64,000 nt of DNA from Candidatus Puniceispirillum sp. (GTDB taxonomy: Bacteria > Pseudomonadota > Alphaproteobacteria > Puniceispirillales > Puniceispirillaceae), in assembly GCA_016778895.1 (NCBI GenBank), contig JADHOR010000003.1:1-64000 (forward strand). The letters are read 5' to 3'. The translations under genes were made by a program, and so were the position numbers. Under the pieces are notes generated by a model. It saw only the letters and a list, made by a program, of their open reading frames with translations, was not told the DNA's origin and did no database searches. This document shows, one piece after another, positions 1 to 64,000 of this stretch. Position 1 is the first letter of the stretch, and every line of letters starts with the position of its first letter.

Positions 1-1491
1 AGTGAGTCGATGCGTGCGTCGACCAAGCGGCATCCGTCGGATATCCGGCTGCAGGTTGGCTGTGATGAAAATGGCCGCATCAGCGGCTTTGTTTTTGATG
101 GTGTTTTCAATACGGGTGCCTATGCCAGTTGGGGGCCGACTGTGGCGAACCGTGTTCCTATTCATGCAAGTGGCCCCTATCAAACAAAGGATTACCGCGC
201 AAATTCTGTTGCCGTTCATACCAACGCCCCGCCAGCCGGTGCGTTTCGTGGATTTGGTGTACCGCAATCAGCCGTTGCACAGGAATGCGCCTATGATTTA
301 CTGGCTGAAAAAATCGGAATAGACCGGTTGGCATTTCGGCGGCTGAACGCGCTGAAAAACGGTGTACCAACTGTCACGGGCCAAATCTTTAATAGCGGCG
401 TTGGTATTGACGAATGTTTCGCCGCTCTGGAAGACAGCTGGCAGCGCGCGCTGGGCGCGGCAGATCAGTTTAATCAGGCAGCGATAAAGGATGCCAGCCC
501 GTGGCGCAAAGGCGTTGGTATTGCCAGCTGCTGGTATGGCTGCGGCAACACATCATTGCCAAATCCGTCGACGATGCGCATCGGCATTACCGCCGATGGG
601 CAGATTGTCCTGCATCAAGGGGCGATGGATATCGGGCAGGGCGCAAATACGGTGATTAGCCAAATTGCCGCAGATGCGCTTGGTGTCGCTGTTCACGACC
701 TGCAGATTGTTGGTGGTGATACCGACCTTACACCTGATTGCGGCAAAACCTCGGCGTCGCGCCAAACATTTGTGTCAGGCAAGGCAGCCATGCTGTCGGG
801 CATGGCGTTGCGCGAGAGATTACTGCGTTATGGCAATGTCGATGCTGACGCCAAGATCAGTCTTGATGGCGCAACCTTGCGGCTGGATGATGCCGCTGGT
901 GGTGCGGTTCGGGTTGAATTGGCGGGGCTGCCGGTCAATGAATATGGCTATGTCTTTATGGCCGAGGAAACCTATGATCCGCCGACCAGCCCGCTTGATG
1001 AAAAGGGGCAGGGCGTTCCTTATGCGGTGTTCGGTTATGGCGCGCAGATTGTCGAATTGTCAATTGATACGGCACTTGGTCGGGTGCGCCTTGATAAAAT
1101 CACGACCGCGCATGATGTCGGACGTGCAATCAATCCGCTTTTGGTTGAAGGCCAGATAGAGGGCGGCGTTGGTCAGGGTATTGGCATGGCCTTAATGGAA
1201 GATTATAAACCCGGACGAACCGAGAATTTGCATGATTATTTGATCCCGACAATTGGCGATATGCCAGAATTTGAGCATATCATTGTCGAGGTGGCTGATG
1301 AAGAAGGTCCGTATGGTGCCAAGGGGCTGGGCGAGCATGTGCTGATCCCGACTGCCCCGGCAATCCTGAACGCAATCCGCCATGCAACGGGTGCGGCTAT
1401 ATATGATCTGCCGGCAACACCGGATAAGGTGCTTGAGGCAATTGCGGCGGCGAAAGTGGCGCCCGCTGCGGTTAGAGGCGGTCTCGCATGA
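1..1491 (+). CDS. Xanthine dehydrogenase-family molybdopterin subunit (5'-truncated by window)
   Basis: The frame is open from base 1 (Ser-Glu-Ser before the first Met at 10), so the gene begins outside the window; about 497 C-terminal residues are visible. It resembles the large, Mo-cofactor-binding subunit of the xanthine dehydrogenase/CO dehydrogenase family, which hydroxylates N-heterocycles, purines or aldehydes in the cytoplasm. Visible family marks are GAFRGFG (cofactor-binding loop), a Gln-Gly stretch in DIGQGANT, and GAKGLGEH near the end, which carries the conserved catalytic Glu. It overlaps the next gene by ATGA, so the two are translationally coupled. The downstream 6-hydroxynicotinate-reductase-like gene hints that the substrate may be an N-heterocycle; that is inference. 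FeS and FAD subunits are not visible and may lie upstream. Confidence 0.88.
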   Translation, partial: SESMRASTKRHPSDIRLQVGCDENGRISGFVFDGVFNTGAYASWGPTVANRVPIHASGPYQTKDYRANSVAVHTNAPPAGAFRGFGVPQSAVAQECAYDLLAEKIGIDRLAFRRLNALKNGVPTVTGQIFNSGVGIDECFAALEDSWQRALGAADQFNQAAIKDASPWRKGVGIASCWYGCGNTSLPNPSTMRIGITADGQIVLHQGAMDIGQGANTVISQIAADALGVAVHDLQIVGGDTDLTPDCGKTSASRQTFVSGKAAMLSGMALRERLLRYGNVDADAKISLDGATLRLDDAAGGAVRVELAGLPVNEYGYVFMAEETYDPPTSPLDEKGQGVPYAVFGYGAQIVELSIDTALGRVRLDKITTAHDVGRAINPLLVEGQIEGGVGQGIGMALMEDYKPGRTENLHDYLIPTIGDMPEFEHIIVEVADEEGPYGAKGLGEHVLIPTAPAILNAIRHATGAAIYDLPATPDKVLEAIAAAKVAPAAVRGGLA

Positions 1492-2987
1492 AAGTCAAAA
1501 CTAGTCGGGACAAGCGCGTTGAAGAAAAGATCCGCTGTGATGCCTGTCCGGTGATGTGTTATATCGCCGATGGTAAATCGGGGGCGTGTGATCGCTATGC
1601 AAATGATGGCGGCCAGCTTGTAAGGCTTGATCCTTTGCTGGTAATGCAACGCCGGGTTGATGATGGGGGCCAGTTGGTGCCGTTTCTGGATCAGGCGGAT
1701 GACTGGAATGGTGATCTGATCACGCCCGAGGACGCTTTTGTCACAGCGGTTGGTGCCGGTACGACCTATCCCGATTACAAGCCGGCGCCGTTTATTGTTA
1801 GTAGCGTTGTCGACGGTGTGGACATGGTCACGGTGGTGTCTGAGGGAATTTTCAGCTATTGCGGTGCCAAGGTTAAAATCGACACGGACCGGCATATTGG
1901 CCCTGAAACCGCGCTGGTTCGGGTTGATGGTGAACCGGTTGGCCATGTAACAACCGGTGAATATGGATCGCAAATGCTGTCTTTGGGTGGGGTGCATCAC
2001 CTTACCGGCGGCGGTAAAAAGGAAGGCCGCGTTACCTGTGCCACCTTGCTGGCGCTTTGCAATGGCGAGGCGGTTGATATGCAGGTTGATAACGGCTCGA
2101 CGCTTTTGCTGCAGGCTGGCAAGCCGCCGGTGATAAATGGCGTTGTTGAGGCGCGGATGCGGGTTGGATGCGGCTCGGCAACGGTTGGTATGTTTGCGGC
2201 GCAGTGGCACGGGTTGGTCGACGAAGTGGTCATTGTTGATGATCACATCACCGGCGTCATGTCCGAGCATCAGGCCGGAAAAGTTATTGGCTGGCGACCA
2301 AGCGGGATTAAGATTATCGGCCGCAGATCTACGCCCGGGCGCTATTTTCAGGTTGCCGAGCCAGGCACCGGATGGGGCGGCACAAACCTGATAGATCCGT
2401 TGGCGATTTTGGGACCGTTTGACGCTAAAATTGCGCAGCCGGGTCAGTCATTGCTGATGATCTCGACGACCGGCGAGCAGTTTGCCTATTATGAGCTGGA
2501 TGAAAATCTGCAGCCAATAGAAACCGAAATGCCGGAACGATTGCAGCCATCAATCCGGCGTATTGAAGAAAATTGTGAGCCGGCCCTGACCTCGGTCAAT
2601 TTCATGGGTGGTGCCGGTGGTTCATTGCGCGCGGGTGTTACGGAAAATCCGGTGATGCTGACACGCTCGGTAAAGGATTCGCTAACTCGCGTGACCTGTG
2701 GCGGGGCGCCAGTTTATATTTGGCCAGGTGGTGGCATCACGCTGATGGTTGATGTAACCAGCCTGCCGGAAAATGCCTTTGGTTATGTGCCGACACCAGC
2801 GTTGGTTGCGCCCATTGAATTTACCATGCGTAAGGAAGACTATATCGCGCTTGGCGGGCATCTTGACCATGTGATATCGATTGATGATGTTCTGGCCGGC
2901 AAGATCGGGCGGCAGAATGATCATAAGCTGAGTGGCAAAAGACGATTTGCTCAACAGCCGCAAAACCCCTGGCCAATAAGGCGCTAA
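1488..2987 (+). CDS. 6-hydroxynicotinate reductase-like iron-sulfur protein
   Basis: This 499-residue protein resembles the family annotated as 6-hydroxynicotinate reductase after the ferredoxin-dependent ring-reducing enzyme of Eubacterium barkeri nicotinate fermentation. The N-terminus has a Cys cluster C17-x2-C20-x3-C24-x9-C34 that suits an Fe-S cluster. Further on are GAGTTYPDY at 89-97, a Gly-rich patch (TGGGKKEG, near 170) and CGSATVG near 226. The ATG overlaps the stop of the Mo hydroxylase subunit, and UPF0280 starts three bases after its stop, so the three genes form one unit. In an aerobic marine organism the true substrate is unlikely to be settled by the family name; reduction of a hydroxylated heterocycle is inferred from the context. 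Confidence 0.72.
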   Translation: MKVKTSRDKRVEEKIRCDACPVMCYIADGKSGACDRYANDGGQLVRLDPLLVMQRRVDDGGQLVPFLDQADDWNGDLITPEDAFVTAVGAGTTYPDYKPAPFIVSSVVDGVDMVTVVSEGIFSYCGAKVKIDTDRHIGPETALVRVDGEPVGHVTTGEYGSQMLSLGGVHHLTGGGKKEGRVTCATLLALCNGEAVDMQVDNGSTLLLQAGKPPVINGVVEARMRVGCGSATVGMFAAQWHGLVDEVVIVDDHITGVMSEHQAGKVIGWRPSGIKIIGRRSTPGRYFQVAEPGTGWGGTNLIDPLAILGPFDAKIAQPGQSLLMISTTGEQFAYYELDENLQPIETEMPERLQPSIRRIEENCEPALTSVNFMGGAGGSLRAGVTENPVMLTRSVKDSLTRVTCGGAPVYIWPGGGITLMVDVTSLPENAFGYVPTPALVAPIEFTMRKEDYIALGGHLDHVISIDDVLAGKIGRQNDHKLSGKRRFAQQPQNPWPIRR

Positions 2988-2990
2988 GCT

Positions 2991-3971
2991 ATGTCCGGGT
3001 TGCGCCCCCAGCCACCGCCGTCGCCTCAGCCTGAACTTATCTCAGTAAATTTACCTAAAATGGTTGGACAGCCGCTGCAAATGCCAAGTGGGGCAATGGC
3101 AAACTGGCTCGATCACCGCCTACATCTTCAGCATGGGCCCATTGACCTTATCGTGACGGCGGAGGGTGAGCCGGCAACGGTGGCGCTGGCTTATGCGCGT
3201 GCGGCTGACAGGTTTAGCGGCTTGCTGGATGAGCTTGTCAGCGAATTGCCGCTGCTGCGAGCCCCTGCAGAGAAAGACAGCCCTGCTAAGTTTGAAGGGC
3301 TGGTTGCACGGCGTATGGCGGCGGCCATTCAGCCGTATTTACCCCGATATAGCAATGCCGACTTCATCACACCGATGGCGGCAGTTGCAGGAAGTGTTGC
3401 TGATGAGATTTTGCAGCTGATGGGGGCTGAGCTTGATCGTGCATCGGTAAATAATGGCGGTGATATCGCGCTTTATCTTGGCAAGGGCGCGCATTTTGAC
3501 GTGGGTATGGGTGATGAGCGTGACATGCATCTGAGCGATTTTGCGCGGGCCGCAACGGCTGGTGGGCGCGGCAAATTACCACTTTATGGTCGCATAAGAC
3601 TGGATGAGCATGACCGTATAGGCGGGATTGCAACCAGTGGTTGGCGCGGGCGCAGCCAGTCATTAGGGATCGCGGATTCGGTAACAGTTCTGGCACAAAC
3701 GGCGGCGGCGGCTGATGTGGCGGCAACGCTGATTGCAAATGCGATAACAATATCGTCACCGGCGATTCTGCGGGTGCCAGCAACGGATCTTTATCCCGAT
3801 AGCGATTTAAACGAACGGCTGGTTACGGTTGAGGTTGGCGTGTTGACGGCAGAAGAAATTAGCAGCGCGCTGGGTAATGGTGGCGCGCTCGCCCGTCAGC
3901 TGTGTGATGATGGGCTAATCAACGGCGTGCATGCGCGGCTGCAGGGGCATTCGATTGTGGTGAATGCCTAA
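2991..3971 (+). CDS. UPF0280 family protein (ApbE superfamily)
   Basis: The 326-residue product matches the UPF0280 family in overall pattern: a Gly/Ala-rich middle with an alternating strand-helix look, and motifs such as GDIALYLG near 156 and IATSGWRGRSQSLGIADSVTVLA around 212-234. UPF0280 is grouped with the ApbE flavin-transferase superfamily but has no established reaction that I know of. It follows the reductase-like gene after three bases and is probably co-transcribed. The first about 25 residues are Pro-rich and unlike a signal peptide, so I expect a cytoplasmic protein. A role in maturing or flavinylating its neighbour is a hypothesis only. Confidence 0.78.
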   Translation: MSGLRPQPPPSPQPELISVNLPKMVGQPLQMPSGAMANWLDHRLHLQHGPIDLIVTAEGEPATVALAYARAADRFSGLLDELVSELPLLRAPAEKDSPAKFEGLVARRMAAAIQPYLPRYSNADFITPMAAVAGSVADEILQLMGAELDRASVNNGGDIALYLGKGAHFDVGMGDERDMHLSDFARAATAGGRGKLPLYGRIRLDEHDRIGGIATSGWRGRSQSLGIADSVTVLAQTAAAADVAATLIANAITISSPAILRVPATDLYPDSDLNERLVTVEVGVLTAEEISSALGNGGALARQLCDDGLINGVHARLQGHSIVVNA

Positions 3972-4082
3972 TCGGACGAAAGGCCACATAATTTTTTTTA
4001 AAAGCCCCTTGGTCACGGCGCGAAAATCGGTCAGGCTAAAGCCAGTAGATTACCTCACCAGCTAAGGCTCTCCAATAAGGTC

Positions 4083-4826
4083 ATGATAGATTTAATTGTT
4101 TTTGATAAGGATGGCGTGATCCTTGACCTTGAGGCAACCTGGTTGCCGGTAGCGTTGGCAGTGGCACATTATACGGCAAGTCGCATTCCCGATGGTTGGG
4201 GTGAATCGGTGGGTGCGGCGGAATTACTCGCTGCCATTGGTGTTGATGAGGATGCTGGCGTGATTGACCCACGGGGGATTTTTGCGGCTGGTTCTTTTGC
4301 GGATATTCGCGATCGCTGGCAGAAAATACTCCCACCGCATATGATCAGGCTGGATAGTGATGAGCGCTATGCGCATGATGTCAGGGAACTGGTTAACCTT
4401 CATGGCCGCAATAAAACTGTGACGAAAGGCGACGTGGTTACACCACTTCGCCAGCTCTATGACGCTGGCTACGCGCTGGCAATCCTGACCAACGATTCGG
4501 AAAATAGTGCCCGGAAGAATATGCAGGACATTGGTGTTCTTGACCTTTTTTGCACCATAGTTGGCGCGGATAGTGGCTATGGATCAAAGCCCGGGCCGCA
4601 CGGGTTCTTTCGCTGCTGTGAAATTGCCGGTGTAACGCCGGCAACCAGCATTATGGTCGGGGATACAATGGCCGATTATGGTACAGCTACTGCGGCGAAG
4701 GCAGCTGATTTTATCTGTGTCGCTGATCATGTTGACGATCGGCCGCATCATGATATTGATCATGCTAAGGTCATTGGCAGAATTGACCAGTTGCCAGCCT
4801 TGATGGCGGGGCGGCTGGCCGGTTAG
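4083..4826 (+). CDS. HAD-superfamily phosphatase (phosphoglycolate phosphatase-like)
   Basis: The 247-residue protein carries the four HAD motifs. Motif I is DKDGVI at 8-13 (nucleophile Asp8 and acid/base Asp10). Motif II is LTNDS near 139, the conserved Lys lies in GSKPG near 172, and motif IV is VGDTMADYG near 197. The helical insert after motif I is cap type 1, as in phosphoglycolate phosphatases and related enzymes. The substrate cannot be read from the sequence. Its TAG stop lies right before the ferredoxin reductase gene, suggesting one transcript. The start is the ATG after a purine-poor leader; no better upstream start was seen. Confidence 0.82.
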   Translation: MIDLIVFDKDGVILDLEATWLPVALAVAHYTASRIPDGWGESVGAAELLAAIGVDEDAGVIDPRGIFAAGSFADIRDRWQKILPPHMIRLDSDERYAHDVRELVNLHGRNKTVTKGDVVTPLRQLYDAGYALAILTNDSENSARKNMQDIGVLDLFCTIVGADSGYGSKPGPHGFFRCCEIAGVTPATSIMVGDTMADYGTATAAKAADFICVADHVDDRPHHDIDHAKVIGRIDQLPALMAGRLAG

Positions 4827-4852
4827 TGAAGCGAATAATCAGCAGGAACATG

Positions 4853-6085
4853 ATGTCAGATAAAATTATTATTATCGGAGCTAGTCATGCGGGTATTGCC
4901 TGCGCCGAACAATTACGCACGAACGGGTTCGCCGGCCAGATTACCATTATCGACCGGCTAAACGGCCTGCCGCTTGAACGCCCGCCATTGTCAAAGGCGT
5001 TTCTGCAGGCCGATGGCAGCGACGATGCGAAATTTTTATTGCGGCGATCTGACTGGTTTACCGCGTATCAGATTGACCTTGTTGATGGCCGGATTGCAAC
5101 GGCAATTGACCCGGTGCAAAAGCAGATAAGCCTCGATGATGGCTGTCGGTATAACTATGACAGGCTGGTGCTTGCCACCGGCGCGGTGCCGCGCCAGCTA
5201 GCAGCGGCAAGTGGTCTTGATGGGGTGTTTGTGCTGCGGCATCCAGATGATGCGCATCGTCTGCGTATGGCAATTGGGGGTCGGCGTCATGCGGTGGTGA
5301 TTGGCGGTGGTTATATCGGGCTGGAGGTTGCCGCCAGCCTTACCAAAATTGGCGTTAAGGTCGATGTGATCGAAATGGCCGACAGATTATTGGCGCGGGT
5401 GGCGAGTCCGCCTATTTCGGATTTTTTTGCAGAGTTACATCAAAGCCATGATGTGCGGCTTCACCTTGGTGCCAGCAGTGATGAGATCTTGCAGCAGGAT
5501 GGTAGCTTTGCCGGCATACGCCTTGACAGCGGTATGGTGCTTGACGCTGAATTATTGCTTATCGGTATTGGGGTGTCGCCTGACCTGGAGCTGGCGGCCG
5601 ATGCCGGGCTTGCCTGCGGTAATGGCATTCTTGTCAATGCCAGGATGCAAACCTCACTGGACGATATTTTTGCCATTGGTGATGTCGCCCTAATCGACGG
5701 GGCGGCGTTGCGGATTGAGTCTGTTGATAATGCACAAGTAACGGCAGCGTGTGCCGCCGCGGCGATTTGCGGCACTGCCCAACCGGCACTAGCGGCGCCA
5801 TGGTTCTGGTCAGAACAGTTTGATGTGCGGTTGCAATCCGCCGGGATTGTGCCTTTGGCCACTGCTGAGGTGCAATACTCGATGCGTCTGGGCAAGCGCG
5901 AAGGCGGGTTTTCGGTCTGGAGCTATGATCAGGCGGGCGCGCTTGCCGCGGTCGAGGCGGTTCGCGATCCAGCTGGCTATATGCTTGGCAAGAAATGTCT
6001 TGATGAGGGGTTGTCACCCGACCCTGACGAAATCGTCAATGCCGATTTTGACCTAAAAGCCTTCATTGCGGAGGCAGCCCAATGA
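4853..6085 (+). CDS. FAD-dependent ferredoxin--NAD(P)+ reductase
   Basis: The roughly 410-residue flavoprotein has two Rossmann motifs. GASHAGIACAEQL near the N-terminus binds FAD, and GGGYIGLEVAASL near residue 155 binds NAD(P)H. LERPPLSKAF and the FAIGDVAL segment near 280 are typical of ferredoxin and rhodocoxin/putidaredoxin reductases (Rubredoxin/ThcD family). It would pass electrons from NAD(P)H to a small Fe-S protein, but no ferredoxin gene sits beside it. I chose the ATG at 4853 because CAGGAA precedes it by a good spacing; an ATG at 4850 and a GTG overlapping the HAD stop at 4826 are alternatives. It overlaps the threonine aldolase by ATGA. Confidence 0.85.
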   Translation: MSDKIIIIGASHAGIACAEQLRTNGFAGQITIIDRLNGLPLERPPLSKAFLQADGSDDAKFLLRRSDWFTAYQIDLVDGRIATAIDPVQKQISLDDGCRYNYDRLVLATGAVPRQLAAASGLDGVFVLRHPDDAHRLRMAIGGRRHAVVIGGGYIGLEVAASLTKIGVKVDVIEMADRLLARVASPPISDFFAELHQSHDVRLHLGASSDEILQQDGSFAGIRLDSGMVLDAELLLIGIGVSPDLELAADAGLACGNGILVNARMQTSLDDIFAIGDVALIDGAALRIESVDNAQVTAACAAAAICGTAQPALAAPWFWSEQFDVRLQSAGIVPLATAEVQYSMRLGKREGGFSVWSYDQAGALAAVEAVRDPAGYMLGKKCLDEGLSPDPDEIVNADFDLKAFIAEAAQ

Positions 6086-7134
6086 CGAGTTATCAGGATG
6101 CGGCGCAGGCCAATCAACAGGTGTGGATTGACCTTCGGAGCGACACCGTAACCAGACCAACTGCAGCGATGCGTGAAGCCATGGCAAATGCTGAGGTTGG
6201 TGATGATGTATATGGTGATGACCCGACAGTAAACGAGCTTCAGGCGAGGGTAGCCAAGCTTCTTGGCAAGCAAGCGGGTCTGTTTGTTGCCAGTGGTACG
6301 CAGTCCAACCTTTGCGCATTGCTGGCACATTGCCAGCGCGGTGACGAATTGCTGGTTGGTGATTGCTATCATGTTCACCGCTATGAGGCTGGCGGCGTAT
6401 CCGTGCTTGGTGGGGTAATGATGGAGGCGCTTGCCACGGATCATCGCGGCATGATGCAGCCTGCTGCCATCACCAAGGCGGTAAAGCCGGATGACCCACA
6501 TTGCCCGATCAGCCGTCTGCTATGTCTGGAAAATACCGTCTCGGGTCACGCGCATGACGTGGCAAGCATCGCCGGCCTTGCCAAGGCTGGACGGGATAGC
6601 GGGCTTGCGGTACATCTTGATGGGGCGAGGCTGATGAATGCGTCGGTCAAGCTGGGCGTGCCCGCGCGCCAGCTGGTAGAAGCGGTTGATAGCGTGTCTT
6701 TGTGCCTGTCAAAAGGATTGGGAACGCCAGCCGGATCAGTGCTGGTCGGATCAGCCGAATTTATTGCGCGCGCACGCCGGATGCGCAAGCTGGTTGGTGG
6801 CGGTATGCGGCAGGTTGGTATTCTGGCCGCGGCAGGGCTTTATGCGCTTGAACATCACATTGACCGGCTGGCCGATGACCATGTGGCGGCGCATCGCCTT
6901 GCGGATCAGCTTGGTCAAATTGCCAAGGTTACGGTGAATGCCGATCTGGTTGAAACAAATATGGTCTTTATGCAGCTGCCAGAGGGGGCGGCAGACCCGC
7001 TTCGGGCGCATCTTGCTGGCCGCGGTATCTTGCTTGGCACTGGCGACCGGACAATCCGGCTTGTCACGCATCTTGATATTGATTTCTTGGCGATCGATCA
7101 ATTTACCGCCGAAATTGCTGATTTTTTCGGATAA
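6082..7134 (+). CDS. Low-specificity L-threonine aldolase
   Basis: The 350-residue protein belongs to the PLP-dependent beta-eliminating lyase/threonine aldolase family, which cleaves L-threonine or allo-threonine to glycine and acetaldehyde. It opens with the family signature [11 protein letters not shown], followed by [22 protein letters not shown] and VHLDGARL mark the cofactor pocket, and [11 protein letters not shown] near 213 contains the PLP-binding Lys. The start overlaps the reductase stop by four bases, so it is coupled to the upstream genes. Length and motifs are normal. The glycine produced could feed one-carbon metabolism, which is of interest beside the folate-dependent DmdA, but that link is inference. 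Confidence 0.9.
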
Positions 7135-7253
7135 GGCGTTTTTGCGCAAAAATATCCTATAAGTTGACGAAAATGGAATATCTGATCAGGTTTTAACTAT
7201 GGCAATATCCCGTGAAAATGTGATGTCTTAGTCATTCATACATGGGTGCTGTC

Positions 7254-8363
7254 ATGGCGGTTCAGCTATCGATTGGTTCGCGGGTTCGCAAAAGCCCGTT
7301 TTTTAAGTCAAGTCGTAACGCCGGTCTGACGGCTGCAAGTGTTTATAATCATATGTATATGCCAACCAGCTATGGTGATCCAGCGGCCGAATATGACCGC
7401 CTTATTAATGGTGTTGCCATGTGGGATGTTGCGGTTGAAAGGCAGGTCGCACTGAAGGGGCCGGATGCGCTGGCGCTGGCGCGGTTATTGACGCCGCGTA
7501 ATCTTGACGGTCTGGTCATCGGGCAGGGAAAATATGTACCGCTGTGCAATTATAATGGCGCGATTATCAATGATCCGGTCCTGTTGCAGGTTGCCGAGCA
7601 TGAAATCTGGCTGTCGATCGCCGATAGTGACATTCAATTATGGGCAAGCGCGGTGGCGGGCGCGCTGAAGCTGGATGTCGACGTGTTTGAACCTGATGTC
7701 TCGCCGCTTGCGATTCAGGGGCCAAAGGCGATTGAGGTTGTCTCGGATCTATTTGGTGACTGGGTCCGTGAGCTAAAATATTTTGGCTTTCGGGTTACTG
7801 ATCTTGGCGGGATTCCGCTAGTGGTTGCGCGGTCGGGCTGGTCAAAGCAAGGCGGCTATGAGCTATATCTTCGTGACGCTAGTCGTGGTGATGAGTTATG
7901 GGCGCGTGTCGCCGAAGCGGGCAAGCCCTACAGTATAGGGCCGGGTACGCCCAATTACATTGAACGGATTGAAAGTGGCCTGATTTCCTATGGCGCTGAT
8001 ACTGATGCTGAGACCAACCCGTTTGAACTGGGTATGGATAAATTCATCGCGCTTGATCAGCCGTATGATTTCATTGGCAAAGACGCGCTGATCGCGATCA
8101 AGAGAGCTGGTGTCACGCGCCGTTTTATGGGGTTGATTATTGATGGCCCGCGGATCATGCAGACGAGTGAGGATCGTCATAACGTCACGTGTAATGGCGC
8201 TGATGCTGGCTATGTGAGTGCGTGTGTGTTCTCGCCGCGGGTTGGTGAGAATATCGGCGTTGGCATGGTGTCAATTGTGGCAATTGATGCGGCAGAGCCG
8301 GTGCAGATCCAGATGGAAGATGGGCCGCGATCAGCTCGCATTGTTCCACTGCCCTTTATCTAG
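7254..8363 (+). CDS. dmdA: Dimethylsulfoniopropionate demethylase DmdA (GcvT family)
   Basis: The protein of about 370 residues belongs to the glycine-cleavage T-protein fold family and carries the marks of DmdA rather than GcvT. These include VYNHMYMPT, WDVAVERQV, WLSIADSDIQ, ARSGWSKQGGYELY, GPGTPNYIERIESGLISYG, NPFELG and the C-terminal LPFI, which I recall as very close to the Pelagibacter enzyme. DmdA demethylates DMSP with tetrahydrofolate to give methylmercaptopropionate and 5-methyl-THF in the cytoplasm. The ATG at 7254 has GGGTG upstream; the ATG at 7242 is an alternative. It has its own 107-base or longer leader and seems to stand alone; dmdB, dmdC and dmdD are not nearby. Confidence 0.88.
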   Translation: MAVQLSIGSRVRKSPFFKSSRNAGLTAASVYNHMYMPTSYGDPAAEYDRLINGVAMWDVAVERQVALKGPDALALARLLTPRNLDGLVIGQGKYVPLCNYNGAIINDPVLLQVAEHEIWLSIADSDIQLWASAVAGALKLDVDVFEPDVSPLAIQGPKAIEVVSDLFGDWVRELKYFGFRVTDLGGIPLVVARSGWSKQGGYELYLRDASRGDELWARVAEAGKPYSIGPGTPNYIERIESGLISYGADTDAETNPFELGMDKFIALDQPYDFIGKDALIAIKRAGVTRRFMGLIIDGPRIMQTSEDRHNVTCNGADAGYVSACVFSPRVGENIGVGMVSIVAIDAAEPVQIQMEDGPRSARIVPLPFI

Positions 8364-8476
8364 AGCGCTAGCACCTGCTGGGGTAATCCTTAAAACCAAT
8401 TTCGCTCAAATGTGAATTTTGCTAGCGTTACCAGATGCTAGGTTGATAGCGCAAGTTACTGACAACAAGATTTCTG

Positions 8477-8817
8477 ATGCTAAGCGCGGTTAGCTTTGGA
8501 CTGATATTGCGCTGGCTGCGGCAGCCGCCTCCGGTAGGGTATATTCTTGCCGAATTCGCGCTGGGGCCAACTGGCCTCAGACTTGTCGATTACTCGGATG
8601 AAATTTCGTCGCTTGCCGAATTTGGCATATCCTGCTGCTGTTCATTATCTGTATCGAGCTATCGGTCAAAGCCTTTTTCCCCGTGTTGCAACTGGCGTTA
8701 ATTGCTGCAAGCCTGTTTCTATCATTGCGAGGGAGTGGCGTGCTGCATTATCACGTGGTGCGCTACCGAATCCATAATCCTGATCAGCAACCATCTGTTG
8801 CGCCCAACAACAAATAA
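8477..8817 (+). pseudogene. Remnant of a Kef-type K+/H+ antiporter (CPA2), 5' part only
   Basis: From 8477 one frame reads like the start of Kef/CPA2 antiporters: FGLILRWLRQPPPVGYILAE, then GPTGLRLV and EISSLAEFGI. At about 8628 the frame breaks. The expected continuation (ILLLFIICIELSVKAF, then a hydrophobic run) is found two bases out of register and stays open to a TAA at 8815. The remaining roughly 300 or more residues of a transporter are missing, so this is a truncated and frameshifted remnant. Homology fades after about 8740. It lies between dmdA and the csp terminator. Confidence 0.72.
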
Positions 8818-8848
8818 AAAAGGCCGCTCTAAATGATTGAGCGACCCC
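8813..8848 (-). terminator. Rho-independent terminator of the csp gene
   Basis: Read on the minus strand, GGTCGCTC and GAGCGGCC form an eight-position stem with one mismatch around a nine-base loop, followed by TTTTTTATTTG. It lies 64 bases past the stop of the cold-shock gene. Confidence 0.85.
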
Positions 8849-8912
8849 CATGCATTTAGCCCATGGTCAGCATGGCCAAACTGCAATTTGTTTTATCGCA
8901 AACGGCGATTGT

Positions 8913-9122
8913 TTACTCTACGATCGCCAGTCCGACGGCGGCCATTTTGCCGTTACGCTGTTCTTCAAGCTCGTAAGATACCCTCTGACCTTCGTTCAAA
9001 CCGTTGAGGCCCGAATTCTGAACAGCGGTGATGTGTACAAACACGTCATTGCCATCATCGTCTGGATTAATAAAGCCATAACCTTTTTGGGTGTTAAACC
9101 ACTTCACAGTACCCTGTGCCAT
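8913..9122 (-). CDS. Cold-shock protein (CspA family)
   Basis: This 69-residue single cold-shock domain has the RNP1 motif KGYGFI and the RNP2 motif VFVHITA, and starts MAQGTVKWFN as many alphaproteobacterial CspA proteins do. It binds single-stranded nucleic acid and acts as an RNA chaperone. GGAGAC precedes the ATG at a suitable distance. The leader contains a strong hairpin just upstream of this ribosome site, and a clear terminator follows the gene, so it is monocistronic. Whether it is induced by cold or by growth phase cannot be told from the sequence. Confidence 0.96.
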   Translation of the reverse strand: MAQGTVKWFNTQKGYGFINPDDDGNDVFVHITAVQNSGLNGLNEGQRVSYELEEQRNGKMAAVGLAIVE

Positions 9123-9143
9123 ATTTTCTAGTCTCCAACTTCA

Positions 9144-9168
9144 GCCTTGATCTGCCGGTGATCAAGGC
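9144..9168 (-). promoter_or_regulatory. Perfect 9-bp hairpin in the csp 5' leader
   Basis: GCCTTGATC and GATCAAGGC pair perfectly across a seven-base loop, ending about 21 bases before the csp ATG and next to the GGAGAC ribosome site. No T-run follows on the minus strand, so it is not a terminator. Structured, temperature-responsive leaders are known for cspA in enterobacteria; the same role here is inference. Apart from this hairpin I see no gene in the 9123-9422 gap. Confidence 0.6.
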
Positions 9169-9422
9169 CCAATGTCTCTTAATACGACTTCTATGCGGCA
9201 TCGAACCTTCGTTGGATTCTAGTCTCATAAAGCCCTTTCGGCGCAATACATATGGGAACAGGAATAGTTAATGTCAAATGATAAATGAATGATAGCGGCT
9301 CTGATAGCTGCGCTCAGAGGTCAATTTTGTGTCAGCACAGTGTGGTTGCAATAGTCAAATTTGCCGTTTCTAACCAGTCAAAAGGTTAATATCTGTGAAA
9401 GTTTAGTGGCGGGCCGCTGTCG

Positions 9423-10325
9423 ATGGAAATTCCAAAAAAGAATAATCTAGCCGGTATATGCTTTTCGTTAAGTGCCGGTTTTTTATGGGCAATCGTTCCA
9501 CTCTATATCAAGTCTGTTGATGCTGACGACCCGTATGAGATCATTGCGCATCGCTCATTATGGTCGGCGGTGCTGTTATTTGTGATTTGTTGGATTGCGG
9601 GACAGCTTGGCGATATTTGGCGTTTGATACGGGTGCGACATAATTTATTTAATTTTTTTGTAACAACCTGCTTTTTGTCGCTGAATTGGGGGTTTTATGT
9701 TTATGCAGTGCAGACCGAACAGGTGGTTGGGGCGGCACTAGGCTATTTTATCTATCCGCTTTGTACGGTTTTTTTCAGCATTCTTGTGCTTGGGGAAAGA
9801 CTTGATAAATGGGCGGGGCTGGCGATCGGGCTAGTATGTTTTGGGGTAATTGCAAAGGCGATTATGATTATGGGGGTGCCGTGGATTTCGCTGGCGCTGG
9901 CGGGCAGTTTCTCGCTTTACGCGGTGTTACGTAAACGGATGGATGTTGATCCGTTGCAGGGGCTGTTTATTGAGACGGTGATTTTGCTGCCATTTGCTGC
10001 GGGGTTCCTGTTCTGGATGCAGGCCAACGGGCAGGTGCCATTTTTTGGTGGTGGCGCCGCAAATGTTGCACTGGCATTGTTGGCTGGCGGGATTACGGTG
10101 TTGCCACTTGTACTGTTTTTAAAGGGCAATCGGGTGCTAAGCATGACCATGGCCAGTTTGCTTTTTTACAGCAATCCGACAATGCAGCTTTTGTTTGGTG
10201 TGATGGTGTTTTCTGAAGCGTTTTTACTGCAGGATCTAATTGTATTTGGCTTGATCTGGCTTGGCATAACGATCTATTTCACGACGCGGGCCCGGGTGGC
10301 GCGCCTCGCAGTCCCTGCGCCATAA
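9423..10325 (+). CDS. rarD: RarD/EamA-family transporter
   Basis: The 300-residue integral membrane protein has about ten hydrophobic segments in two EamA repeats. It has RarD-type landmarks: GICFSLSAGFLWAIVPLY at the start, EIIAHRSLWS near 40, LNWGFYVYAV near 87, and LGYFIYPL near 110. RarD proteins (chloramphenicol-sensitive protein family) belong to the drug/metabolite transporter superfamily in the inner membrane; their substrates are mostly unknown. It is flanked by minus-strand genes and appears to be transcribed alone. The ribosome site before the ATG is weak (GGCGGG). Confidence 0.92.
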   Translation: MEIPKKNNLAGICFSLSAGFLWAIVPLYIKSVDADDPYEIIAHRSLWSAVLLFVICWIAGQLGDIWRLIRVRHNLFNFFVTTCFLSLNWGFYVYAVQTEQVVGAALGYFIYPLCTVFFSILVLGERLDKWAGLAIGLVCFGVIAKAIMIMGVPWISLALAGSFSLYAVLRKRMDVDPLQGLFIETVILLPFAAGFLFWMQANGQVPFFGGGAANVALALLAGGITVLPLVLFLKGNRVLSMTMASLLFYSNPTMQLLFGVMVFSEAFLLQDLIVFGLIWLGITIYFTTRARVARLAVPAP

Positions 10326-10385
10326 GAGCGACGCCCCTATCTTGAGCATCCAACAAATCTGGCGGCACATAAATCTGGCGGTAAT

Positions 10386-10412
10386 GAAAAAAAGCCAGAA
10401 ATCTCCGGCTTT
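10386..10412 (-). terminator. Rho-independent terminator after the cyclophilin gene
   Basis: On the minus strand AAAGCCGG pairs with CTGGCTTT (one mismatch) around AGATTT and runs into TTTTTTT. The A/T-rich flanks could also let it act on transcripts of rarD from the other side. Confidence 0.8.
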
Positions 10413-10458
10413 ACATTCGCTTGAATTTTGTGCTGCCTAGGCAACATCTGCCACTGCT

Positions 10459-10974
10459 TTAGTCGATTAACTTTGCTGAGATAATCTGGTCAGGAGCGGC
10501 TGGTGGCTCGCCAGCTGCCAGCTTTTCAACAGCGTCCATACCGTTTTCGACTTGTCCCCAAACGGTGTATTGCCCGGTGAGATGGCCGCAGCCATCAAAG
10601 CAGATAAAGAACTGGCTGTCACCACTGTCAGGGCTCATTGAGCGAGCCATACCAACAGTGCCATTGCGGTATTCATAGTCACTGAATTCGGCCTTTAGCT
10701 TGGTGCCTGATCCGCCCATGCCAGTACCTGTCGGATCGCCAGTTTGTGCCATAAATCCGGGGATAACACGGTGGAAGACGATGCCGTCATAAAAGCCGGA
10801 AGCCGCCAGCTCGGAAATGCGGGCAACATGGTTTGGGGCAATCTCTGGCAGTAATTTGATCTCTACTTGTCCCTGGCTGGTTTCAAGTAGAAGGCTTTTG
10901 CCGGTGGCGGCTGCGCTTGCTTCACTCATAGTTAAAAATCCAACTCCTAATAAGCCTAATAAAATAGATTTCAT
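10459..10974 (-). CDS. Periplasmic peptidyl-prolyl cis-trans isomerase, cyclophilin type
   Basis: The 171-residue protein is a cyclophilin with a Sec signal peptide (MKSILLGLLGVGFL, then ASA-type cleavage near residue 21). The core has the active-site signature FHRVIPGFMAQTGDPTGTG and SQFFICF. It catalyses proline isomerization and should act in the periplasm, like PpiA. The ATG at 10974 is chosen because GAGGTC precedes it and it gives a proper signal peptide; longer reading frames upstream do not. It lies 31 bases after the universal stress gene and shares its strand, so the two may be co-transcribed. Confidence 0.93.
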   Translation of the reverse strand: MKSILLGLLGVGFLTMSEASAAATGKSLLLETSQGQVEIKLLPEIAPNHVARISELAASGFYDGIVFHRVIPGFMAQTGDPTGTGMGGSGTKLKAEFSDYEYRNGTVGMARSMSPDSGDSQFFICFDGCGHLTGQYTVWGQVENGMDAVEKLAAGEPPAAPDQIISAKLID

Positions 10975-11005
10975 GCGAAAGACCTCAAAGAAAAACACAA
11001 TGCGA

Positions 11006-11491
11006 CTAGAACAATGCGTCAAGCTGTTCGTCGGTCAAGTTTCCGGGAACAACTGTAATCGGAACCCGGCAACGTGATGCCCCTTTTGCCATCAGAAAGG
11101 TGATTAGCGGGCCGGCAGTCTCGGATTTTGTATCTGCACCAAGCACAAGTAGGCTGATATCATGTTCGGTGTCAATAAGATCTAGCAACTCGTCACGAAT
11201 ATCGCCTTCACGCACATACAAGATTGGTGTGTCGTTGGTCAATGTTTTTGCATATTCGGCGTGCGTGGCCATTTTGGCTTCGGCCTCTTCGCGCGCCTCT
11301 TCACGCATCAATTCACCAACGCCTGCCCAATATTCAAATTCCGCCGGAGCTATACAATACATCAGCGCAACACGGCCATTTACCGAGCGTGCGCGCCCGC
11401 ATGCAAATTGCAATGCCTGGTGCATTTCCTCGCTATCATCAACGACAACAAGAAAGACTGGCTGTTTTTTGTGTGCCTTTGCTTTTGCCAT
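11006..11491 (-). CDS. Universal stress protein (UspA family)
   Basis: The 161-residue protein has one Usp domain. The first strand is VFLVVVDDSEEM with the conserved Asp, and the C-terminal half has LLVLGADTKS followed by CRVPITVVPG. UspA proteins are cytoplasmic, often dimeric, and some bind ATP through G-2x-G-9x-G(S/T); that motif is not well kept here (GADTK...), so this one may not bind ATP. It lies between TIGR02186 and cyclophilin on the same strand. A short perfect palindrome sits just before it. Confidence 0.9.
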   Translation of the reverse strand: MAKAKAHKKQPVFLVVVDDSEEMHQALQFACGRARSVNGRVALMYCIAPAEFEYWAGVGELMREEAREEAEAKMATHAEYAKTLTNDTPILYVREGDIRDELLDLIDTEHDISLLVLGADTKSETAGPLITFLMAKGASRCRVPITVVPGNLTDEQLDALF

Positions 11492-11507
11492 AATATTTAT
11501 ACTCCAC

Positions 11508-11522
11508 TTTCACCGGGTGAAA
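11508..11522. promoter_or_regulatory. Palindrome TTTCACC-G-GGTGAAA before the usp gene
   Basis: A perfect 7-bp inverted repeat with a single central base lies in the 38-base gap between the TIGR02186 stop and the usp start. Its size fits an operator half-site pair; no protein is known to me that binds it. It may also be chance. Confidence 0.3.
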
Positions 11523-11529
11523 TGAATGG

Positions 11530-12300
11530 TTATTTGCGGCGGAAAACAGCAGCAGCAAGCCAACCCGAGGCAACCGCAAACAGGATGGCAAAAATGCCAT
11601 ATAACGCCGAATAATCATGCGCGAAATTGTAGATACCGGCACTCAAGCCGCCTTTTTTGATATATAAATTAGTCCGATCCTCGCTGATTGCAACACCGTT
11701 ACGAAATTGCAGAACCCGAACATCATAAGTGCCAGAGACAATATTTGCGGGTAATTTGACCTCGGCGCGGAAAAGTGCATTTTGGGTCAGCTTAACCTTG
11801 CCGATTTCATTTGACCATAAATCAATATTGGCCATGTTCGTCTGAAGCGCCGCAATAAAGTCGGCAGCTATGGGTGGAGCCTGACCGGGCATAGGGGTTT
11901 CTGGAACAATTTTCAGCCCAATATTCTGCGTGCCAATGCCAAGCTCAGCCAACACTTCAGGGCTGGTAATCTGCTCAATCTGGTTGGTGGCAAGCACACT
12001 GTAAAGGCTGGGGATTTGCTGCCAGATATTGGTTTCAACATTAATCCATATGCCGGCACGATTGGCCTTTCGGCGTTGGGCAACGTCAGTCGGTGGGCCG
12101 CTAACCACAACCAGAATATCATCTCCAATATCACCATCAACAGCGCCAAACAAAAGCAGGTCAGTGCCGTGAAAGCCGCTGGTGATCGAGACGTTCGATT
12201 TGGACAGATCGGCAACGATCCGGCCCGAATCGGCAGTGGCAAAACCAGTCATGCCGATCAACAAAAGCAGGCCAAGGATGACACGATGCGCATGGATCAT
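11530..12300 (-). CDS. TIGR02186 family membrane-anchored protein
   Basis: The 256-residue protein has a signal peptide or N-terminal anchor (VILGLLLLIGMTGFATA), an extracytoplasmic domain beginning IVADLSKSNVSITSGFHGTDLLLFG, and a C-terminal membrane helix (YGIFAILFAVASGWLAAAVF) ending in Arg/Lys. This is the layout of TIGR02186, a conserved alphaproteobacterial family of unknown function, typically found beside TauE/SafE permeases. Here too it overlaps the TSUP gene by four bases, so the pair is coupled and probably works together at the membrane. Confidence 0.85.
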   Translation of the reverse strand: MIHAHRVILGLLLLIGMTGFATADSGRIVADLSKSNVSITSGFHGTDLLLFGAVDGDIGDDILVVVSGPPTDVAQRRKANRAGIWINVETNIWQQIPSLYSVLATNQIEQITSPEVLAELGIGTQNIGLKIVPETPMPGQAPPIAADFIAALQTNMANIDLWSNEIGKVKLTQNALFRAEVKLPANIVSGTYDVRVLQFRNGVAISEDRTNLYIKKGGLSAGIYNFAHDYSALYGIFAILFAVASGWLAAAVFRRK

Positions 12301-13211
12301 TTTAACAGTTCCACGCTAAATAAATCATCAGGGCGAATAGCAAGGTCAAAGGCAAGCTTAATACAGACCGTCAACACCATCAGCGCCAGAAGGCCACGCA
12401 ATTGCTCACCGCGAAGAAGCACGCTTGCGCGTGTTCCGAACTGCGCCCCGATCACCGCTCCGAGCAGCAATAAGCCGGCCAGCATAAAGTCGACTGTCTG
12501 GGTTTGTACCGATTGCAGGAAGGTTACATTTGCCGTCACGAAAATGATCTGGAAAAGTGACGTGCCAACGACAACTGATGTCGGCATGCCAAGCAGATAT
12601 ATCATCGCTGGTACCATAATAAAGCCGCCACCAACACCCATGATCGCTGCCAAGACACCGACAAATGCACCGATACCCAGCGGTAACAATGCGCTGATGT
12701 AAAGTTTTGACCGGCGAAACCGCATTTTCAATGGTAGGCCGTGAAGCCAGTTATGCTGGTGCAGTTTGCGCCGGCGCGCGCCTGGCTGGCGTGTGCGCAT
12801 AATTGCACGCACACTTTCCAGCAGCATCAAAAATCCAATGATGCCGAGAAACACAACATAAGACAGCTTGATCACCAGATCGATCTGTCCAACTTCACGC
12901 AAAAAGGTGAATAGCATAACCCCAAGCGAAGATCCGATTACACCGCCGATCAGAAGGATGCCACCCATTTTAAAGTCGACATTGCCGCGCCGCATATGCG
13001 CTAGCACACCCGATACTGATGACGCCACAATTTGGTTGGCCTCGGTGGCCACGGCAACCGCCGGTGGCACGCCAAGAAAAATCAATAATGGCGTCATTAA
13101 AAAGCCGCCGCCAACGCCGAATAATCCCGACAAAAAGCCGACGCCCCCGCCGAGGCCGATGATAATGGCGATGTGCATCGAGATTTCAGCAATAGGAAGG
13201 TAAATATACAT
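12297..13211 (-). CDS. TSUP-family (TauE/SafE) anion exporter
   Basis: The roughly 304-residue inner-membrane protein has two halves, each with the family motif: GFLSGLFGVGGGFLMTPLLIF near the N-terminus and GVLAAIMGVGGGFIMVPAMIY in the middle. TSUP members move sulfite, sulfoacetate and other organosulfonates. With DmdA 5 kb away, an organosulfur role is possible but not shown. I chose the start MYIYLPIAEIS because homologues begin that way; a second ATG at 13223 is four codons upstream. It is first in the pair with TIGR02186. Confidence 0.9.
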   Translation of the reverse strand: MYIYLPIAEISMHIAIIIGLGGGVGFLSGLFGVGGGFLMTPLLIFLGVPPAVAVATEANQIVASSVSGVLAHMRRGNVDFKMGGILLIGGVIGSSLGVMLFTFLREVGQIDLVIKLSYVVFLGIIGFLMLLESVRAIMRTRQPGARRRKLHQHNWLHGLPLKMRFRRSKLYISALLPLGIGAFVGVLAAIMGVGGGFIMVPAMIYLLGMPTSVVVGTSLFQIIFVTANVTFLQSVQTQTVDFMLAGLLLLGAVIGAQFGTRASVLLRGEQLRGLLALMVLTVCIKLAFDLAIRPDDLFSVELLK

Positions 13212-13222
13212 CGATGCCAGCA

Positions 13223-13697
13223 TCAGGAATTTGATTTAAGGGCGGTGCGTTTGGTTTTCGCAGCGAGTGCGCAAAACTTATCCAATGATTTTGTGTGGCA
13301 TAGTGCTTCAATGGATGCAAGGGCAATTCGGCCAGTGTGACCATTTGTCGACCGGTGTTTGACGAGCGCCATCCGCGCGACGCGCGAGAAGAATACATAG
13401 CTTGCTTTGGGTGTGACTGGAGCAATCACTGCCACTGGTGCCAATCAGGGGAATCGGGCCTTTTAATGCGCATAAGGTTTGGACCAGTGATAACAATGCC
13501 GGAACCGTCGGGTTGCTGCCAAGCGTGATTGCGATCTTTTGATTAACGCGCGCAGTTACAGCACCACTGGCCGACGGGGTGGCATTTGATGATGCCATCA
13601 TAATCCCCAGATTATTTATCGCAATAGTCTCCCACATGTTGTTATCAACACCTGAATTTAGTTGGACATAGATAAAATGGTCTGGACTATGGTAAGT
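13223..13697 (-). pseudogene. Probable decayed gene of unknown family
   Basis: No intact gene is seen between the TSUP start and 13879. On the minus strand, one frame is open from 13697 to 13308 and reads like protein (DHFIYVQLNSGVDN, then NLGIMMASSNATPSASG, and ITLGSNPTVPALLSLVQTL). A second frame, open to a stop at 13223, continues with APVAVIAPVTPKASYVFF and a basic helix-rich tail. Joined near 13440 these would give about 150 residues. I recognise no family. A frameshifted relic is the simplest reading; two chance open frames remain possible. Confidence 0.35.
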
Positions 13698-13878
13698 CTA
13701 ATCGTCCAGTCTTTGCCTTTAAGCAGCAGTATGACATGAAAAGATTTGCAAAAAGTTTACGGGCGGGGTTATTTCGGCGAAATCGTTCAGGGCGTTGATG
13801 CGGACAAATCTTGCAACACCGATATTTGTGTTGGAATCTCTGTTAGGATGCGATCAAGAGTTACTAAACGGCATTATA

Positions 13879-14394
13879 ATGAAATCAAAATCAGCGAAAA
13901 TCAGTCTTCAGCGCCTGCGCCTTATTGCCGAACAGCAATTTGACATTCGCATCGCCAGTGATGGCCGGTGGTACCATAATGGGGGAGAAATCTGGCGTAT
14001 TGAACTGGTGAAATTATTTGCCTCGATATTGCTGCGGGACGACGGCGGGGTTTACTGGTTGGCAACTCCGGTTGAAAAGGGCCGGATTATCGTTGATGAC
14101 GCCCCCTTTATCATTCGCGAGATGATGGTAGAGGTTGGTGCTGGCGCGGTGCCTCAGAAAATCAGCTTTCAAACCAATCTTGATGACATAGTTCCCCTCG
14201 ATGAGGCGCATCCGCTGCAATTGCGAAAGCCAGCGACAGCAGATGATCTACGCCCGTATATTGAAGTTCGTGACGGGCTGTTGGCAAAATTATCGCGGCC
14301 GGTCTATTACCAATTGGCCGAATATGCCGAGGCCGGGCCTGACAGCCGGCTTGGTGTATGGAGCCATGAACAGTTTTTTCCGTTAGAGGCGTGA
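13879..14394 (+). CDS. DUF1285 family protein
   Basis: The roughly 171-residue protein shows the DUF1285 pattern: FDIRIASDGRWYHNGGEIWR near 22-41, LVKLFASILLRDDGGVYWL, then TPVEKGRIIVDDAPF. The function is unknown; the fold is a small all-beta/alpha domain conserved in alpha- and gammaproteobacteria. The ATG at 13879 is chosen from family length; an open frame extends back to 13795, and no strong ribosome site is seen for either. Its stop overlaps the next gene (NUDIX hydrolase), and in related genomes the two are often neighbours, so they probably form an operon. Confidence 0.85.
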   Translation: MKSKSAKISLQRLRLIAEQQFDIRIASDGRWYHNGGEIWRIELVKLFASILLRDDGGVYWLATPVEKGRIIVDDAPFIIREMMVEVGAGAVPQKISFQTNLDDIVPLDEAHPLQLRKPATADDLRPYIEVRDGLLAKLSRPVYYQLAEYAEAGPDSRLGVWSHEQFFPLEA

Positions 14395-15074
14395 TGTCCC
14401 GCTTGGTTGATTTTTCATTGATATCTCCAACAGATGCACGGCAAATCAGACATGTTGATTTGTATCAGCGTCTTGACGCCTGTCTGAACCCTCTGCCGGA
14501 CCGGTCAGAAGCGGATCGGCAAAAGCCGCAAATGCTATCGTCTGGGCGCGACACTGTAACAGTGCCGGACCGGCCGGCAGCTATTTTGGTGCCATTGCTG
14601 CGCGATGCTGGTGACTGGCACGTGCTGCTGACGAAACGGGCAGCCCATCTAGCACATCACGCCGGACAAATCAGCTTTCCCGGTGGCAAGGTCGAACCGG
14701 AAGATGATGGTCCGGTGGGGGCGGCATTGCGGGAAGCTCATGAAGAGGTTCGAATTGTGCCGCAATCGGTACGGATTGTTGGCGGGCTTGATGCGGTGCG
14801 AAGTCCGGCAGGCTTTGTCGTGCAGCCTGTTGTTGGAATTGTTTGTGGGGATAACGGGCTGGCAGGGCTGGTCGCTGACCCGAGTGAGGTTGATCTCATT
14901 TTTACGCTACCATTATCGCATATTATCAATCCGGATAATTTTCGGCTGGTGCCGCGTCAGACGAATGGCCGGCGCAACGATTATTGGATTGTCGAACATG
15001 ACGATCATTTGATCTGGGGCTTGTCGGCGCGGGTACTTAATGATCTGCATCGGCGCATTGGCGCTGTCGTTTGA
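14391..15074 (+). CDS. NUDIX hydrolase, CoA pyrophosphatase type
   Basis: The 227-residue protein contains a full NUDIX box (GGKVEPEDDGPVGAALREAHEEV near 101-123). Just before it is LLTKRAAHLAHHAGQISFPGG, the signature of NudL-type CoA pyrophosphatases. These split CoA and its derivatives into 3',5'-ADP and phosphopantetheine. The start is GTG at 14391 or ATG at 14394, overlapping the DUF1285 stop. The first 50 residues are variable in the family. It is followed after a 141-base gap by a small membrane protein and the CCA enzyme. Confidence 0.9.
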   Translation: MMSRLVDFSLISPTDARQIRHVDLYQRLDACLNPLPDRSEADRQKPQMLSSGRDTVTVPDRPAAILVPLLRDAGDWHVLLTKRAAHLAHHAGQISFPGGKVEPEDDGPVGAALREAHEEVRIVPQSVRIVGGLDAVRSPAGFVVQPVVGIVCGDNGLAGLVADPSEVDLIFTLPLSHIINPDNFRLVPRQTNGRRNDYWIVEHDDHLIWGLSARVLNDLHRRIGAVV

Positions 15075-15215
15075 TCTTGACGCAGATCGCCCCCACATAA
15101 TGATGAATAGCATTTGCATTTTTTAACTGGATATTCTGGTGACATATTTTCCCTGGAATTTATTGCGGAATACTCTGGTAATAAACATCGCAAACAACAA
15201 TGGAGTGGATAAAAG

Positions 15216-15491
15216 ATGCGAGCCTTGTTGGTAATTTTGTCTGCGCTTGGGGCGGCGGTTCTGGTGATGGGCTTTGTCCGCAGCTGGCAGTCCCGTAAAG
15301 CCCTTAAAACGGGTCAGCCGCCAGAGGCAGTTCACAATAATTATTTCATCGGTCTGATTGTTGCTGGGATTGTCTTTGCGTGTGGTGCATGGTGGCTGGA
15401 ATCCAACAGCGTGCCGCCGGATTTGACCTATTCTCCAGCAAGGATTGAAAACGGAAAAGTAACCGGGGGCAGTTTTGAGCGACAGTCATAA
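15216..15491 (+). CDS. Small membrane protein (possibly DUF6111-like)
   Basis: The 91-residue protein has two membrane helices: ALLVILSALGAAVLVMGFV at 3-21 and FIGLIVAGIVFACGAWWLE near 44-62. A basic loop between them and a polar tail complete it. I recall a small membrane protein of DUF6111 type in this place (between NUDIX and CCA genes) in other alphaproteobacteria, but the match is by context and size rather than motif. It overlaps the CCA gene by 17 bases. No function can be given. Confidence 0.7.
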   Translation: MRALLVILSALGAAVLVMGFVRSWQSRKALKTGQPPEAVHNNYFIGLIVAGIVFACGAWWLESNSVPPDLTYSPARIENGKVTGGSFERQS

Positions 15492-16758
15492 AAGCCGTGA
15501 GCAGAGTGATCAAGGGCAAACGGCATCGGCTCAAAGAGGCCTCGTCCAAGACGGCCTTCCCGACTGGGCGCAGCGGCCGCTTGTCAGACGCATATTTGAT
15601 GGTGCGCTTGCGCTTGGCGGTGAGGCGCGGATTGTTGGTGGTGCGGTGCGTGATTGGCTGGCTGGCTATCCGGTCGGCGATATTGATATGGCGATTAATC
15701 TGCCGATCGAAACTGTTGCAAGCTATATGAGTGCCCGCCGGACGCGAGTGGTTGAAACTGGGCTAAAGCATGGCACGATTACCCTTTGTGATGCCGCTGA
15801 TCAAATCGAGTTGACGCAAACGCGCGTCGATCTTGAAACCGACGGCCGACATGCAACAGTTGCGCATGATAGCGACTGGACACGCGATGCGGCTCGGCGC
15901 GATTTCACCATTAATGCGATCTATTTAGATGCGGATGGTGCGATTTTTGATCCGCTTGGTGGGCAGGAAGACCTGAAAGGCGGTCGCTTGCGCTTTGCAG
16001 GTGATGCGGGTCAGCGGGTGCAGGAAGATGCGCTGCGGATGATGCGCTATTGCCGGTTTTTACCGCGCTTTGGCAAAGCTGGCATTGACCCCGAAGCGCA
16101 CCGCGCATTGCGCCAGCAAGCGCATCTGTGCGCAGCACTATCGGGTGAGCGTGTTGGCAATGAGCTGCGGCAGATTTTGCGTGGCAGGCGCCTCGGCCAT
16201 GTAATCGCGATGATGCACGACACGGCGATTGATCAGGCCGCACTTGGCATTTCTCTTGATGCAGCGGGGCTGAACTGCGATGCGGCGGCCGAATCGGTTA
16301 TTGCTGATTTGGACAGGGCCTCTGGTCTTGGGTGGCTCGGCGGTCTGGCGGCGGTGATGCCAATTGGATCAGCGGCGGCTTTATCTGAACGGCTGCAGTT
16401 AAGTCGCGTCGAAAACAGATGGCTGGCGCGACTGGATCAGGGGCTTGATGACGAAATCATGACCATGTTAGCTGGGGCTAGGTGGCGGCAGGCGGCTTAT
16501 TATCTCGGCGATATGGCGGCGCTGCTGTACGCGGTGCAATCATGGCGCAACAGAACATTAGTGTCGCGTCAGCGGCTTGCCGAAATTAGCGTCTGGCAGG
16601 CCCCGGAAAACCCGCTTTGCGGTGCAGACTTATTGTCGCATGGCGTTGACAATGGCCCGGGTCTGGGTCAGATGTTAAAGGACGCGGAGGCACGGTGGGT
16701 CAAATCAAATTTCACCCTTGCAAAACCGGCGTTACTGGAATGGCTATTTGGAAATTAG
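15475..16758 (+). CDS. cca: CCA tRNA nucleotidyltransferase
   Basis: The 427-residue class II nucleotidyltransferase adds or repairs the 3'-CCA of tRNAs. It shows ARIVGGAVRDWL near 47, the metal-binding DIDMAI near 67, the ARRDFTINAIYLD motif near 140, and the DPLGGQEDLKGGRLRF and EDALRMMRYCRF blocks that bind nucleotide. A C-terminal helical tRNA-binding part follows. The only plausible start is TTG at 15475, inside the previous gene, with a GGGGG run upstream; the next in-frame start codons lie within conserved sequence. It directly precedes hemF. Confidence 0.93.
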   Translation: MSDSHKSREQSDQGQTASAQRGLVQDGLPDWAQRPLVRRIFDGALALGGEARIVGGAVRDWLAGYPVGDIDMAINLPIETVASYMSARRTRVVETGLKHGTITLCDAADQIELTQTRVDLETDGRHATVAHDSDWTRDAARRDFTINAIYLDADGAIFDPLGGQEDLKGGRLRFAGDAGQRVQEDALRMMRYCRFLPRFGKAGIDPEAHRALRQQAHLCAALSGERVGNELRQILRGRRLGHVIAMMHDTAIDQAALGISLDAAGLNCDAAAESVIADLDRASGLGWLGGLAAVMPIGSAAALSERLQLSRVENRWLARLDQGLDDEIMTMLAGARWRQAAYYLGDMAALLYAVQSWRNRTLVSRQRLAEISVWQAPENPLCGADLLSHGVDNGPGLGQMLKDAEARWVKSNFTLAKPALLEWLFGN

Positions 16759-16770
16759 ATGAGGAAAATC

Positions 16771-17637
16771 ATGGCCGATACCGTGCGCCAGACCATGTCA
16801 TCGATTGAGCAGAAAAAGACGGCTGCAAGCGACTGGTTCAAAGCTCTTCGTGACGAGATTTGCGGTGTTTTTGAATCCATCGAGGACGCTGGCGATGAGC
16901 ATGATGGTGCCGCCGGTCGTTTTACCCGCAAAAACTGGCAGCGTGATGGTGGTGGCGGCGGCGAAATCAGCCTGATGCATGGCCGTGTCTTTGAAAAGGT
17001 AGGGGTGAATATCTCGACTGTCTTCGGAACTTTTTCTGATGATTTCAAGGGCCAGATCAATGGTGCCAAGGATGATGGACGTTTTTGGGCGTCCGGTATC
17101 TCGCTGGTTGCCCATATGCGTAACCCTCATGTGCCCGCTGCGCATATGAATACCCGCTTTATCATAACCTCGAAGAACTGGTTTGGTGGAGGCGGCGATC
17201 TGACCCCGCTATTGCCGGATGCTGCGGCTGGCGATGAATTCCATGCGGTGCTAAAGGCGGCATGTGACGACCACGACCTTGACTATTATCCGAAATATAA
17301 AAAATGGTGCGATGAATATTTCTATTTGCCGCATCGCAATGAGCCGCGCGGCGCTGGCGGGATTTTCTATGATAATCTGAATAGTGGTGACTGGGATAAG
17401 GATTTTGCTTTTACCCGCGATGTTGGAACGGCCTTCAAGAATGGCTATGCCGAGATTGTCAAATCGAGGATGGGCCTGCCATGGACAGATGACGATCGTC
17501 ATGCCCAGCTGGTGCGGCGGGGCCGTTATGTGGAATTTAATCTCTTATATGACCGGGGTACGTTATTCGGTCTGAAAACAGGTGGTAATATCGAGGCAAT
17601 TTTGATGAGCCTGCCGCCTGAAGTCAGGTGGCCGTAG
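16771..17637 (+). CDS. hemF: Oxygen-dependent coproporphyrinogen III oxidase
   Basis: The roughly 288-residue protein is HemF, which uses O2 to convert coproporphyrinogen III into protoporphyrinogen IX in heme synthesis. It has the characteristic blocks [46 protein letters not shown] and the C-terminal [18 protein letters not shown] at 16771 has GAGGAAAATC just before it; an ATG at 16759 abutting the CCA stop is an alternative. Placement directly before the bc1 operon, whose subunits carry heme, is sensible. It implies oxygen-dependent heme synthesis. Confidence 0.96.
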
Positions 17638-17667
17638 CGTTTTTGACATGTGGAAACAATCGGTCGT

Positions 17668-17760
17668 GCCAATTTTGTAAAATTTTTGGCAAAATCATGC
17701 AAAATTAGGGTAGGAAAACAGGCTTTGGCCATGCTAGGAAATCAGCAACAAATTTTGCCA
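17668..17760 (+). promoter_or_regulatory. Leader of petABC with nested inverted repeats
   Basis: The 208-base gap before petA is AT-rich at its start. It holds a hairpin-like GCCAA...TTGGC unit at 17668-17690 and a perfect 9-bp inverted pair, TGGCAAAAT at 17687-17695 and ATTTTGCCA at 17752-17760. No T-run follows, so it is unlikely to be the hemF terminator. It may be a regulator site or leader RNA for the bc1 operon; no promoter boxes were convincing. Confidence 0.35.
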
Positions 17761-17845
17761 GCCGTCATGGTTGGTCCGTCGAGACCGAAGCGACCTGACA
17801 TCATGTCGATAATCATGTGCGGAAAACAGCGTTAAAGAGGACAAT

Positions 17846-18406
17846 ATGGCTAAATCGGATAAAACCCAAAATCCCGCCAAAGGTGATGTTCAGGAACCCG
17901 GACGTCGCGACTTTTTTGTTGTGGCGACCTATGCGATGGCAGGTCTTGGTGCCGCTGCGGTTGCATGGCCACTAATTGATCAGTTGAACCCTGCCGCCGA
18001 TACACTGGCGCTGGCCAATATCGAAGTGGATGTCTCGAAAATCGCCGTTGGGCAGTCAATCACCGTAAAATGGCGTGGTAAGCCAGTCTTTATAAGGCAC
18101 CGCACGGCTGATGAAATTGCCCGGGCTAATGCGACTGACATTACTGGTCTGCGTGACCCGCAGGATGATGTGGCGCGCGCTGAAAAGCCTGAATATTTGG
18201 TTCTTGTTGGAGTGTGCACGCATCTTGGCTGTGTGCCGCTTGGCCAAAAAACTGGTGAGGTGCGCGGTGACTATGACGGCTGGTTCTGCCCATGTCACGG
18301 CTCGCATTACGACACTTCTGGCCGGATCAGGAAAGGGCCAGCCCCGACCAACCTAGAGGTCCCACCTCATAATTACCTGTCCGACTCGGTGATCCGTATC
18401 GGCTAA
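17846..18406 (+). CDS. petA: Ubiquinol-cytochrome c reductase Rieske iron-sulfur subunit
   Basis: The 186-residue Rieske protein has a Tat-like N-terminus ([21 protein letters not shown], residues about 19-39) that stays as its membrane anchor. The 2Fe-2S ligands are in [10 protein letters not shown] near 130 and CPCHGSHYD near 150, with both Cys-His pairs and the disulfide Cys present. It transfers electrons from ubiquinol to cytochrome c1 in the periplasmic face of the bc1 complex. GAGG precedes the ATG. It is first in petABC. Confidence 0.97.
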
Positions 18407-18438
18407 TCCGTTTTCCCTTCTGGAGGATATGAAAAGCT

Positions 18439-19665
18439 ATGTCTGCTGAGAAGTTTCAAAATCCGGTTGTGCGATGGATTGACCATCGGTTGCCGGTCTT
18501 TTCCATGCTCGATCATGAAAAGTACGATTATCCGGTTCCGAAGAACCTGAACTACATGTGGAATTTTGGCGTGCTGGCCGGTATGGCGCTGGCCATCATG
18601 ATCGTCACCGGTATCGTTTTGGCGATGAGCTACACAGCGCATGTTGATTACGCGTTTGAATCGGTCGAGCGGATCATGCGTGATGTTAATCATGGCTGGT
18701 TAATCCGCTATATTCACATGAATACAGCGAGCTTCTTCTTTATTGTTGTTTATATCCATATTCTGCGCGGCCTTTATTACGGCTCCTACAAAGCCCCGCG
18801 CGAATTACTTTGGATTTTGGGCGTGGTGATTTTCTTGTTGATGATGGCGACTGCCTTCATGGGCTATGTGCTGCCTTGGGGCCAGATGAGCTTTTGGGGA
18901 GCGACAGTGATTACCAACCTGTTTTCGGCTATTCCAATTGTTGGTGACAGCATTGTGACGCTGCTTTGGGGCGGGTTTTCGGTTGATAACGCAACCTTGA
19001 ACCGGTTCTTCTCGCTGCATTATCTGCTGCCTTTCGTGATTTCCGGTGTGGTGGTTCTGCACATCGTGGCGCTACACAGGTTTGGATCAAACAACCCGAT
19101 CGGTATTGACGCCAGCGGCCCGCAAGACACAATCTCGTTCCATCCTTATTATACAATCAAGGATATGGTTGGTATTGCGGTGTTCTTGCTGCTGCTTGCA
19201 ATGACCGTGTTTTTCTTCCCGAACGCAATGGGTCACCCTGACAATTATATCCCGGCAAATGCGTTGCAGACACCAGCGCACATCGTGCCCGAATGGTACT
19301 TTCTGCCATTCTATGCGATCTTGCGGGCCGTGCCTGACAAGCTTGGCGGTGTGTTGTTGATGTTTGGTGCGATTGCGGTGCTGTTCATCTTGCCGTGGCT
19401 GGATAAATCACCGGTTCGCTCGGCGCGGTTCCGCCCGCTATTCCGTATCTTCTTCTGGCTGTTCCTGATTGATGCCATTTTGCTTGGCTATCTTGGTGGT
19501 AAGCCGGCTGAGGGGATCTATGTGACATTGTCACGGATTGCGACGGCGTGGTACTTCCTGCATTTCCTCGTCATCCTGCCATTGTTGAGTATGTTCGAAA
19601 CAACGAAACCTTTGCCAAAATCCATTTCGGAACCGGTGCTTGGATCATCGGGGAGGTCAGCATAA
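18439..19665 (+). CDS. petB: Cytochrome b subunit of bc1 complex
   Basis: The 408-residue, eight-helix membrane protein binds the two b hemes and forms the Qo and Qi quinol sites. [23 protein letters not shown] is an early helix. [23 protein letters not shown] carries heme His residues, [19 protein letters not shown] the Qo region, and [18 protein letters not shown] the conserved PEWY motif. A GGAGG lies 32 bases after petA's stop. Its TAA overlaps the cytochrome c1 start by one base (TAATG), showing translational coupling. Confidence 0.97.
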
Positions 19666-20420
19666 TGTTGAAACGTATTTTTGCAGCAATGCTGGCCTGT
19701 ACATTGGCAGGGCCAGCCATGGCAGCCAGTGGCAATGTTGAGCTGCAGCGCCGCGATTGGAGCTTTTCTGGTCCATTCGGAACCTTTGACAAAGCCGCTA
19801 TGCAGCGGGGGTTCCAGGCCTATCGCGAAGTATGTGCTGGTTGCCATTCTCTCGAGCTAATTGCGTTCCGAAATTTTGCCGACCTTGGCTATAATGAGGC
19901 CGAAATCAAGGCAATTGCTGCACAATATGATGTGCAGGACGGCCCGAACGATGATGGTGAGATGTTTATGCGTCCGGGCATTGCAGCTGACCGTATTCCA
20001 TCGCCTTACCTGAATGAAAATGCAGCTCGTGCCGGCAACAACGGGGCTTTGCCGCCGGATCTGTCATTGATTACCAAGGCACGCGCGAATGGCCCAGATT
20101 ATCTTTTCAGCCTGCTTGCTGGCTATAAAGAGGCGCCCGAGGGCGTAACTGTGCCTGAGGGTATGCATTATAATGCAGCTTACCCCGGTAACCTGATCGC
20201 CATGCCACAGCCTCTCTATGGTGAAGATGTGACCTATAGCGACGGTGCCAACAATTCGGTTGAAGCGATCTCCAGTGATCTCGTGCAGTTCCTGATGTGG
20301 GCAGCCGAGCCGAAGATGGAAGTGCGCAAGCGGATCGGTGTTGCGGCGGTATTCTTCCTCAGCATCTTTTTGATCTTCTCATATCTTGCAAAGCGCCGGA
20401 TATGGGCAGATGTCCACTAA
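19665..20420 (+). CDS. petC: Cytochrome c1 subunit of bc1 complex
   Basis: The 251-residue cytochrome c1 begins with a Sec signal (KRIFAAMLACTLAGPAMA, cleaved before ASGN). It has the heme c motif CAGCH near residue 57, a probable Met ligand in GNLIAMPQPL near 182, and a C-terminal anchor helix (VAAVFFLSIFLIFSYLAKRRIW). It receives electrons from the Rieske protein and passes them to a soluble or bound cytochrome c. The ATG at 19665 is the proper start; the same frame is open further upstream inside petB but without sense. Confidence 0.96.
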   Translation: MLKRIFAAMLACTLAGPAMAASGNVELQRRDWSFSGPFGTFDKAAMQRGFQAYREVCAGCHSLELIAFRNFADLGYNEAEIKAIAAQYDVQDGPNDDGEMFMRPGIAADRIPSPYLNENAARAGNNGALPPDLSLITKARANGPDYLFSLLAGYKEAPEGVTVPEGMHYNAAYPGNLIAMPQPLYGEDVTYSDGANNSVEAISSDLVQFLMWAAEPKMEVRKRIGVAAVFFLSIFLIFSYLAKRRIWADVH

Positions 20421-20444
20421 TCTACGATAAAGCAATACTAAATA

Positions 20445-20469
20445 CCCCGTCCATGTGGCGGGGTTTTTT
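20445..20469 (+). terminator. Rho-independent terminator of petABC
   Basis: CCCCG(T)CC and GGCGGGG pair around ATGT with one bulged T and are followed by TTTTTT. It lies 25 bases past the petC stop and before the convergent ychF gene. Confidence 0.88.
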
Positions 20470-20512
20470 CTTGGGGTAAGGCCTGCTTGGCTTTGAGTGA
20501 TGGTGCCGGTGC

Positions 20513-21613
20513 CTAGACGTTAAAGCGGAAATGGAACACATCGCCATCAGCGACTTCATACTCGCTGCCTTCGATGCGCAGCTTGCCTGCTTCCTTCGCA
20601 CCATTCTCACCCTTATATGACATATAATCATCATAGGCGATGGTTTCAGCGCGAATAAAACCGCGCTGGAAATCAGTATGAATAACACCGGCGGCCTGCG
20701 GTGCACGGGCGCCTTTGCCGACGGTCCAGGCGCGGGCTTCTTTCGGGCCAACAGTGAAAAAGGTCAAAAGATCAAGCAGGCTGTATCCGGCCCTTATCAG
20801 ACGCGCAAGTCCGGCTTCTTCAAGGCCTAACTCGACGAGAAACTCGGCTTTGTCAGCTTCGTCCAACTGAACAATTTCGGCCTCAATTGCGGCCGACACA
20901 ATCACATAAGCAGCCCCTTCAGCGGCAGCTTTTTCAGCGACGTGCTGGCAATATTCATTGCCGCTGGCAGCATCGCCTTCGGCGACATTGCAAACATAGA
21001 GAACCGGTTTTGCAGTTAGTAGCTGTAATTGTGGAAGGCGCAGGGCTTCATCGCCGGTCAGGTTCTTTGTACTGCGGGCTGGTAGGCCATATGATAGATG
21101 CGCGAAAATCTTTTCCATTAGTGCCAGATCGGCTTTTGCATCCTTGTCACCGCCGCGTGATTTCTTGACCAGCGTAGCCATGCGGCGTTCCAGCGAGTCA
21201 ATATCGGCAAGCATCAATTCGGTTTCGACAGTGGCGGCGTCGCGAACCGGATCAACATCACCGTCGACATGGGTAATCTCACTGTCTTCAAAACAGCGCA
21301 ACACATGGGCAATCGCGTCAACTTCGCGGATATTACCAAGAAACTGGTTGCCAAGGCCTTCACCTTTGGACGCACCGCGGACAAGGCCGGCAATATCGAC
21401 AAATTCCAAATAGGTTGGGATAATGCTCTTTGAGCTGGCCAGCGCGGCAAGCGCATTAAGGCGCGGGTCAGGTACTGCTACCCGGCCTGTATTTGGCTCG
21501 ATTGTGCAGAAAGGGTAATTTGCTGCCTCTGCCGCCGCGGTCTCGGTTAGGGCATTGAACAGGGTTGATTTTCCAACATTTGGCAGGCCAATGATGCCGC
21601 AATTAAATCCCAT
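20513..21613 (-). CDS. ychF: YchF-type ribosome-binding ATPase (Obg-family)
   Basis: The 366-residue protein has the P-loop GLPNVGKST at 8-16 and the DIAGLVRGASKGEGLGNQFL block, and it ends with the TGS-like domain (GEYEVADGDVFHFRFNV-type ending). YchF/OLA1 proteins prefer ATP over GTP and bind ribosomes; they affect stress responses. It is the last gene of the minus-strand run prs-rplY-pth-ychF, a common order in alphaproteobacteria, and follows pth by 37 bases. Confidence 0.96.
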   Translation of the reverse strand: MGFNCGIIGLPNVGKSTLFNALTETAAAEAANYPFCTIEPNTGRVAVPDPRLNALAALASSKSIIPTYLEFVDIAGLVRGASKGEGLGNQFLGNIREVDAIAHVLRCFEDSEITHVDGDVDPVRDAATVETELMLADIDSLERRMATLVKKSRGGDKDAKADLALMEKIFAHLSYGLPARSTKNLTGDEALRLPQLQLLTAKPVLYVCNVAEGDAASGNEYCQHVAEKAAAEGAAYVIVSAAIEAEIVQLDEADKAEFLVELGLEEAGLARLIRAGYSLLDLLTFFTVGPKEARAWTVGKGARAPQAAGVIHTDFQRGFIRAETIAYDDYMSYKGENGAKEAGKLRIEGSEYEVADGDVFHFRFNV

Positions 21614-21650
21614 ATCTGGTAAACCCCATAACCGTTAAATCATGTTTCGT

Positions 21651-22310
21651 TTAAGTCTGCTTTGGTAGGGCGGCGGCAGGCTGGTCTTCCTTACCGTCTT
21701 TATTGCCGTCGTTAGCGCTTGGAGAGCCGGCTTGTGGAGCTGGTGCCAGATAGGCAACTCGGCTCATAAAGCCGCCATCATTATGCAAAACAAGCCGCTC
21801 AGCCTCATCCGCCATTGCCCCAAGCAAATGTACAAGCCAGCCCGATTGTTCATCACGGCCAAAATCGGCCAATACCCATGATTTTACATCCATTGTATCA
21901 TTTGGCGGGCGACCGATGCCAATGCGGACGCGCCAATAATTAACGCCCATATGCCGGTCGATATCGCGAAGGCCATTATGTCCGCCATGCCCACCGCCAT
22001 TTTTGACCCGTAGCCGTCCGGCGGCGAGATCAAGCTCGTCATGGAACACGAAAATGTCATGAATATCGATCTTGTGAAACCGTGCAATCTCGGCAATTGG
22101 AAGGCCGGATTTGTTCATAAAACTCTGCGGTTTCACAAGAATGATTTTTTCCGAGCCGATATGGCCATCGCTAATTAGCGATGCCCCTTTTTTTTTCCAA
22201 GAGGTAAACCCATAATGATCGGCAAGACGATCGACCGCCATGAACCCAACATTGTGCCGGTTCATGGTATATGATGATCCGGGATTTCCCAGTCCTGCAA
22301 AAAGACGCAT
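21651..22310 (-). CDS. pth: Peptidyl-tRNA hydrolase
   Basis: The 219-residue protein starts with GLGNPGSSYTMNRHNVGF, which contains the catalytic His and the substrate Asn. Further marks are SFMNKSG near 65 and FHDELDL near 90, with the catalytic Asp. It releases peptides from prematurely dropped peptidyl-tRNAs. The C-terminal about 35 residues (Ser/Asn/Lys-rich, ending QT) are an extension beyond the usual core. It follows rplY by 33 bases. Confidence 0.96.
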   Translation of the reverse strand: MRLFAGLGNPGSSYTMNRHNVGFMAVDRLADHYGFTSWKKKGASLISDGHIGSEKIILVKPQSFMNKSGLPIAEIARFHKIDIHDIFVFHDELDLAAGRLRVKNGGGHGGHNGLRDIDRHMGVNYWRVRIGIGRPPNDTMDVKSWVLADFGRDEQSGWLVHLLGAMADEAERLVLHNDGGFMSRVAYLAPAPQAGSPSANDGNKDGKEDQPAAALPKQT

Positions 22311-22343
22311 GATTGTCCCGTTTTGGGTTAGATAGGCTGCTGC

Positions 22344-22997
22344 CTATTCGTCAGATGCCCCGGAGTTTTCGGCTTCGGCATCATCGCCATCAGCACCCTC
22401 GGCTTCGTCCTCATCTTCGTTCTTCACGCCGCCGCCCGGTGAGGCGATGGTCGCGACGGTGAAGTCACGATCAGTGATCGTCGGGGTAACGCCCTCGGGC
22501 AATTCGATCGTGCTGATATGCACCGAGTCACCAATCTTCAACCCGCTAAGATCAACGGTGATCTTTTCCGGAATTGTGGTTGCCGGACAAAGCAGTTCAA
22601 CCTCGTAACGAACAACGTTCAGAACGCCGCCGATCTTGATGCCAGGGCAATCATCTTCGTTGATAAATTCAACTGAAACCGCAACCGAAACCTTGGCTGA
22701 GCCTGATACACGGAGAAAGTCCATGTGAAGAATATTATCGCTTACCGAATGAAACTGAATATCACGTGTCAAAACAGTATGGCTGTCTTTACCAACTTTG
22801 ATATCAAGCAACCGGCCAAAAATGCCAGGCTGATGAACGATCTTGCTGACCTCACGGTTTTCTAGAGTGATACCCAATGGTTCCTTTTTGTCGCCATAAA
22901 TGACGGCAGGGACTCGACCTGCACGGCGTACCGCACGGGCGGACCCCTTACCGACCCGTTCGCGCTGTTCTGCGCTAATGGTTGTATTGTCAGACAT
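22344..22997 (-). CDS. rplY: Large ribosomal subunit protein bL25, Ctc type
   Basis: The 217-residue protein has the L25 domain (ERVGKGSARAVRRAGRVPAVIYGD near the start), which binds 5S rRNA. The C-terminal TL5/Ctc beta-domain follows, and the tail is very acidic (about 30 residues rich in Glu, Asp and Ala). AAGGAG lies before the ATG at 22997, so this start is preferred to the longer frame. It sits between prs and pth, the usual place. Confidence 0.95.
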   Translation of the reverse strand: MSDNTTISAEQRERVGKGSARAVRRAGRVPAVIYGDKKEPLGITLENREVSKIVHQPGIFGRLLDIKVGKDSHTVLTRDIQFHSVSDNILHMDFLRVSGSAKVSVAVSVEFINEDDCPGIKIGGVLNVVRYEVELLCPATTIPEKITVDLSGLKIGDSVHISTIELPEGVTPTITDRDFTVATIASPGGGVKNEDEDEAEGADGDDAEAENSGASDE

Positions 22998-23120
22998 TGC
23001 TAACTCCTTTTTATAAAACAATGTACCTCGCCTCCAGGGGTGCGCGGCAGCGGAGGTATAGGCTGATTACTGAAAAAATACAAGCGTTTTTGCGTTTTCA
23101 GGCCTGATCCAAACCTTGCG

Positions 23121-24050
23121 TTAGAACAATGTTGAGACCGACCGTTCTTCGTTGATCCGCAGCATTGCCTCACCCAAGAGCGGGGCGATAGATAACTGCC
23201 GGATATTGCGGGCAACGCGGACGGCCTCAGTGGCTGGGATCGAGTCGGTTGTCACCAACGAGTTTAGCGGTGATGCTGCAACACGGCTGACCGCACCGCC
23301 TGACAAAACCCCGTGCGTTACATAGGCATCAACCGACAAGGCTCCAGCCTTCATCAATGCGACCGCAGCGTTGCAAAGTGTGCCACCAGAATCGACGATA
23401 TCGTCAACCATGATGCAATGGCGGTCTTCAACATCGCCAATGATGTTCATCACTTCAGAAACGCCTGCCTTAGGACGGCGTTTGTCAATGATTGCAAGAT
23501 CAGCCTCAAGGCGACGCGCGAGAGACCGAGCCCGCACAACGCCACCAACATCAGGCGAGACAATCATCAGCTTAGAGCCGTCATAGCGCTCTTTGATGTC
23601 GCTGACGAAAACCGGGGCGGCAAAAAGATTATCGGTCGGGATATCAAAAAAGCCTTGAATCTGCCCGGCGTGCAGATCAATCGTTAAAACACGATCGGCG
23701 CCGGCAGAGGTAATTAAATTAGCTAACAACTTTGCAGAAATTGGCGTACGCGGACCAGATTTCCGGTCTTGGCGCGCATAGCCATAATAAGGAATTACGG
23801 CGGTAACCCGGCGGGCGGAACCGCGTCGCAGCGCGTCGAGCGCCACCAGCAATTCCATCACATTGTCATTCGCCGGAAAACAGGTCGATTGCACAACAAA
23901 AACGTCCTCACCACGAACATTCTCGCCAATTTCGACAAAAACCTCCATGTCGGCAAACCGTTTTACATCGGCTTTTGTAAGGCGGACATCCAGATAGGCG
24001 GCAATTGCCTCTGCCAACGGTCTATTGCTATTGCAGGATAAAATCTTCAT
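23121..24050 (-). CDS. prs: Ribose-phosphate pyrophosphokinase
   Basis: The 309-residue enzyme makes PRPP from ribose 5-phosphate and ATP for nucleotide, His and Trp synthesis. It shows [16 protein letters not shown] near 32, [18 protein letters not shown] near 95 with the flexible catalytic loop, [11 protein letters not shown] near 127, and the PRPP-binding [12 protein letters not shown] near 213. Length and order are standard. It leads the group prs-rplY-pth-ychF; the gap before it holds a tiny ORF. Confidence 0.97.
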
Positions 24051-24165
24051 GCATCAAAACCCTGTGTAAGACGTCCCGCTGTGGCTCTGCGACCTGCTAT
24101 AGCAATCGGTGCCGCCACGGGCAAGAGGATTAGCCACAATTTTGTCAAAAACTATGCGACAATGA

Positions 24166-24234
24166 CTAGCCAATCACGCAGGATGCCAGCAGCGCAAGAA
24201 ACATCAGTCCAAGGAAAATATAAAGATGCGGCAT
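24166..24234 (-). CDS. Candidate 22-residue hydrophobic peptide with lipobox-like end
   Basis: In the gap between pgeF and prs a small frame reads MPHLYIFLGLMFLALLASCVIG, preceded by GGGGC seven bases before the ATG. It is one hydrophobic helix whose LASC matches the lipoprotein box. There is no positive charge at its start, which argues against classical export. It lies 18 bases past the pgeF stop on the same strand, in a group that starts with lgt, the lipoprotein diacylglyceryl transferase. It could be a small membrane protein or chance; only its position and ribosome site support it. Confidence 0.35.
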   Translation of the reverse strand: MPHLYIFLGLMFLALLASCVIG

Positions 24235-24252
24235 GATGACTGCCCCTTTTAA

Positions 24253-25125
24253 CTATGTTTTGTCGCTGTGTGCCTTTACGATGCCGATTACCGAAATTTG
24301 TCGTCCGGAATCAGGTAAAGCGGCGTGTGTTGTCTGCCGGTGAGAAAACAGGCCAGATGATTCGCCATATGTGTCGATGCCAAGATCATGTACTTTGGTC
24401 AACCCCGCCCGTCGCAGGCGTGATTGCACAAACCCGGGAAGGTCAAAGCGGTATTTTCCGTCGATATCCGGCTGAAAAAAATGGTCTGCGTCACGATGAA
24501 CTGCAAGCATGATCATGCGTAAATCATCGCCCACCTGATAGCTGGGTTGCCGGATCGCCGGACCTATAACGGCCTCGATATCTGGCGCTGCCGCGCCCTT
24601 GTTGACCATTGCTGCGATGGTGGCTTCCAAAACCCCACCAACCGCGCCGCGCCAGCCCGCATGCGCTGCACCAACAAGGCCAAGAGCCGGTGCCGCAAAA
24701 AGCACGGGCACGCAATCGGCGGTCAATATGGCCAGCAAACAGCCGCTGTCTCCGGTGATTAAAGCATCAGCGGCAGGACGGGCGTCATTGCTGGCATCGG
24801 CGGCAGTAGTAATTTCGACAACATTGGCAGAATGGGTCTGGCGAAGGCCATACATCTGCTCAGGCCGAAACCCAAGGCTGGCTCCGACAAGGCGCCGGTT
24901 TTCAGCAATTAGTGACGGGTGATCATTTGAGCCAAAGCCGCAATTTAAACTTTGATAAAGACCGCTGCTAACGCCCCCATTTGCGGTGAAAAATCCATGC
25001 CTGATTTGCCAGCCATTATTTAGCGAGTCACTATTTGGCGCGCCACTGGCTTGACCCGGCAGCCAATCATCATGTTGATAACATTGAGGCCCTCCCGCTA
25101 GCGTTACTGGCATTTTCCGGTTCAT
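24253..25125 (-). CDS. pgeF: Peptidoglycan editing factor PgeF (multicopper-oxidase-like, YfiH)
   Basis: The 290-residue protein has the YfiH/PgeF core: LNCGFGSNDHP near 62, LRQTHSANV near 99, DCVPVLFAA and GAAHAGWRGAVGG near 147-160, with the metal-binding His and Cys residues. PgeF hydrolyses wrongly built UDP-MurNAc-Ser so that peptidoglycan keeps Ala; this is known in E. coli, while the older name was laccase domain protein. The first 35 residues are extra. Its ATG overlaps the stop of the MidA-like gene by four bases. Confidence 0.93.
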   Translation of the reverse strand: MNRKMPVTLAGGPQCYQHDDWLPGQASGAPNSDSLNNGWQIRHGFFTANGGVSSGLYQSLNCGFGSNDHPSLIAENRRLVGASLGFRPEQMYGLRQTHSANVVEITTAADASNDARPAADALITGDSGCLLAILTADCVPVLFAAPALGLVGAAHAGWRGAVGGVLEATIAAMVNKGAAAPDIEAVIGPAIRQPSYQVGDDLRMIMLAVHRDADHFFQPDIDGKYRFDLPGFVQSRLRRAGLTKVHDLGIDTYGESSGLFSHRQTTHAALPDSGRQISVIGIVKAHSDKT

Positions 25126-26276
25126 TGGGCTGATTCCGTTTGACCTGTGGCGGCAAATCCTGGTGGCAATCCGCGCCCCGGCGGCAAGATCAAACTGACC
25201 TTGAATGCTGATCCCATCTGATGGCTGCTGACCAAACGGTCAACCGCGGCAAGCAGGCTGCGGCGGGTCTCGGCATTCGCCAGTCTTGCAACCGTTTCGG
25301 CACGGTGGGCAATGCCAATGGCGCGCAGAAATTCCCCTTGAGTAACCGGCCCAACAAGACGTGCACCAGCCGCAATTGCGGCGCGGCGCAAGGCCCGAAA
25401 ATCAACCCAATGTGACAAATCGGCCTCGCCTGGCTGATAGAACACGTCAACTGGCTGGTGATTGACAACTGCTTGCAGGCTATCGCCGCTTGACCCATCA
25501 CGCCCGTAATCGACAATTAAGCAAGCCCCGCCATAAGTTGCAATATGGTGCGCCAGCTTGCCGGCATATTGATCGGCAATGGCGCAGTATTCGAAAATGC
25601 TGCCGGCCGCTGGCGATACGCCCTTGGGTAATGATAAATGCCAGTCATCAAGTTCGGCCTTGCTAAGCGCTGGGCCATCAACGAAGGCAAGCCTGTCATC
25701 AAGAAGCCCGACAAGCCGGTGATGCCATGCGCCGGTTTTGCCAGTTTTGGACTGCCGCCATATGGCCTGATCAATCGGTAAGGCATCAAAAAACTCATTG
25801 GCAATCGCAAAAATCGGCCTTTTAGGTAATTCGTCCAGATTCATATGCCAATAAAGCTCGGCATCGCCGAGCCGGTCACTCTGACTTTTCCGCAAAGCCG
25901 AGCTGGTTTCCAGCAGATGCACCGGAGCGGCGGCGAGGGGTGGCATGATTTGCGCCCAGGCATGACGCATATCAGCCATTAAACTGCCGCGCCCTGGGCC
26001 AAGCTCAAGAATTGCCGGATTGTCGAGGCTGGCAAGGCCAGCCATATGGGCAAGATAGAGCCCGCACATCTCGCCAAACAGGCCAGAAATCTCGGGTGCG
26101 GTCGTGAAATCACCTGATGCACCCAGCGGGTCTTGTTTCTGGTAATAGCCATGTTCGGCATCACCAAGTGCAAGGTCGATATAGCGGGCAAGTGATAGCG
26201 GTCCACTGCGCCTGATCTGATCTGCGATATGATCAGATAGCATGCGATCAACATTGGTGGCGATACGCTTTGCCAT
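25122..26276 (-). CDS. MidA/NDUFAF7-like SAM-dependent methyltransferase
   Basis: The 384-residue protein matches the NDUFAF7 (MidA) family: SLARYIDLALGDAEHGYYQ near 24, FTTAPEISGLFGEM near 57, the SAM site ELGPGRGSLMADM near 91, and ANEFFDALPIDQ near 160. In mitochondria the family methylates an Arg of a complex I subunit; the bacterial role is inferred to be similar. The ATG directly follows the lgt stop (TAAATG), and its end overlaps pgeF, so these three are one unit. Confidence 0.92.
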   Translation of the reverse strand: MAKRIATNVDRMLSDHIADQIRRSGPLSLARYIDLALGDAEHGYYQKQDPLGASGDFTTAPEISGLFGEMCGLYLAHMAGLASLDNPAILELGPGRGSLMADMRHAWAQIMPPLAAAPVHLLETSSALRKSQSDRLGDAELYWHMNLDELPKRPIFAIANEFFDALPIDQAIWRQSKTGKTGAWHHRLVGLLDDRLAFVDGPALSKAELDDWHLSLPKGVSPAAGSIFEYCAIADQYAGKLAHHIATYGGACLIVDYGRDGSSGDSLQAVVNHQPVDVFYQPGEADLSHWVDFRALRRAAIAAGARLVGPVTQGEFLRAIGIAHRAETVARLANAETRRSLLAAVDRLVSSHQMGSAFKVSLILPPGRGLPPGFAATGQTESAQ

Positions 26277-27101
26277 TTATCTGCCCGACCGCCAACCGTG
26301 ACGCAGCAGGTAAATGCCGATCATCATCATTGGCAGGGATAATACCTGCCCCATGCTGAGCCCGCCTGCCAAAAGTCCGATATGTGCATCGGGCTGGCGC
26401 ACAAGCTCAACAAGGAAACGCGCCGCACCATAGCCAAGCAAAAATACGCCGCTAAGGCGTCCTTGCGTGCCGAGCCAGCCTCGCCGCCAGAAAACATACA
26501 TCGCAATACCAAGCAGAATTCCCTCAAGACCAGCCTCATAAAGCTGGCTTGGATGACGCGGTTGACCATCACTATTGGGAAAAATCATCGCCCAAGGCAC
26601 ATCGGTAACACGGCCATAAAGCTCGGCATTGATAAAGTTCGATAAGCGCCCCAGAAACAGCCCGATCGGGGTAACCATTGCCACCCTGTCAGCCAAGGCC
26701 AAAAGTGGAATTTTGTGGCGCTGCGACATGACATAAAGCGCCGCAGCAACCCCGATCAGCGCCCCATGAAATGACATGCCGCCCTGCCAGATATAAAAGA
26801 TCGCGACCGGATTGTTTAGGTAAAAACCCGCATTATAGAACAAGGCATAGCCAAGACGACCTCCAAGAATAATGCCAATCAGCAAATAATTAAGCAGCCG
26901 ATCAGTCTGATCAGCAGTCATAACCGCGGTTGGAAGGCGGGTTTCGCGGCGCAGAATATAAATGCCAATCACCAGACCCGCAATATAGGCAAGCGCATAC
27001 CAGCGAATGCCAAAATCGCCAAACTGAACCGCAAAGACATTGAATTCGGGAAGCGTGATGGCGCTGTAGAGATAATCAACGGGTACCGGTTGAATGGTCA
27101 T
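26277..27101 (-). CDS. lgt: Phosphatidylglycerol--prolipoprotein diacylglyceryl transferase
   Basis: The roughly 274-residue, seven-helix inner-membrane enzyme transfers diacylglycerol to the lipobox Cys of prolipoproteins. It shows GIRWYALAYIAGLVIG near the start, GGRLGYALFYN near 79 and GGMSFHGALIGV near 108. The Lgt signature GRLSNFINAELYG follows near 146, and the DGQPRHPSQLYEAG block near 170. I chose ATG at 27101 from homologue length; a longer frame begins at 27176. The ribosome site is weak. It begins the long minus-strand group. Confidence 0.96.
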   Translation of the reverse strand: MTIQPVPVDYLYSAITLPEFNVFAVQFGDFGIRWYALAYIAGLVIGIYILRRETRLPTAVMTADQTDRLLNYLLIGIILGGRLGYALFYNAGFYLNNPVAIFYIWQGGMSFHGALIGVAAALYVMSQRHKIPLLALADRVAMVTPIGLFLGRLSNFINAELYGRVTDVPWAMIFPNSDGQPRHPSQLYEAGLEGILLGIAMYVFWRRGWLGTQGRLSGVFLLGYGAARFLVELVRQPDAHIGLLAGGLSMGQVLSLPMMMIGIYLLRHGWRSGR

Positions 27102-27359
27102 GTGATGTCTTTCGCTCTGTTGACTGCGCGCGCTGTTGACGACGCGAGATTGGTTTTGATTACCCTGATCTGGCATCGCCCATATGATTTGTTACGGCCC
27201 TCTGCAGTTGCATCCTTACTTTAGCGGCATTATTTATGATATGAAACATAAGTCGCAAGAAAAGATAGCGTTAGAACAGATCGCATGGAAAGAGACAGTG
27301 GCCGGTGCCACCCGGATTACAGGTTTCTTGGCAGGCAGGATCGTAACAGGAGATTTATC

Positions 27360-27668
27360 ATGGCACCGCGTTCAAATTTCATCGCAGATATTGCGCAAAT
27401 GGCAAATGGTGCTGCATCGGCATTTGGCGGTATGCGCGAAGAGGTTGACAATCTTATCCGCCAGCGCATGGAACGCAGCCTGAATGCGCGCGGCCTGGTG
27501 ACGCGTGAAGAGTTTGATGCGCTGCGCACCCGGCATGAAGCGTTGGCGGCCCGCGTCGCCTTTCTCGAATCGATGATGCTGGTAGGGGCCGAGTCGGCGG
27601 ATCAGACGGTAGCAACCGGAAAATTGGCAAAAAAGCACAAAACAGCTGTAAAAAACAGCGATAAATAA
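27360..27668 (+). CDS. BMFP / UbiK-like accessory factor
   Basis: The 102-residue protein has the BMFP (brucella membrane fusogenic protein) layout: an amphipathic N-terminus (FIADIAQMANGAASAFGGMREEV), a basic middle, then a trimeric coiled coil (VTREEFDALRTRHEALAARVAFLE). The tail is Lys-rich. UbiK in E. coli helps ubiquinone synthesis; BMFP was described as membrane-active in vitro. CAGGAG precedes the ATG at 27360. It is divergent from lgt. A quinone role would suit the bc1 operon and polyprenyl synthase in this window, but is inference. Confidence 0.85.
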   Translation: MAPRSNFIADIAQMANGAASAFGGMREEVDNLIRQRMERSLNARGLVTREEFDALRTRHEALAARVAFLESMMLVGAESADQTVATGKLAKKHKTAVKNSDK

Positions 27669-27848
27669 TGCGATAATGCAAGCGCCGCGAATCAGCGGAA
27701 AAGGCGGGAAAACCACAAATTGATGTGGGTCTGTTGTCGTTTAACCACAAAATATTGTGTTGAATTAGATTGAATGCGCGATCCGAATTTGCCATTTTAG
27801 GTTTGGTCGTCGGCAATAAAGCCGAGCCGGGATTTCGGAACGCATCGC

Positions 27849-28352
27849 ATGGCACCAAGCCAAAATCAGCATGACACTCTTCTTGGCGACCCAATCGAGC
27901 TGGTTACCCGTTTTGTCACAAATCAGGATTGGTTGTTGCAGCGGCGCGCTGAAAACGCGGTGCTTGTCGAGGTGCCGGGCAAATGGTGCGACTATCAGCT
28001 TGCGGTGACATGGCAGCATAATGAAGAGGCGATGCAGGTTACCTGCCGGATCGATGTTCGGTGTGAAAACGACCGGATGGGTGAAATTGCCTTACTGGCG
28101 GCGTTGTTGAACCAGCAGATTTTCATGGGGCATCTGGCACTTGATATTCGCACTGGGGAACTGGAATTGCGGCATACATTGCCACTTCGCGGTGCCGGTG
28201 GGGCAACGCCCGAGCAAATCGAAGACGTTGTCGATATCATGCTTGGTGAGTGCGAGCATTGCTTTCCGGCAATCTATCAGGTGGCACAGGGTCAGGTATC
28301 GGCAAGCGATGCCGCCGCAGTCGTGACGTTCACCACCGAGGGTGAGGCCTAG
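27849..28352 (+). CDS. YbjN domain-containing protein
   Basis: The 167-residue protein resembles the YbjN sensory-type family: LLGDPIELVTRFVTNQDWL near the start, CDYQLAVTWQHNEEAMQVTCRID in the middle, and a helical C-terminal half with LALDIRTGELELRHTLPL. It is soluble and has no signal. The function is unknown; it sits five bases before proC and after the BMFP gene, an order I associate with Rhodospirillales-like genomes, so it is probably co-transcribed with proC. Confidence 0.85.
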   Translation: MAPSQNQHDTLLGDPIELVTRFVTNQDWLLQRRAENAVLVEVPGKWCDYQLAVTWQHNEEAMQVTCRIDVRCENDRMGEIALLAALLNQQIFMGHLALDIRTGELELRHTLPLRGAGGATPEQIEDVVDIMLGECEHCFPAIYQVAQGQVSASDAAAVVTFTTEGEA

Positions 28353-28357
28353 AGACT

Positions 28358-29176
28358 ATGGCAACGCAGCAAGTCACGCTGTTGGGATGTGGAAAAATGG
28401 GCAGTGCAATGCTGGAAGGCTGGCTTGCCGACACGGGCCTTGCGGCGGATTTCACCATTATTGAACCGCATCAAACGCATCTAGGCTGGCTGGATGGGCA
28501 GCCGCGGGTGCGAGTCTATGCCGATTGTGCGTCGGCGGTTGCTGATGGCGCGCCGGAGAGCACAATGATTGTTCTTGCAGTAAAGCCGCAAATGATGGAT
28601 GAAGCCATAGCCGCGCTTGGCTCGCTGGCGCATGGTGACTGTACTTATCTCTCGATTGCTGCGGGCATCTCGACCGGCTGGCTGAAACAGCGGCTTGGTG
28701 CCCAGGCAGTTGTGATGCGTGCGATGCCCAATACGCCAGCGGCGGTGGGCAAGGGAATAACGGCGTTATTTGCTGATGCACCCGAAATGATGCGGGATCT
28801 GGCAACGCAGCTTTTGGCGGCTGTCGGACAGGTGGTGCATTTGCAAGATGAAGGGCTGATGGATGCGGTAACGGCAGTTTCTGGTTCAGGGCCTGCCTAT
28901 GTGTTTTTGCTGGTTGAGGCGATGAGTGCGGCAGGTATCAAGGCCGGACTCCCCGATGATCTGGCAATAGAACTCGCAATGGCAACTGTTTGCGGCGCTG
29001 GTGCCCTGATGGCGGCAGTGGATACGCCGCCGTCCGTGCTGCGCGAAAACGTCACCAGCAAAGGCGGCACTACCGCCGCTGCTTTGGCGGTTCTGATGGC
29101 TGATGATGGTCTTAATACGCTAATGACAAAGGCCGTTGCGGCGGCAAAGGCAAGGTCAATCGAGCTTGGTAATTAG
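28358..29176 (+). CDS. proC: Pyrroline-5-carboxylate reductase
   Basis: The 272-residue enzyme catalyses the last step of proline synthesis with NAD(P)H. It starts with the Rossmann motif LLGCGKMGSAMLEGW, then AVKPQMMDEAI near 73, MRAMPNTPAAVGKG near 123, and the ProC signature DAVTAVSGSGPAYVFLLVEAM near 171. The C-terminal VTSKGGTTAAAL block is complete. It follows YbjN after five bases; a TetR gene comes 140 bases later. Confidence 0.97.
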   Translation: MATQQVTLLGCGKMGSAMLEGWLADTGLAADFTIIEPHQTHLGWLDGQPRVRVYADCASAVADGAPESTMIVLAVKPQMMDEAIAALGSLAHGDCTYLSIAAGISTGWLKQRLGAQAVVMRAMPNTPAAVGKGITALFADAPEMMRDLATQLLAAVGQVVHLQDEGLMDAVTAVSGSGPAYVFLLVEAMSAAGIKAGLPDDLAIELAMATVCGAGALMAAVDTPPSVLRENVTSKGGTTAAALAVLMADDGLNTLMTKAVAAAKARSIELGN

Positions 29177-29316
29177 ACCAATTAGCAAAGACGCATGTCT
29201 GTAGCTTAGATTAGTCCTCATTCTGTGTTAGCATGGGGGAGGGGCAGGGTGATGGTGGCAATCTGTTGGTGGCTCACCTGGCTAGCCCGATTGCGTTTTG
29301 ATGAAAAGGATGTCTG

Positions 29317-30021
29317 ATGTCGCAAGATACCACCTCACCAAACATGAATGATGAACAGCGAGCGGCACTTGCTGATGCTGCATGGACGCTTTTGGCGACC
29401 CATAATCTAGACCAGATCGAGCTGGAGATGATTGCCGACATGGCCGGTGTTGATCATCGGCTTGCTGGTGCGCTTGGTGGCAGTGTGCAACGTCTACTGC
29501 TGGCAAAAATGGCCGAGCTTGATTATCAAACAGTGCTAGAAACCTTTGGTGATATTCAAGATGAAGATACCGTGTCGGTCCGTGAAAAGATCATTGAAGG
29601 CCTGTTGCAAAGGTTTGAGACCTACGCGCCTTACCGCCGGCAAATTGAGGCCCTGAATCGCGCTGCAAGGCGCCACCCGGAACTGGCATTGCGGCTGTTT
29701 GACGGGTTAGAAGCAGTGGTTCGGCGGATTCTGGTGATGTCAGGTGATCCGGTGCGGGGGCTAAAGGGAATGCTGCGGGTCAAGGGCGTCGTCGGCGTGG
29801 TTTTAACCGTGGCACGGGTCTGGATGAAAGATGACGGCGCAGACCTTGCCGCGACAATGAAGGCGCTTGATGATAACATGACCAAGGCAGAGGAATGGGG
29901 CTTGAGTTTGCGGGTGTTTTCGGGGGACCGGCGGAGCACTGAGGCCGGATCAGATGCCGCCGATAAATATGCTCATGATGATGGTTATGATGCTGGTCGG
30001 CGTGGAGTTGATAATGACTGA
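29317..30021 (+). CDS. TetR-family transcriptional regulator
   Basis: The 234-residue protein has a TetR-type HTH near residues 15-60 (DAAWTLLATHNLDQIELEMIADMAGVD) and a long ligand domain with LKGMLRVKGVVGVVLTVARVWMKDD. This family occurs downstream of proC in several alphaproteobacteria and has no settled ligand. The helix-turn-helix is weaker than average, so it might act more like a COQ9/TetR-fold protein than a DNA binder. The Ser/Asp/Tyr-rich tail is coded by sequence that also holds the start of csaA (eight-base overlap). Confidence 0.75.
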   Translation: MSQDTTSPNMNDEQRAALADAAWTLLATHNLDQIELEMIADMAGVDHRLAGALGGSVQRLLLAKMAELDYQTVLETFGDIQDEDTVSVREKIIEGLLQRFETYAPYRRQIEALNRAARRHPELALRLFDGLEAVVRRILVMSGDPVRGLKGMLRVKGVVGVVLTVARVWMKDDGADLAATMKALDDNMTKAEEWGLSLRVFSGDRRSTEAGSDAADKYAHDDGYDAGRRGVDND

Positions 30022-30352
30022 GGCCTCATATGATGATTTTTTAAAGCTGGATATACGCTGCGGTGAAATTATTGCAGCCCTGCCATACCCCGAAGCGCGT
30101 AAACCCGCCTATAAGCTGAAGATTGACTTTGGGACGCCGCTTGGGGTTCGAAAATCATCTGCGCAGATTACCACACATTATCAGCCCGAAGATCTGATCG
30201 GCAAACAGGTTATGGCAGTGGTAAATTTCCCACCGCGGCAGATTGGCCGTTTCATGTCCGAGGTCCTAACCCTTGGGGTGCCTGATGCAGATGGTGAGGT
30301 AGTGCTGGTCACGCCAGATCAAATTGTGCCAACTGGCGGCAAGCTGTTTTAG
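30014..30352 (+). CDS. csaA: CsaA-type tRNA-binding protein
   Basis: The 112-residue protein is a single OB-fold EMAP/Trbp111 domain: FLKLDIRCGEIIAALPYPEARKPAYKLKIDFG, then SSAQITTHY, and VNFPPRQIGRFMSEVLTLG. CsaA binds tRNA and has been reported to have a chaperone-like role in export in Bacillus. The ATG at 30014 overlaps the TetR stop; longer readings upstream are the Met-rich shadow of the TetR tail. It ends 32 bases before the convergent kinase gene. Confidence 0.93.
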   Translation: MTEASYDDFLKLDIRCGEIIAALPYPEARKPAYKLKIDFGTPLGVRKSSAQITTHYQPEDLIGKQVMAVVNFPPRQIGRFMSEVLTLGVPDADGEVVLVTPDQIVPTGGKLF

Positions 30353-30384
30353 CAAAACGCCACAGCAAGCCCGAGCAAGCCAAT

Positions 30385-31704
30385 TCAGACTGGTAGTTTG
30401 ACGACAACGCGCAAGCCGCCGAGGGGCGAGTCGCTCAGGGTTAGCTCGCCGCCATGGCTAAGAATTATGTCGCTGGTGATCGACAGGCCAAGGCCAGCTC
30501 CGCCGGTGCGCCGATTACGGGATTCCTCAAGCCGGATAAAAGGGCGGATTGCGTCGGCACGACGTTCTTGTGGGATGCCGGCGCCATTATCGTCAAAGGT
30601 AATGATTACCTCGTCATTATGAAGCCGGATCGAGGCAAAGGTTTTTGATGAATAGCGGATTGCGTTTGAAATGATATTCGCAAACGCGCGCTGGATGGCA
30701 TTTCGGCGTATTGGAAAGACCGGGATATTATCTTTAACTGGCGCCAGGGTAATGTCGAATTTATGCACCTTATGCGCCTGGGTGACAAGCCGATCCAACA
30801 TCTCATCAATGGCGATCTCCTGAGGGGCTTCATCGCCTTCGCCAGCGGCAAATGCAAGATAGCCATCGATCATTTCTTCCATTTCGCTGATATCGCTGCC
30901 GATCGCCTTAGTGTCAGCACTGTCCTTCATCAGCGCTAGTTGCAGTCGCATCCGGGTGAGCGGTGTGCGTAAATCATGGCTAACACCGGCCAGCATTTCA
31001 GTTCGTTCGTTCAATTGCCGCATGATCCGATAACGCATTGCCTGAAATGCCCGGCCAGCCAGCCTTACTTCACGCGCCCCCTCCAGCCGGTAATCAGGCG
31101 CCGGCCGCCCAAGGCCAAGCTGGCGTGCCGCCGCCGCCAACCGATGGATCGGCCGCACTTGCCTGCGCAAGAACATAAGCGCAATGCCGAACAGAATGAT
31201 AGAGCTGCCAACCGTCCAGCCGATAAAGGTCCAGCTTGTCGAGCTGAAAATCCTTTTGCGGCTGGCATAGATCCGCAGAACACCGTTTTCCATTTGCAAA
31301 TCAATGAAGATCAAATTGGGGTCACTGCTGGTATCAAGAACCCATGGCTGGACGAGCCGGTTTTTCAATTCGCGTCGCAGCATGGTTTCGGCATAGGTTT
31401 CAGGCGGGCCAATAGGCCTATTTGGCAAGATTGCATCATTCTGAAAATGGATTGGAAAGCTGAAATATTGCCAACCTTTGGCGGTCACAGCCTCAACCGC
31501 AGCCTGATCAGGGCGGGCGCCTAAATTATCGATCAACAGGCCTATTTCCCCTGCCAGATTTTGCGCCATATGACGCGTAACCGTATCCCAATGTCGCTCA
31601 TAGAAGATAAATACGGTAATCACCTGAACGAAAATCATTGGCACAAGGATAATTGATAACATCCGGCCAAACAGGGTTTTGGGAAGAAAGTCGCGTAGCT
31701 GCAT
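30385..31704 (-). CDS. Sensor histidine kinase (EnvZ-like), partner of PetR
   Basis: The roughly 439-residue kinase has a first membrane helix (MLSIILVPMIFVQVITVFIFY near 15-35), a periplasmic domain, a second helix (WTFIGWTVGSSIILFGIALMF near 160), a HAMP linker, then the H-box GVSHDLRTPLTRMRLQL with the phosphoacceptor His. The N box IISNAIRYS and the G boxes DDNGAGIP and GGAGLGLSI complete the ATPase domain. Start ATG at 31704 is preceded by AGGTGGGG; a GTG at 31716 abuts the regulator stop. It is the third gene after petP and petR. Confidence 0.93.
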   Translation of the reverse strand: MQLRDFLPKTLFGRMLSIILVPMIFVQVITVFIFYERHWDTVTRHMAQNLAGEIGLLIDNLGARPDQAAVEAVTAKGWQYFSFPIHFQNDAILPNRPIGPPETYAETMLRRELKNRLVQPWVLDTSSDPNLIFIDLQMENGVLRIYASRKRIFSSTSWTFIGWTVGSSIILFGIALMFLRRQVRPIHRLAAAARQLGLGRPAPDYRLEGAREVRLAGRAFQAMRYRIMRQLNERTEMLAGVSHDLRTPLTRMRLQLALMKDSADTKAIGSDISEMEEMIDGYLAFAAGEGDEAPQEIAIDEMLDRLVTQAHKVHKFDITLAPVKDNIPVFPIRRNAIQRAFANIISNAIRYSSKTFASIRLHNDEVIITFDDNGAGIPQERRADAIRPFIRLEESRNRRTGGAGLGLSITSDIILSHGGELTLSDSPLGGLRVVVKLPV

Positions 31705-31716
31705 AATCAGCCCCAC

Positions 31717-32412
31717 CTAATGCTGTGGTGGTGTATTGTCGGTGCGAAGCATCCAGCCGCGGTTCCGAACTGTCTGCAGATAGACAGGGTGACGCGGGTT
31801 AGGCTCCAGCTTGCGCCGAAGCCGGGCGACCGCAACGTCAATTGATCGGCCTTCCATGCGCCTCTCAAGTGCTGCGCCGAGATCATCACGTGACAGGATT
31901 TGATTGGGGCGTTTTCCAAAGCTGGTCAGTAATTGCTGCTCAGCAGTGGTGATATGCAGTCGCGCCCCCGACTTGGATAGCATGCCGGTATCGGGGTCAA
32001 ACAGAAATGGGCCAAAATTGACCATTGTATTGGTGTTTTCGCTGGCCTGGTTGCGTTGGAGGATGCGTTTGATCCTCAAAACCAGTTCACGCGGCTCAAA
32101 CGGTTTCGACATATAGTCATCAGCGCCCGCCTCCAACCCCTCAATTCGATTTTCTGTATCTGACATTGCAGTCAGAAACAGCGCCGGAACAGTATTTTCT
32201 TTGCGGATATCTGCCAGGAATTCGAGGCCGGTTTCGCCGGGCATCATAATGTCGACAACCAGTAAATCAAAGGCAACGCCCTCAAGAATACGGCGTGCGT
32301 CACTGGCATTACTGGCATCGGTGACGCGAAAGCCGCTTTCCTCAAGAAACCGGCGAAGCAGGGCACGAAGCCGTTCATCATCATCGATGACAAGGATGTG
32401 ATGCTCCAACAT
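31717..32412 (-). CDS. petR: OmpR-family response regulator (PetR-like)
   Basis: The 231-residue protein has a receiver domain (ILVIDDDERLRALL with the acidic pocket, phospho-site Asp in LLVVDIMMPGETG near 51, Lys in ADDYMSKPFEPREL near 102). A winged-helix DNA-binding domain follows, with RRMEGRSIDVAVARLRRKLEPNP and YLQTVRNRGWML. PetR of Rhodobacter capsulatus is an OmpR-type regulator that lies with a MarR gene, petP, upstream of the bc1 genes. Here the regulator follows a MarR gene, which supports the name, although petABC is 11 kb away. GAGGG precedes the ATG at 32412. Confidence 0.85.
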   Translation of the reverse strand: MLEHHILVIDDDERLRALLRRFLEESGFRVTDASNASDARRILEGVAFDLLVVDIMMPGETGLEFLADIRKENTVPALFLTAMSDTENRIEGLEAGADDYMSKPFEPRELVLRIKRILQRNQASENTNTMVNFGPFLFDPDTGMLSKSGARLHITTAEQQLLTSFGKRPNQILSRDDLGAALERRMEGRSIDVAVARLRRKLEPNPRHPVYLQTVRNRGWMLRTDNTPPQH

Positions 32413-32505
32413 AAAGGCCCTCAATGGTTGGCGCCAAAACCGCTTTCGGCACAGGTTTGCTCACTTCAGCACAAGCCGGAGGCCCGACATCGGTAGTTAC
32501 GTCGT

Positions 32506-33006
32506 TCAGACGTTAGTTGACCGATCCTGCTGGGCAATCTGGGCGATCGTATCGTTGTCGAGCAATCCCCGCAATACCCGTTGAAAGCCGTCAACCGCGT
32601 CAACCCCAGCTTCTCGATAGGCGGCGGCAACGCGGCGTCCTTGCACTGAGGTCAGGCGCGCCTCCAGTGCGGTGCCAGTCCCGGTCAGATAAAGCAGCCG
32701 CTGCCGCCGATCCGATGGCCCTTGCTTTTGCGTCACATAACCGTCATTCATTAACCCAGACAGCACACGCGACAGGCTTTGCTTGGTAATGCACAAGATC
32801 GTGAGCAGATCGCTGACTGTGATGCCCGGGTTGCGCCCGATGAAATAGATCGCCCGATGATGCGCACGCCCCATGTTTTGCTCGGCCAAAATCGAATCAG
32901 CCTCACCGGTAAAATCACGGTAGGCAAAGAACATTAATTCAATGCCGCGACGCAATTCTTCCTCGCGAAGAAAAAGAGCCTTGCCAATTGGTTTTACGTC
33001 AGCCAT
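32506..33006 (-). CDS. petP: MarR-family regulator (PetP-like)
   Basis: The 166-residue protein is a winged-helix MarR regulator: IELMFFAYRDFTGEADSIL leads into GRAHHRAIYFIGRNPGITVSDLLTIL. The recognition helix is ITKQSLSRVLSGLMNDGYV and the wing contains SDRRQRLLYLT. It resembles PetP, the partner of PetR in Rhodobacter. The ATG at 33006 gives the usual length; the open frame extends to 33192 without homology. It is divergent from ilvE with a 122-base gap, which probably carries both promoters and may be autoregulated. Confidence 0.85.
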   Translation of the reverse strand: MADVKPIGKALFLREEELRRGIELMFFAYRDFTGEADSILAEQNMGRAHHRAIYFIGRNPGITVSDLLTILCITKQSLSRVLSGLMNDGYVTQKQGPSDRRQRLLYLTGTGTALEARLTSVQGRRVAAAYREAGVDAVDGFQRVLRGLLDNDTIAQIAQQDRSTNV

Positions 33007-33128
33007 GTTGACCAATAAGAAATTTGAGTGATAAGAAATACCAACTGTGTTTACCATGAAATGGCCGAAATGGAACCATTTAAATTCTTGAGAAGAATAG
33101 CTTTGACTGTTTTTAGGGAGAACATGAC

Positions 33129-34004
33129 ATGGCGTTAATTCCGTTTGATGATCGCGATGGTAGCATCTGGATGGATGGTGACCTTTTGCCATGGCGCGAC
33201 GCGAGAACGCACACCTTAAGTCATGGATTGCATTACGCCAGTCTGGTGTTTGAAGGCGAGCGCGTTTATGCCGGTAAAATCTTCAAAGGCCGCGAACATA
33301 CGGAACGGCTTCGGAAATCCAGCAAAATGCTGGATTTTGATTTACCTGTGTCGGATGATGACGTGGATGCCGCCAAGCAGGCCGTCCTTGACGCCAATAA
33401 TATCGTCGATGGTTACGTGCGGGCATTTTGCTGGCGCGGGTCAGAGATGATGGCGATTTCTGCGCAGCAAACGACGGCGCATCTGGCTATTGCGGCGTGG
33501 GAATGGCCTAGCTATTTCGATCCGGAAACCAAAATGAAGGGCATCACGCTTGATATTGCAAGCTGGAAACGGCCATCGCCTGAGTCAGCACCTGTTCATG
33601 CCAAGGCGGCCGGTCTCTACATGATTTGCACCCTTTCCAAACATGAGGCCGAGCGCAAAGGCTTTCAGGATGCGTTGATGATGGACTACCGCGGCTATGT
33701 GGCCGAGGCCACTGGTGCCAATGTGTTCTTTCGTGATGCAAATGGCACCTTGCATACGCCGATCGCCGATTGCTTTTTGAACGGTATCACTCGGCAGAGC
33801 GTGATCCAAATGGCAAGATCAATGCAGATCGAAGTGATTGAACGTCATATCAAGCCCGAGGAACTGGCTTCGATGAAGGAATGTTTCCTGACCGGCACAG
33901 CCGCCGAGGTGACGCCCGTATCGCGGATTGGCGACTACCATTTCACCCCGGGTGATATCTGCCGTAAGATGGTTGAAGGCTACAGCGCATTGGTGCATGG
34001 CTGA
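33129..34004 (+). CDS. ilvE: Branched-chain amino acid aminotransferase
   Basis: The 291-residue fold-type IV PLP enzyme transaminates Leu, Ile and Val keto acids. It has LSHGLHYASLVFEGERVY near 29, HAKAAGLYMICTLSKHEA near 156 with the PLP Lys, EATGANVFF near 195 and the C-terminal FLTGTAAEVTPV block. AGGGAGAAC stands before the ATG. The pairing with a divergent MarR gene is common in alphaproteobacteria, so regulation by the neighbour is possible. Confidence 0.96.
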   Translation: MALIPFDDRDGSIWMDGDLLPWRDARTHTLSHGLHYASLVFEGERVYAGKIFKGREHTERLRKSSKMLDFDLPVSDDDVDAAKQAVLDANNIVDGYVRAFCWRGSEMMAISAQQTTAHLAIAAWEWPSYFDPETKMKGITLDIASWKRPSPESAPVHAKAAGLYMICTLSKHEAERKGFQDALMMDYRGYVAEATGANVFFRDANGTLHTPIADCFLNGITRQSVIQMARSMQIEVIERHIKPEELASMKECFLTGTAAEVTPVSRIGDYHFTPGDICRKMVEGYSALVHG

Positions 34005-34088
34005 CGCTGCCGCCTGCTGTCCATATGAATGAATGTAAAAGCCACTAGCTGGACGTGGTTGATGGTTTTTTACGCTGCGCGTTATGGT

Positions 34089-34340
34089 CTAGCCCCCTGT
34101 TACGGGCGGAAAAAAGGCAATCTCGTCACGATCAGTGATTTTCGTTGTAAGATCGCCATAAACACGGTTTACCGCAACCCTTACCGCATGGAGATTTTTC
34201 AGGGCGGTTTTATGACCGGCTGATTTGCAGGTGATATGAGGGATCAATGCGCCGACTGTATCAACGCCGTCGGGGATTGGCATATCCTCAAACGAACAGC
34301 CGGTATGTTCCTTCAGCCAGGCGAAATACATAATCTTCAT
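34089..34340 (-). CDS. moaD: Molybdopterin synthase small subunit MoaD
   Basis: The 83-residue ubiquitin-like protein ends in Gly-Gly (PPVTGG), the thiocarboxylate site that gives sulfur to precursor Z in molybdopterin synthesis. IMYFAWLKEHTG and VNRVYGDLTTKITDRDEIAFFPP match MoaD. It follows pgsA on the minus strand, as in many alphaproteobacteria, but the usual neighbour moaE (large subunit) is not present downstream: only 84 bases separate it from the convergent ilvE stop. Confidence 0.93.
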   Translation of the reverse strand: MKIMYFAWLKEHTGCSFEDMPIPDGVDTVGALIPHITCKSAGHKTALKNLHAVRVAVNRVYGDLTTKITDRDEIAFFPPVTGG

Positions 34341-34487
34341 TGTTTTATGTCTCTTTTGTCATTTTTCGTTGTATACTGATCAAAAGCGGTCTTCGGGCGG
34401 CCGCTCATCGCCATGATCCAACAGTGAATGCTGGCAATCAAGGCTTAATCGTCACGGCGCCGGTCATCATGCTATTGCAGCTGCCGC

Positions 34488-35057
34488 CTAGCGCAGGCTA
34501 TTGACATGACTCAGCGCACCTTTGACATAGCCCGAACCCGTCTGCACGGTCAGCAAGGCAGCAAGCCACAATAATACCAGACCGATTTCATGCGCAAAGG
34601 GAAAGCCGGGAAAGCCGGGCGCCCCCATCAGAAATCCAAGCGCAAGAATTTGGGCGGTGGTTTTCCATTTTGCCAGCAGGGTAACCGGTGCTGAGATGTT
34701 TTGTTTGGCCAAATATTCGCGTAACCCGGAAATCATGAATTCGCGGATAAGGATAATTAAAGCTGGCACCAGAAACAGCCATCCGCTCGTCTCGACACTG
34801 GCAAGCGCAAGTAAAACCGCTGCGATTAGCAGCTTGTCAGCAATCGGATCGAGCATTTCGCCAAACGGCGACTCAACCTTTAAGCGCCGCGCAATATAAC
34901 CATCGACGTAATCGGTTACGCTGGCAATTGTGTAGAGATACAGTGCCAGTTGGTAATAAAGCGGCGCCACATCACTCCAGATTAATACCGCAATAAGCGG
35001 CGTAATGGCGATGCGCATGACAGTCATCCAATTTGGAATCGAAGCGAGGGTAAACAT
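34488..35057 (-). CDS. pgsA: CDP-diacylglycerol--glycerol-3-phosphate 3-phosphatidyltransferase
   Basis: The 189-residue membrane enzyme makes phosphatidylglycerol phosphate. It carries the CDP-alcohol phosphotransferase motif, DYVDGYIARRL followed by G and LDPIADK (D-x2-DG-x2-AR-x8-G-x3-D-x3-D near 48-70), and four or five hydrophobic helices. It lies between uvrC and moaD on the same strand, a typical alphaproteobacterial order. PG is also the lipid donor for Lgt, which is encoded elsewhere in the window. Confidence 0.96.
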   Translation of the reverse strand: MFTLASIPNWMTVMRIAITPLIAVLIWSDVAPLYYQLALYLYTIASVTDYVDGYIARRLKVESPFGEMLDPIADKLLIAAVLLALASVETSGWLFLVPALIILIREFMISGLREYLAKQNISAPVTLLAKWKTTAQILALGFLMGAPGFPGFPFAHEIGLVLLWLAALLTVQTGSGYVKGALSHVNSLR

Positions 35058-35138
35058 GAGTGCGCCTACAATCCTTTTTCTGGAGACCTTTTTAACAAAT
35101 AGCGCAAATGACGATTGCGCTGAACCCCCTTGGGCTAA

Positions 35139-37022
35139 TCAGTTGCCACTATAGAACCAATTGTAGATTTGTTGAGCATATTTTTTCGAAATTCCGTCAA
35201 CGGCCTCCAAATCGCTCAAGCCGGCTGCCGAAACTGCACGTGCCGAGCCGAAATGTGCCAACAGTGCTTTTTTACGCTTTGGTCCAATGCCGGGCACCGC
35301 ATCCAATGGATTGGTGAATTCCATCTTGGCGCGTTTGGCGCGATGGGTACCGATTGCATAGCGGTGTGACTCGTCACGAAGTCGCTGCAAGAAATGCATG
35401 GCGGCACTGTCGGGGGGCAGGGTAAAGCTTGACCGGCCGCGGATATGAAACTGTTCACGTCCGGCGTGCCGGTCCCGCCCTTTTGAAATCGCCACGACCG
35501 TAAGATCATCAATCCCCAGATCGTCAAGTGCCTCATGCACCGCCGATAGCTGGCCAACACCGCCATCAATCAATAACAGGTCCGGCCAGTTGCCTGACCG
35601 GCGATCAGCGTCATCTTTCAGAGCGCGCGAAAAACGGCGGTGTATCACCTGCCGCATCATGGTGAAATCATCACCGATGCTAGTGGCAAATTTGCCCTCA
35701 TCCCTAATGTTAAAGCGTCGATAAGCGCCTTTTTCAAATCCATTAGGTCCGGCAACAACCATGCCGCCAACCGCGTGTTTTCCCTGAATGTGCGAGTTAT
35801 CATAGATTTCAATACGGTTTAGCGGTTCCCTGAGGTCGAGTTCGGCCGCCAGTTCGCGTAAAAGGCGGCGCTGTGATGATGCGTTGGCAAGATGGCGTGA
35901 CAATGCTTCTTTGGCATTTTTCAGCGCCATATCGGTAACCTTGCGCCGGTTGCCGCGAACCGGTTGGCTCAGCACGACCTTGTGGCCGGCATTCCGGCCG
36001 AGCGCCTCGGCAAGCAGCAGGTGATCTTCCGGCATTTCGCTTAGCATGATCTCGGCAGGCGCTTCCTTATCCTCATAGAACTGGCCAATAAACGCACCAA
36101 TAACCTCATGCGCCGGGGTATCGGCAAGATGGGTCAGGAAGTAGGAACGATTGCCATAGTTGGAGCCGCCACGAATAAAGAAAATCTGAATACAGCTTCG
36201 CTCACCACTGCGCGCGGCCGCAATAATGTCGGCGTCACTTACGCTTGGCAGGTTGATATCCTGATTGGCCTGAATACCGGTCAGCGCGCGAATTCGATTA
36301 CGCCAGATAGCGGCTTTTTCAAATTCCAGCTGTTCAGCGGCGGCGTGCATACGGGCCGCATATTCACGCTGAACATCGGCTGACTCGCCATCAAGAAACC
36401 GGCGTGCCTGCGTCATTTGCTTGGCGTAATCCTCGCGGCTGACCAGTCCAACACATGGCCCTGAGCAGCGTTTGATCTGATATTGCAAACAGGGGCGTGT
36501 ACGCCCGGAAAATACATTGTCTGAACAGGTGCGTAGCATAAAGGCACGTGCTAGATCGGCAACAGTGCGGTTAACCGACCCTGCCGAAGCGAACGGCCCG
36601 TAATAATCACCCTTCCGGTTTTTCCGTCCGCGATGCTTGGTTAATTGTCCAAATTCATGATCGTTGGTAAGCAGGATTTGCGGCAGGCTTTTATCATCGC
36701 GCAGCAGGATATTATAGCGTGGCTTCATTTTCTTGATCAGGTTTGATTCAAGCAGCAGCGCTTCAATTTCCGATTTTGTGACGATGACTTCCAGTTTCTT
36801 GGTCTCGCCAACCATTCGCATGATCCGGTTTGACAGCCGGTTGGGCTGGGTATAGCTGGTGACCCGCCGCACGAGATTGCGTGCCTTGCCAACATAGAGC
36901 ACCTCGCCCGCCTCATTGTACATGCGGTAAACCCCCGGCTGACTTGGCAACGTCTTCAGCTCGGACTTTAAATAGGTAATGCCACGTTTTAAATTTGGCG
37001 GCATATTAAGGGCGTCATCCAC
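35139..37022 (-). CDS. uvrC: Excinuclease ABC subunit C
   Basis: The 627-residue UvrC makes the 3' and 5' cuts in nucleotide excision repair. The GIY-YIG nuclease is at the N-terminus (PGVYRMYNEAGEVLYVGKARN near 28-48). A Cys cluster follows (CSDNVFSGRTRPCLQYQIKRC near 156), then the UVR helix pair near 220 for UvrB binding. The RNase H-like domain has DGGVGQL, and the C-terminus a helix-hairpin-helix pair (AVPGIGPKRKKALL). The start is GTG at 37022 with AGGATGG upstream; ATG at 37004 is the alternative. uvrB lies 570 bases upstream on the same strand. Confidence 0.96.
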   Translation of the reverse strand: MDDALNMPPNLKRGITYLKSELKTLPSQPGVYRMYNEAGEVLYVGKARNLVRRVTSYTQPNRLSNRIMRMVGETKKLEVIVTKSEIEALLLESNLIKKMKPRYNILLRDDKSLPQILLTNDHEFGQLTKHRGRKNRKGDYYGPFASAGSVNRTVADLARAFMLRTCSDNVFSGRTRPCLQYQIKRCSGPCVGLVSREDYAKQMTQARRFLDGESADVQREYAARMHAAAEQLEFEKAAIWRNRIRALTGIQANQDINLPSVSDADIIAAARSGERSCIQIFFIRGGSNYGNRSYFLTHLADTPAHEVIGAFIGQFYEDKEAPAEIMLSEMPEDHLLLAEALGRNAGHKVVLSQPVRGNRRKVTDMALKNAKEALSRHLANASSQRRLLRELAAELDLREPLNRIEIYDNSHIQGKHAVGGMVVAGPNGFEKGAYRRFNIRDEGKFATSIGDDFTMMRQVIHRRFSRALKDDADRRSGNWPDLLLIDGGVGQLSAVHEALDDLGIDDLTVVAISKGRDRHAGREQFHIRGRSSFTLPPDSAAMHFLQRLRDESHRYAIGTHRAKRAKMEFTNPLDAVPGIGPKRKKALLAHFGSARAVSAAGLSDLEAVDGISKKYAQQIYNWFYSGN

Positions 37023-37594
37023 GGTGTTGATACCATCCTGCGGTTAACTGCTGTTGGTTTTGGCAGCGACCTCTACTGTCTTGCCATTATAAAAAATTTC
37101 TGCGGTAAAGTCATTGCCGCTAACAGGGTGATCATTGCCTCTATTTTGAGAGATGGACCGTCCAGAACTGAGCGCCACAGTCGCGGTTACAGGCGGTTTT
37201 AAACGAATTGGCGATAGCCGGTGAAAGTTAATTCAGCTTTGGCGAATCAGCTATAATCATCATCGGAAAAAGCTGGAAATTGTTTTCCACGAAAGCTGTG
37301 GATAAACCTGTGGAGAAACCCTCAAAAAATTTCATGGCTCACTGTTTTTCTACGAAAAAATACCCTTTGCCTAAAAAATAGGCATAAAATTTTTAATGAA
37401 TAAAAACAGTAAGTTAAAATATTTCAAGAGAGAAAACTGCTTTGATCAGGGAAAATTTTACGGTGACATTTGCAAATCTGGGCATTTTTGCAGAACTTGT
37501 GCAAAACCATCACTGATTCGCCGTCAGCTGATAACGATTAATGCATTCTAGGCAAAGTGGTGTGATCCACAGGTGGCTTTCATTTACCGCATGG
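37023..37594. other. 572-bp AT-rich intergenic region with DnaA-box-like sites
   Basis: No gene is seen between uvrB and uvrC. At 37297-37305 lies a perfect DnaA box (TGTGGATAA, complement of TTATCCACA). A one-mismatch copy, TGTGGAGAA, is at 37309-37317, a two-mismatch TTTTCCACG at 37283-37291, and a distant TGATCCACA at 37563-37571. About 120 bases right of the boxes are markedly AT-rich (37324-37440), with runs such as AAAAAATT and TTTTTAAT. The mix resembles a replication origin or a DnaA-controlled promoter; gene orientation around it does not clearly switch, so the call stays open. Confidence 0.4.
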
Positions 37595-39724
37595 CTAGCG
37601 GCGCCGGCCACGTTTTTTGATCGGTGCGCCCGGGGTGCCGGCAGGAAACCCATGTCGTTGCGCAATGGCGGCAGGAACGCCGGGTTCAAACAGGCCAAGC
37701 TCTGCCGCTTCCATGCGCCTGATCTCATCACGCAATCGTGCCGCTTCTTCAAATTCGAGATTAGCCGCCGCTGCTTTCATATTGGTTTCGAGATCGGCAA
37801 TCACGGTTTTGAAGTTGCTGCCAACCAAGTCGCCTGATTTGGCACCAGCTTGCGGCGTCAGATGATCGCCCCGTTCGAACACTGAGTCCAGCACATCAGC
37901 GATATCCTTGCGGATAGATTCGGGCGTGATGCCGTTGGCTTCGTTATAGGCGGTCTGGCGTGCGCGCCGCCGGTTGGTTTCGTCGAGTGCATATTGCATC
38001 GAGTCAGTCACACGGTCACCATAGAGAATGACGCGTCCGTCGAGGTTTCTCGCCGCCCTACCAATGGTCTGGATCAAGGAGGTTTTGGAGCGAAGATATC
38101 CTTCTTTATCGGCATCCAGAATGCCAACAAGCGCACATTCTGGAATATCTAGCCCCTCACGGAGCAGGTTGATACCGATCAGCACATCAAACACCCCGAG
38201 GCGCAGATCGCGCATAATCTCGATTCGTTCAAGCGTATCAATATCGGAATGCAGATATCGCACGCGTAAGCCGGAATCATACATATATTCAGATAAAGCC
38301 TCGGCCATCTTTTTGGTGAGGGTGGTAATCAGCGCGCGCTGGGCCTTGGCGGCAACACTTCGGCATTCGGCAATAATATCATCAACCTGATTGATCGTTG
38401 GTCGGACAATACAGTCAGGGTCGATCAAGCCGGTCGGACGAACCACCTGTTCACTGAAAACGCCACCGGTTCGCTCTAGCTCCCAGGTGCCTGGTGTTGC
38501 CGAAACAAAAATTGTCTGCGGGCGGAATGCCTCCCATTCCTTAAATTTCAACGGCCGGTTATCAAGGCATGATGGTAATCTAAAACCATATTTTGACAGG
38601 GTCGATTTCCGCGCAAAGTCACCCTTATACATCGCCCCAAGCTGGGGCACGGTGACATGGCTTTCATCAATAATCAAAAGCGCATTTTCTGGCAGATATT
38701 CAAATAAGGTTGGTGGTGGTTCGCCTGGCCCGCGTCCAGAAAGATAGCGCGAATAGTTTTCAATACCCGCACAGACGCCAGTCGCCTCGATCATTTCGAC
38801 ATCAAATTGCGTGCGTTGTTCGATACGCTGCGCCTCGAGCAACTGGTTATTGGCGGTAAATACGGCGATCTGATCCTTTAGTTCCTGTTTGATCTGTTTG
38901 CAGGCCTGCTGCAATGTCGGGCGCGGCGTGACGTAATGCGAATTGGCAAAAATTGTGATGCTGTCGAGGCTGCCGTTTTTTTTACCGATCAACGGGTCAA
39001 ACTCGAATATCGCTTCGATCTCGTCACCAAAAAGCGAAATGCGCCATGCCCGGTCTTCAAGGTGAGCGGGGAATAACTCAACCGAGTCGCCGCGTACCCG
39101 AAACGTACCGCGGACAAAATTTGTGTCATTACGACGATATTGCAACTCGGTAAGTTGGCGAAGCAGTTCCTGACGGGCAATTGTTTCACCTGTGGTAAGT
39201 TTTAACGTCATACTGGAATAGGTTTCGACCGAACCGATACCATAGATACATGATACCGACGCAACAATGATCACATCATCACGTTCAAGCAGCGCTCGCG
39301 TTGCCGAGTGACGCATACGGTCGATCTGTTCATTGATCGATGACTCCTTTTCGATATAGGTGTCGGACCTTGGGACATAGGCCTCTGGCTGATAGTAATC
39401 ATAGTATGAGACAAAATACTCGACCGCGTTATTCGGAAAGAGCGAGCGCATCTCGCCATATAGCTGGGCCGCCAGAGTTTTATTTGGCGCCAAAATCAGC
39501 GTTGGCCGCTTGATTTTCTGGATTACATGGGCGGCGGTAAAGGTTTTGCCTGACCCGGTAACACCAAGTAGCACCTGATCGCGTTCCCCCTTTTTGATAC
39601 CGTCAATCAATTCGGCAATCGCGGTGGGCTGATCACCAGCAGGTTCAAATTCTGAGACAAGGTCAAAATTTGCCTGGCTGCTTGATCGGGTTATGATGAG
39701 GTTGTCGCTACTATTCTCGTCCAT
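37595..39724 (-). CDS. uvrB: Excinuclease ABC subunit B
   Basis: The roughly 709-residue helicase-like protein verifies DNA damage and loads UvrC. It has the Walker [12 protein letters not shown] near 50, the beta-hairpin region [20 protein letters not shown] near 105, the Walker B variant [12 protein letters not shown], the helicase motif TIGRAARN near 560, and the C-terminal UVR domain ([17 protein letters not shown]). A tail of Pro/Gly and KKRGRRR ends it. The start is unclear: ATG at 39724 is chosen, with 39742 also possible, and neither has a strong ribosome site. It is divergent from the aminotransferase. Confidence 0.95.
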
Positions 39725-39836
39725 GCGGCTTAAGATAGGCATCTTCGCGCCAAGAAGGAAGGGGGCACGGCAAAAAGCGCTTGTTCTTGATGCCAAACCA
39801 CATCATAAATTTGAAAGACAAAGGGAGAGCAGACCA

Positions 39837-41039
39837 ATGGGCCTTATTTCAAACAGGCTTAATCGCATCGCACCATCACCGACCGTGTCAATAACCGACA
39901 TGGCATTAAATATGAAGGCAGCCGGCCGTAAGGTCATCGGTCTTGCCGCTGGTGAGCCTGATTTTGATACGCCGCAGCATATCAAGGATGCCGCGATTGC
40001 GGCGATGCAGGCTGGCAAAACCAAATATACTCAAGTCGATGGTATCCCTGAATTAAAGGCGGCTGTCTGCCGCAAATTTGCACGCGAAAACAATATGGAA
40101 TGCACCCCCGACATGATTTCGGTCGGTACCGGCGGCAAGCAAATCCTGTTTAATGCATTGATGGCAAGCCTTAATCCTGAAGATGAAGTTATTATCCCGA
40201 CGCCTTATTGGGTTAGCTTCGCCGGCATTGTTGAACTATGCGAGGCCAAACCGATCTTTGTGCACGGCAGTGGCGCCAACCCGATGAAAATCAGTGCGGA
40301 TGATCTGGAGGCGGCGATTACACCAAACAGCAAATGGTTAATCCTGAACAGCCCGTCAAATCCGGGAGGAGTTGGCTATAATTCTGATGATATTTTGGCA
40401 TTTGCTGAAGTCATGCGCCGTAACCCACATCTGCATCTGATCAGCGACGATATATATGAGCATCTGGTCTATGATGATTTCCGCTTTACCACAATGGCGA
40501 CAGTTGCACCGGATCTTCAGGATCGTATCCTGACGGTGAATGGCGTGTCGAAATCCTATTTTATGACTGGCTGGCGTATTGGCTATGGCAGCGGGCCGGT
40601 GCCGTTGATCAAGGCGATGGCAAAGGTTCAGTCGCAATCAACGTCAAGCCCAAACTCGATTGCCCAATATGCGGCAATCGCCGCGCTTGATGGGCCGCTG
40701 GATTTCATCAACGAAAATCGCGCTGCCTTTGCGCGTCGCCGGCAAATTGTCTGTGACGCGTTGAATGATATTGATGGCATTGATTGCCCGCGGCCTGATG
40801 GTGCGTTCTATGTTTACCCGTCTATCGCCGGGCTGATCGGGAGGAAGCGCCCCGACGGGCAGGTAATCAAGACTGACAGTGATTTTGTCAGCTATCTGCT
40901 TGAGGCTGGCGAGGTGGCTGTAGTGCCTGGTGTTGCGTTTGGCTTGTCGCCATATTTCAGGATTTCTTATGCGGCAGCCGATGATGTTCTGTTGGATGCG
41001 CTCCGGCGGATTGCCAAGGTAACTGCCAGCCTGTCCTGA
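39837..41039 (+). CDS. Class I aspartate-type aminotransferase
   Basis: The 400-residue PLP enzyme is of the AspC/subgroup I-gamma kind common in alphaproteobacteria. It has VIGLAAGEPDFDTPQHI near 36, GGKQILFNAL near 103, LNSPSNPGGVGY near 172, the PLP Lys in NGVSKSYFMTGWRIGY near 236, and the C-terminal FRISYA with the substrate Arg. It interconverts aspartate and oxaloacetate; some members also take prephenate or aromatic acids. GGGAGAG lies before the ATG at 39837. Its promoter shares the gap with uvrB. Confidence 0.93.
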   Translation: MGLISNRLNRIAPSPTVSITDMALNMKAAGRKVIGLAAGEPDFDTPQHIKDAAIAAMQAGKTKYTQVDGIPELKAAVCRKFARENNMECTPDMISVGTGGKQILFNALMASLNPEDEVIIPTPYWVSFAGIVELCEAKPIFVHGSGANPMKISADDLEAAITPNSKWLILNSPSNPGGVGYNSDDILAFAEVMRRNPHLHLISDDIYEHLVYDDFRFTTMATVAPDLQDRILTVNGVSKSYFMTGWRIGYGSGPVPLIKAMAKVQSQSTSSPNSIAQYAAIAALDGPLDFINENRAAFARRRQIVCDALNDIDGIDCPRPDGAFYVYPSIAGLIGRKRPDGQVIKTDSDFVSYLLEAGEVAVVPGVAFGLSPYFRISYAAADDVLLDALRRIAKVTASLS

Positions 41040-41184
41040 GAGGTGCTGGACCCGCGCATCACGGATCCTGTCTGATTATGACGTATCAGGGGTAAATAAC
41101 GTTACCATCATGCCGCATATTCGCCATAAATGTTGGGTATGCAGGATTTTATCGCCAACGCCTAATCGCCGAAGGAGATGGTCA

Positions 41185-42162
41185 ATGTTGATCAAAAAGC
41201 GCCCAAGCTGGACTATGGGTGAATCTGACGCCACCCCCGAAGAGATCTATATGAATCGCCGAGACTGGTTGCGTGGTGCCGGATTTTCTGGCCTTGGACT
41301 GGCTGCTGCCATCTCCGGTATTGGCGGATTTGCAACCAGTGCCACAGCGGCAATTGGCGGCTATCCGGCACCACGAAATCTGGCTTATCGGCTGGATCGC
41401 GATATTACGCCGGAAGAAGATGCAACAAGCTATACGAATTTTTATGAATTCGGATCGTCAAAAAACATAACCAAAAGGGCGCAAAAGCTGATCACTGATC
41501 CTTGGGTGGTAACGATTGACGGGCTGGTCGAGACCGAGTTGCAACTCGACGCCGAAGATCTGATTGCGCGGGCAGGAGGGCTGGAAGAACGTCTTTACCG
41601 GCATCGCTGTGTCGAGGCTTGGGCAATGGCTGTGCCGTGGAGTGGAGTGCCGTTGGCAAAACTGGTCAACCTGGCAAATCCAAAAGTCGAGGCCAAATAT
41701 CTTAGAATGGAAACCTTCTTTGACCCGTCCATTGCCCCCGGGCAAAAGCAGGATTGGTACCCTTGGCCGTATGTTGAAGGCCTGACCCTTGACGAGGCGG
41801 CAAATGAGTTGGCGTTTCTTGCAACTGGAATTTATGGCAAGCCGATGCCGGCTCAGAACGGCGCGCCGATCCGGCTGGTTACCCCTTGGAAATACGGCTT
41901 TAAATCAGTAAAATCCATCAGCCGGTTTACCTTTACTGATGAGCGTCCGGTTTCATTCTGGGAACAGCTTAATGCCCGCGAATACGGCTTTTGGGCGAAT
42001 GTAAACCCAGATGTGCCGCATCCTCGTTGGTCGCAAAAAACCGAAAGGCTGCTCGGCAGTAATAAAAATGTGCCAACCCAGATTTTCAATGGATATGGTG
42101 CCGAAGTTGCAAGCCTTTATAATGGGATGTTCCCGAATGACGGGCGCGCGCTTTTTCACTAG
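41185..42162 (+). CDS. msrP: Periplasmic methionine sulfoxide reductase MsrP (Mo enzyme)
   Basis: The roughly 325-residue protein (YedY family) repairs oxidized methionine in periplasmic proteins with a molybdopterin cofactor. It has a Tat signal (NRRDWLRGAGFSGLGLAAA, residues about 23-41), the Mo-ligand Cys in YRHRCVEAWAMAVPWSGV near 133, and the VTPWKYGFKSVKSI block near 233. AAGGAGATGG precedes the ATG at 41185. Its usual membrane partner, the heme protein MsrQ, is not adjacent: the next gene is on the other strand. Confidence 0.95.
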   Translation: MLIKKRPSWTMGESDATPEEIYMNRRDWLRGAGFSGLGLAAAISGIGGFATSATAAIGGYPAPRNLAYRLDRDITPEEDATSYTNFYEFGSSKNITKRAQKLITDPWVVTIDGLVETELQLDAEDLIARAGGLEERLYRHRCVEAWAMAVPWSGVPLAKLVNLANPKVEAKYLRMETFFDPSIAPGQKQDWYPWPYVEGLTLDEAANELAFLATGIYGKPMPAQNGAPIRLVTPWKYGFKSVKSISRFTFTDERPVSFWEQLNAREYGFWANVNPDVPHPRWSQKTERLLGSNKNVPTQIFNGYGAEVASLYNGMFPNDGRALFH

Positions 42163-42215
42163 AAACCGCATAAATGGCGACGAGATAACAGGTGAAATAC
42201 CGGCAACGTCTGCGG

Positions 42216-43217
42216 CTAGCGGCCGAGGCGCATTAGCACTGCCTTGGTGATTTCAGGCATTTCATTAAGTGGCAAAAAGCCCTTTTCAGGCAAGGTGTCG
42301 GCCAGTGGCGCACAATGGCCAGCCGCTATCATCGCATCACGGAACGCACCAATACGCCCGCTTTCACGACGCCACTCGGCAATCAGAACCGGCAGGCCTG
42401 TCACCGTCGCTTCCGATATCATGTTCACCGAATCCGACGTCACAATCACCGCATCAGCAATGCCAAGAATGCCGGGATAGGGATTGTCATCATGCGGGTC
42501 CAAGACCGCATATCGCGTTTTATCCAACGCGCTGGTCAAGCGATCTAGTAGACCGAGAGGGGTTCGCCGCGAGGTAATCATGGCGAGGCTGGCACCGGTT
42601 TTAGCGGCAAAATCGGCTAATCTTGCAGCCATCGCGTCGGCCATTTCCGCGGAAATATGATATCGTCGATTTGCCCCGCCAAGCATAACCGCCACCACTG
42701 GCGTGGGAAGCGATGTCCATTTACTAGCAAGTCCCGTCGCAGCTTGTTTGATTTTGCTGTTATCCAATCTATTCAATGATGCCAGACTGGTTACAATATT
42801 CGGACCGCGTGCCGGGTCATGCTTTGGCACCACCAGAACGTCAAAATAATCTGCTGGTAGGCGCGGGTCTTGGATATGGATGGTGCGCGTCCCGGCTTCG
42901 CTAGCCCTACCAAGCCGCCGGATCGCGAGGGATATTCCGGCCATCCGCCTGCCGCAGGTGATGGCGATATCGGGCATCCCGGCTTTAAGATCGAGCTGCA
43001 AGGACGCTGACTGCAAACCCGCGCGCAGCCAGGACAGCGGCAGAATATTGGCAAGACGCGGTAATCTTCGAGCCCACCATGGCAAGGTCAAGATGATGTC
43101 GGCAAGACTGGTTTGATTATTGGTGTCAACCGCCACCAACGCGTCGCCAAGCGCGATCGCCTGAAGCCGCATACCTGCGGCACCATCGCTCAAAACCCAG
43201 ATTATTGATTTGCGCAT
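42216..43217 (-). CDS. ELM1/DUF1022 family protein
   Basis: The 333-residue protein matches the mitochondrial-fission ELM1 (DUF1022) family: IWVLSDGAAGMRLQAIALGDAL at the start, ITCGRRMAGISLAIRR near 86, IHIQDPRLPADYFDVLVVPKHD near 113, and DAVIVTSDSVNMISEA near 260. The bacterial members look like GT-B glycosyltransferases but have no shown activity that I know of. ATG at 43217 follows a GGGGGGAAA stretch. It stands alone between msrP and the lrp gene. Confidence 0.88.
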   Translation of the reverse strand: MRKSIIWVLSDGAAGMRLQAIALGDALVAVDTNNQTSLADIILTLPWWARRLPRLANILPLSWLRAGLQSASLQLDLKAGMPDIAITCGRRMAGISLAIRRLGRASEAGTRTIHIQDPRLPADYFDVLVVPKHDPARGPNIVTSLASLNRLDNSKIKQAATGLASKWTSLPTPVVAVMLGGANRRYHISAEMADAMAARLADFAAKTGASLAMITSRRTPLGLLDRLTSALDKTRYAVLDPHDDNPYPGILGIADAVIVTSDSVNMISEATVTGLPVLIAEWRRESGRIGAFRDAMIAAGHCAPLADTLPEKGFLPLNEMPEITKAVLMRLGR

Positions 43218-43462
43218 GCTGGTTTCCCCCCGCCTTTTACCCCGCGTTTTTCCCTGAATGACAGGGATGGGTTTTGTTCGGGAATTTCTTGGGCTGGATG
43301 CGGGCAAACTATGCCTCCACTTCGTTGAGTCTTGTAACTATAAGTAACTTGGACGGGGGCTTCAGGCAATAATATTACGCAATAGCGCTTGTCGAACGGC
43401 ATCTGCCGCGTCTATTATGGCGGTTCGTACGATAATGTCTTATTAATGTTGGCACTCTATTA

Positions 43463-43942
43463 ATGGCTGAAAAAATTAAACTGGATATGATTGATCGACA
43501 AATTTTGCATGATTTGCAAAATGACGGGCGGATGACCAATGTTGAGCTTGCCAAGCGGGCGGGCATTTCAGCGCCGCCATGTCTGCGGCGTGTCCGGGCG
43601 CTGGAAGATGCCGATATTATCAAAGGCTATCATGCAGATATTGATCCGGATGCGCTTGGGTTTAGCGTGCAGGTTTTTGCCTTTGTTGGGCTAACCAGTC
43701 AGGCCGAAGCCGATTTACAGGATTTTGAAAGGCTGGTATCGACATGGCCGCAGGTGCGCGAATGCCATATGCTGATGGGCGAGACTGATTTTCTGCTGAA
43801 AATTGTCGCGCATGATTGGGATGATTTCCAGAAATTTCTGACCGGCCATTTAACCCCGGCAAAAAATGTCAGCCATGTAAAAACGGCTTTGGCAATCCGC
43901 TCGGCAAAACAGCTTGCCGGTGTGCCGATCGAACGGCCCTGA
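43463..43942 (+). CDS. Lrp/AsnC-family transcriptional regulator
   Basis: The 159-residue protein has an N-terminal HTH (LDMIDRQILHDLQNDGRMTNVELAKRAGISAPPCLRRVRALE) and a C-terminal RAM/AsnC domain (GFSVQVFAFVGL, then VRECHMLMGETDFLLKIVAHD). Such regulators sense amino acids as dimers or octamers. No divergently paired target is seen beside it; its nearest upstream neighbour (ELM1) is 245 bases away and divergent. It ends at a short hairpin shared with greA. Confidence 0.93.
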   Translation: MAEKIKLDMIDRQILHDLQNDGRMTNVELAKRAGISAPPCLRRVRALEDADIIKGYHADIDPDALGFSVQVFAFVGLTSQAEADLQDFERLVSTWPQVRECHMLMGETDFLLKIVAHDWDDFQKFLTGHLTPAKNVSHVKTALAIRSAKQLAGVPIERP

Positions 43943-43954
43943 CTGCAAGTCAGG
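43938..43954. terminator. Hairpin between convergent lrp and greA ends
   Basis: CCTGACT and AGTCAGG form a perfect 7-bp stem around GCA, spanning the lrp stop codon. No clear T-run follows on either strand, so its action as a terminator is uncertain. Confidence 0.35.
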
Positions 43955-43972
43955 CGCAACATATCGCCCGCA

Positions 43973-44461
43973 TTAGACTTTGGTGATATCGAACAGCGCA
44001 ATTGTCAAAATTTCATAAGACCGTAGCCCACCCGGGGTCTGCACCTCAACCGAATCGCCAACGCTTTTGCCGATAACCGCCCGGGCAACTGGTGATGATG
44101 TCGAAATCATACGTTTGGAAATATCGGTCTCATAAGGCCCGACAATGTGATAAAGTGACTCTTCGTCGGTTTCCTCATCAACCAGCCCAACACTCGTTCC
44201 AAAAGTAACTTTCTCGCCATTTAGCTGTGCCGCATCGATAACCTCGGCACGACTGGTAACGTCTTCCAATTCGGAAATTCGCCCTTCAATGAATGACTGT
44301 TTTTCACGGGCAGCATGATATTCGGCATTTTCTGATAGATCGCCATGTTCACGCGCCACGGCAATCGCATTAATAACCGCCTGCCGTTCGGTGCCCTTTA
44401 GATGCGCCAGCTCTTCTTTGATTGCGTTCAGCCCTTGTGGGGTGAAAGGTATCTTTTCCAT
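43973..44461 (-). CDS. greA: Transcription elongation factor GreA
   Basis: The 162-residue protein has the N-terminal coiled coil (IPFTPQGLNAIKEELAHLK near 4, HGDLSENAEYHAAREKQSFIEGRI near 39-62, with the acidic tip residues) and the C-terminal FKBP-like domain (VARAVIGKSVGDSVEVQTPGG). GreA enters the RNA polymerase secondary channel and rescues backtracked complexes by transcript cleavage. It follows carB by 70 bases on the same strand; carA-carB-greA is a common alphaproteobacterial order. Confidence 0.97.
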   Translation of the reverse strand: MEKIPFTPQGLNAIKEELAHLKGTERQAVINAIAVAREHGDLSENAEYHAAREKQSFIEGRISELEDVTSRAEVIDAAQLNGEKVTFGTSVGLVDEETDEESLYHIVGPYETDISKRMISTSSPVARAVIGKSVGDSVEVQTPGGLRSYEILTIALFDITKV

Positions 44462-44530
44462 CGCTTTAATATCCGTTTACCCAGCCGCCGCAAGGCTGCT
44501 TTGCCCTATCCTACTGGCTCAGATTAACTG

Positions 44531-47500
44531 CTAACGCTTAATCTCTGCAAGATAATCCTGTAATGTACGAACGCCTAGTTGACCTTGACGCAGGGCACGG
44601 ATTGCCTCAGCCGCCGCGCGACTTCCCGAAACCGTTGTGTAGTAGGGGATTTTGTTGGTTAAAGCATTGTGGCGAAGCGAGAAGGAATCCTTGATTGCGC
44701 CAGCTCCTTTTGCCGTATTGAAAACAAGCTGAATCTCGCCGGATAACATTGCGTCAACCGCGTGAGGACGGCCCTCCATCACCTTGTTGATCCGCGTTGC
44801 CCGAACCCCTGCCCCGTTTAACGCATCAGTTGTGCCGCCAGTCGCAAGAATTTTGAAGCCATCATCAACAAGCTTGCGGCAGATCTCTACAAAGGCTGGC
44901 TTGTCCTCATCCTTGACCGAAATGAACACGGTGCCAGAGAGCGGTAGTCCAACGCCTGCACCCAGCTGGCTTTTTGCAAATGCGGCACCGAAATTACGGT
45001 CAATACCCATAACCTCGCCGGTTGATTTCATCTCTGGGCCGAGGAACACATCAACACCGGGGAAACGGGCAAAGGGGAAGACCGCTTCTTTCACCGCGAC
45101 ATGGGGTAGATCAAGGTCTTTCAGATTGAAGTCAGCCAGCTTTTCGCCAGCCATCACGCGTGAGGCGATCTTGGCAAGCGGAACACCAGTAGTTTTGGCA
45201 ACGAAGGGAACCGTCCGGCTACCACGCGGATTCACTTCGAGAAGGTAGATTTTCTCTTCACGGATGGCAAACTGAATATTCATCAGGCCAACCACATTCA
45301 AGGCAAAGGCCAGCTCTGAGGTCTGCCGCCTGATCTCGGCAAGAATATCATTCGAGAGATGCTGCGGTGGCAGTGAGCAGGCAGAGTCGCCGGAGTGGAT
45401 ACCGGCTTCCTCGATATGTTCCATGATGCCACCAATATAGACGTCGCTGCCATCACATAGCGCATCGACATCTACCTCAATGGCGTTGTTCAGGAACCGG
45501 TCGATCAATACCGGATTGCTGCCCGATACAATAACCGCATCGCGCATATAGCGTTCGAGATCAGCCATCTGGTGAACGACTTCCATTGCGCGACCACCCA
45601 GAACATAGGACGGGCGGATAACCACCGGCAGGCCAATCCGATCGACGATGGTGCGGGCTTCTTCAGCCGAATGGGCAATGCCGTTTTCCGGCTGCAATAA
45701 ATTTAACTTTTGCAAAAGCTGCTGAAAACGCTCGCGGTCTTCGGCAAGGTCAATCGCGTCGGGGCTGGTGCCTAGAATTGGGATGCCTTCAGCTTCGAGG
45801 GCTGCGGCAATTTTCAATGGGGTTTGCCCACCAAGCTGAACAATAACGCCGCGTAAATCACCATTTTCGGCCTCGCGCTTGATCACTGAAATGACGTCTT
45901 CGTCGGTCAGGGGCTCAAAATAAAGCCGGTCTGATGTGTCATAATCGGTCGACACTGTTTCCGGGTTACAGTTGATCATGATGGTTTCATAGCCGGCATC
46001 AGATAGCGCATAGCAGGCATGAACACAGCAATAGTCAAATTCAATGCCCTGACCAATTCGATTTGGCCCGCCACCAAGAATGACAATCTTTTTCTTGTTG
46101 CTTGGGTCGGACTCACACTCGGCCTGATCGCTGGCTTCGTAGGTCGAATACATATAGGCGGTATCCGACGCAAATTCGGCGGCGCAGGTATCAATGCGCT
46201 TATAGACAGGATTGACCCCTACCGCCTGCCGCCTAGCGCGAACATCAGCAGGTGCAAGCTTGGCAAGCTCGGCAAGGCGGCTATCGGCAAAGCCAAGTGA
46301 TTTCAGATGACGCAAGGACGTGGCATCATCTGGCAGGCCGTTCTCGATCACCGCATTTTCTGCATCAAGGATTGCCGCAATACGCTCAAGGAACCAGATA
46401 TCCCAGCTGGTTGCGGCATGGACCTCGGCAATTGACATACCACTGCGCAGTGCCATGGCAATACGCAAAATCCGGTTAGGTACCAGCTCGCCAAGCCATC
46501 CCCGAAGCGGATCTTCGCCAAGCGCAGTATCAGGTGCCGGCATATCAACCGGGTTCAGGCCGTTCAGGCCGACTTCCATTGAGCGAAGCGCTTTTTGTAA
46601 GCTCTCTTCAAAGGACCGGCCAACCGCCATCGCCTCACCAACTGACTTCATCGAGGTGGAGAGATTCTGTTCGGCACCGGCAAATTTTTCAAAGGTAAAG
46701 CGCGGAATCTTAGTAACGACATAATCAATCGTTGGCTCAAAGCTGGCCGGTGTAACGCCGGTGATATCATTGGCCAATTCGTCAAGCCGATAGCCAACCG
46801 CCAGCTTGGCCGCAACCTTGGCAATCGGGAAACCGGTTGCTTTTGAGGCAAGTGCTGACGAGCGGCTAACCCGGGGATTCATCTCGATCACAATAACCCG
46901 ACCAGTTTTTGGACAGACCGCAAACTGCACATTCGAGCCGCCAGTATCAACGCCAATTTCACGCAGAACCGCAAGCGAGGCATCGCGCAAAACCTGATAT
47001 TCCTTGTCGGTCAGGGTCAGGGCAGGCGCAACTGTTACCGAGTCACCAGTGTGAACGCCCATTGGATCAATATTTTCAATCGAGCAGATGATAATACAAT
47101 TGTCGGCTGTGTCGCGCACAACCTCCATTTCAAATTCTTTCCAGCCAAGGAGTGATTCCTCGATCAAAACTTCAGACACAGGCGACAGGCGCAGGCCATT
47201 GCTGACGATGGTCTCGAACTCGGCGCGGTTATAGGCAACCCCGCCACCCTCGCCGCCAAGGGTGAATGACGGGCGGATAATCGCTGGCAGGCCGACTTTA
47301 TCAAGCGCGGTCAACGCATCTTCAGCGTTATTAACGGTGCTGGCCCGTGCGCATTCAAGCCCGATCCGTTCCATTGCCAAACGGAATAATTCGCGGTCTT
47401 CGGCCATCTCGATTGATGCGGTGCGCGCGCCGATCATCTCGACGCCATATTTTTCCAGCGTCCCGTCATTGTAAAGTGACAGCGCGGTGTTTAATGCGGT

Positions 47501-47779
47501 TTGCCCACCCATCGTCGGTAACAGCGCGTCCGGCCGCTCGGCCTCAATGATTTTGGCTACAGTGGCCGGGGTGATCGGCTCGATATATGTGGCATCGGCC
47601 ATTTCCGGGTCGGTCATGATCGTCGCCGGGTTCGAATTGACCAGAACGATCCTGTAGCCGTCAGCCTTCAGCGCCTTACAGGCCTGGGCACCGGAATAAT
47701 CGAACTCGCAAGCCTGACCAATAACAATGGGGCCAGCGCCGATAATAAGAATAGATTTAATATCGTTACGGCGCGGCAT
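44531..47779 (-). CDS. carB: Carbamoyl-phosphate synthase large chain
   Basis: The 1082-residue enzyme makes carbamoyl phosphate for pyrimidine and arginine synthesis. It contains two ATP-grasp halves: [18 protein letters not shown] at the start, [10 protein letters not shown] near 80, then the second half starting with [16 protein letters not shown] near 570 and [23 protein letters not shown] and [14 protein letters not shown] lie in the second grasp. The C-terminal MGS-like allosteric domain has [11 protein letters not shown] near 966. Only two bases separate it from the carA stop. All parts appear intact. Confidence 0.98.
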
Positions 47780-47781
47780 CG

Positions 47782-48975
47782 TTAAGCTCTCGTTTTTTCC
47801 ATCATGTCGGTAAAGCGTTCAAACAGATAGCGCGAGTCGTGTGGCCCTGGCGATGATTCGGGATGATATTGAACGCAAAAAGCAGGTTTACTAGCGTGGC
47901 GCAGCCCCTCGACCGACTGATCGAAAAGCGAGATGTGCGACACCTCCAATTCTGCGGGAAGGCTGTCAGGATCCACCACAAAGCCATGATTCTGGCTGGT
48001 GATTTCGATCTTGCCAGTCGCAAGGTCTTTTACCGGATGATTAGCGCCGCGGTGACCGCGATCCATCTTGTGAGTTTTCGCGCCAAGCGCCAGCGCCATC
48101 AGCTGATGGCCAATACAGATGCCAAAAACCGGCGTATTTTTCTCGATCAGCTTGGCAATCTGCGGGCCAGCATACGCTGCGGTCGCGGCCGGATCACCGG
48201 GGCCGTTTGAAAGGAAGACACCGTCAGGCTGCAGGGCTAATATCTGATCTGCGGTGGTTTCAGCAGGGACAACATGAACCGCGCACCCCGCATCCTCAAG
48301 ACACCGGAGAATATTATGCTTGCAGCCAAAATCCATGGCGACAACCTTATATTTTGCCGGCGTCTCGCGGTGCGACGCCTGATCCATCTGCCAGCTACCC
48401 TGATGCCAGCCATGGGCTGCATCCGCGGTGACCTCAAACGCAAGATCCATGTTTTTTAGTCCCGGCCAGCTCTCGGCTTTGGCCTTTAACGCATCCAGAT
48501 CAATCTTACCATCAGGCGCATGGCAAAGCGCACCGCTCGGCGCGCCAAGGTCGCGAATGCGGCGGGTGAGGGCGCGTGTGTCAACACCGCTGATGCCGGG
48601 TAAATTATGCGCCTTCAGCCAGCTATCAAGACCGCTTGTCGCTCGCCAGCTGGCAGGGTTGGTAACCGCCTGCCGAACGATTAACCCCAACGCGGCGGGC
48701 CTGTCAGTTTCAAAATCCTGGTCATTTGCACCAACATTCCCGATATGTGGGAAGGTGAACGTGATGATCTGACCAGCATATGATGGATCGGTTAGGATTT
48801 CCTGATATCCGGTCATTGATGTGTTAAAACAGATTTCGCCAACATTGGTGGTGGCGGCACCGAATCCGTAGCCGGTGAAGACGGATCCATCTTCAAGAAC
48901 GAGGGCTGCTGTCGGGTTCTCCCGATTGGCGCGAAGCGCAGCAAAATACTGGCCAGACGTAATTTTCTGCCCCAT
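47782..48975 (-). CDS. carA: Carbamoyl-phosphate synthase small chain
   Basis: The 397-residue glutaminase subunit supplies ammonia to CarB. It begins with [16 protein letters not shown] and the conserved [21 protein letters not shown]; the class I amidotransferase domain has [12 protein letters not shown], the nucleophile Cys in [15 protein letters not shown], and the His/Glu pair in [11 protein letters not shown] chose ATG at 48975 from homologue length; a frame stays open to 49215 but is not conserved. The gap to the divergent yqeY (193 bases) carries both promoters. Confidence 0.97.
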
Positions 48976-49168
48976 TTGATCCCATATCCTGTTATAAAAA
49001 CCGTGTGGTTCAGACTGTGTCTGCCAAACGGCTGTGGTGATACCGCAGCCTGCAGCATTGGTCAAGCCAAAGCGGGAGGGCTTGCAGCATTTGTCAGAGT
49101 CGCGTAAAAGCGCGCTGATGATCTGGGGGGGAAACTCCCAATTTGATTGCACAGGGGAACGCACCATC

Positions 49169-49630
49169 ATGCGCGAAAATATTGCAGCAGCAATGAAACA
49201 GGCTCTAAAAGACAAGGATCAGGCCGCGCTTGGCACGATGCGGCTGATTATGGCTGCCCTGAAGGATCGTGATATCGCCGCAAGGGGGAATGGTAATTCT
49301 GAGGGGATCAGTGATGATGATATCCTCGGCCTGTTGCAGACGATGATCAAGCAGCGGACAGAGTCGGCGAAGATGTATCGTGATGGTGACCGGCCGGAAC
49401 TTGCCGATGCCGAGGAAGCCGAGATTGCCATCATCAAGGGGTTTCTGCCAACACAGCTTGATGATGCTGAAATGCAAGCAGCGATATCGGCTGCAATAAA
49501 CGAAACAGGTGCGTCATCGGTCAAGGATATGGGGCAGGTGATGGGCTATCTGAAAGGTAATTACGCCGGACAGATGGATTTTTCTGCAGCCAGTCAGGCA
49601 GTTAAGACAGCCCTGATGGCAAAGGATTAG
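49169..49630 (+). CDS. GatB/YqeY domain-containing protein
   Basis: The 153-residue all-helical protein matches YqeY: MRENIAAAMKQALKDKDQAALGTMRLIMAALKD at the start and DGDRPELADAEEAEIAIIKGFLPTQL in the middle. The domain is the tail domain of GatB, and stand-alone YqeY is often found before dnaG/rpoD, as here. Its function is unproven; a link to tRNA or amidation is only by domain. AGGGGAAC precedes the ATG at 49169. Confidence 0.93.
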   Translation: MRENIAAAMKQALKDKDQAALGTMRLIMAALKDRDIAARGNGNSEGISDDDILGLLQTMIKQRTESAKMYRDGDRPELADAEEAEIAIIKGFLPTQLDDAEMQAAISAAINETGASSVKDMGQVMGYLKGNYAGQMDFSAASQAVKTALMAKD

Positions 49631-49882
49631 GCCAGTCAGAGGCGCTGTGCCGCGCTCTAAAAATCATCTACAATTAGGTGCCTGCCGCGAGTTGCTCATC
49701 CGATCATTGAAATAAATATTGGCCTAGTGCGGCAGTCTCCCGGTGGTCACTTATAGGGAAATTTGATTACAGTGAAATTTGGTGGTTTTGCTACGGCAGT
49801 CTATGATAGCTGTAAAATGATTGGGGAAGGTGCGCCCTTGTCGATGACCAAACGGCCAAACCAGTAAGCGGAGCTTTGAATC

Positions 49883-51571
49883 ATGGCGGTGCCGCCCGAA
49901 TTTATCGAAGATCTTCGTCAGCGTGTACCGCTCTCGGATGTTGTTGGGCGCCGGGTTAAACTTATCCAAAAAGGCCGCCGTCACAGCGGCTTATGCCCAT
50001 TCCACTCAGAAAAAACCCCGTCTTTTTCCGTGGTTGATGATGATGGTTTTTACCATTGTTTTGGCTGCGGCGTGCACGGTGATGCGATCTCGTTTCTACG
50101 TGAGATGGATGGGTTAGAATTCATGGAAGCGGTTGAACGGCTTGCCGAAATGGCCGGCTTGGCCATGCCGCGAAGCGCTCCACAAGATGTTGCGGCAGCA
50201 CGCCAGCGCAAGGCGGCGCTTGATATTCTTGAAGAAACAACGCGCTTTTTCGAAGTGGCTTTGCGTCGTGACGAGGGCCGTGATGCAACGCGGTATTTAA
50301 AACAGCGCGGGCTTGATGCGGCGATTGTGAAAACCTATCGGATTGGCTATTCACCGCGAAGCGGGCTGCGTGCTGCGCTCAAGGATAAGGGGTTCTCTGA
50401 CGATGATATGCTTGCAGCTGGGGTGATCCGTAAATCGGATCGTGATGGCAGCTTTTTTGATTATTTCCGCGACCGCGTCATGTTCCCGATCGAAAACCGG
50501 CAAGGCAAGGTGATTGCATTTGGGGCGCGGGCGTTAGGCGATGCACAGCCAAAATATCTGAATTCGGGCGAGGGGCCGACCTTTTCGAAAAAGGCGGTGC
50601 TTTACGGATGGGTTCAGGCGCGTGAGGGGTTGCGGCGCAACCTACCTCTGGTTGTGGCAGAAGGCTATATGGACGTAATTGCCATTCACCGTAGTGGTGC
50701 CGCCGCCGCATTGGCCCCGCTGGGAACCGCATTAACCGCCGAGCAGATTGCACTATTATGGAAACTACATGATGAACCGGTATTGTGTTTTGATGGTGAT
50801 GCCGCCGGTCAGCGTGCGCAAATGCGAGCACTTGAGAGGATATTGCCGCTGCTGGAACCGGGGCGTTCGGCACGCTTGGCGGTGCTGCCGGCAGGCACCG
50901 ATCCGGATGATCTGATCGCTGCGAGCGGTCCGGACGGGTTTCGCAAAGTGATTGGTACAGCTCGCGCACTGGTTGATAGTCTTTGGCAGCAATTAGAGAC
51001 CGAATTTGATTTGCGCCAGCCGGAAACGCGGGCGCAATTCTGGCAGGTGGTTCGCGGTCATGTGCGCAGCATCGGCAATAATCAGGTGCGCACCGCTTAT
51101 GGTGATGAAATTGAAAGCCGAATCGCTGCGATGCGTAACCAAATTCGCGGTGTATCATCTTTGGTTGCCCCGCGACTCACACCGCGGCCGCAAACCGGAT
51201 TGATTAATCGGCATCGAGCGGTGCTGACGCTGTTATTAGCGCATCCTTCTCTGATTTCTGCGAATTTTGAGGTCTTGTCAATGCTCGATTCGGGTGATCA
51301 GGCGCTCGAAAGCCTGAAAAAAGCACTTATTGACGCGGTAATCCGTGATCCAGACCTTGACGCCGCAGCGATAAGCTATCATTTACAAGGATTGAATTTG
51401 GGTAATGTTTTGGCGGCATTGACTGGGGATGACATGAAAGCCAGATTGCCATTTGATCCGGTTGAGTTGGCAAGCGACCAAGCCGCAATATATTTACATG
51501 AACTACTTCAACTTGTCGGCGGTAAGTCCGGGCTGTTTTCACAGGCCGGTGGCCCAAAAAATAGACAATAA
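49883..51571 (+). CDS. dnaG: DNA primase
   Basis: The 562-residue primase makes the RNA primers for replication. It has the CHC2 zinc finger (LCPFHSEKTPSFSV ... YHCFGCGVHGD, near residues 38-66), the catalytic region with FPIENRQGKVIAFGAR near 200 and YLNSGEGPTFSKK, and the Toprim motifs VVAEGYMDVIAIH near 260 and LCFDGDAAGQRA near 300. The C-terminal helicase-binding part is shorter and less conserved. The yqeY-dnaG-rpoD order resembles the macromolecular synthesis operon of other bacteria. A 9-bp inverted repeat spans its stop codon. Confidence 0.97.
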   Translation: MAVPPEFIEDLRQRVPLSDVVGRRVKLIQKGRRHSGLCPFHSEKTPSFSVVDDDGFYHCFGCGVHGDAISFLREMDGLEFMEAVERLAEMAGLAMPRSAPQDVAAARQRKAALDILEETTRFFEVALRRDEGRDATRYLKQRGLDAAIVKTYRIGYSPRSGLRAALKDKGFSDDDMLAAGVIRKSDRDGSFFDYFRDRVMFPIENRQGKVIAFGARALGDAQPKYLNSGEGPTFSKKAVLYGWVQAREGLRRNLPLVVAEGYMDVIAIHRSGAAAALAPLGTALTAEQIALLWKLHDEPVLCFDGDAAGQRAQMRALERILPLLEPGRSARLAVLPAGTDPDDLIAASGPDGFRKVIGTARALVDSLWQQLETEFDLRQPETRAQFWQVVRGHVRSIGNNQVRTAYGDEIESRIAAMRNQIRGVSSLVAPRLTPRPQTGLINRHRAVLTLLLAHPSLISANFEVLSMLDSGDQALESLKKALIDAVIRDPDLDAAAISYHLQGLNLGNVLAALTGDDMKARLPFDPVELASDQAAIYLHELLQLVGGKSGLFSQAGGPKNRQ

Positions 51572-51581
51572 TGGGCCACCG
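51547..51581 (+). promoter_or_regulatory. 9-bp inverted repeat spanning the dnaG stop codon
   Basis: CGGTGGCCC at 51547-51555 and GGGCCACCG at 51573-51581 pair perfectly around a 17-base A-rich loop that includes most of the final dnaG codons and the TAA. A second, smaller hairpin (CCGGGGC/GCCCGG, 51631-51649) follows before rpoD. Neither is followed by a T-run, so RNA processing or attenuation is more likely than termination. Confidence 0.45.
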
Positions 51582-51685
51582 CCCTCAGCGATGGCAACAT
51601 CGGCAAATGAATGACATTTGTGTAACAATGCCGGGGCAAGTATGCCCGGTTGCGTGTCAAGCCGGACAGGAACACGAGCAACAAG

Positions 51686-53701
51686 ATGGCCAGTAAAGCA
51701 AAAAGACAAGCCGAAAATGATCAGAGCACCCCAGAGGCAGCCGAAACGGCGAGCCTTGACGCTGCTCAGCAAACGATCAAGACCTTGATGAAGCTTGGCA
51801 AGGAACGTGGCTTTGTAACGCACGATGAACTGAATGCGGCGCTGCCTGCTGAGGATTATACCTCAGAGCAGATTGACGATGTGATGTCATCTTTGAGTGA
51901 AATGGGCGTATCAGTTGTCGACAGCGCTGAGAGCGATAGTGACGATGATGAGGCATCAGAAGACGCCCGCGCCGCTGGTAATCTATCAGATAGCGATGTG
52001 TCGGGAACAGATGACCCAGTAAGAATGTATCTTCGTGAGATGGGCAGTGTCGAGCTGTTGTCACGTGAGGGTGAGATTGCCATTGCCAAGCGTATTGAGG
52101 CCGGCCGCGAGATGATGATTGGCGGGATTTGCGAGTCGCCATTGACCATTCGCGCGCTACTGCACTGGCGTGACCAGATCGCCGATGGTGTTGTACCACT
52201 TCGCGATATCATTGATCTTGAGGCGACCTATGCCAAGATTAATGGTAACCCGCTGATCGACGAGAATACCATCAACCCGCTTGAAGACGATATTCCTGAT
52301 GATGATCTGGAAGATGATAAGGTTGAGGAAGAAGAAACTGATGACGAGGATCAGGACGAAGATGATGATAGCGGTGACAGCGATACCGATACATCTACCC
52401 GTGACTCGCACAATGACAATGACGAAAATGACGATCTGAACCTGTCGCTTGCCGCTCTGGACGATGCAGTTCGTGATGATGTGATGGCACTTTTTGAACA
52501 GGTTGGCGAGACCTATAAGGAGTTTGTGAAAAGCCAAGATCGCCGGCTTGCCCGCATGGTAAAAGAACAGCCACTGGTTGCTAAAAGCGAAGCTGCGCAT
52601 TTCGAGATTAAGGTTAAGCTCTGTGAATTAATGGAAGGGGTGATTTTCAACCCGAACAGGATTGAAGCCTTGAGCGAGCAGGTTTTTACCCTGAACCGCC
52701 ACGTAACCCAGATTGAAGGCCGGTTGATGCGGCTCGCCACTGATAACGGGGTGACCCGGGCGCAGGTTCTTGATTCCTGGAACGGTCGCGAAGTCTGCGA
52801 AGACTGGCCCGGTAAAGGCTATAACAACAAGGCCTGGAAAAAGCTGTTGGCAGGTAATGCCGAAGAGATTGCCGAACTGCGAGACAAGATCAAACTTGTC
52901 GTTGATGATGTGGGGCTTTCAATCCCTGAATTCCGCGAAGTGATCCAGACCATCCAGCGCGGCCAGCGTGAGGCCGCGCGCGCCAAACGCGAGATGGTTG
53001 AGGCTAATTTGCGGCTGGTAATCTCGATTGCGAAGAAATACACCAATCGTGGCCTACAGTTCCTTGACCTTATTCAAGAGGGCAATATTGGCCTGATGAA
53101 AGCTGTTGATAAATTCGAATATCGGCGTGGCTATAAATTTTCGACCTATGCCACATGGTGGATTCGGCAGGCGATAACCCGCTCGATTGCCGATCAGGCG
53201 CGCACTATCCGTATCCCGGTTCATATGATCGAAACGATCAACAAGCTGGTGCGGACGTCGCGCCAGATGCTGCATGAAATTGGCCGCGAGCCGACGCCAG
53301 AAGAGCTGGCGGAAAAGCTGTCAATGCCGATTGATAAGGTGCGCAAGGTTTTAAAGATTGCGAAAGAGCCGATCAGCCTTGAAACCCCAATCGGCGATGA
53401 AGAAGATAGCCATCTTGGTGACTTCATCGAGGATAAAAACGCGGTTCAACCACTTGATGCGGCTATCCATGCAAATTTGCGTGAAACCACGACGCGGGTT
53501 CTGGCCAGCCTTACCGCTCGGGAAGAACGGGTGCTGCGGATGCGTTTTGGCATTGGCATGAATACAGACCATACGCTTGAAGAAGTGGGTCAGCAATTTA
53601 GCGTAACGCGCGAGCGGATCCGGCAGATCGAGGCAAAGGCGCTGCGGAAGTTGAAGCATCCATCGCGGTCGCGCAAACTGCGTAGCTTCCTCGAAAGCTA
53701 G
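51686..53701 (+). CDS. rpoD: RNA polymerase primary sigma factor RpoD
   Basis: The 671-residue sigma-70 has region 1.1 ([21 protein letters not shown] near 30-50) and region 1.2 with [21 protein letters not shown] near 111. Region 2 has [19 protein letters not shown] and [17 protein letters not shown], and region 3 has [15 protein letters not shown]. Region 4 ends [28 protein letters not shown]. Between regions 1.2 and 2 is a very acidic insertion near residues 200-260, almost wholly Asp, Glu, Ser and Asn. ATG at 51686 is chosen; a TTG at 51650 lies upstream. Confidence 0.97.
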
Positions 53702-53708
53702 GCACAAC

Positions 53709-53735
53709 AACAGGCCCGCGAACGGGCTGTTTGTT
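53709..53735 (+). terminator. Rho-independent terminator of rpoD
   Basis: AACAGGCCCG and CGGGCTGTT pair with one bulged G around CGAA, followed by TTTGTT. It begins eight bases after the rpoD stop; the short T-run makes it moderate in strength. Confidence 0.7.
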
Positions 53736-53801
53736 AAGGGGATCAGTTGCGGGGATGAAGGCTGGCGATTTGGCCGGCGGGATAATCCGCAATAAAAGGT
53801 G

Positions 53802-53878
53802 GGGCCTGTAGTTCAATTGGTTAGAACCCACGGCTCATAACCGTGTTGTTGCAGGTTCGAGTCCTGCCGGGCCCACCA
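53802..53878 (+). tRNA. tRNA with CAU anticodon (Met or lysidine-modified Ile2)
   Basis: The 77-base gene folds as a full cloverleaf. The 7-bp acceptor is GGGCCTG/CGGGCCC (one U-G pair), the D stem GTTC/GAAC, and the anticodon stem CACGG/CCGTG with loop CTCATAA (anticodon CAT). The T arm GCAGG TTCGAGT CCTGC ends before discriminator A and an encoded CCA. The acceptor lacks the unpaired first position of initiator tRNA, so it is elongator Met or Ile2; the acceptor and anticodon stems do not decide this by eye. Confidence 0.95.
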
Positions 53879-53965
53879 ACCCTTGCTTCTAGAGCAACTT
53901 CCGTGACCGCGTCTAGCTGATGGTTTGTTAAATTGCTTCAGAGATGCCGTGGGCAATATTGTCGT

Positions 53966-54249
53966 ATGATGGCGCTGTTTGGAGTCAGGTTTTTCTACAG
54001 TGACGAGGCGATTTCCCGCTCGCTGTAGAACTTTTTTATATCGGTGCAGAGCCGGGGTATCGCTTGCCCCAAGCGCATGAAATGACCGTTCAGCTTAACC
54101 GTATTTCGGGCCGCGTGCAGGTTGGTTGGCATTGGCATGAAGTGCCTGATTTTCTGCCGGTTTGCGCCATTCGGAGTATTAAAACGCGCTATAGTGATCA
54201 GAGATCATTCGCCGCCGATTGTGAAGTGATGCAGCAGCGGCTGTTTTAG
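53966..54249 (+). pseudogene. Probable frameshifted small gene of unknown family
   Basis: From ATG at 53966 one frame reads ALFGVRFFYSDEAISRSL and stops at 54026. The next frame, open from 54004, continues AVELFYIGAEPGYRLPQAHEM, then QLNRISGRVQVGWHWHEVPDF and ends at 54249. Joined near 54010-54025 they give about 95 residues with sensible composition. I recognise no family. The flanks (53879-53965 and 54250-54296) hold nothing clear. A stem-loop lies within this stretch, so a non-coding reading competes. Confidence 0.35.
53993..54037 (+). terminator. Terminator-like stem-loop after the tRNA
   Basis: TTCTACAG at 53993-54000 and CTGTAGAA at 54023-54030 pair perfectly over a 22-base loop that itself can pair partly (GACGAG with CTCG), then CTTTTTT follows. 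It could end the tRNA transcript or a short RNA. It overlaps a possible decayed coding region, which lowers confidence. Confidence 0.4.
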
Positions 54250-54296
54250 TCACAAGCCAGATTGTGGATCAAAAAAAACGGGTGCTGCCAAATATA

Positions 54297-56312
54297 CTAG
54301 GCGGCACGACCCTCGGCAGTGGCATAGATCAGGGCTTCGATAAACAGATCCTTGTTCGATGACAGCGGCACCAGCTTGATATCTTCGTTCAAATGCAGGT
54401 CAATTTTGGTGGCACCTGCGGTTTGGGCGCGGGCCTCGGCCAGCTGTTTGGCCGCAATACGCGCCGCCACAAGCGCGTCATCAAGGCTGGATTTATCGAG
54501 CGGGCCATCGGGAAGGTGAACGCGGAATTTGGACTCGACCGGCTGGGTGATCGAAATCATCACGCGCTGGCGAACCGATCCGGCCGCCGCACCAACTGCA
54601 CCGGCAACATCAGCATGATCAGGCACGCTTAACTGAACCCCCATCGCGGCGGCGATTGGCGGGTAATGCGTTGCAGCCGATGCGCCAAGCGCGACAAGAT
54701 CGCTGTTTAATGACACTTTTACCGACACCAGCGGCTGCATTGGCGGATTGCTGTTTTCCGGCGCCGCGGGAAAAGATTGTGCCAGAATAGGGTTATTCGA
54801 TATCGCCGCTTCACCGCCGCCTTCATGTGCCAAAGCTGCATCCATAAGCGCCAATATCGAACGCCGATGCAATTCGCCAAGCGTCATTTCCGCCAGCGTT
54901 ATAGGTGATGCTGCAATCGCAACACCAGCACCATTTCGTTGACGCGCCATCAATTTCGCGCCAAGCATTGCCGCCTCGCTGTCAAACTCATTAAAGGCGC
55001 CGATAACATGGGCGGCATCGGTCGGGGTAAAGCTGGACAGGCCAAGCAGGCCGCGGCTGATCAACCGGTCAACGGCACCAAGCGCCAATTGCGTCGCAGC
55101 AAGTTCGGCAACCGGTGATGGGCCGGCAGCGATAGCCTTTTCGGCCAGCCGGATCTCAGAGCGAGTAAGCCATTTTGGCACCCCGTCAGGCATGATCGGG
55201 AACACAAAGCGCGCATCAGTTGCCATGGGCACAGCAAGATCGAGCTGGCCAGCAAGATGGGTTTTTATCTGCGGCCAGCGCATTGCCAATAATGATAGCG
55301 GTGATGCCCGCCGTGGGCCAAGTGTCAGCCCGCCAGTGCGCCCCCGCAAGATCGGCGTCACTTCGCTATCGCCGCCAAGCCCACAGGTGCGAATCTCGGC
55401 CGCCTCAACCATGGTTTGCCAGCCGCCAACAAATGCGCCGTCTTGCTTCAAGCGCGGCGTGCCATTATGCAAAAAGGCGATATCGGTCGTGGTGCCGCCA
55501 ATATCGGCAATCAATGCGGTTTTCGCACCGGCCAAAAACGCCGCACCAGACAGGCTGGCCGCTGGCCCGGATAGCACTGTCTCAACTGGTCGTGAGCGGG
55601 CAAAATCGGCTTGGAGCAGCGATCCATCACCCTTTACCACCATTAACGGGCAGGCCAGCCCCGCCGCATCCATGATCGACTGGGTGGCGGCGATTAACCG
55701 TTCCAGCAAATTAATCAGGCGGGCATTTAATACGGCGGTAAGCGCCCGCCTCGGGCCGCCCAGCGACGAGGATAATTCATGGCTGCAGGTAACCGGTAGC
55801 CTGGTGATGTTGCGCAGCATATCGCGGGCTTCGGTTTCATGAAGCGGGTTGCGCGTCGCAAAATGACCGGCAACGGCAAAGGCGGATACCTCTGATTTCA
55901 GGTGCTGGGCTGCGGCTTCCAGCGCGGCAATATCAAGCGGTGCCTGAATGCCGCCATCGGGCCGGTGACCGCCGGTGATGAAATGCACCGGATCCTTGCC
56001 CAAGGCGCGGGCCAGATCGGCGCGTTCAAGTGCCATCTCGTCAAAACCGATCAAGAACAGGCCAACACGTCCACCAACACCCTCGACAACGGCGTTGGTA
56101 GCAAGCGTTGTTGATAGCGAGACCATTCTGATGTCAGCCGGTACCCCGTCATAGGCAGCCAGTACCTTGGCAATGGCACCACCAAGCCCAACCGACAGAT
56201 CATCGCGGGTTGTCAGTGCCTTGCCAGTCGCCAGAACAATGCCGCGATCAACATCAAGAAGGGCTGCATCAGTATAGGTGCCGCCAGTATCAAGGCCGAT
56301 TACAAGTGACAT
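54297..56312 (-). CDS. Hydantoinase/oxoprolinase family protein (HyuA-like, stand-alone)
   Basis: The 671-residue protein is of the HyuA type: GLDTGGTYTDAALLD at the start and ALIADIGGTTTDIAFLHNG near 267 are its two ATP-binding phosphate loops, with SLSTTLATNAVVEG near 66. Such proteins use ATP to open hydantoin, oxoproline or acetone-type rings, usually with a HyuB partner. No HyuB is encoded beside it, so this is either a stand-alone relative or its partner is elsewhere. The substrate is unknown. Upstream, 58 bases away, is a glutamine amidotransferase on the same strand. Confidence 0.88.
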   Translation of the reverse strand: MSLVIGLDTGGTYTDAALLDVDRGIVLATGKALTTRDDLSVGLGGAIAKVLAAYDGVPADIRMVSLSTTLATNAVVEGVGGRVGLFLIGFDEMALERADLARALGKDPVHFITGGHRPDGGIQAPLDIAALEAAAQHLKSEVSAFAVAGHFATRNPLHETEARDMLRNITRLPVTCSHELSSSLGGPRRALTAVLNARLINLLERLIAATQSIMDAAGLACPLMVVKGDGSLLQADFARSRPVETVLSGPAASLSGAAFLAGAKTALIADIGGTTTDIAFLHNGTPRLKQDGAFVGGWQTMVEAAEIRTCGLGGDSEVTPILRGRTGGLTLGPRRASPLSLLAMRWPQIKTHLAGQLDLAVPMATDARFVFPIMPDGVPKWLTRSEIRLAEKAIAAGPSPVAELAATQLALGAVDRLISRGLLGLSSFTPTDAAHVIGAFNEFDSEAAMLGAKLMARQRNGAGVAIAASPITLAEMTLGELHRRSILALMDAALAHEGGGEAAISNNPILAQSFPAAPENSNPPMQPLVSVKVSLNSDLVALGASAATHYPPIAAAMGVQLSVPDHADVAGAVGAAAGSVRQRVMISITQPVESKFRVHLPDGPLDKSSLDDALVAARIAAKQLAEARAQTAGATKIDLHLNEDIKLVPLSSNKDLFIEALIYATAEGRAA

Positions 56313-56370
56313 GGCATCCCTTTCTTGGGCTTGGCTTTTTGGGGTATTGCTTCACTGGCGCAATCATCTT

Positions 56371-57087
56371 TTATGCGGTGTGTTTGGCAAAAAAAGCCAG
56401 AATCCAGCTTGCCAATATCTTGCCGTCATGCGGGATAGCCAGGGATTGACGCGCTGCTTGAATGCAGTCAGCACCTGCTTTGGGTGTCAGTAAATCTGCA
56501 AGCGCATCAGTATAATCAGCGTCAAATTCTGGATGACCCTGAACAGCGAATACCTGATCGCCGATAGCAAAGGCAGCGTTGGCACAATGCGCGGCACTGG
56601 CGATTGGCCGCGCGCCGTCGGGAAGGCGGGTTACCTGATCTTGATGAACATGAATGAGATTAATTGTCTCGGCCTTGCTATCAATCCAGTCAGGATGTTC
56701 AAGCATGGTCATCTCTTTTACGCCTATACCCCAGCCATGATCCCATTTCTGCGCATGACCGCCGAGCGAATGGGCGATGATCTGATGGCCAAAACAGACC
56801 CCGACAAGCGGCTTGCCGGCAGCGTGAATCTGGCGAATAAGGGTCATTAATTTTGGGATGAACGGCGCGTCATCATAAACGCCATAGGCCGAACCCGACA
56901 CCAGAAAGCCGTCATAATCATTGACATCCTGCGGAAACACATCATCAACCACCGCCAGCGTGGTAAAGTGAAAATCCTTGCCCTGCGGAAGGCTGGTAAA
57001 TAATGCACTAAACATATCATTGTAATCTTGAAAGCGTGCCGGCATGGCCTTGTTGGTATGTCCCGCCAGAAGAATTGCGATATGCAT
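56371..57087 (-). CDS. Type 1 glutamine amidotransferase (GMP synthase-like)
   Basis: The 238-residue class I amidotransferase has a nucleophile Cys in LVGVCFGHQIIAHSLGG near 97 and the His/Glu of the triad in VQGHPEFDADY near 185. It stands alone without a synthase domain, like the proteins annotated as GMP synthase glutamine amidotransferase-domain or gamma-glutamyl hydrolase-like. It may hydrolyse gamma-glutamyl compounds; the substrate is not visible. It lies upstream of hyuA on the same strand, which hints at a joint role, as some hydantoin/oxoproline pathways handle gamma-glutamyl products; that is inference. Confidence 0.88.
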   Translation of the reverse strand: MHIAILLAGHTNKAMPARFQDYNDMFSALFTSLPQGKDFHFTTLAVVDDVFPQDVNDYDGFLVSGSAYGVYDDAPFIPKLMTLIRQIHAAGKPLVGVCFGHQIIAHSLGGHAQKWDHGWGIGVKEMTMLEHPDWIDSKAETINLIHVHQDQVTRLPDGARPIASAAHCANAAFAIGDQVFAVQGHPEFDADYTDALADLLTPKAGADCIQAARQSLAIPHDGKILASWILAFFAKHTA

Positions 57088-57112
57088 GCGCTTTATTTCC
57101 TATTAATTTTTA

Positions 57113-57172
57113 GGCCTGCCGGACTCGGGCTTGCCCGATTGGAACCTGCCTGATTGTGGGCTGCCTGACCTG
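57113..57172. repeat. Four tandem 15-bp imperfect repeats
   Basis: Four consecutive 15-base units fit a consensus GGCCTGCCTGATTGG: 57113-57127, 57128-57142, 57143-57157 and 57158-57172, each with three to five changes. They lie in the 130-base gap upstream of the amidotransferase. On the plus strand they would read as repeats of Gly/Asn-Leu-Pro-Asp-x, but no gene with a start and sensible context covers them. Confidence 0.75.
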
Positions 57173-57217
57173 TCGCGCCAAAACGCCTGTCTGAATAGCT
57201 TTATAATCCTAAAAACG

Positions 57218-57460
57218 TTAGTGATCCAGCGGCTTTGTGTCTGTCTTGTCTGCGGCGGTTTCTTTTTTCAATTCGGCCAAAACATAGAGCCGGAGTGCAG
57301 AGGACAAACCGCCTTCGCGTTTGCGATCAACCGCTTGTACCAAACTGGCAAGTGACTGGCCCTGACGTGCCGCCATTTCGTCAAGCAATTCCCAGAACGG
57401 ACCTTCAAGAGACACACTCGTCCGGTGGCCGTGAATGGTCATGGATCGTTTTTTAATCAT
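57218..57460 (-). CDS. Ribbon-helix-helix domain protein (RHH_4 type)
   Basis: The 80-residue protein has the alphaproteobacterial RHH_4 pattern: MTIHGHRTSVSLEGPFWELLDEMAARQGQSLASLVQAVD, then GGLSSALRLYVLAEL. Ribbon-helix-helix dimers bind DNA with the N-terminal strand (RTSVSLE here). Targets are unknown. I chose ATG at 57460; the frame is open to 57496. It sits between the rRNA methyltransferase and the amidotransferase, all on the minus strand. Confidence 0.85.
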   Translation of the reverse strand: MIKKRSMTIHGHRTSVSLEGPFWELLDEMAARQGQSLASLVQAVDRKREGGLSSALRLYVLAELKKETAADKTDTKPLDH

Positions 57461-57548
57461 ATCGCTATCATGCGCTGGTAATATTGTATTTGGCAATCAT
57501 GCAGTCAGGCTGTTCATCCTGGTGTTTTTATGGTTGGCACGCCTATGG

Positions 57549-58955
57549 CTAGGATATTCGGCGGAACGCACCGACAAGCTCAAGATGATTGCTAAAGAGG
57601 AACTGATCAACGATCTGCAGCCAGTCCAACGCGAACCCGCCAGTGTTCAGAATGGCCGCATCACGGGCAAAACTTGCCGGATTACACGACACCATCGCGA
57701 CAGTCTGAATATCCGATTGCACCAGCATCTGGCATTGTACCGCGGCGCCGCTGCGCGGTGGATCGAGTATCGCCAGATCAAAGCCGGCTAATTCATCCGG
57801 AATTAATGGTGCATCAAACAGATTACGGCTGGCAATTTTGACCCGCCCGCCAATACCGGCTGCATCGACACCGGCCTTTAATGCGGCAAGTGCATGGTCA
57901 TTTTGCTCGACGGCCAGAAGCTGTGATAGCTGGCCTAAAACTGGCAAGCTAAGCGTGCCGCAACCGGCGAAAAGATCAACAATGTGACGTGAAGCGCCGG
58001 CAATCTCGATGATTGCATCCTGCAGGACAGCCTCGCCATCACGGGTCGCCTGCAAAAAGGCGCCGGGTGGCGGCGACACTGCGATTTCACCAAATTGAAC
58101 CATTGGCACCTCGGGCGAATATAGCGTCATCGGGCTGCCATGATTGGCCACCGACAGATGCGCCAGATCAAGCTCGGCGGCCCAATCGCCAAGGCTGGCA
58201 AGCATATCCGGGTTCCATGGCTGCGCGCCCGAAATCGGCTCAATATAGAGACATATATTATTGTCATCCTTGCTGCCTTTACGGCGATCTAGCAGATTGG
58301 CGTGGGCATCGGCAGCAAAACCAGCCGGCAAGTGGGCGCTGGCAAAGCGCTGTAAGGCTGATTGCAAGGCCAATAGGCTGGGGTGCAGAATGGCGCATTG
58401 ATCGGGGCTGACAATATGCTGGCCCATATGCTCGCGAAACCCCACAATTGCCCCATCGGCAAGACATTTAAGGTGAAAGCTGGCACGTCGACGGCTTTTT
58501 GCTGGCGAGCTATATAACCGCCTCATGCTGCCCACACTGACATTGGCGCGGTCGAGAAACTTACTGACAAGTGCGGTTTTCCACTTGCCAATTTCAGGTT
58601 CATCCCAATGCTGAAACCGACATCCGCCACAGGCCGGAAATGCAGCGCAGCGCGGCGCGTGGCGTTGCGGCGACGGCGTTTCCAGCTCTATGATGCGCGC
58701 CTTGATGCCCTGTGCGGTCAAGGATAGTGGCTGTACCAATAACTTTTCGCCCGGAAGGCTGGCAGGGACAAATATGTCATATTCGGACTCGCTATAATTA
58801 TGCGTATAAAGCGCCCTGCCAATGCCATCGCCGCGTCCGCCAATATGACTGATTGTCACCTCAATCGGTGACGCATTTCGCGGCAATCGACCAGCCATCT
58901 GATTGGATTTGGCCGCGCGTTTTTTGCCAGTTTTTCTGTCGGTATGGCGTGCCAT
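57549..58955 (-). CDS. RlmD/RumA-like 23S rRNA (uracil-5-)-methyltransferase
   Basis: The 468-residue protein has a TRAM-like N-terminus (ISHIGGRGDGIGRALY near 35), an Fe-S cluster region (CAAFPACGGCRFQHW near 108), the SAM site VDLFAGCGTLSLPVL near 324, LAILDPPRSGAA near 393 and the catalytic Cys in VAMVSCNPASFARD near 425. These features mark the RumA/TrmA class, which methylates U in 23S rRNA or tRNA; the FeS Cys set favours an RlmC/RlmD-type target. AAGGTGG precedes the ATG. The Lys/Arg-rich start is probably RNA-binding. Confidence 0.92.
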   Translation of the reverse strand: MARHTDRKTGKKRAAKSNQMAGRLPRNASPIEVTISHIGGRGDGIGRALYTHNYSESEYDIFVPASLPGEKLLVQPLSLTAQGIKARIIELETPSPQRHAPRCAAFPACGGCRFQHWDEPEIGKWKTALVSKFLDRANVSVGSMRRLYSSPAKSRRRASFHLKCLADGAIVGFREHMGQHIVSPDQCAILHPSLLALQSALQRFASAHLPAGFAADAHANLLDRRKGSKDDNNICLYIEPISGAQPWNPDMLASLGDWAAELDLAHLSVANHGSPMTLYSPEVPMVQFGEIAVSPPPGAFLQATRDGEAVLQDAIIEIAGASRHIVDLFAGCGTLSLPVLGQLSQLLAVEQNDHALAALKAGVDAAGIGGRVKIASRNLFDAPLIPDELAGFDLAILDPPRSGAAVQCQMLVQSDIQTVAMVSCNPASFARDAAILNTGGFALDWLQIVDQFLFSNHLELVGAFRRIS

Positions 58956-59014
58956 ATGCTCACCACCTTTTCGTTAGAAATAAGATGCCCGAAATATGTA
59001 TGCTAACCGGCCGA

Positions 59015-59614
59015 TTAGAGGCCGCGTGTAAACAATACCACACGCCCAACGATATGTACCTCATCAATGCGTCGTTGATAGCTGCTATAAGCAGAGTTTT
59101 CCAAGACGATGCGCAGCATCTGCGGATTTGTATTGGGAATGATTTCAATGCGCTTGGCAACAATGCCAACACCTTCATCAAGAATAAAAATGCCCAGCGG
59201 TGACGGACGGGTCTGGCTGCAATCAAGCATTACCGTGTCATCATGTTCAAGAAGTGGCACCATCGAATCGCCGCTAATCGAAATCATCCGCAAACTTGAT
59301 AGCTGTCTGCCGCCAAGCCTGGCCAGCCAATGACGCGGAAAAATACATTGACTGTCCGGGTCTGATGTTGTTTCGCTGATAATCTCAACTTCTGCGCTGC
59401 CGCCTGCACTTGCCGACAGGTCAAGAAATGGCAACGCTAATTGGCGTCGCTGGTTCGGGCTGGTACCATTGATCACATTATCGTCGGTTGCAAGCGTGGT
59501 GGCAAACAGGGCGTCGGCAAGCTGGGCTTGACCAATGCCAAGAAAAGCCACTAGCCGGTACCGGGCATCTTCGGGAAGGCGGCGCGACCTACCCCAATAA
59601 AGGAATTGCTGCAA
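59015..59614 (-). CDS. S24-family peptidase/LexA-like regulator with damaged 5' end
   Basis: The C-terminal half has a S24/LexA peptidase core: ISISGDSMVPLLEHDDTVMLD with the catalytic Ser and GIVAKRIEI with the Lys of the dyad. The front resembles the helix-turn-helix of the alphaproteobacterial family with a GRNDAYLQQFL motif. Here that motif is cut: the frame is closed by a TGA just before Arg-Ala-Ile-Gly-Arg-Asn. A TTG at 59614 within the motif is the only start by open frame, so the first HTH helix is absent or was lost by a one-base deletion near 59644. It lies 84 bases after the polyprenyl synthase stop. Confidence 0.75.
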   Translation of the reverse strand: MQQFLYWGRSRRLPEDARYRLVAFLGIGQAQLADALFATTLATDDNVINGTSPNQRRQLALPFLDLSASAGGSAEVEIISETTSDPDSQCIFPRHWLARLGGRQLSSLRMISISGDSMVPLLEHDDTVMLDCSQTRPSPLGIFILDEGVGIVAKRIEIIPNTNPQMLRIVLENSAYSSYQRRIDEVHIVGRVVLFTRGL

Positions 59615-59698
59615 ATAGGCGTCATTGCGCCCAATGGCGCGTCAGACACGGCATCTTTCCACCGAAATTGCCGCAATTTTGCGTGGCAATCGCCGCGA

Positions 59699-60724
59699 TT
59701 AAGTCTGGCGGGCGCCGGAAAATCTGGCTGCGGCGGCCAGTGCGCTGATTAATTCGGCCTGATCGGCACTGGCTGATGACAGACGCGTTAATGCGTCAAT
59801 GGCTGCATTTGCATAATCACCAGCCATTGTAATTGACTGGTTCAGGGCGTCATGGCGCGTTAAAATCGCCTGTGCTGTGGCAAGGTCACCATCGGCAAAA
59901 TCACCATCACCCATCGTGCGCTGCCAGAATTTGCGGTCATTTGCATCGCCGCCCTGCCATGCCAGAATAACCGGCAGGGTGATTTTTTGATCGGTGAAAT
60001 CATCACCAGCATTTTTACCCATTGCGCTGCTGGAAACTGCATAATCCATCGCGTCATCCATGATCTGAAACGCAAGGCCAAGCTGCATTCCATAGTCATA
60101 CATTACCGTGATATCATTACTGTTTGCACCAGCTAGCCGCGCCCCTGCGGCAGCGGCGGCGGCAAACAGCACGGCGGTTTTGCCGGTAATAACGTCAAGG
60201 TAATCTGCCTTTGCCGTGTCCGGCTGTCCGGCGATGGCCATTTGTTTGATTTCGCCCTCGGTAATCCGCGCCGACGCATTTGCCAACTGGCCAAGAACAT
60301 CAATATCACCAGCCTCAACCATCAATTCAAAGGCGCGGGCAAACAGAAAATCCCCAACCAGAACAGATGCCTCATTCCCCCACAGCGCATTCGCCGTTTC
60401 ACGGCCCCGCCGCAAATGAGACTGATCAATCACATCATCATGCAGCAGGGTTGCCGAATGGATAAATTCGACCGCTGTTGCCAGCCCAATTGCGTGCGGC
60501 GAGCCACCTGCAATTCGCGCCCCGGCAAGAGTCATCATCGGCCGGATGCGTTTACCGCCCGCCGCAATCAGATGCCCGGCCAATTCAGGGATCACCGGTA
60601 CCTCACTGGCAAGCCGCTCGAGGATCATCGCATTGACGCACTTTATGTCACCCGCAAGCAGCGCGATCAGCGGGTCAAGCGACGCCAGTTCGGATATGGC
60701 TTCAACGGCTAAATTCAAACTCAT
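59699..60724 (-). CDS. ispB: Long-chain polyprenyl diphosphate synthase (octaprenyl/decaprenyl type)
   Basis: The 341-residue prenyltransferase makes the side chain of ubiquinone. The first Asp-rich motif is LLHDDVIDQSHLRRG near 93, the second FQIMDDAMDYA near 219, and KRIRPMMTLAGARIAGG near 58 is the substrate Arg block. The chain length is not readable by eye; family context favours C40-C50. It is divergent from DUF2007-trmN6-S49, an order kept in many alphaproteobacteria. With bc1 and UbiK-like genes it fits ubiquinone-based respiration. Confidence 0.94.
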   Translation of the reverse strand: MSLNLAVEAISELASLDPLIALLAGDIKCVNAMILERLASEVPVIPELAGHLIAAGGKRIRPMMTLAGARIAGGSPHAIGLATAVEFIHSATLLHDDVIDQSHLRRGRETANALWGNEASVLVGDFLFARAFELMVEAGDIDVLGQLANASARITEGEIKQMAIAGQPDTAKADYLDVITGKTAVLFAAAAAAGARLAGANSNDITVMYDYGMQLGLAFQIMDDAMDYAVSSSAMGKNAGDDFTDQKITLPVILAWQGGDANDRKFWQRTMGDGDFADGDLATAQAILTRHDALNQSITMAGDYANAAIDALTRLSSASADQAELISALAAAARFSGARQT

Positions 60725-61026
60725 TAATTCATCTCATCCATGGCAGCTTGCCATCGTCAGAATGTAAACAGGCATTTAGGCATTTCGCGCTAAAATAGAT
60801 TAACAGTATAATTACCAGCGCCCAGCTTTTGGTTCCGACTTATAATGACGATAATAGGCGCAAACATCAAACAAGCGGCGGTAGGGCGTGGCGACTGCGT
60901 TCTGAAATACCAGTCACCAAATACGACATCGGGCGATAATCGGGCAAGGAAAAAAGCTCGATTCCGCCGGAATTTTCCGACGCCGGTGCTTGGTAATTAA
61001 CCGAATATGCGGCATGATGGGTCGGT
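60725..61026. other. 302-bp divergent intergenic region
   Basis: No gene is supported between the two divergent units. The part next to ispB is AT-rich (60770-60850) and probably carries its promoter. I see no terminator, repeat or clear RNA here. Confidence 0.5.
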
Positions 61027-61242
61027 ATGGAACATCTTGTTAGCACAACAAATGGCGTGCGCCTGTCATTTTTGCTGGCATTGCTGGCTGATGCCGGTAT
61101 TGAGGCGGTTGTGTTTGACGCAAATATTTCGGCGCTTGAGGCTGGTATTGGTGTATTTCCGCGCCGGATCATGTTACCGGCAGAGCGGCTTTTAGCCGCA
61201 AAAACGCTGCTTGAAGATGCGGGCGAGTTCTTTGATGATTGA
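61027..61242 (+). CDS. DUF2007 domain protein
   Basis: The 71-residue protein fits DUF2007 (putative signal-transducing, ACT-like fold): LVSTTNGVRLSFLLALLADAGIEAVVFDANIS then PRRIMLPAERLLAAKTLLEDAG. Its role is unknown. It starts the plus-strand group with trmN6-like methyltransferase and S49 peptidase, 98 bases before the former, and is divergent from ispB, as I recall in several alphaproteobacteria. Confidence 0.85.
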   Translation: MEHLVSTTNGVRLSFLLALLADAGIEAVVFDANISALEAGIGVFPRRIMLPAERLLAAKTLLEDAGEFFDD

Positions 61243-61339
61243 GCGGTGAGATGATCAATCCAGCCGCCGACCGGTTGCAGCCAAATGGCTGGATCGCTGC
61301 GGTGATGCAAGGCCAGTGGTTTTGGGGGATGAGGGCTGT

Positions 61340-62173
61340 ATGACCCGGGATTTAACAACAGATGGTGACGCCATAGCCGGCGATAATAACGTTGGCGATC
61401 ACAATGCGGCTGAGCTGTTGGATAATCTGGCGGTAACGCATGACCATCTGCTGGCAAAAACCGTTTCGGTGATGCAGCCGAAAAGTGGCTTTCGTGTTGG
61501 CACTGATGCAGTGCTGCTGGCGGCGGCGGTCGGGGTAAATTGGGGCCGGATACTGGATATGGGGGCAGGTGTTGGCGGTGTAAGCCTGTGCTTGGCACAG
61601 AGGCTTGATAATGTACAGATTACCGCGGTTGAGATTGATCCGGTGATGGCGGCGTTGGCGCAACGCAATGTTGCGGCGAACGGCTTTGATGCGAGGCTGC
61701 GCGTCTTATGTGAGGATGTTGCCAAGATGCCGCCGGTTCTTGCCGGCAGCTATGATCATGTTGTCAGCAACCCGCCCTATCATTATTCGGCTGGCACAAG
61801 GCCGCGGGATCAGCGGCGCGCGCTGGCGCATATTGGCGACGGGCTGGAACTGGGCGACTGGGTTACTGCAGCGCTGTGGGCTACGAAACCACGCGGCCGG
61901 ATTAGCTTTATCTGCCGGGCTGATCGGGCGGCCGAATTGATCCATTTATTTGCTGCGGCGGGGGCCTCTGAAGCCCTGCAATTTCCGCTATGGCCGCGAC
62001 CGATGGTGCCGGCGGCTCGGGTGATTGTTCAGGTGCGTAAAGGCATTAATGGCCCGGGTGCAATTTTACCCGGCCTTGTGCTGCATAATGATGATGGCAG
62101 CTTTACTGAAACGGCGAGCCGGATTATGAATGGTGATGGTCTCTATATTACGCATCCGGCGCGCAAAGCCTAG
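61340..62173 (+). CDS. TrmN6-like N6-adenine methyltransferase
   Basis: The roughly 277-residue methyltransferase has FRVGTDAVLLAAAVG near 55, a SAM site (ILDMGAGVGGVSLCLAQRL near 74), ITAVEIDPVMAALAQRN, and the amino-methyltransferase motif VSNPPYHYSAG near 146. It resembles TrmN6, which methylates A37 of tRNA-Val. The specificity is inferred from the family. The N-terminal about 35 residues are variable and acidic. ATG at 61340 is preceded by GAGGG; the frame is open to 61316. Confidence 0.88.
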   Translation: MTRDLTTDGDAIAGDNNVGDHNAAELLDNLAVTHDHLLAKTVSVMQPKSGFRVGTDAVLLAAAVGVNWGRILDMGAGVGGVSLCLAQRLDNVQITAVEIDPVMAALAQRNVAANGFDARLRVLCEDVAKMPPVLAGSYDHVVSNPPYHYSAGTRPRDQRRALAHIGDGLELGDWVTAALWATKPRGRISFICRADRAAELIHLFAAAGASEALQFPLWPRPMVPAARVIVQVRKGINGPGAILPGLVLHNDDGSFTETASRIMNGDGLYITHPARKA

Positions 62174-62222
62174 ATATCTAACGCTGAAATTTTTAAGGCT
62201 AGAACCAATAAAGGGAATTTGA

Positions 62223-63059
62223 GTGAAAATGGGGCTGTTCTCCAAATTAATGTTCTGGCGCCGGCACAAGCCGATCGTGCCGGTGGTGCGTTTGACGGGT
62301 GTGATTGCCCAATCGGGCAGCCTTGGGCGGCGTGGATTATCGCTTGAGTCGATTGAGCCGCAACTGAAAAAGGCCTTTTCGGTCAAACGGGCCAAGGCGG
62401 TTGCACTCATTATCAACTCGCCGGGTGGATCGCCGGTGCAATCATCATTGATCGGCCAGCGTATCCGCGATCTTGCCAGTCGTGCTGATGTGCCGGTTCT
62501 GGCTTTTTGCGAGGATGTGGCAGCCAGCGGCGGCTATTGGCTGGCCGCATCAGCCGATGAGATTTTCGCCAATCCTGCGTCGGTGATCGGCTCGATCGGG
62601 GTGATCTCGGCCGGTTTTGGGTTTGACAAGGCGATCGCCAAGCTGGGCATTGACCGGCGCGTCTACACAGCTGGTGAAGCGAAAATGACGCTTGACCCGT
62701 TTCAGGCAGAACGTGATGAAGAGGTGGATCGGCTAAAGGTGCTTCAGGCTGATATTCATCAGCAATTTATCACTCATGTTCAAACAAGACGTGGCTCGCG
62801 GCTGAAGGGCGTGCATGATGACCTTTTCAGCGGTGCGTTTTGGACGGGGCAGCGTGCGCTTGATCTTGGGCTGATTGATGGGATTGGCGAATGTCGGCAA
62901 ACCCTGTTGCAGCGATTTGGCGAGGATACCGAGATAATGCAAATCGGGCCAAAGCGCAGTTTTCTGTCGCTTGGCTTGCCCGGGATGAGCAGTCATCTGG
63001 TGCAGGAAACCGCAGGTCTGGCGGTTGAACGTGCCTATTTTTCGCGTTTCGGGCTGTAA
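62223..63059 (+). CDS. S49-family peptidase (SohB/SppA-like)
   Basis: The 278-residue serine peptidase has VVRLTGVIAQSGSLGRRG near 20, LIINSPGGSPVQSSLIGQRI near 60, the nucleophile Ser in CEDVAASGGYWLAASAD near 98, and the general-base Lys in AGEAKMTLDPF near 155. No membrane helix is obvious, unlike full SppA; basic residues at the N-terminus (FWRRHKP) may touch the membrane. It is of the 36K/SohB type and digests signal peptides or membrane proteins. Start is GTG 62223 or ATG 62229. Confidence 0.92.
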   Translation: MKMGLFSKLMFWRRHKPIVPVVRLTGVIAQSGSLGRRGLSLESIEPQLKKAFSVKRAKAVALIINSPGGSPVQSSLIGQRIRDLASRADVPVLAFCEDVAASGGYWLAASADEIFANPASVIGSIGVISAGFGFDKAIAKLGIDRRVYTAGEAKMTLDPFQAERDEEVDRLKVLQADIHQQFITHVQTRRGSRLKGVHDDLFSGAFWTGQRALDLGLIDGIGECRQTLLQRFGEDTEIMQIGPKRSFLSLGLPGMSSHLVQETAGLAVERAYFSRFGL

Positions 63060-63176
63060 AAATGCGCGGGCTTGTGCAAGGGTTATAGGCCTGTCGATGA
63101 TCGAGGGCGCCTAGCGCTTTTCTTGAGTGCTTTTTTGCTGAAACCAATCATCTCAATGATGAAGGATTTTTGAACG

Positions 63177-63419
63177 ATGGTTCTCTCACTCCCGAAACTG
63201 CTTGGTCTTTTTGCCGCGATCTGGCTGGTCTGGACGGCATTTCGTTTTTTTGAGGCGCGTCAGAAAAACATCGCCAATCAGGCGGCAGATAAAAATCAGG
63301 ATACGGGCGGATCAGCAAAACAGAACAATGATGGCGCATCGGTCGATTTGCAGGAATGCACGGTTTGCGTGGCATGGGTCAGCGGCGAGACTTGCGATCG
63401 GGAAAACTGTCCTTATTAG
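63177..63419 (+). CDS. Small membrane-anchored Cys-rich protein
   Basis: The 80-residue protein has an N-terminal membrane helix (LPKLLGLFAAIWLVWTAFRFF), a polar Asp/Asn-rich linker, and a C-terminal Cys set: C-x2-C in ECTVC, then C-x4-C in TCDRENCPY. The four Cys suggest a zinc-ribbon-like knuckle. I recall similar small proteins with CPVCGAYV...C..CPYP endings beside glyQ in alphaproteobacteria, so it is probably conserved. No function is known. It is 117 bases after the S49 gene and before glyQ. Confidence 0.75.
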   Translation: MVLSLPKLLGLFAAIWLVWTAFRFFEARQKNIANQAADKNQDTGGSAKQNNDGASVDLQECTVCVAWVSGETCDRENCPY

Positions 63420-63494
63420 CGGCAGCGATGGCTTGCCTTTTGGTGCGGTTTCCGGCTAATTTCGGCGCATCTTTTGCAATGGGATGCGTGACGG

Positions 63495-64000
63495 ATGCCA
63501 ACATCACCAAGTGACGAAATTCGAACTGATTTCCAGTCGATTATTTTGAATCTTCAACGCCATTGGGCGCAGCAGGGCGCGGTTGTTCTGCAGCCCTATG
63601 ATATGGAGGTTGGGGCTGGCACATTTCACCCGGCAACGACCTTGCGCGCCTTGGGTCCGGACGAGGTTTGGCGCGCTGCCTATGTGCAGCCATCGCGCCG
63701 TCCATCTGATGGTCGCTATGGTGAAAATCCGAACCGTATGCAGCATTTTTACCAGTTTCAGGTGATCTTCAAGCCGTCGCCCGCAGACTCGCAGGCCCTG
63801 TATCTGGACTCGCTAAAGGCTATTGGGCTTGATCCCGCGAAACATGATATCCGGTTTGTCGAGGATGACTGGGAGTCGCCGACGCTTGGCGCTTGGGGGC
63901 TTGGCTGGGAGGTCTGGTGCGATGGGATGGAAATCTCGCAATTCACCTATTTTCAGCAGGTTGGCGGCATTGAATGCAATCCGGTACCGCTTGAGCTGAC
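63495..64000 (+). CDS. glyQ: Glycyl-tRNA synthetase alpha subunit (3'-truncated by window)
   Basis: The frame begins with ATG at 63495 and runs open to the window end (168 codons visible). It matches the GlyRS alpha subunit, the catalytic part of the (alpha beta)2 bacterial glycyl-tRNA synthetase. It shows [32 protein letters not shown], the [19 protein letters not shown] block and the [23 protein letters not shown] motif. glyS probably follows outside the window. The ribosome site is weak. Confidence 0.96.

Follow-up and report, generated by a model that had tools for sequence, protein, structure and literature searches.

A non-canonical DMSP-demethylase-like gene of SAR116, placed beside the DmdA clade and possibly equivalent to DmdA in function

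DMSP demethylases and their close homologs

DMSP demethylases (DmdA) act in the breakdown of DMSP, a sulfur compound of algae. Those of Ca. Pelagibacter ubique (P. ubique; structure 3TFH) and Ruegeria pomeroyi are the two proven enzymes with which the protein described here, encoded in a 64,000-nucleotide stretch of Candidatus Puniceispirillum sp., a marine SAR116 bacterium (the window; contig JADHOR010000003.1), can be compared. It resembles both in fold, length, the folate-site residues and Y32, W197, K199 and Q200 (P. ubique DmdA numbering throughout), but they differ from it in clade, in the tyrosines at positions 29 and 94 and in passing the cut-off of the NF009133 model. A dmdA mutant is complemented by SAR92 proteins that share 35-40% identity with the proven DmdAs and are placed outside clades A-E (PMC10746254). 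By description, these enzymes (HTCC2207, H921, H231) are similar to the window protein in their identity to the proven enzymes and in their position outside clades A-E, whereas their cluster order, dmdA-acuH-dmdB-dmdC, is unlike that of the arrays reported below. Two further comparisons, also made by description only, concern SAR11_1265, a DmdA-like aminomethyltransferase paralog that coexists with a DmdA (PMC3160333), and the 'non-DmdA' proteins of PMC7487153, which, like the window protein, are close homologs outside the DmdA clade. GcvT shares the fold of the window protein, but its motifs differ and the distance is large.

As for gene context, mmgC, fadD, mhpC and dmdA are among the SAR11 genes of PMC3160333, and AcuI flanks the true dmdA in R. 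pomeroyi, matching the published arrangement (PMC3338564). MetY of R. pomeroyi is reported to be able to incorporate MeSH (PMC9769926). Within SAR116, dmdA has been reported in HIMB100 and IMCC1322 (PMC3368413), has been said to occur only in subgroup LGC2 (PMC8547437), and is the target of a probe subclade, B/3, represented by a SAR116 strain (PMC6309047). Our literature search, in the parts of the papers available, retrieved no recognised test of a SAR116 protein for DMSP demethylation and no functional study tied to the clade of the window protein, here called W, although the one on SAR92 DmdA may be such a study; it also retrieved no paper containing both HIMB30 and dmdA.

The gene and its product

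The genome that carries the window comprises 2.17 Mb in 61 contigs and is 99.6% complete. The open reading frame of interest, from its ATG to its stop codon, is confirmed as real (Table 1), and its GC content, 53%, is like that of the window. An in-frame ATG lies slightly upstream, but the downstream start is preferred because relative L042, of the same genus and 91% identical, reads ATA at that position. The gene is under purifying selection, with dN/dS of 0.08-0.10 against six same-genus orthologs and 0.19 against one ortholog from another genus, an eighth comparison (L051) having been left out as out of register.

Table 1. Features of the window in and around the DmdA-like gene
Feature	Positions	Strand	Remark
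Low-specificity L-threonine aldolase	6082..7134	+	Conserved upstream neighbor in the window's family
Gap between threonine aldolase and window gene	7135..7253	+	119 bp; without Rfam match
Alternative longer start, in-frame ATG 7242	7242..7253	+	Unconserved in one close relative
W-clade DmdA-like, THF-dependent methyltransferase gene (predicted)	7254..8363	+	369 aa
NDP motif	7569..7577	+	Both GcvT rows differ; ND common to all three paralog types
RSGWSKQGGYELY	7830..7868	+	Equivalent of P. ubique DmdA W197, K199, Q200, E204, Y206
GPGTPNYIERIES block	7938..7976	+	Motif present
RarD-type EamA transporter	9423..10325	+	Conserved downstream; 23/80 named loci (best 80 of 192 relatives)
ORF of 499 aa	1488-2987		Matches nothing in Pfam or NCBIfam (E ≤ 0.001)
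tRNA	53802-53875		Sole Rfam match over the gathering score in the window

The protein has the Pfam domains GCV_T and GCV_T_C, and its top NCBIfam model is that of DMSP demethylase (NF009133), at 386.9 bits against a cut-off of 410. The GcvT models give 166.5 and 126.5 bits, neither reaching its cut-off (300 and 235.85). Among solved structures, the best relative is P. ubique DmdA 3TFH (E 4.7e-87, 295.8 bits), compared with 133 bits for GcvT 1WOO, and in the alignment with solved relatives GcvT has DD where the window protein has ND. The initial annotation, which had read the protein as DmdA-like rather than GcvT-like along its whole length and had pointed to the GPGTPNYIERIES block and a terminal LPFI, is borne out in these respects, both motifs being present. 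An AF2 model (mean pLDDT 87.8) superimposes on 3TFH with Z 45.3 and rmsd 2.2 over 367 aligned residues, and on GcvT 1WOS with Z 40.1 and rmsd 2.0 over 348.

The window protein is 39-40% identical to the proven DmdAs; it has the DmdA fold and keeps the folate-binding residues E204 and Y206, together with Y32, W197, K199 and Q200. Across its subclade, N33, Y95, N107, D108, S122, K199, Q200, E204 and Y206 are kept in 28/28 rows, and Y32 in 27 of them, the remaining row having X. DMSP-contact residues, and the roles of the W and E/Y residues in RSGWSKQGGYELY, were assigned solely after PMC7487153, whose DMSP-contact tryptophan, W171, was equated with W197 by an offset of +26 that fits E178 and Y180 too. 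Position 197 is W in all 28 subclade rows and Y in 17/17 rows of the C25 type (a paralog described below). It cannot decide the matter, because among the 26 class-wide DmdAs that score over the cut-off, 15 have W there and 11 have Y, and W197 as a proof of DMSP use was therefore rejected. Y32 is found in all 36 other over-cut-off DmdAs compared (2 proven, 26 class-wide, 8 from SAR116) and in 4/4 proteins of family f3, and the C25 type has V32 in 17/17 rows. A29 and K94 replace Y29 and Y94 in the window protein, so its pocket may differ from that of both proven enzymes.

Phylogenetic placement

Two careful trees, of 50 and 61 rows, and one quick tree were built. In the 50-row tree, three clades separate: W with support of 100/98, a DmdA clade that includes the C25 type with 97/65, and the C21 type with 100/100; the window's subclade has support of 96/82, and the W copy of R. 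pomeroyi belongs to another W subclade (100/100). A tree constrained to unite the window's subclade with the DmdA clade is 64.1 log units worse (p-AU 3.9e-5, AU values being indicative only, since the groups were named after the first tree had been seen), and the penalty is 268 log units when seven W genes of family f1, that of the window, are joined to just the two proven enzymes. With more DmdAs, in the 61-row tree, W is apart again (98/96). Here, a weakly supported group (81/77) unites both proven enzymes with the DmdAs of SAR116 genera g2, g6, g8 and g10, which fall on the P. ubique side (89/95), while the C25 type (99/98) has no resolved position beside it. A GcvT-like gene on contig C52 and the GcvT of HIMB30 form a far outgroup in the quick tree.

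In every tree, the window protein is outside the clade of P. ubique and R. pomeroyi DmdA. The strict name DmdA given by the initial annotation thus does not hold, the equivalog cut-off being missed and both proven enzymes lying in another clade, in trees in which clades A-E are not all represented by name. The annotation had suggested a phylogeny as its check: the remoteness of GcvT agrees with it, but the position outside the proven-DmdA clade comes close to the placement that it had itself named as telling against it.

Paralogs in the genome and across SAR116

The window's genome has three DmdA-like genes, the window gene (386.9 bits) and those on contigs C21 (372.7 bits) and C25 (562.5 bits), of which the last alone exceeds the DmdA cut-off; the C25 protein is 47% identical to 3TFH, the window protein 39%. 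In the C21-type paralog (L009:8926-10068), SELGYE replaces KQGGYE; paralogs of this type also occur in R. pomeroyi (L157) and in a SAR11-like genome (L233). Three kinds also coexist in R. pomeroyi SZCCDBG043 (645.8, 383.8 and 378.8 bits), and in the quick tree they correspond to the DmdA, W and C21-type clades, the W copy being 52% identical to the window protein. The order was surveyed in 136 genomes: a match at E ≤ 1e-60 is present in 116 of them, one over the DmdA cut-off in 38, and an ortholog of the window gene (at least 54% identity) in 41, which belong to families f1 and f4. W is the only family member (E ≤ 1e-60) in the f4 genomes G126, G127, G132 and G135. A DmdA-clade-like gene was fetched from 11 f1 genomes (G064, G066-G069, G076, G095, G109, G118, G122 and G123, a non-exhaustive list), and only G118 has W as well, a near-exclusion of the two. 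Elsewhere, the W gene is split in two pieces (G082:C227:5938-6985 and L134:5013-6048), and one G082 piece has a TGA inside it.

Gene neighborhoods

Neighbors of W genes were compared at named loci, that is, the best 80 of 192 relatives, a partner being a relative of AcuI, MetY, ACS, the hydrolase or MTHFR of at least 100 bits within 1.5 kb. The threonine aldolase upstream, which the initial annotation had noticed, is a real and conserved neighbor, present at 25 of these 80 loci and, at 24 of the 25, 90-161 bp away. Its description of the gene as stand-alone also stands: none of the 26 f1 loci among the best 80 of 192 has a partner in its 1.5-kb flanks, and none of the MetY, AcuI, ACS, FadB, DmdB and acyl-CoA-dehydrogenase queries found a homolog by tblastn (E ≤ 1e-5) in the 64 kb of the window. 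Outside the window's family, the same best 80 of 192 include MetY downstream (12/80), AcuI 31-69 bp upstream (7/80), a FadB-type gene (8/80), ACS (9/80) and an MTHFR-type gene upstream (3/80), and within the window's subclade but outside f1, a partner is present at 15 of the 18 named loci. The other W subclades have none in 1.5-kb flanks (0/32 named loci of the best 80 of 192), or 3/32 when flanks are unequal (1.5 versus at least 5 kb) and one acyl-CoA-dehydrogenase query is included; L111, L112, L116, L117, L122, L125, L128, L134 and L146, which belong to other sets, were left out of this count. An acyl-CoA dehydrogenase lies within 1.5 kb at four of these 32 loci (L126, L137, L141 and L145) and at none of the 18 subclade loci.

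The fullest arrays are those of SAR116 family f4, with the order LysE-AcuI-W-MetY-hydrolase-FadB-ACS and formaldehyde-oxidation-type genes on the opposite strand. In f4 genomes G124, G126, G132 and G135, the sole AcuI (E ≤ 1e-60) and the sole MetY (E ≤ 1e-120) flank W. An MTHFR-type gene and ACS stand on either side of W in HIMB30 and two Litoricola genomes, an arrangement to which the metF beside SAR11_1265 may be likened. These gammaproteobacterial W genes (L093, L096 and L107) group with those of SAR116 f1, and a horizontal transfer is the likely source of them. Among four deep W loci, a ligase occurs at L125 (425-4806), where a BCCT transporter and a deep-branch W-like gene stand in a row with a gene resembling MMPA-CoA ligase (806.8 bits against a cut-off of 822), a candidate compact DMSP operon.

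In the window's genome, the corresponding genes are dispersed: AcuI adjoins dddP on C55, MetY, hydrolase and FadB lie together on C11 (70, 47 and 57% identity), and two ACS homologs are on C54 and C29. This dddP (G000:C55:42212-43510; L181, L192) has two in-frame stops, TGA and TAG, neither of which occurs in same-genus G083, and is either a decayed DMSP lyase or an assembly error. A second MetY-like gene (G000:C46:13975-15261) has one in-frame TAA.

DmdA-clade genes of SAR116 are found in similar surroundings. Five g2 genomes without W have LysE-DmdA-ACS, the LysE being only 31-40% identical; G122, also without W, has MetY-hydrolase-FadB with DmdA-ACS on the other strand, and in W-less G109, FadB-hydrolase-MetY adjoins DmdA. 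Five of these seven genomes are rows of the 61-row tree, and G067 and G069 were placed by similarity. In two SAR11-like genomes, the order is ACAD-ACS-hydrolase-DmdA, with a DmdA 76-78% identical to 3TFH, an ACS 54% identical to that of one f4 W array and a hydrolase 31-32% identical. Since the same partner families stand beside DmdA-clade genes elsewhere, the companions of the true DmdA also accompany W. Co-occurrence with FadB, considered as a W-specific signal, was rejected: FadB (E ≤ 1e-150) is present in 73/136 genomes of the order, genera without W included, and because of this and of the module in G109 and G122, MetY-hydrolase-FadB does not mark W specifically.

Across the class, DmdAs over the cut-off have a partner within 1.5 kb at 15/26 loci, SAR116 DmdA-clade genes at 8/12, and the C21 type at 1/9. 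Missing partners are weak evidence, because the f3 genes, which belong to the DmdA clade, have none either (0/4); both these and the four partnerless SAR116 DmdA-clade loci are explained in part by contig ends. Within 1.5 kb, the C25 type has no partner at any of 28 loci, nor is there one in seven longer stretches of C25-like genes, one of which (L253) has an acyl-CoA dehydrogenase. L037 and L040, apart in the quick tree, were left out of this set, and their inclusion would give 1/30 (L040, ACS). Instead, a TPP enzyme and/or an FMN-dependent dehydrogenase adjoins the C25 type at 28/28 loci. The C25 locus of the window's genome (G000, L010:1040-9149; set L012-L041) has an MTTB-family gene about 4 kb off in L010.

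Possible functions of the window protein

We lean, by a little, towards the window protein being a DmdA-like THF-dependent demethylase that does the job of DmdA from a clade beside that of DmdA. What is directly established is its fold, folate-site residues, clade and neighbors, and the DmdA-clade genes in similar SAR116 surroundings. Methyl transfer to THF is predicted from the sequence and the structural model, and DMSP as the substrate, suggested by context, has about an even chance. The protein would move one methyl group from DMSP to THF, yielding methylmercaptopropionate (MMPA) and 5-methyl-THF, and the ligase, the FadB-type enzyme, AcuI and MetY would act downstream. In f4, W would work from one operon-like array with AcuI, MetY, the alpha/beta hydrolase, the FadB-type enzyme and the acyl-CoA ligase; in the window's family, it would have moved beside the threonine aldolase, the array probably having come apart rather than been assembled. 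The link to DMSP drawn by the initial annotation accordingly survives through acuI beside the broken dddP and through the orthologs of another family in DMSP-type arrays, but not through strict identity with DmdA.

Several observations weigh against this reading. The protein is outside the DmdA clade and below the cut-off, and neither its gene nor the f1 relatives have DMSP-type neighbors. Some other W genes adjoin an acyl-CoA dehydrogenase, one of them, at L137, together with carnitine-type genes, and the MMPA-CoA ligase model NF005426 has no match at E ≤ 1e-150 in 8 f1/f4 genomes. Moreover, a dmdA mutant of R. pomeroyi makes no MeSH (PMC5395565), which argues against W as a DMSP demethylase because W and C21-type copies are present in the species, although the mutant is of strain DSS-3 and the copies were seen in strain SZCCDBG043.

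The same mutant, in which the W copy fails to replace DmdA in vivo, favors the idea that the C25 protein is the genome's DMSP demethylase and that the window protein demethylates another onium compound, such as glycine betaine, a carnitine-derived compound or a similar N-methyl donor. The score and the closeness to 3TFH of the C25 protein point the same way, as do L137, L141 and L145, where a W relative stands 21-22 bp before an acyl-CoA dehydrogenase. At L137 (2113-7252), these two are followed by a CoA ligase of the ADP-forming type and by a gene resembling crotonobetainyl-CoA hydratase (304 bits against a cut-off of 500) in a carnitine-like setting, but L137 belongs to another W subclade. 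We find this division of labor doubtful, the C25 type being without a DMSP-type partner at all 28 loci and in the longer stretches, accompanied by the TPP enzyme and/or FMN dehydrogenase instead, and having V32 against Y in all other over-cut-off DmdAs compared; the C25-type protein may have another substrate.

A role of the window protein as the missing MMPA demethylase is unlikely, too; it would take off the second methyl group to give mercaptopropionate, from which a ligase, a crotonase domain and AcuI would then release H2S and propionyl-CoA, with MetY fixing the H2S. In favor of this, AcuI, MetY, a ligase and a FadB-type enzyme are all part of the f4 array, and in 18 kb of L197 neither of two acyl-CoA-dehydrogenase queries was matched (E ≤ 1e-12), so that AcuI and the absence of that dehydrogenase are explained better than by the use of DMSP. 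SAR11_1265, dmdA-like and beside metF, has been proposed for this step, the enzyme being called unidentified in PMC3160333; the W genes of HIMB30 and Litoricola have an MTHFR-type neighbor too, and in the window's genome W coexists with two further paralogs. Against this, W is alone in four f4 genomes, in which therefore no family member would make MMPA unless W has a dual activity or MMPA is imported, and DmdA-clade genes have a similar setting in other SAR116 genera. Quite improbable is an extension of the scheme to the whole of clade W, in which mercaptopropionate would pass via mercaptopropionyl-CoA to acryloyl-CoA and H2S, AcuI and MetY would clear the products, and the C25 type would make MMPA or have another substrate.

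That the window protein is an orthodox DmdA of clades A-E would suit its full-length similarity and motifs but is very improbable, as it scores under the cut-off and a tree uniting its subclade with the DmdA clade fails the AU test. A GcvT, of the same fold family, was rejected by scores (166.5 bits against 300), motif (ND, not DD) and tree, where the C52 GcvT-like gene and the HIMB30 GcvT are remote, and has a negligible chance.

Implications for DMSP demethylation in SAR116

The window gene, read as a DMSP demethylase-like gene, is a second and non-canonical one that may well do the same job as DmdA in a genome in which the C25 gene bears the official DmdA name. The papers conflict over DMSP demethylation in SAR116, and the existence of three paralog types could explain the conflict. 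If the W type works and the C25 type does not, the gene counted by probes and annotation rules in this abundant marine clade would not be the right one.
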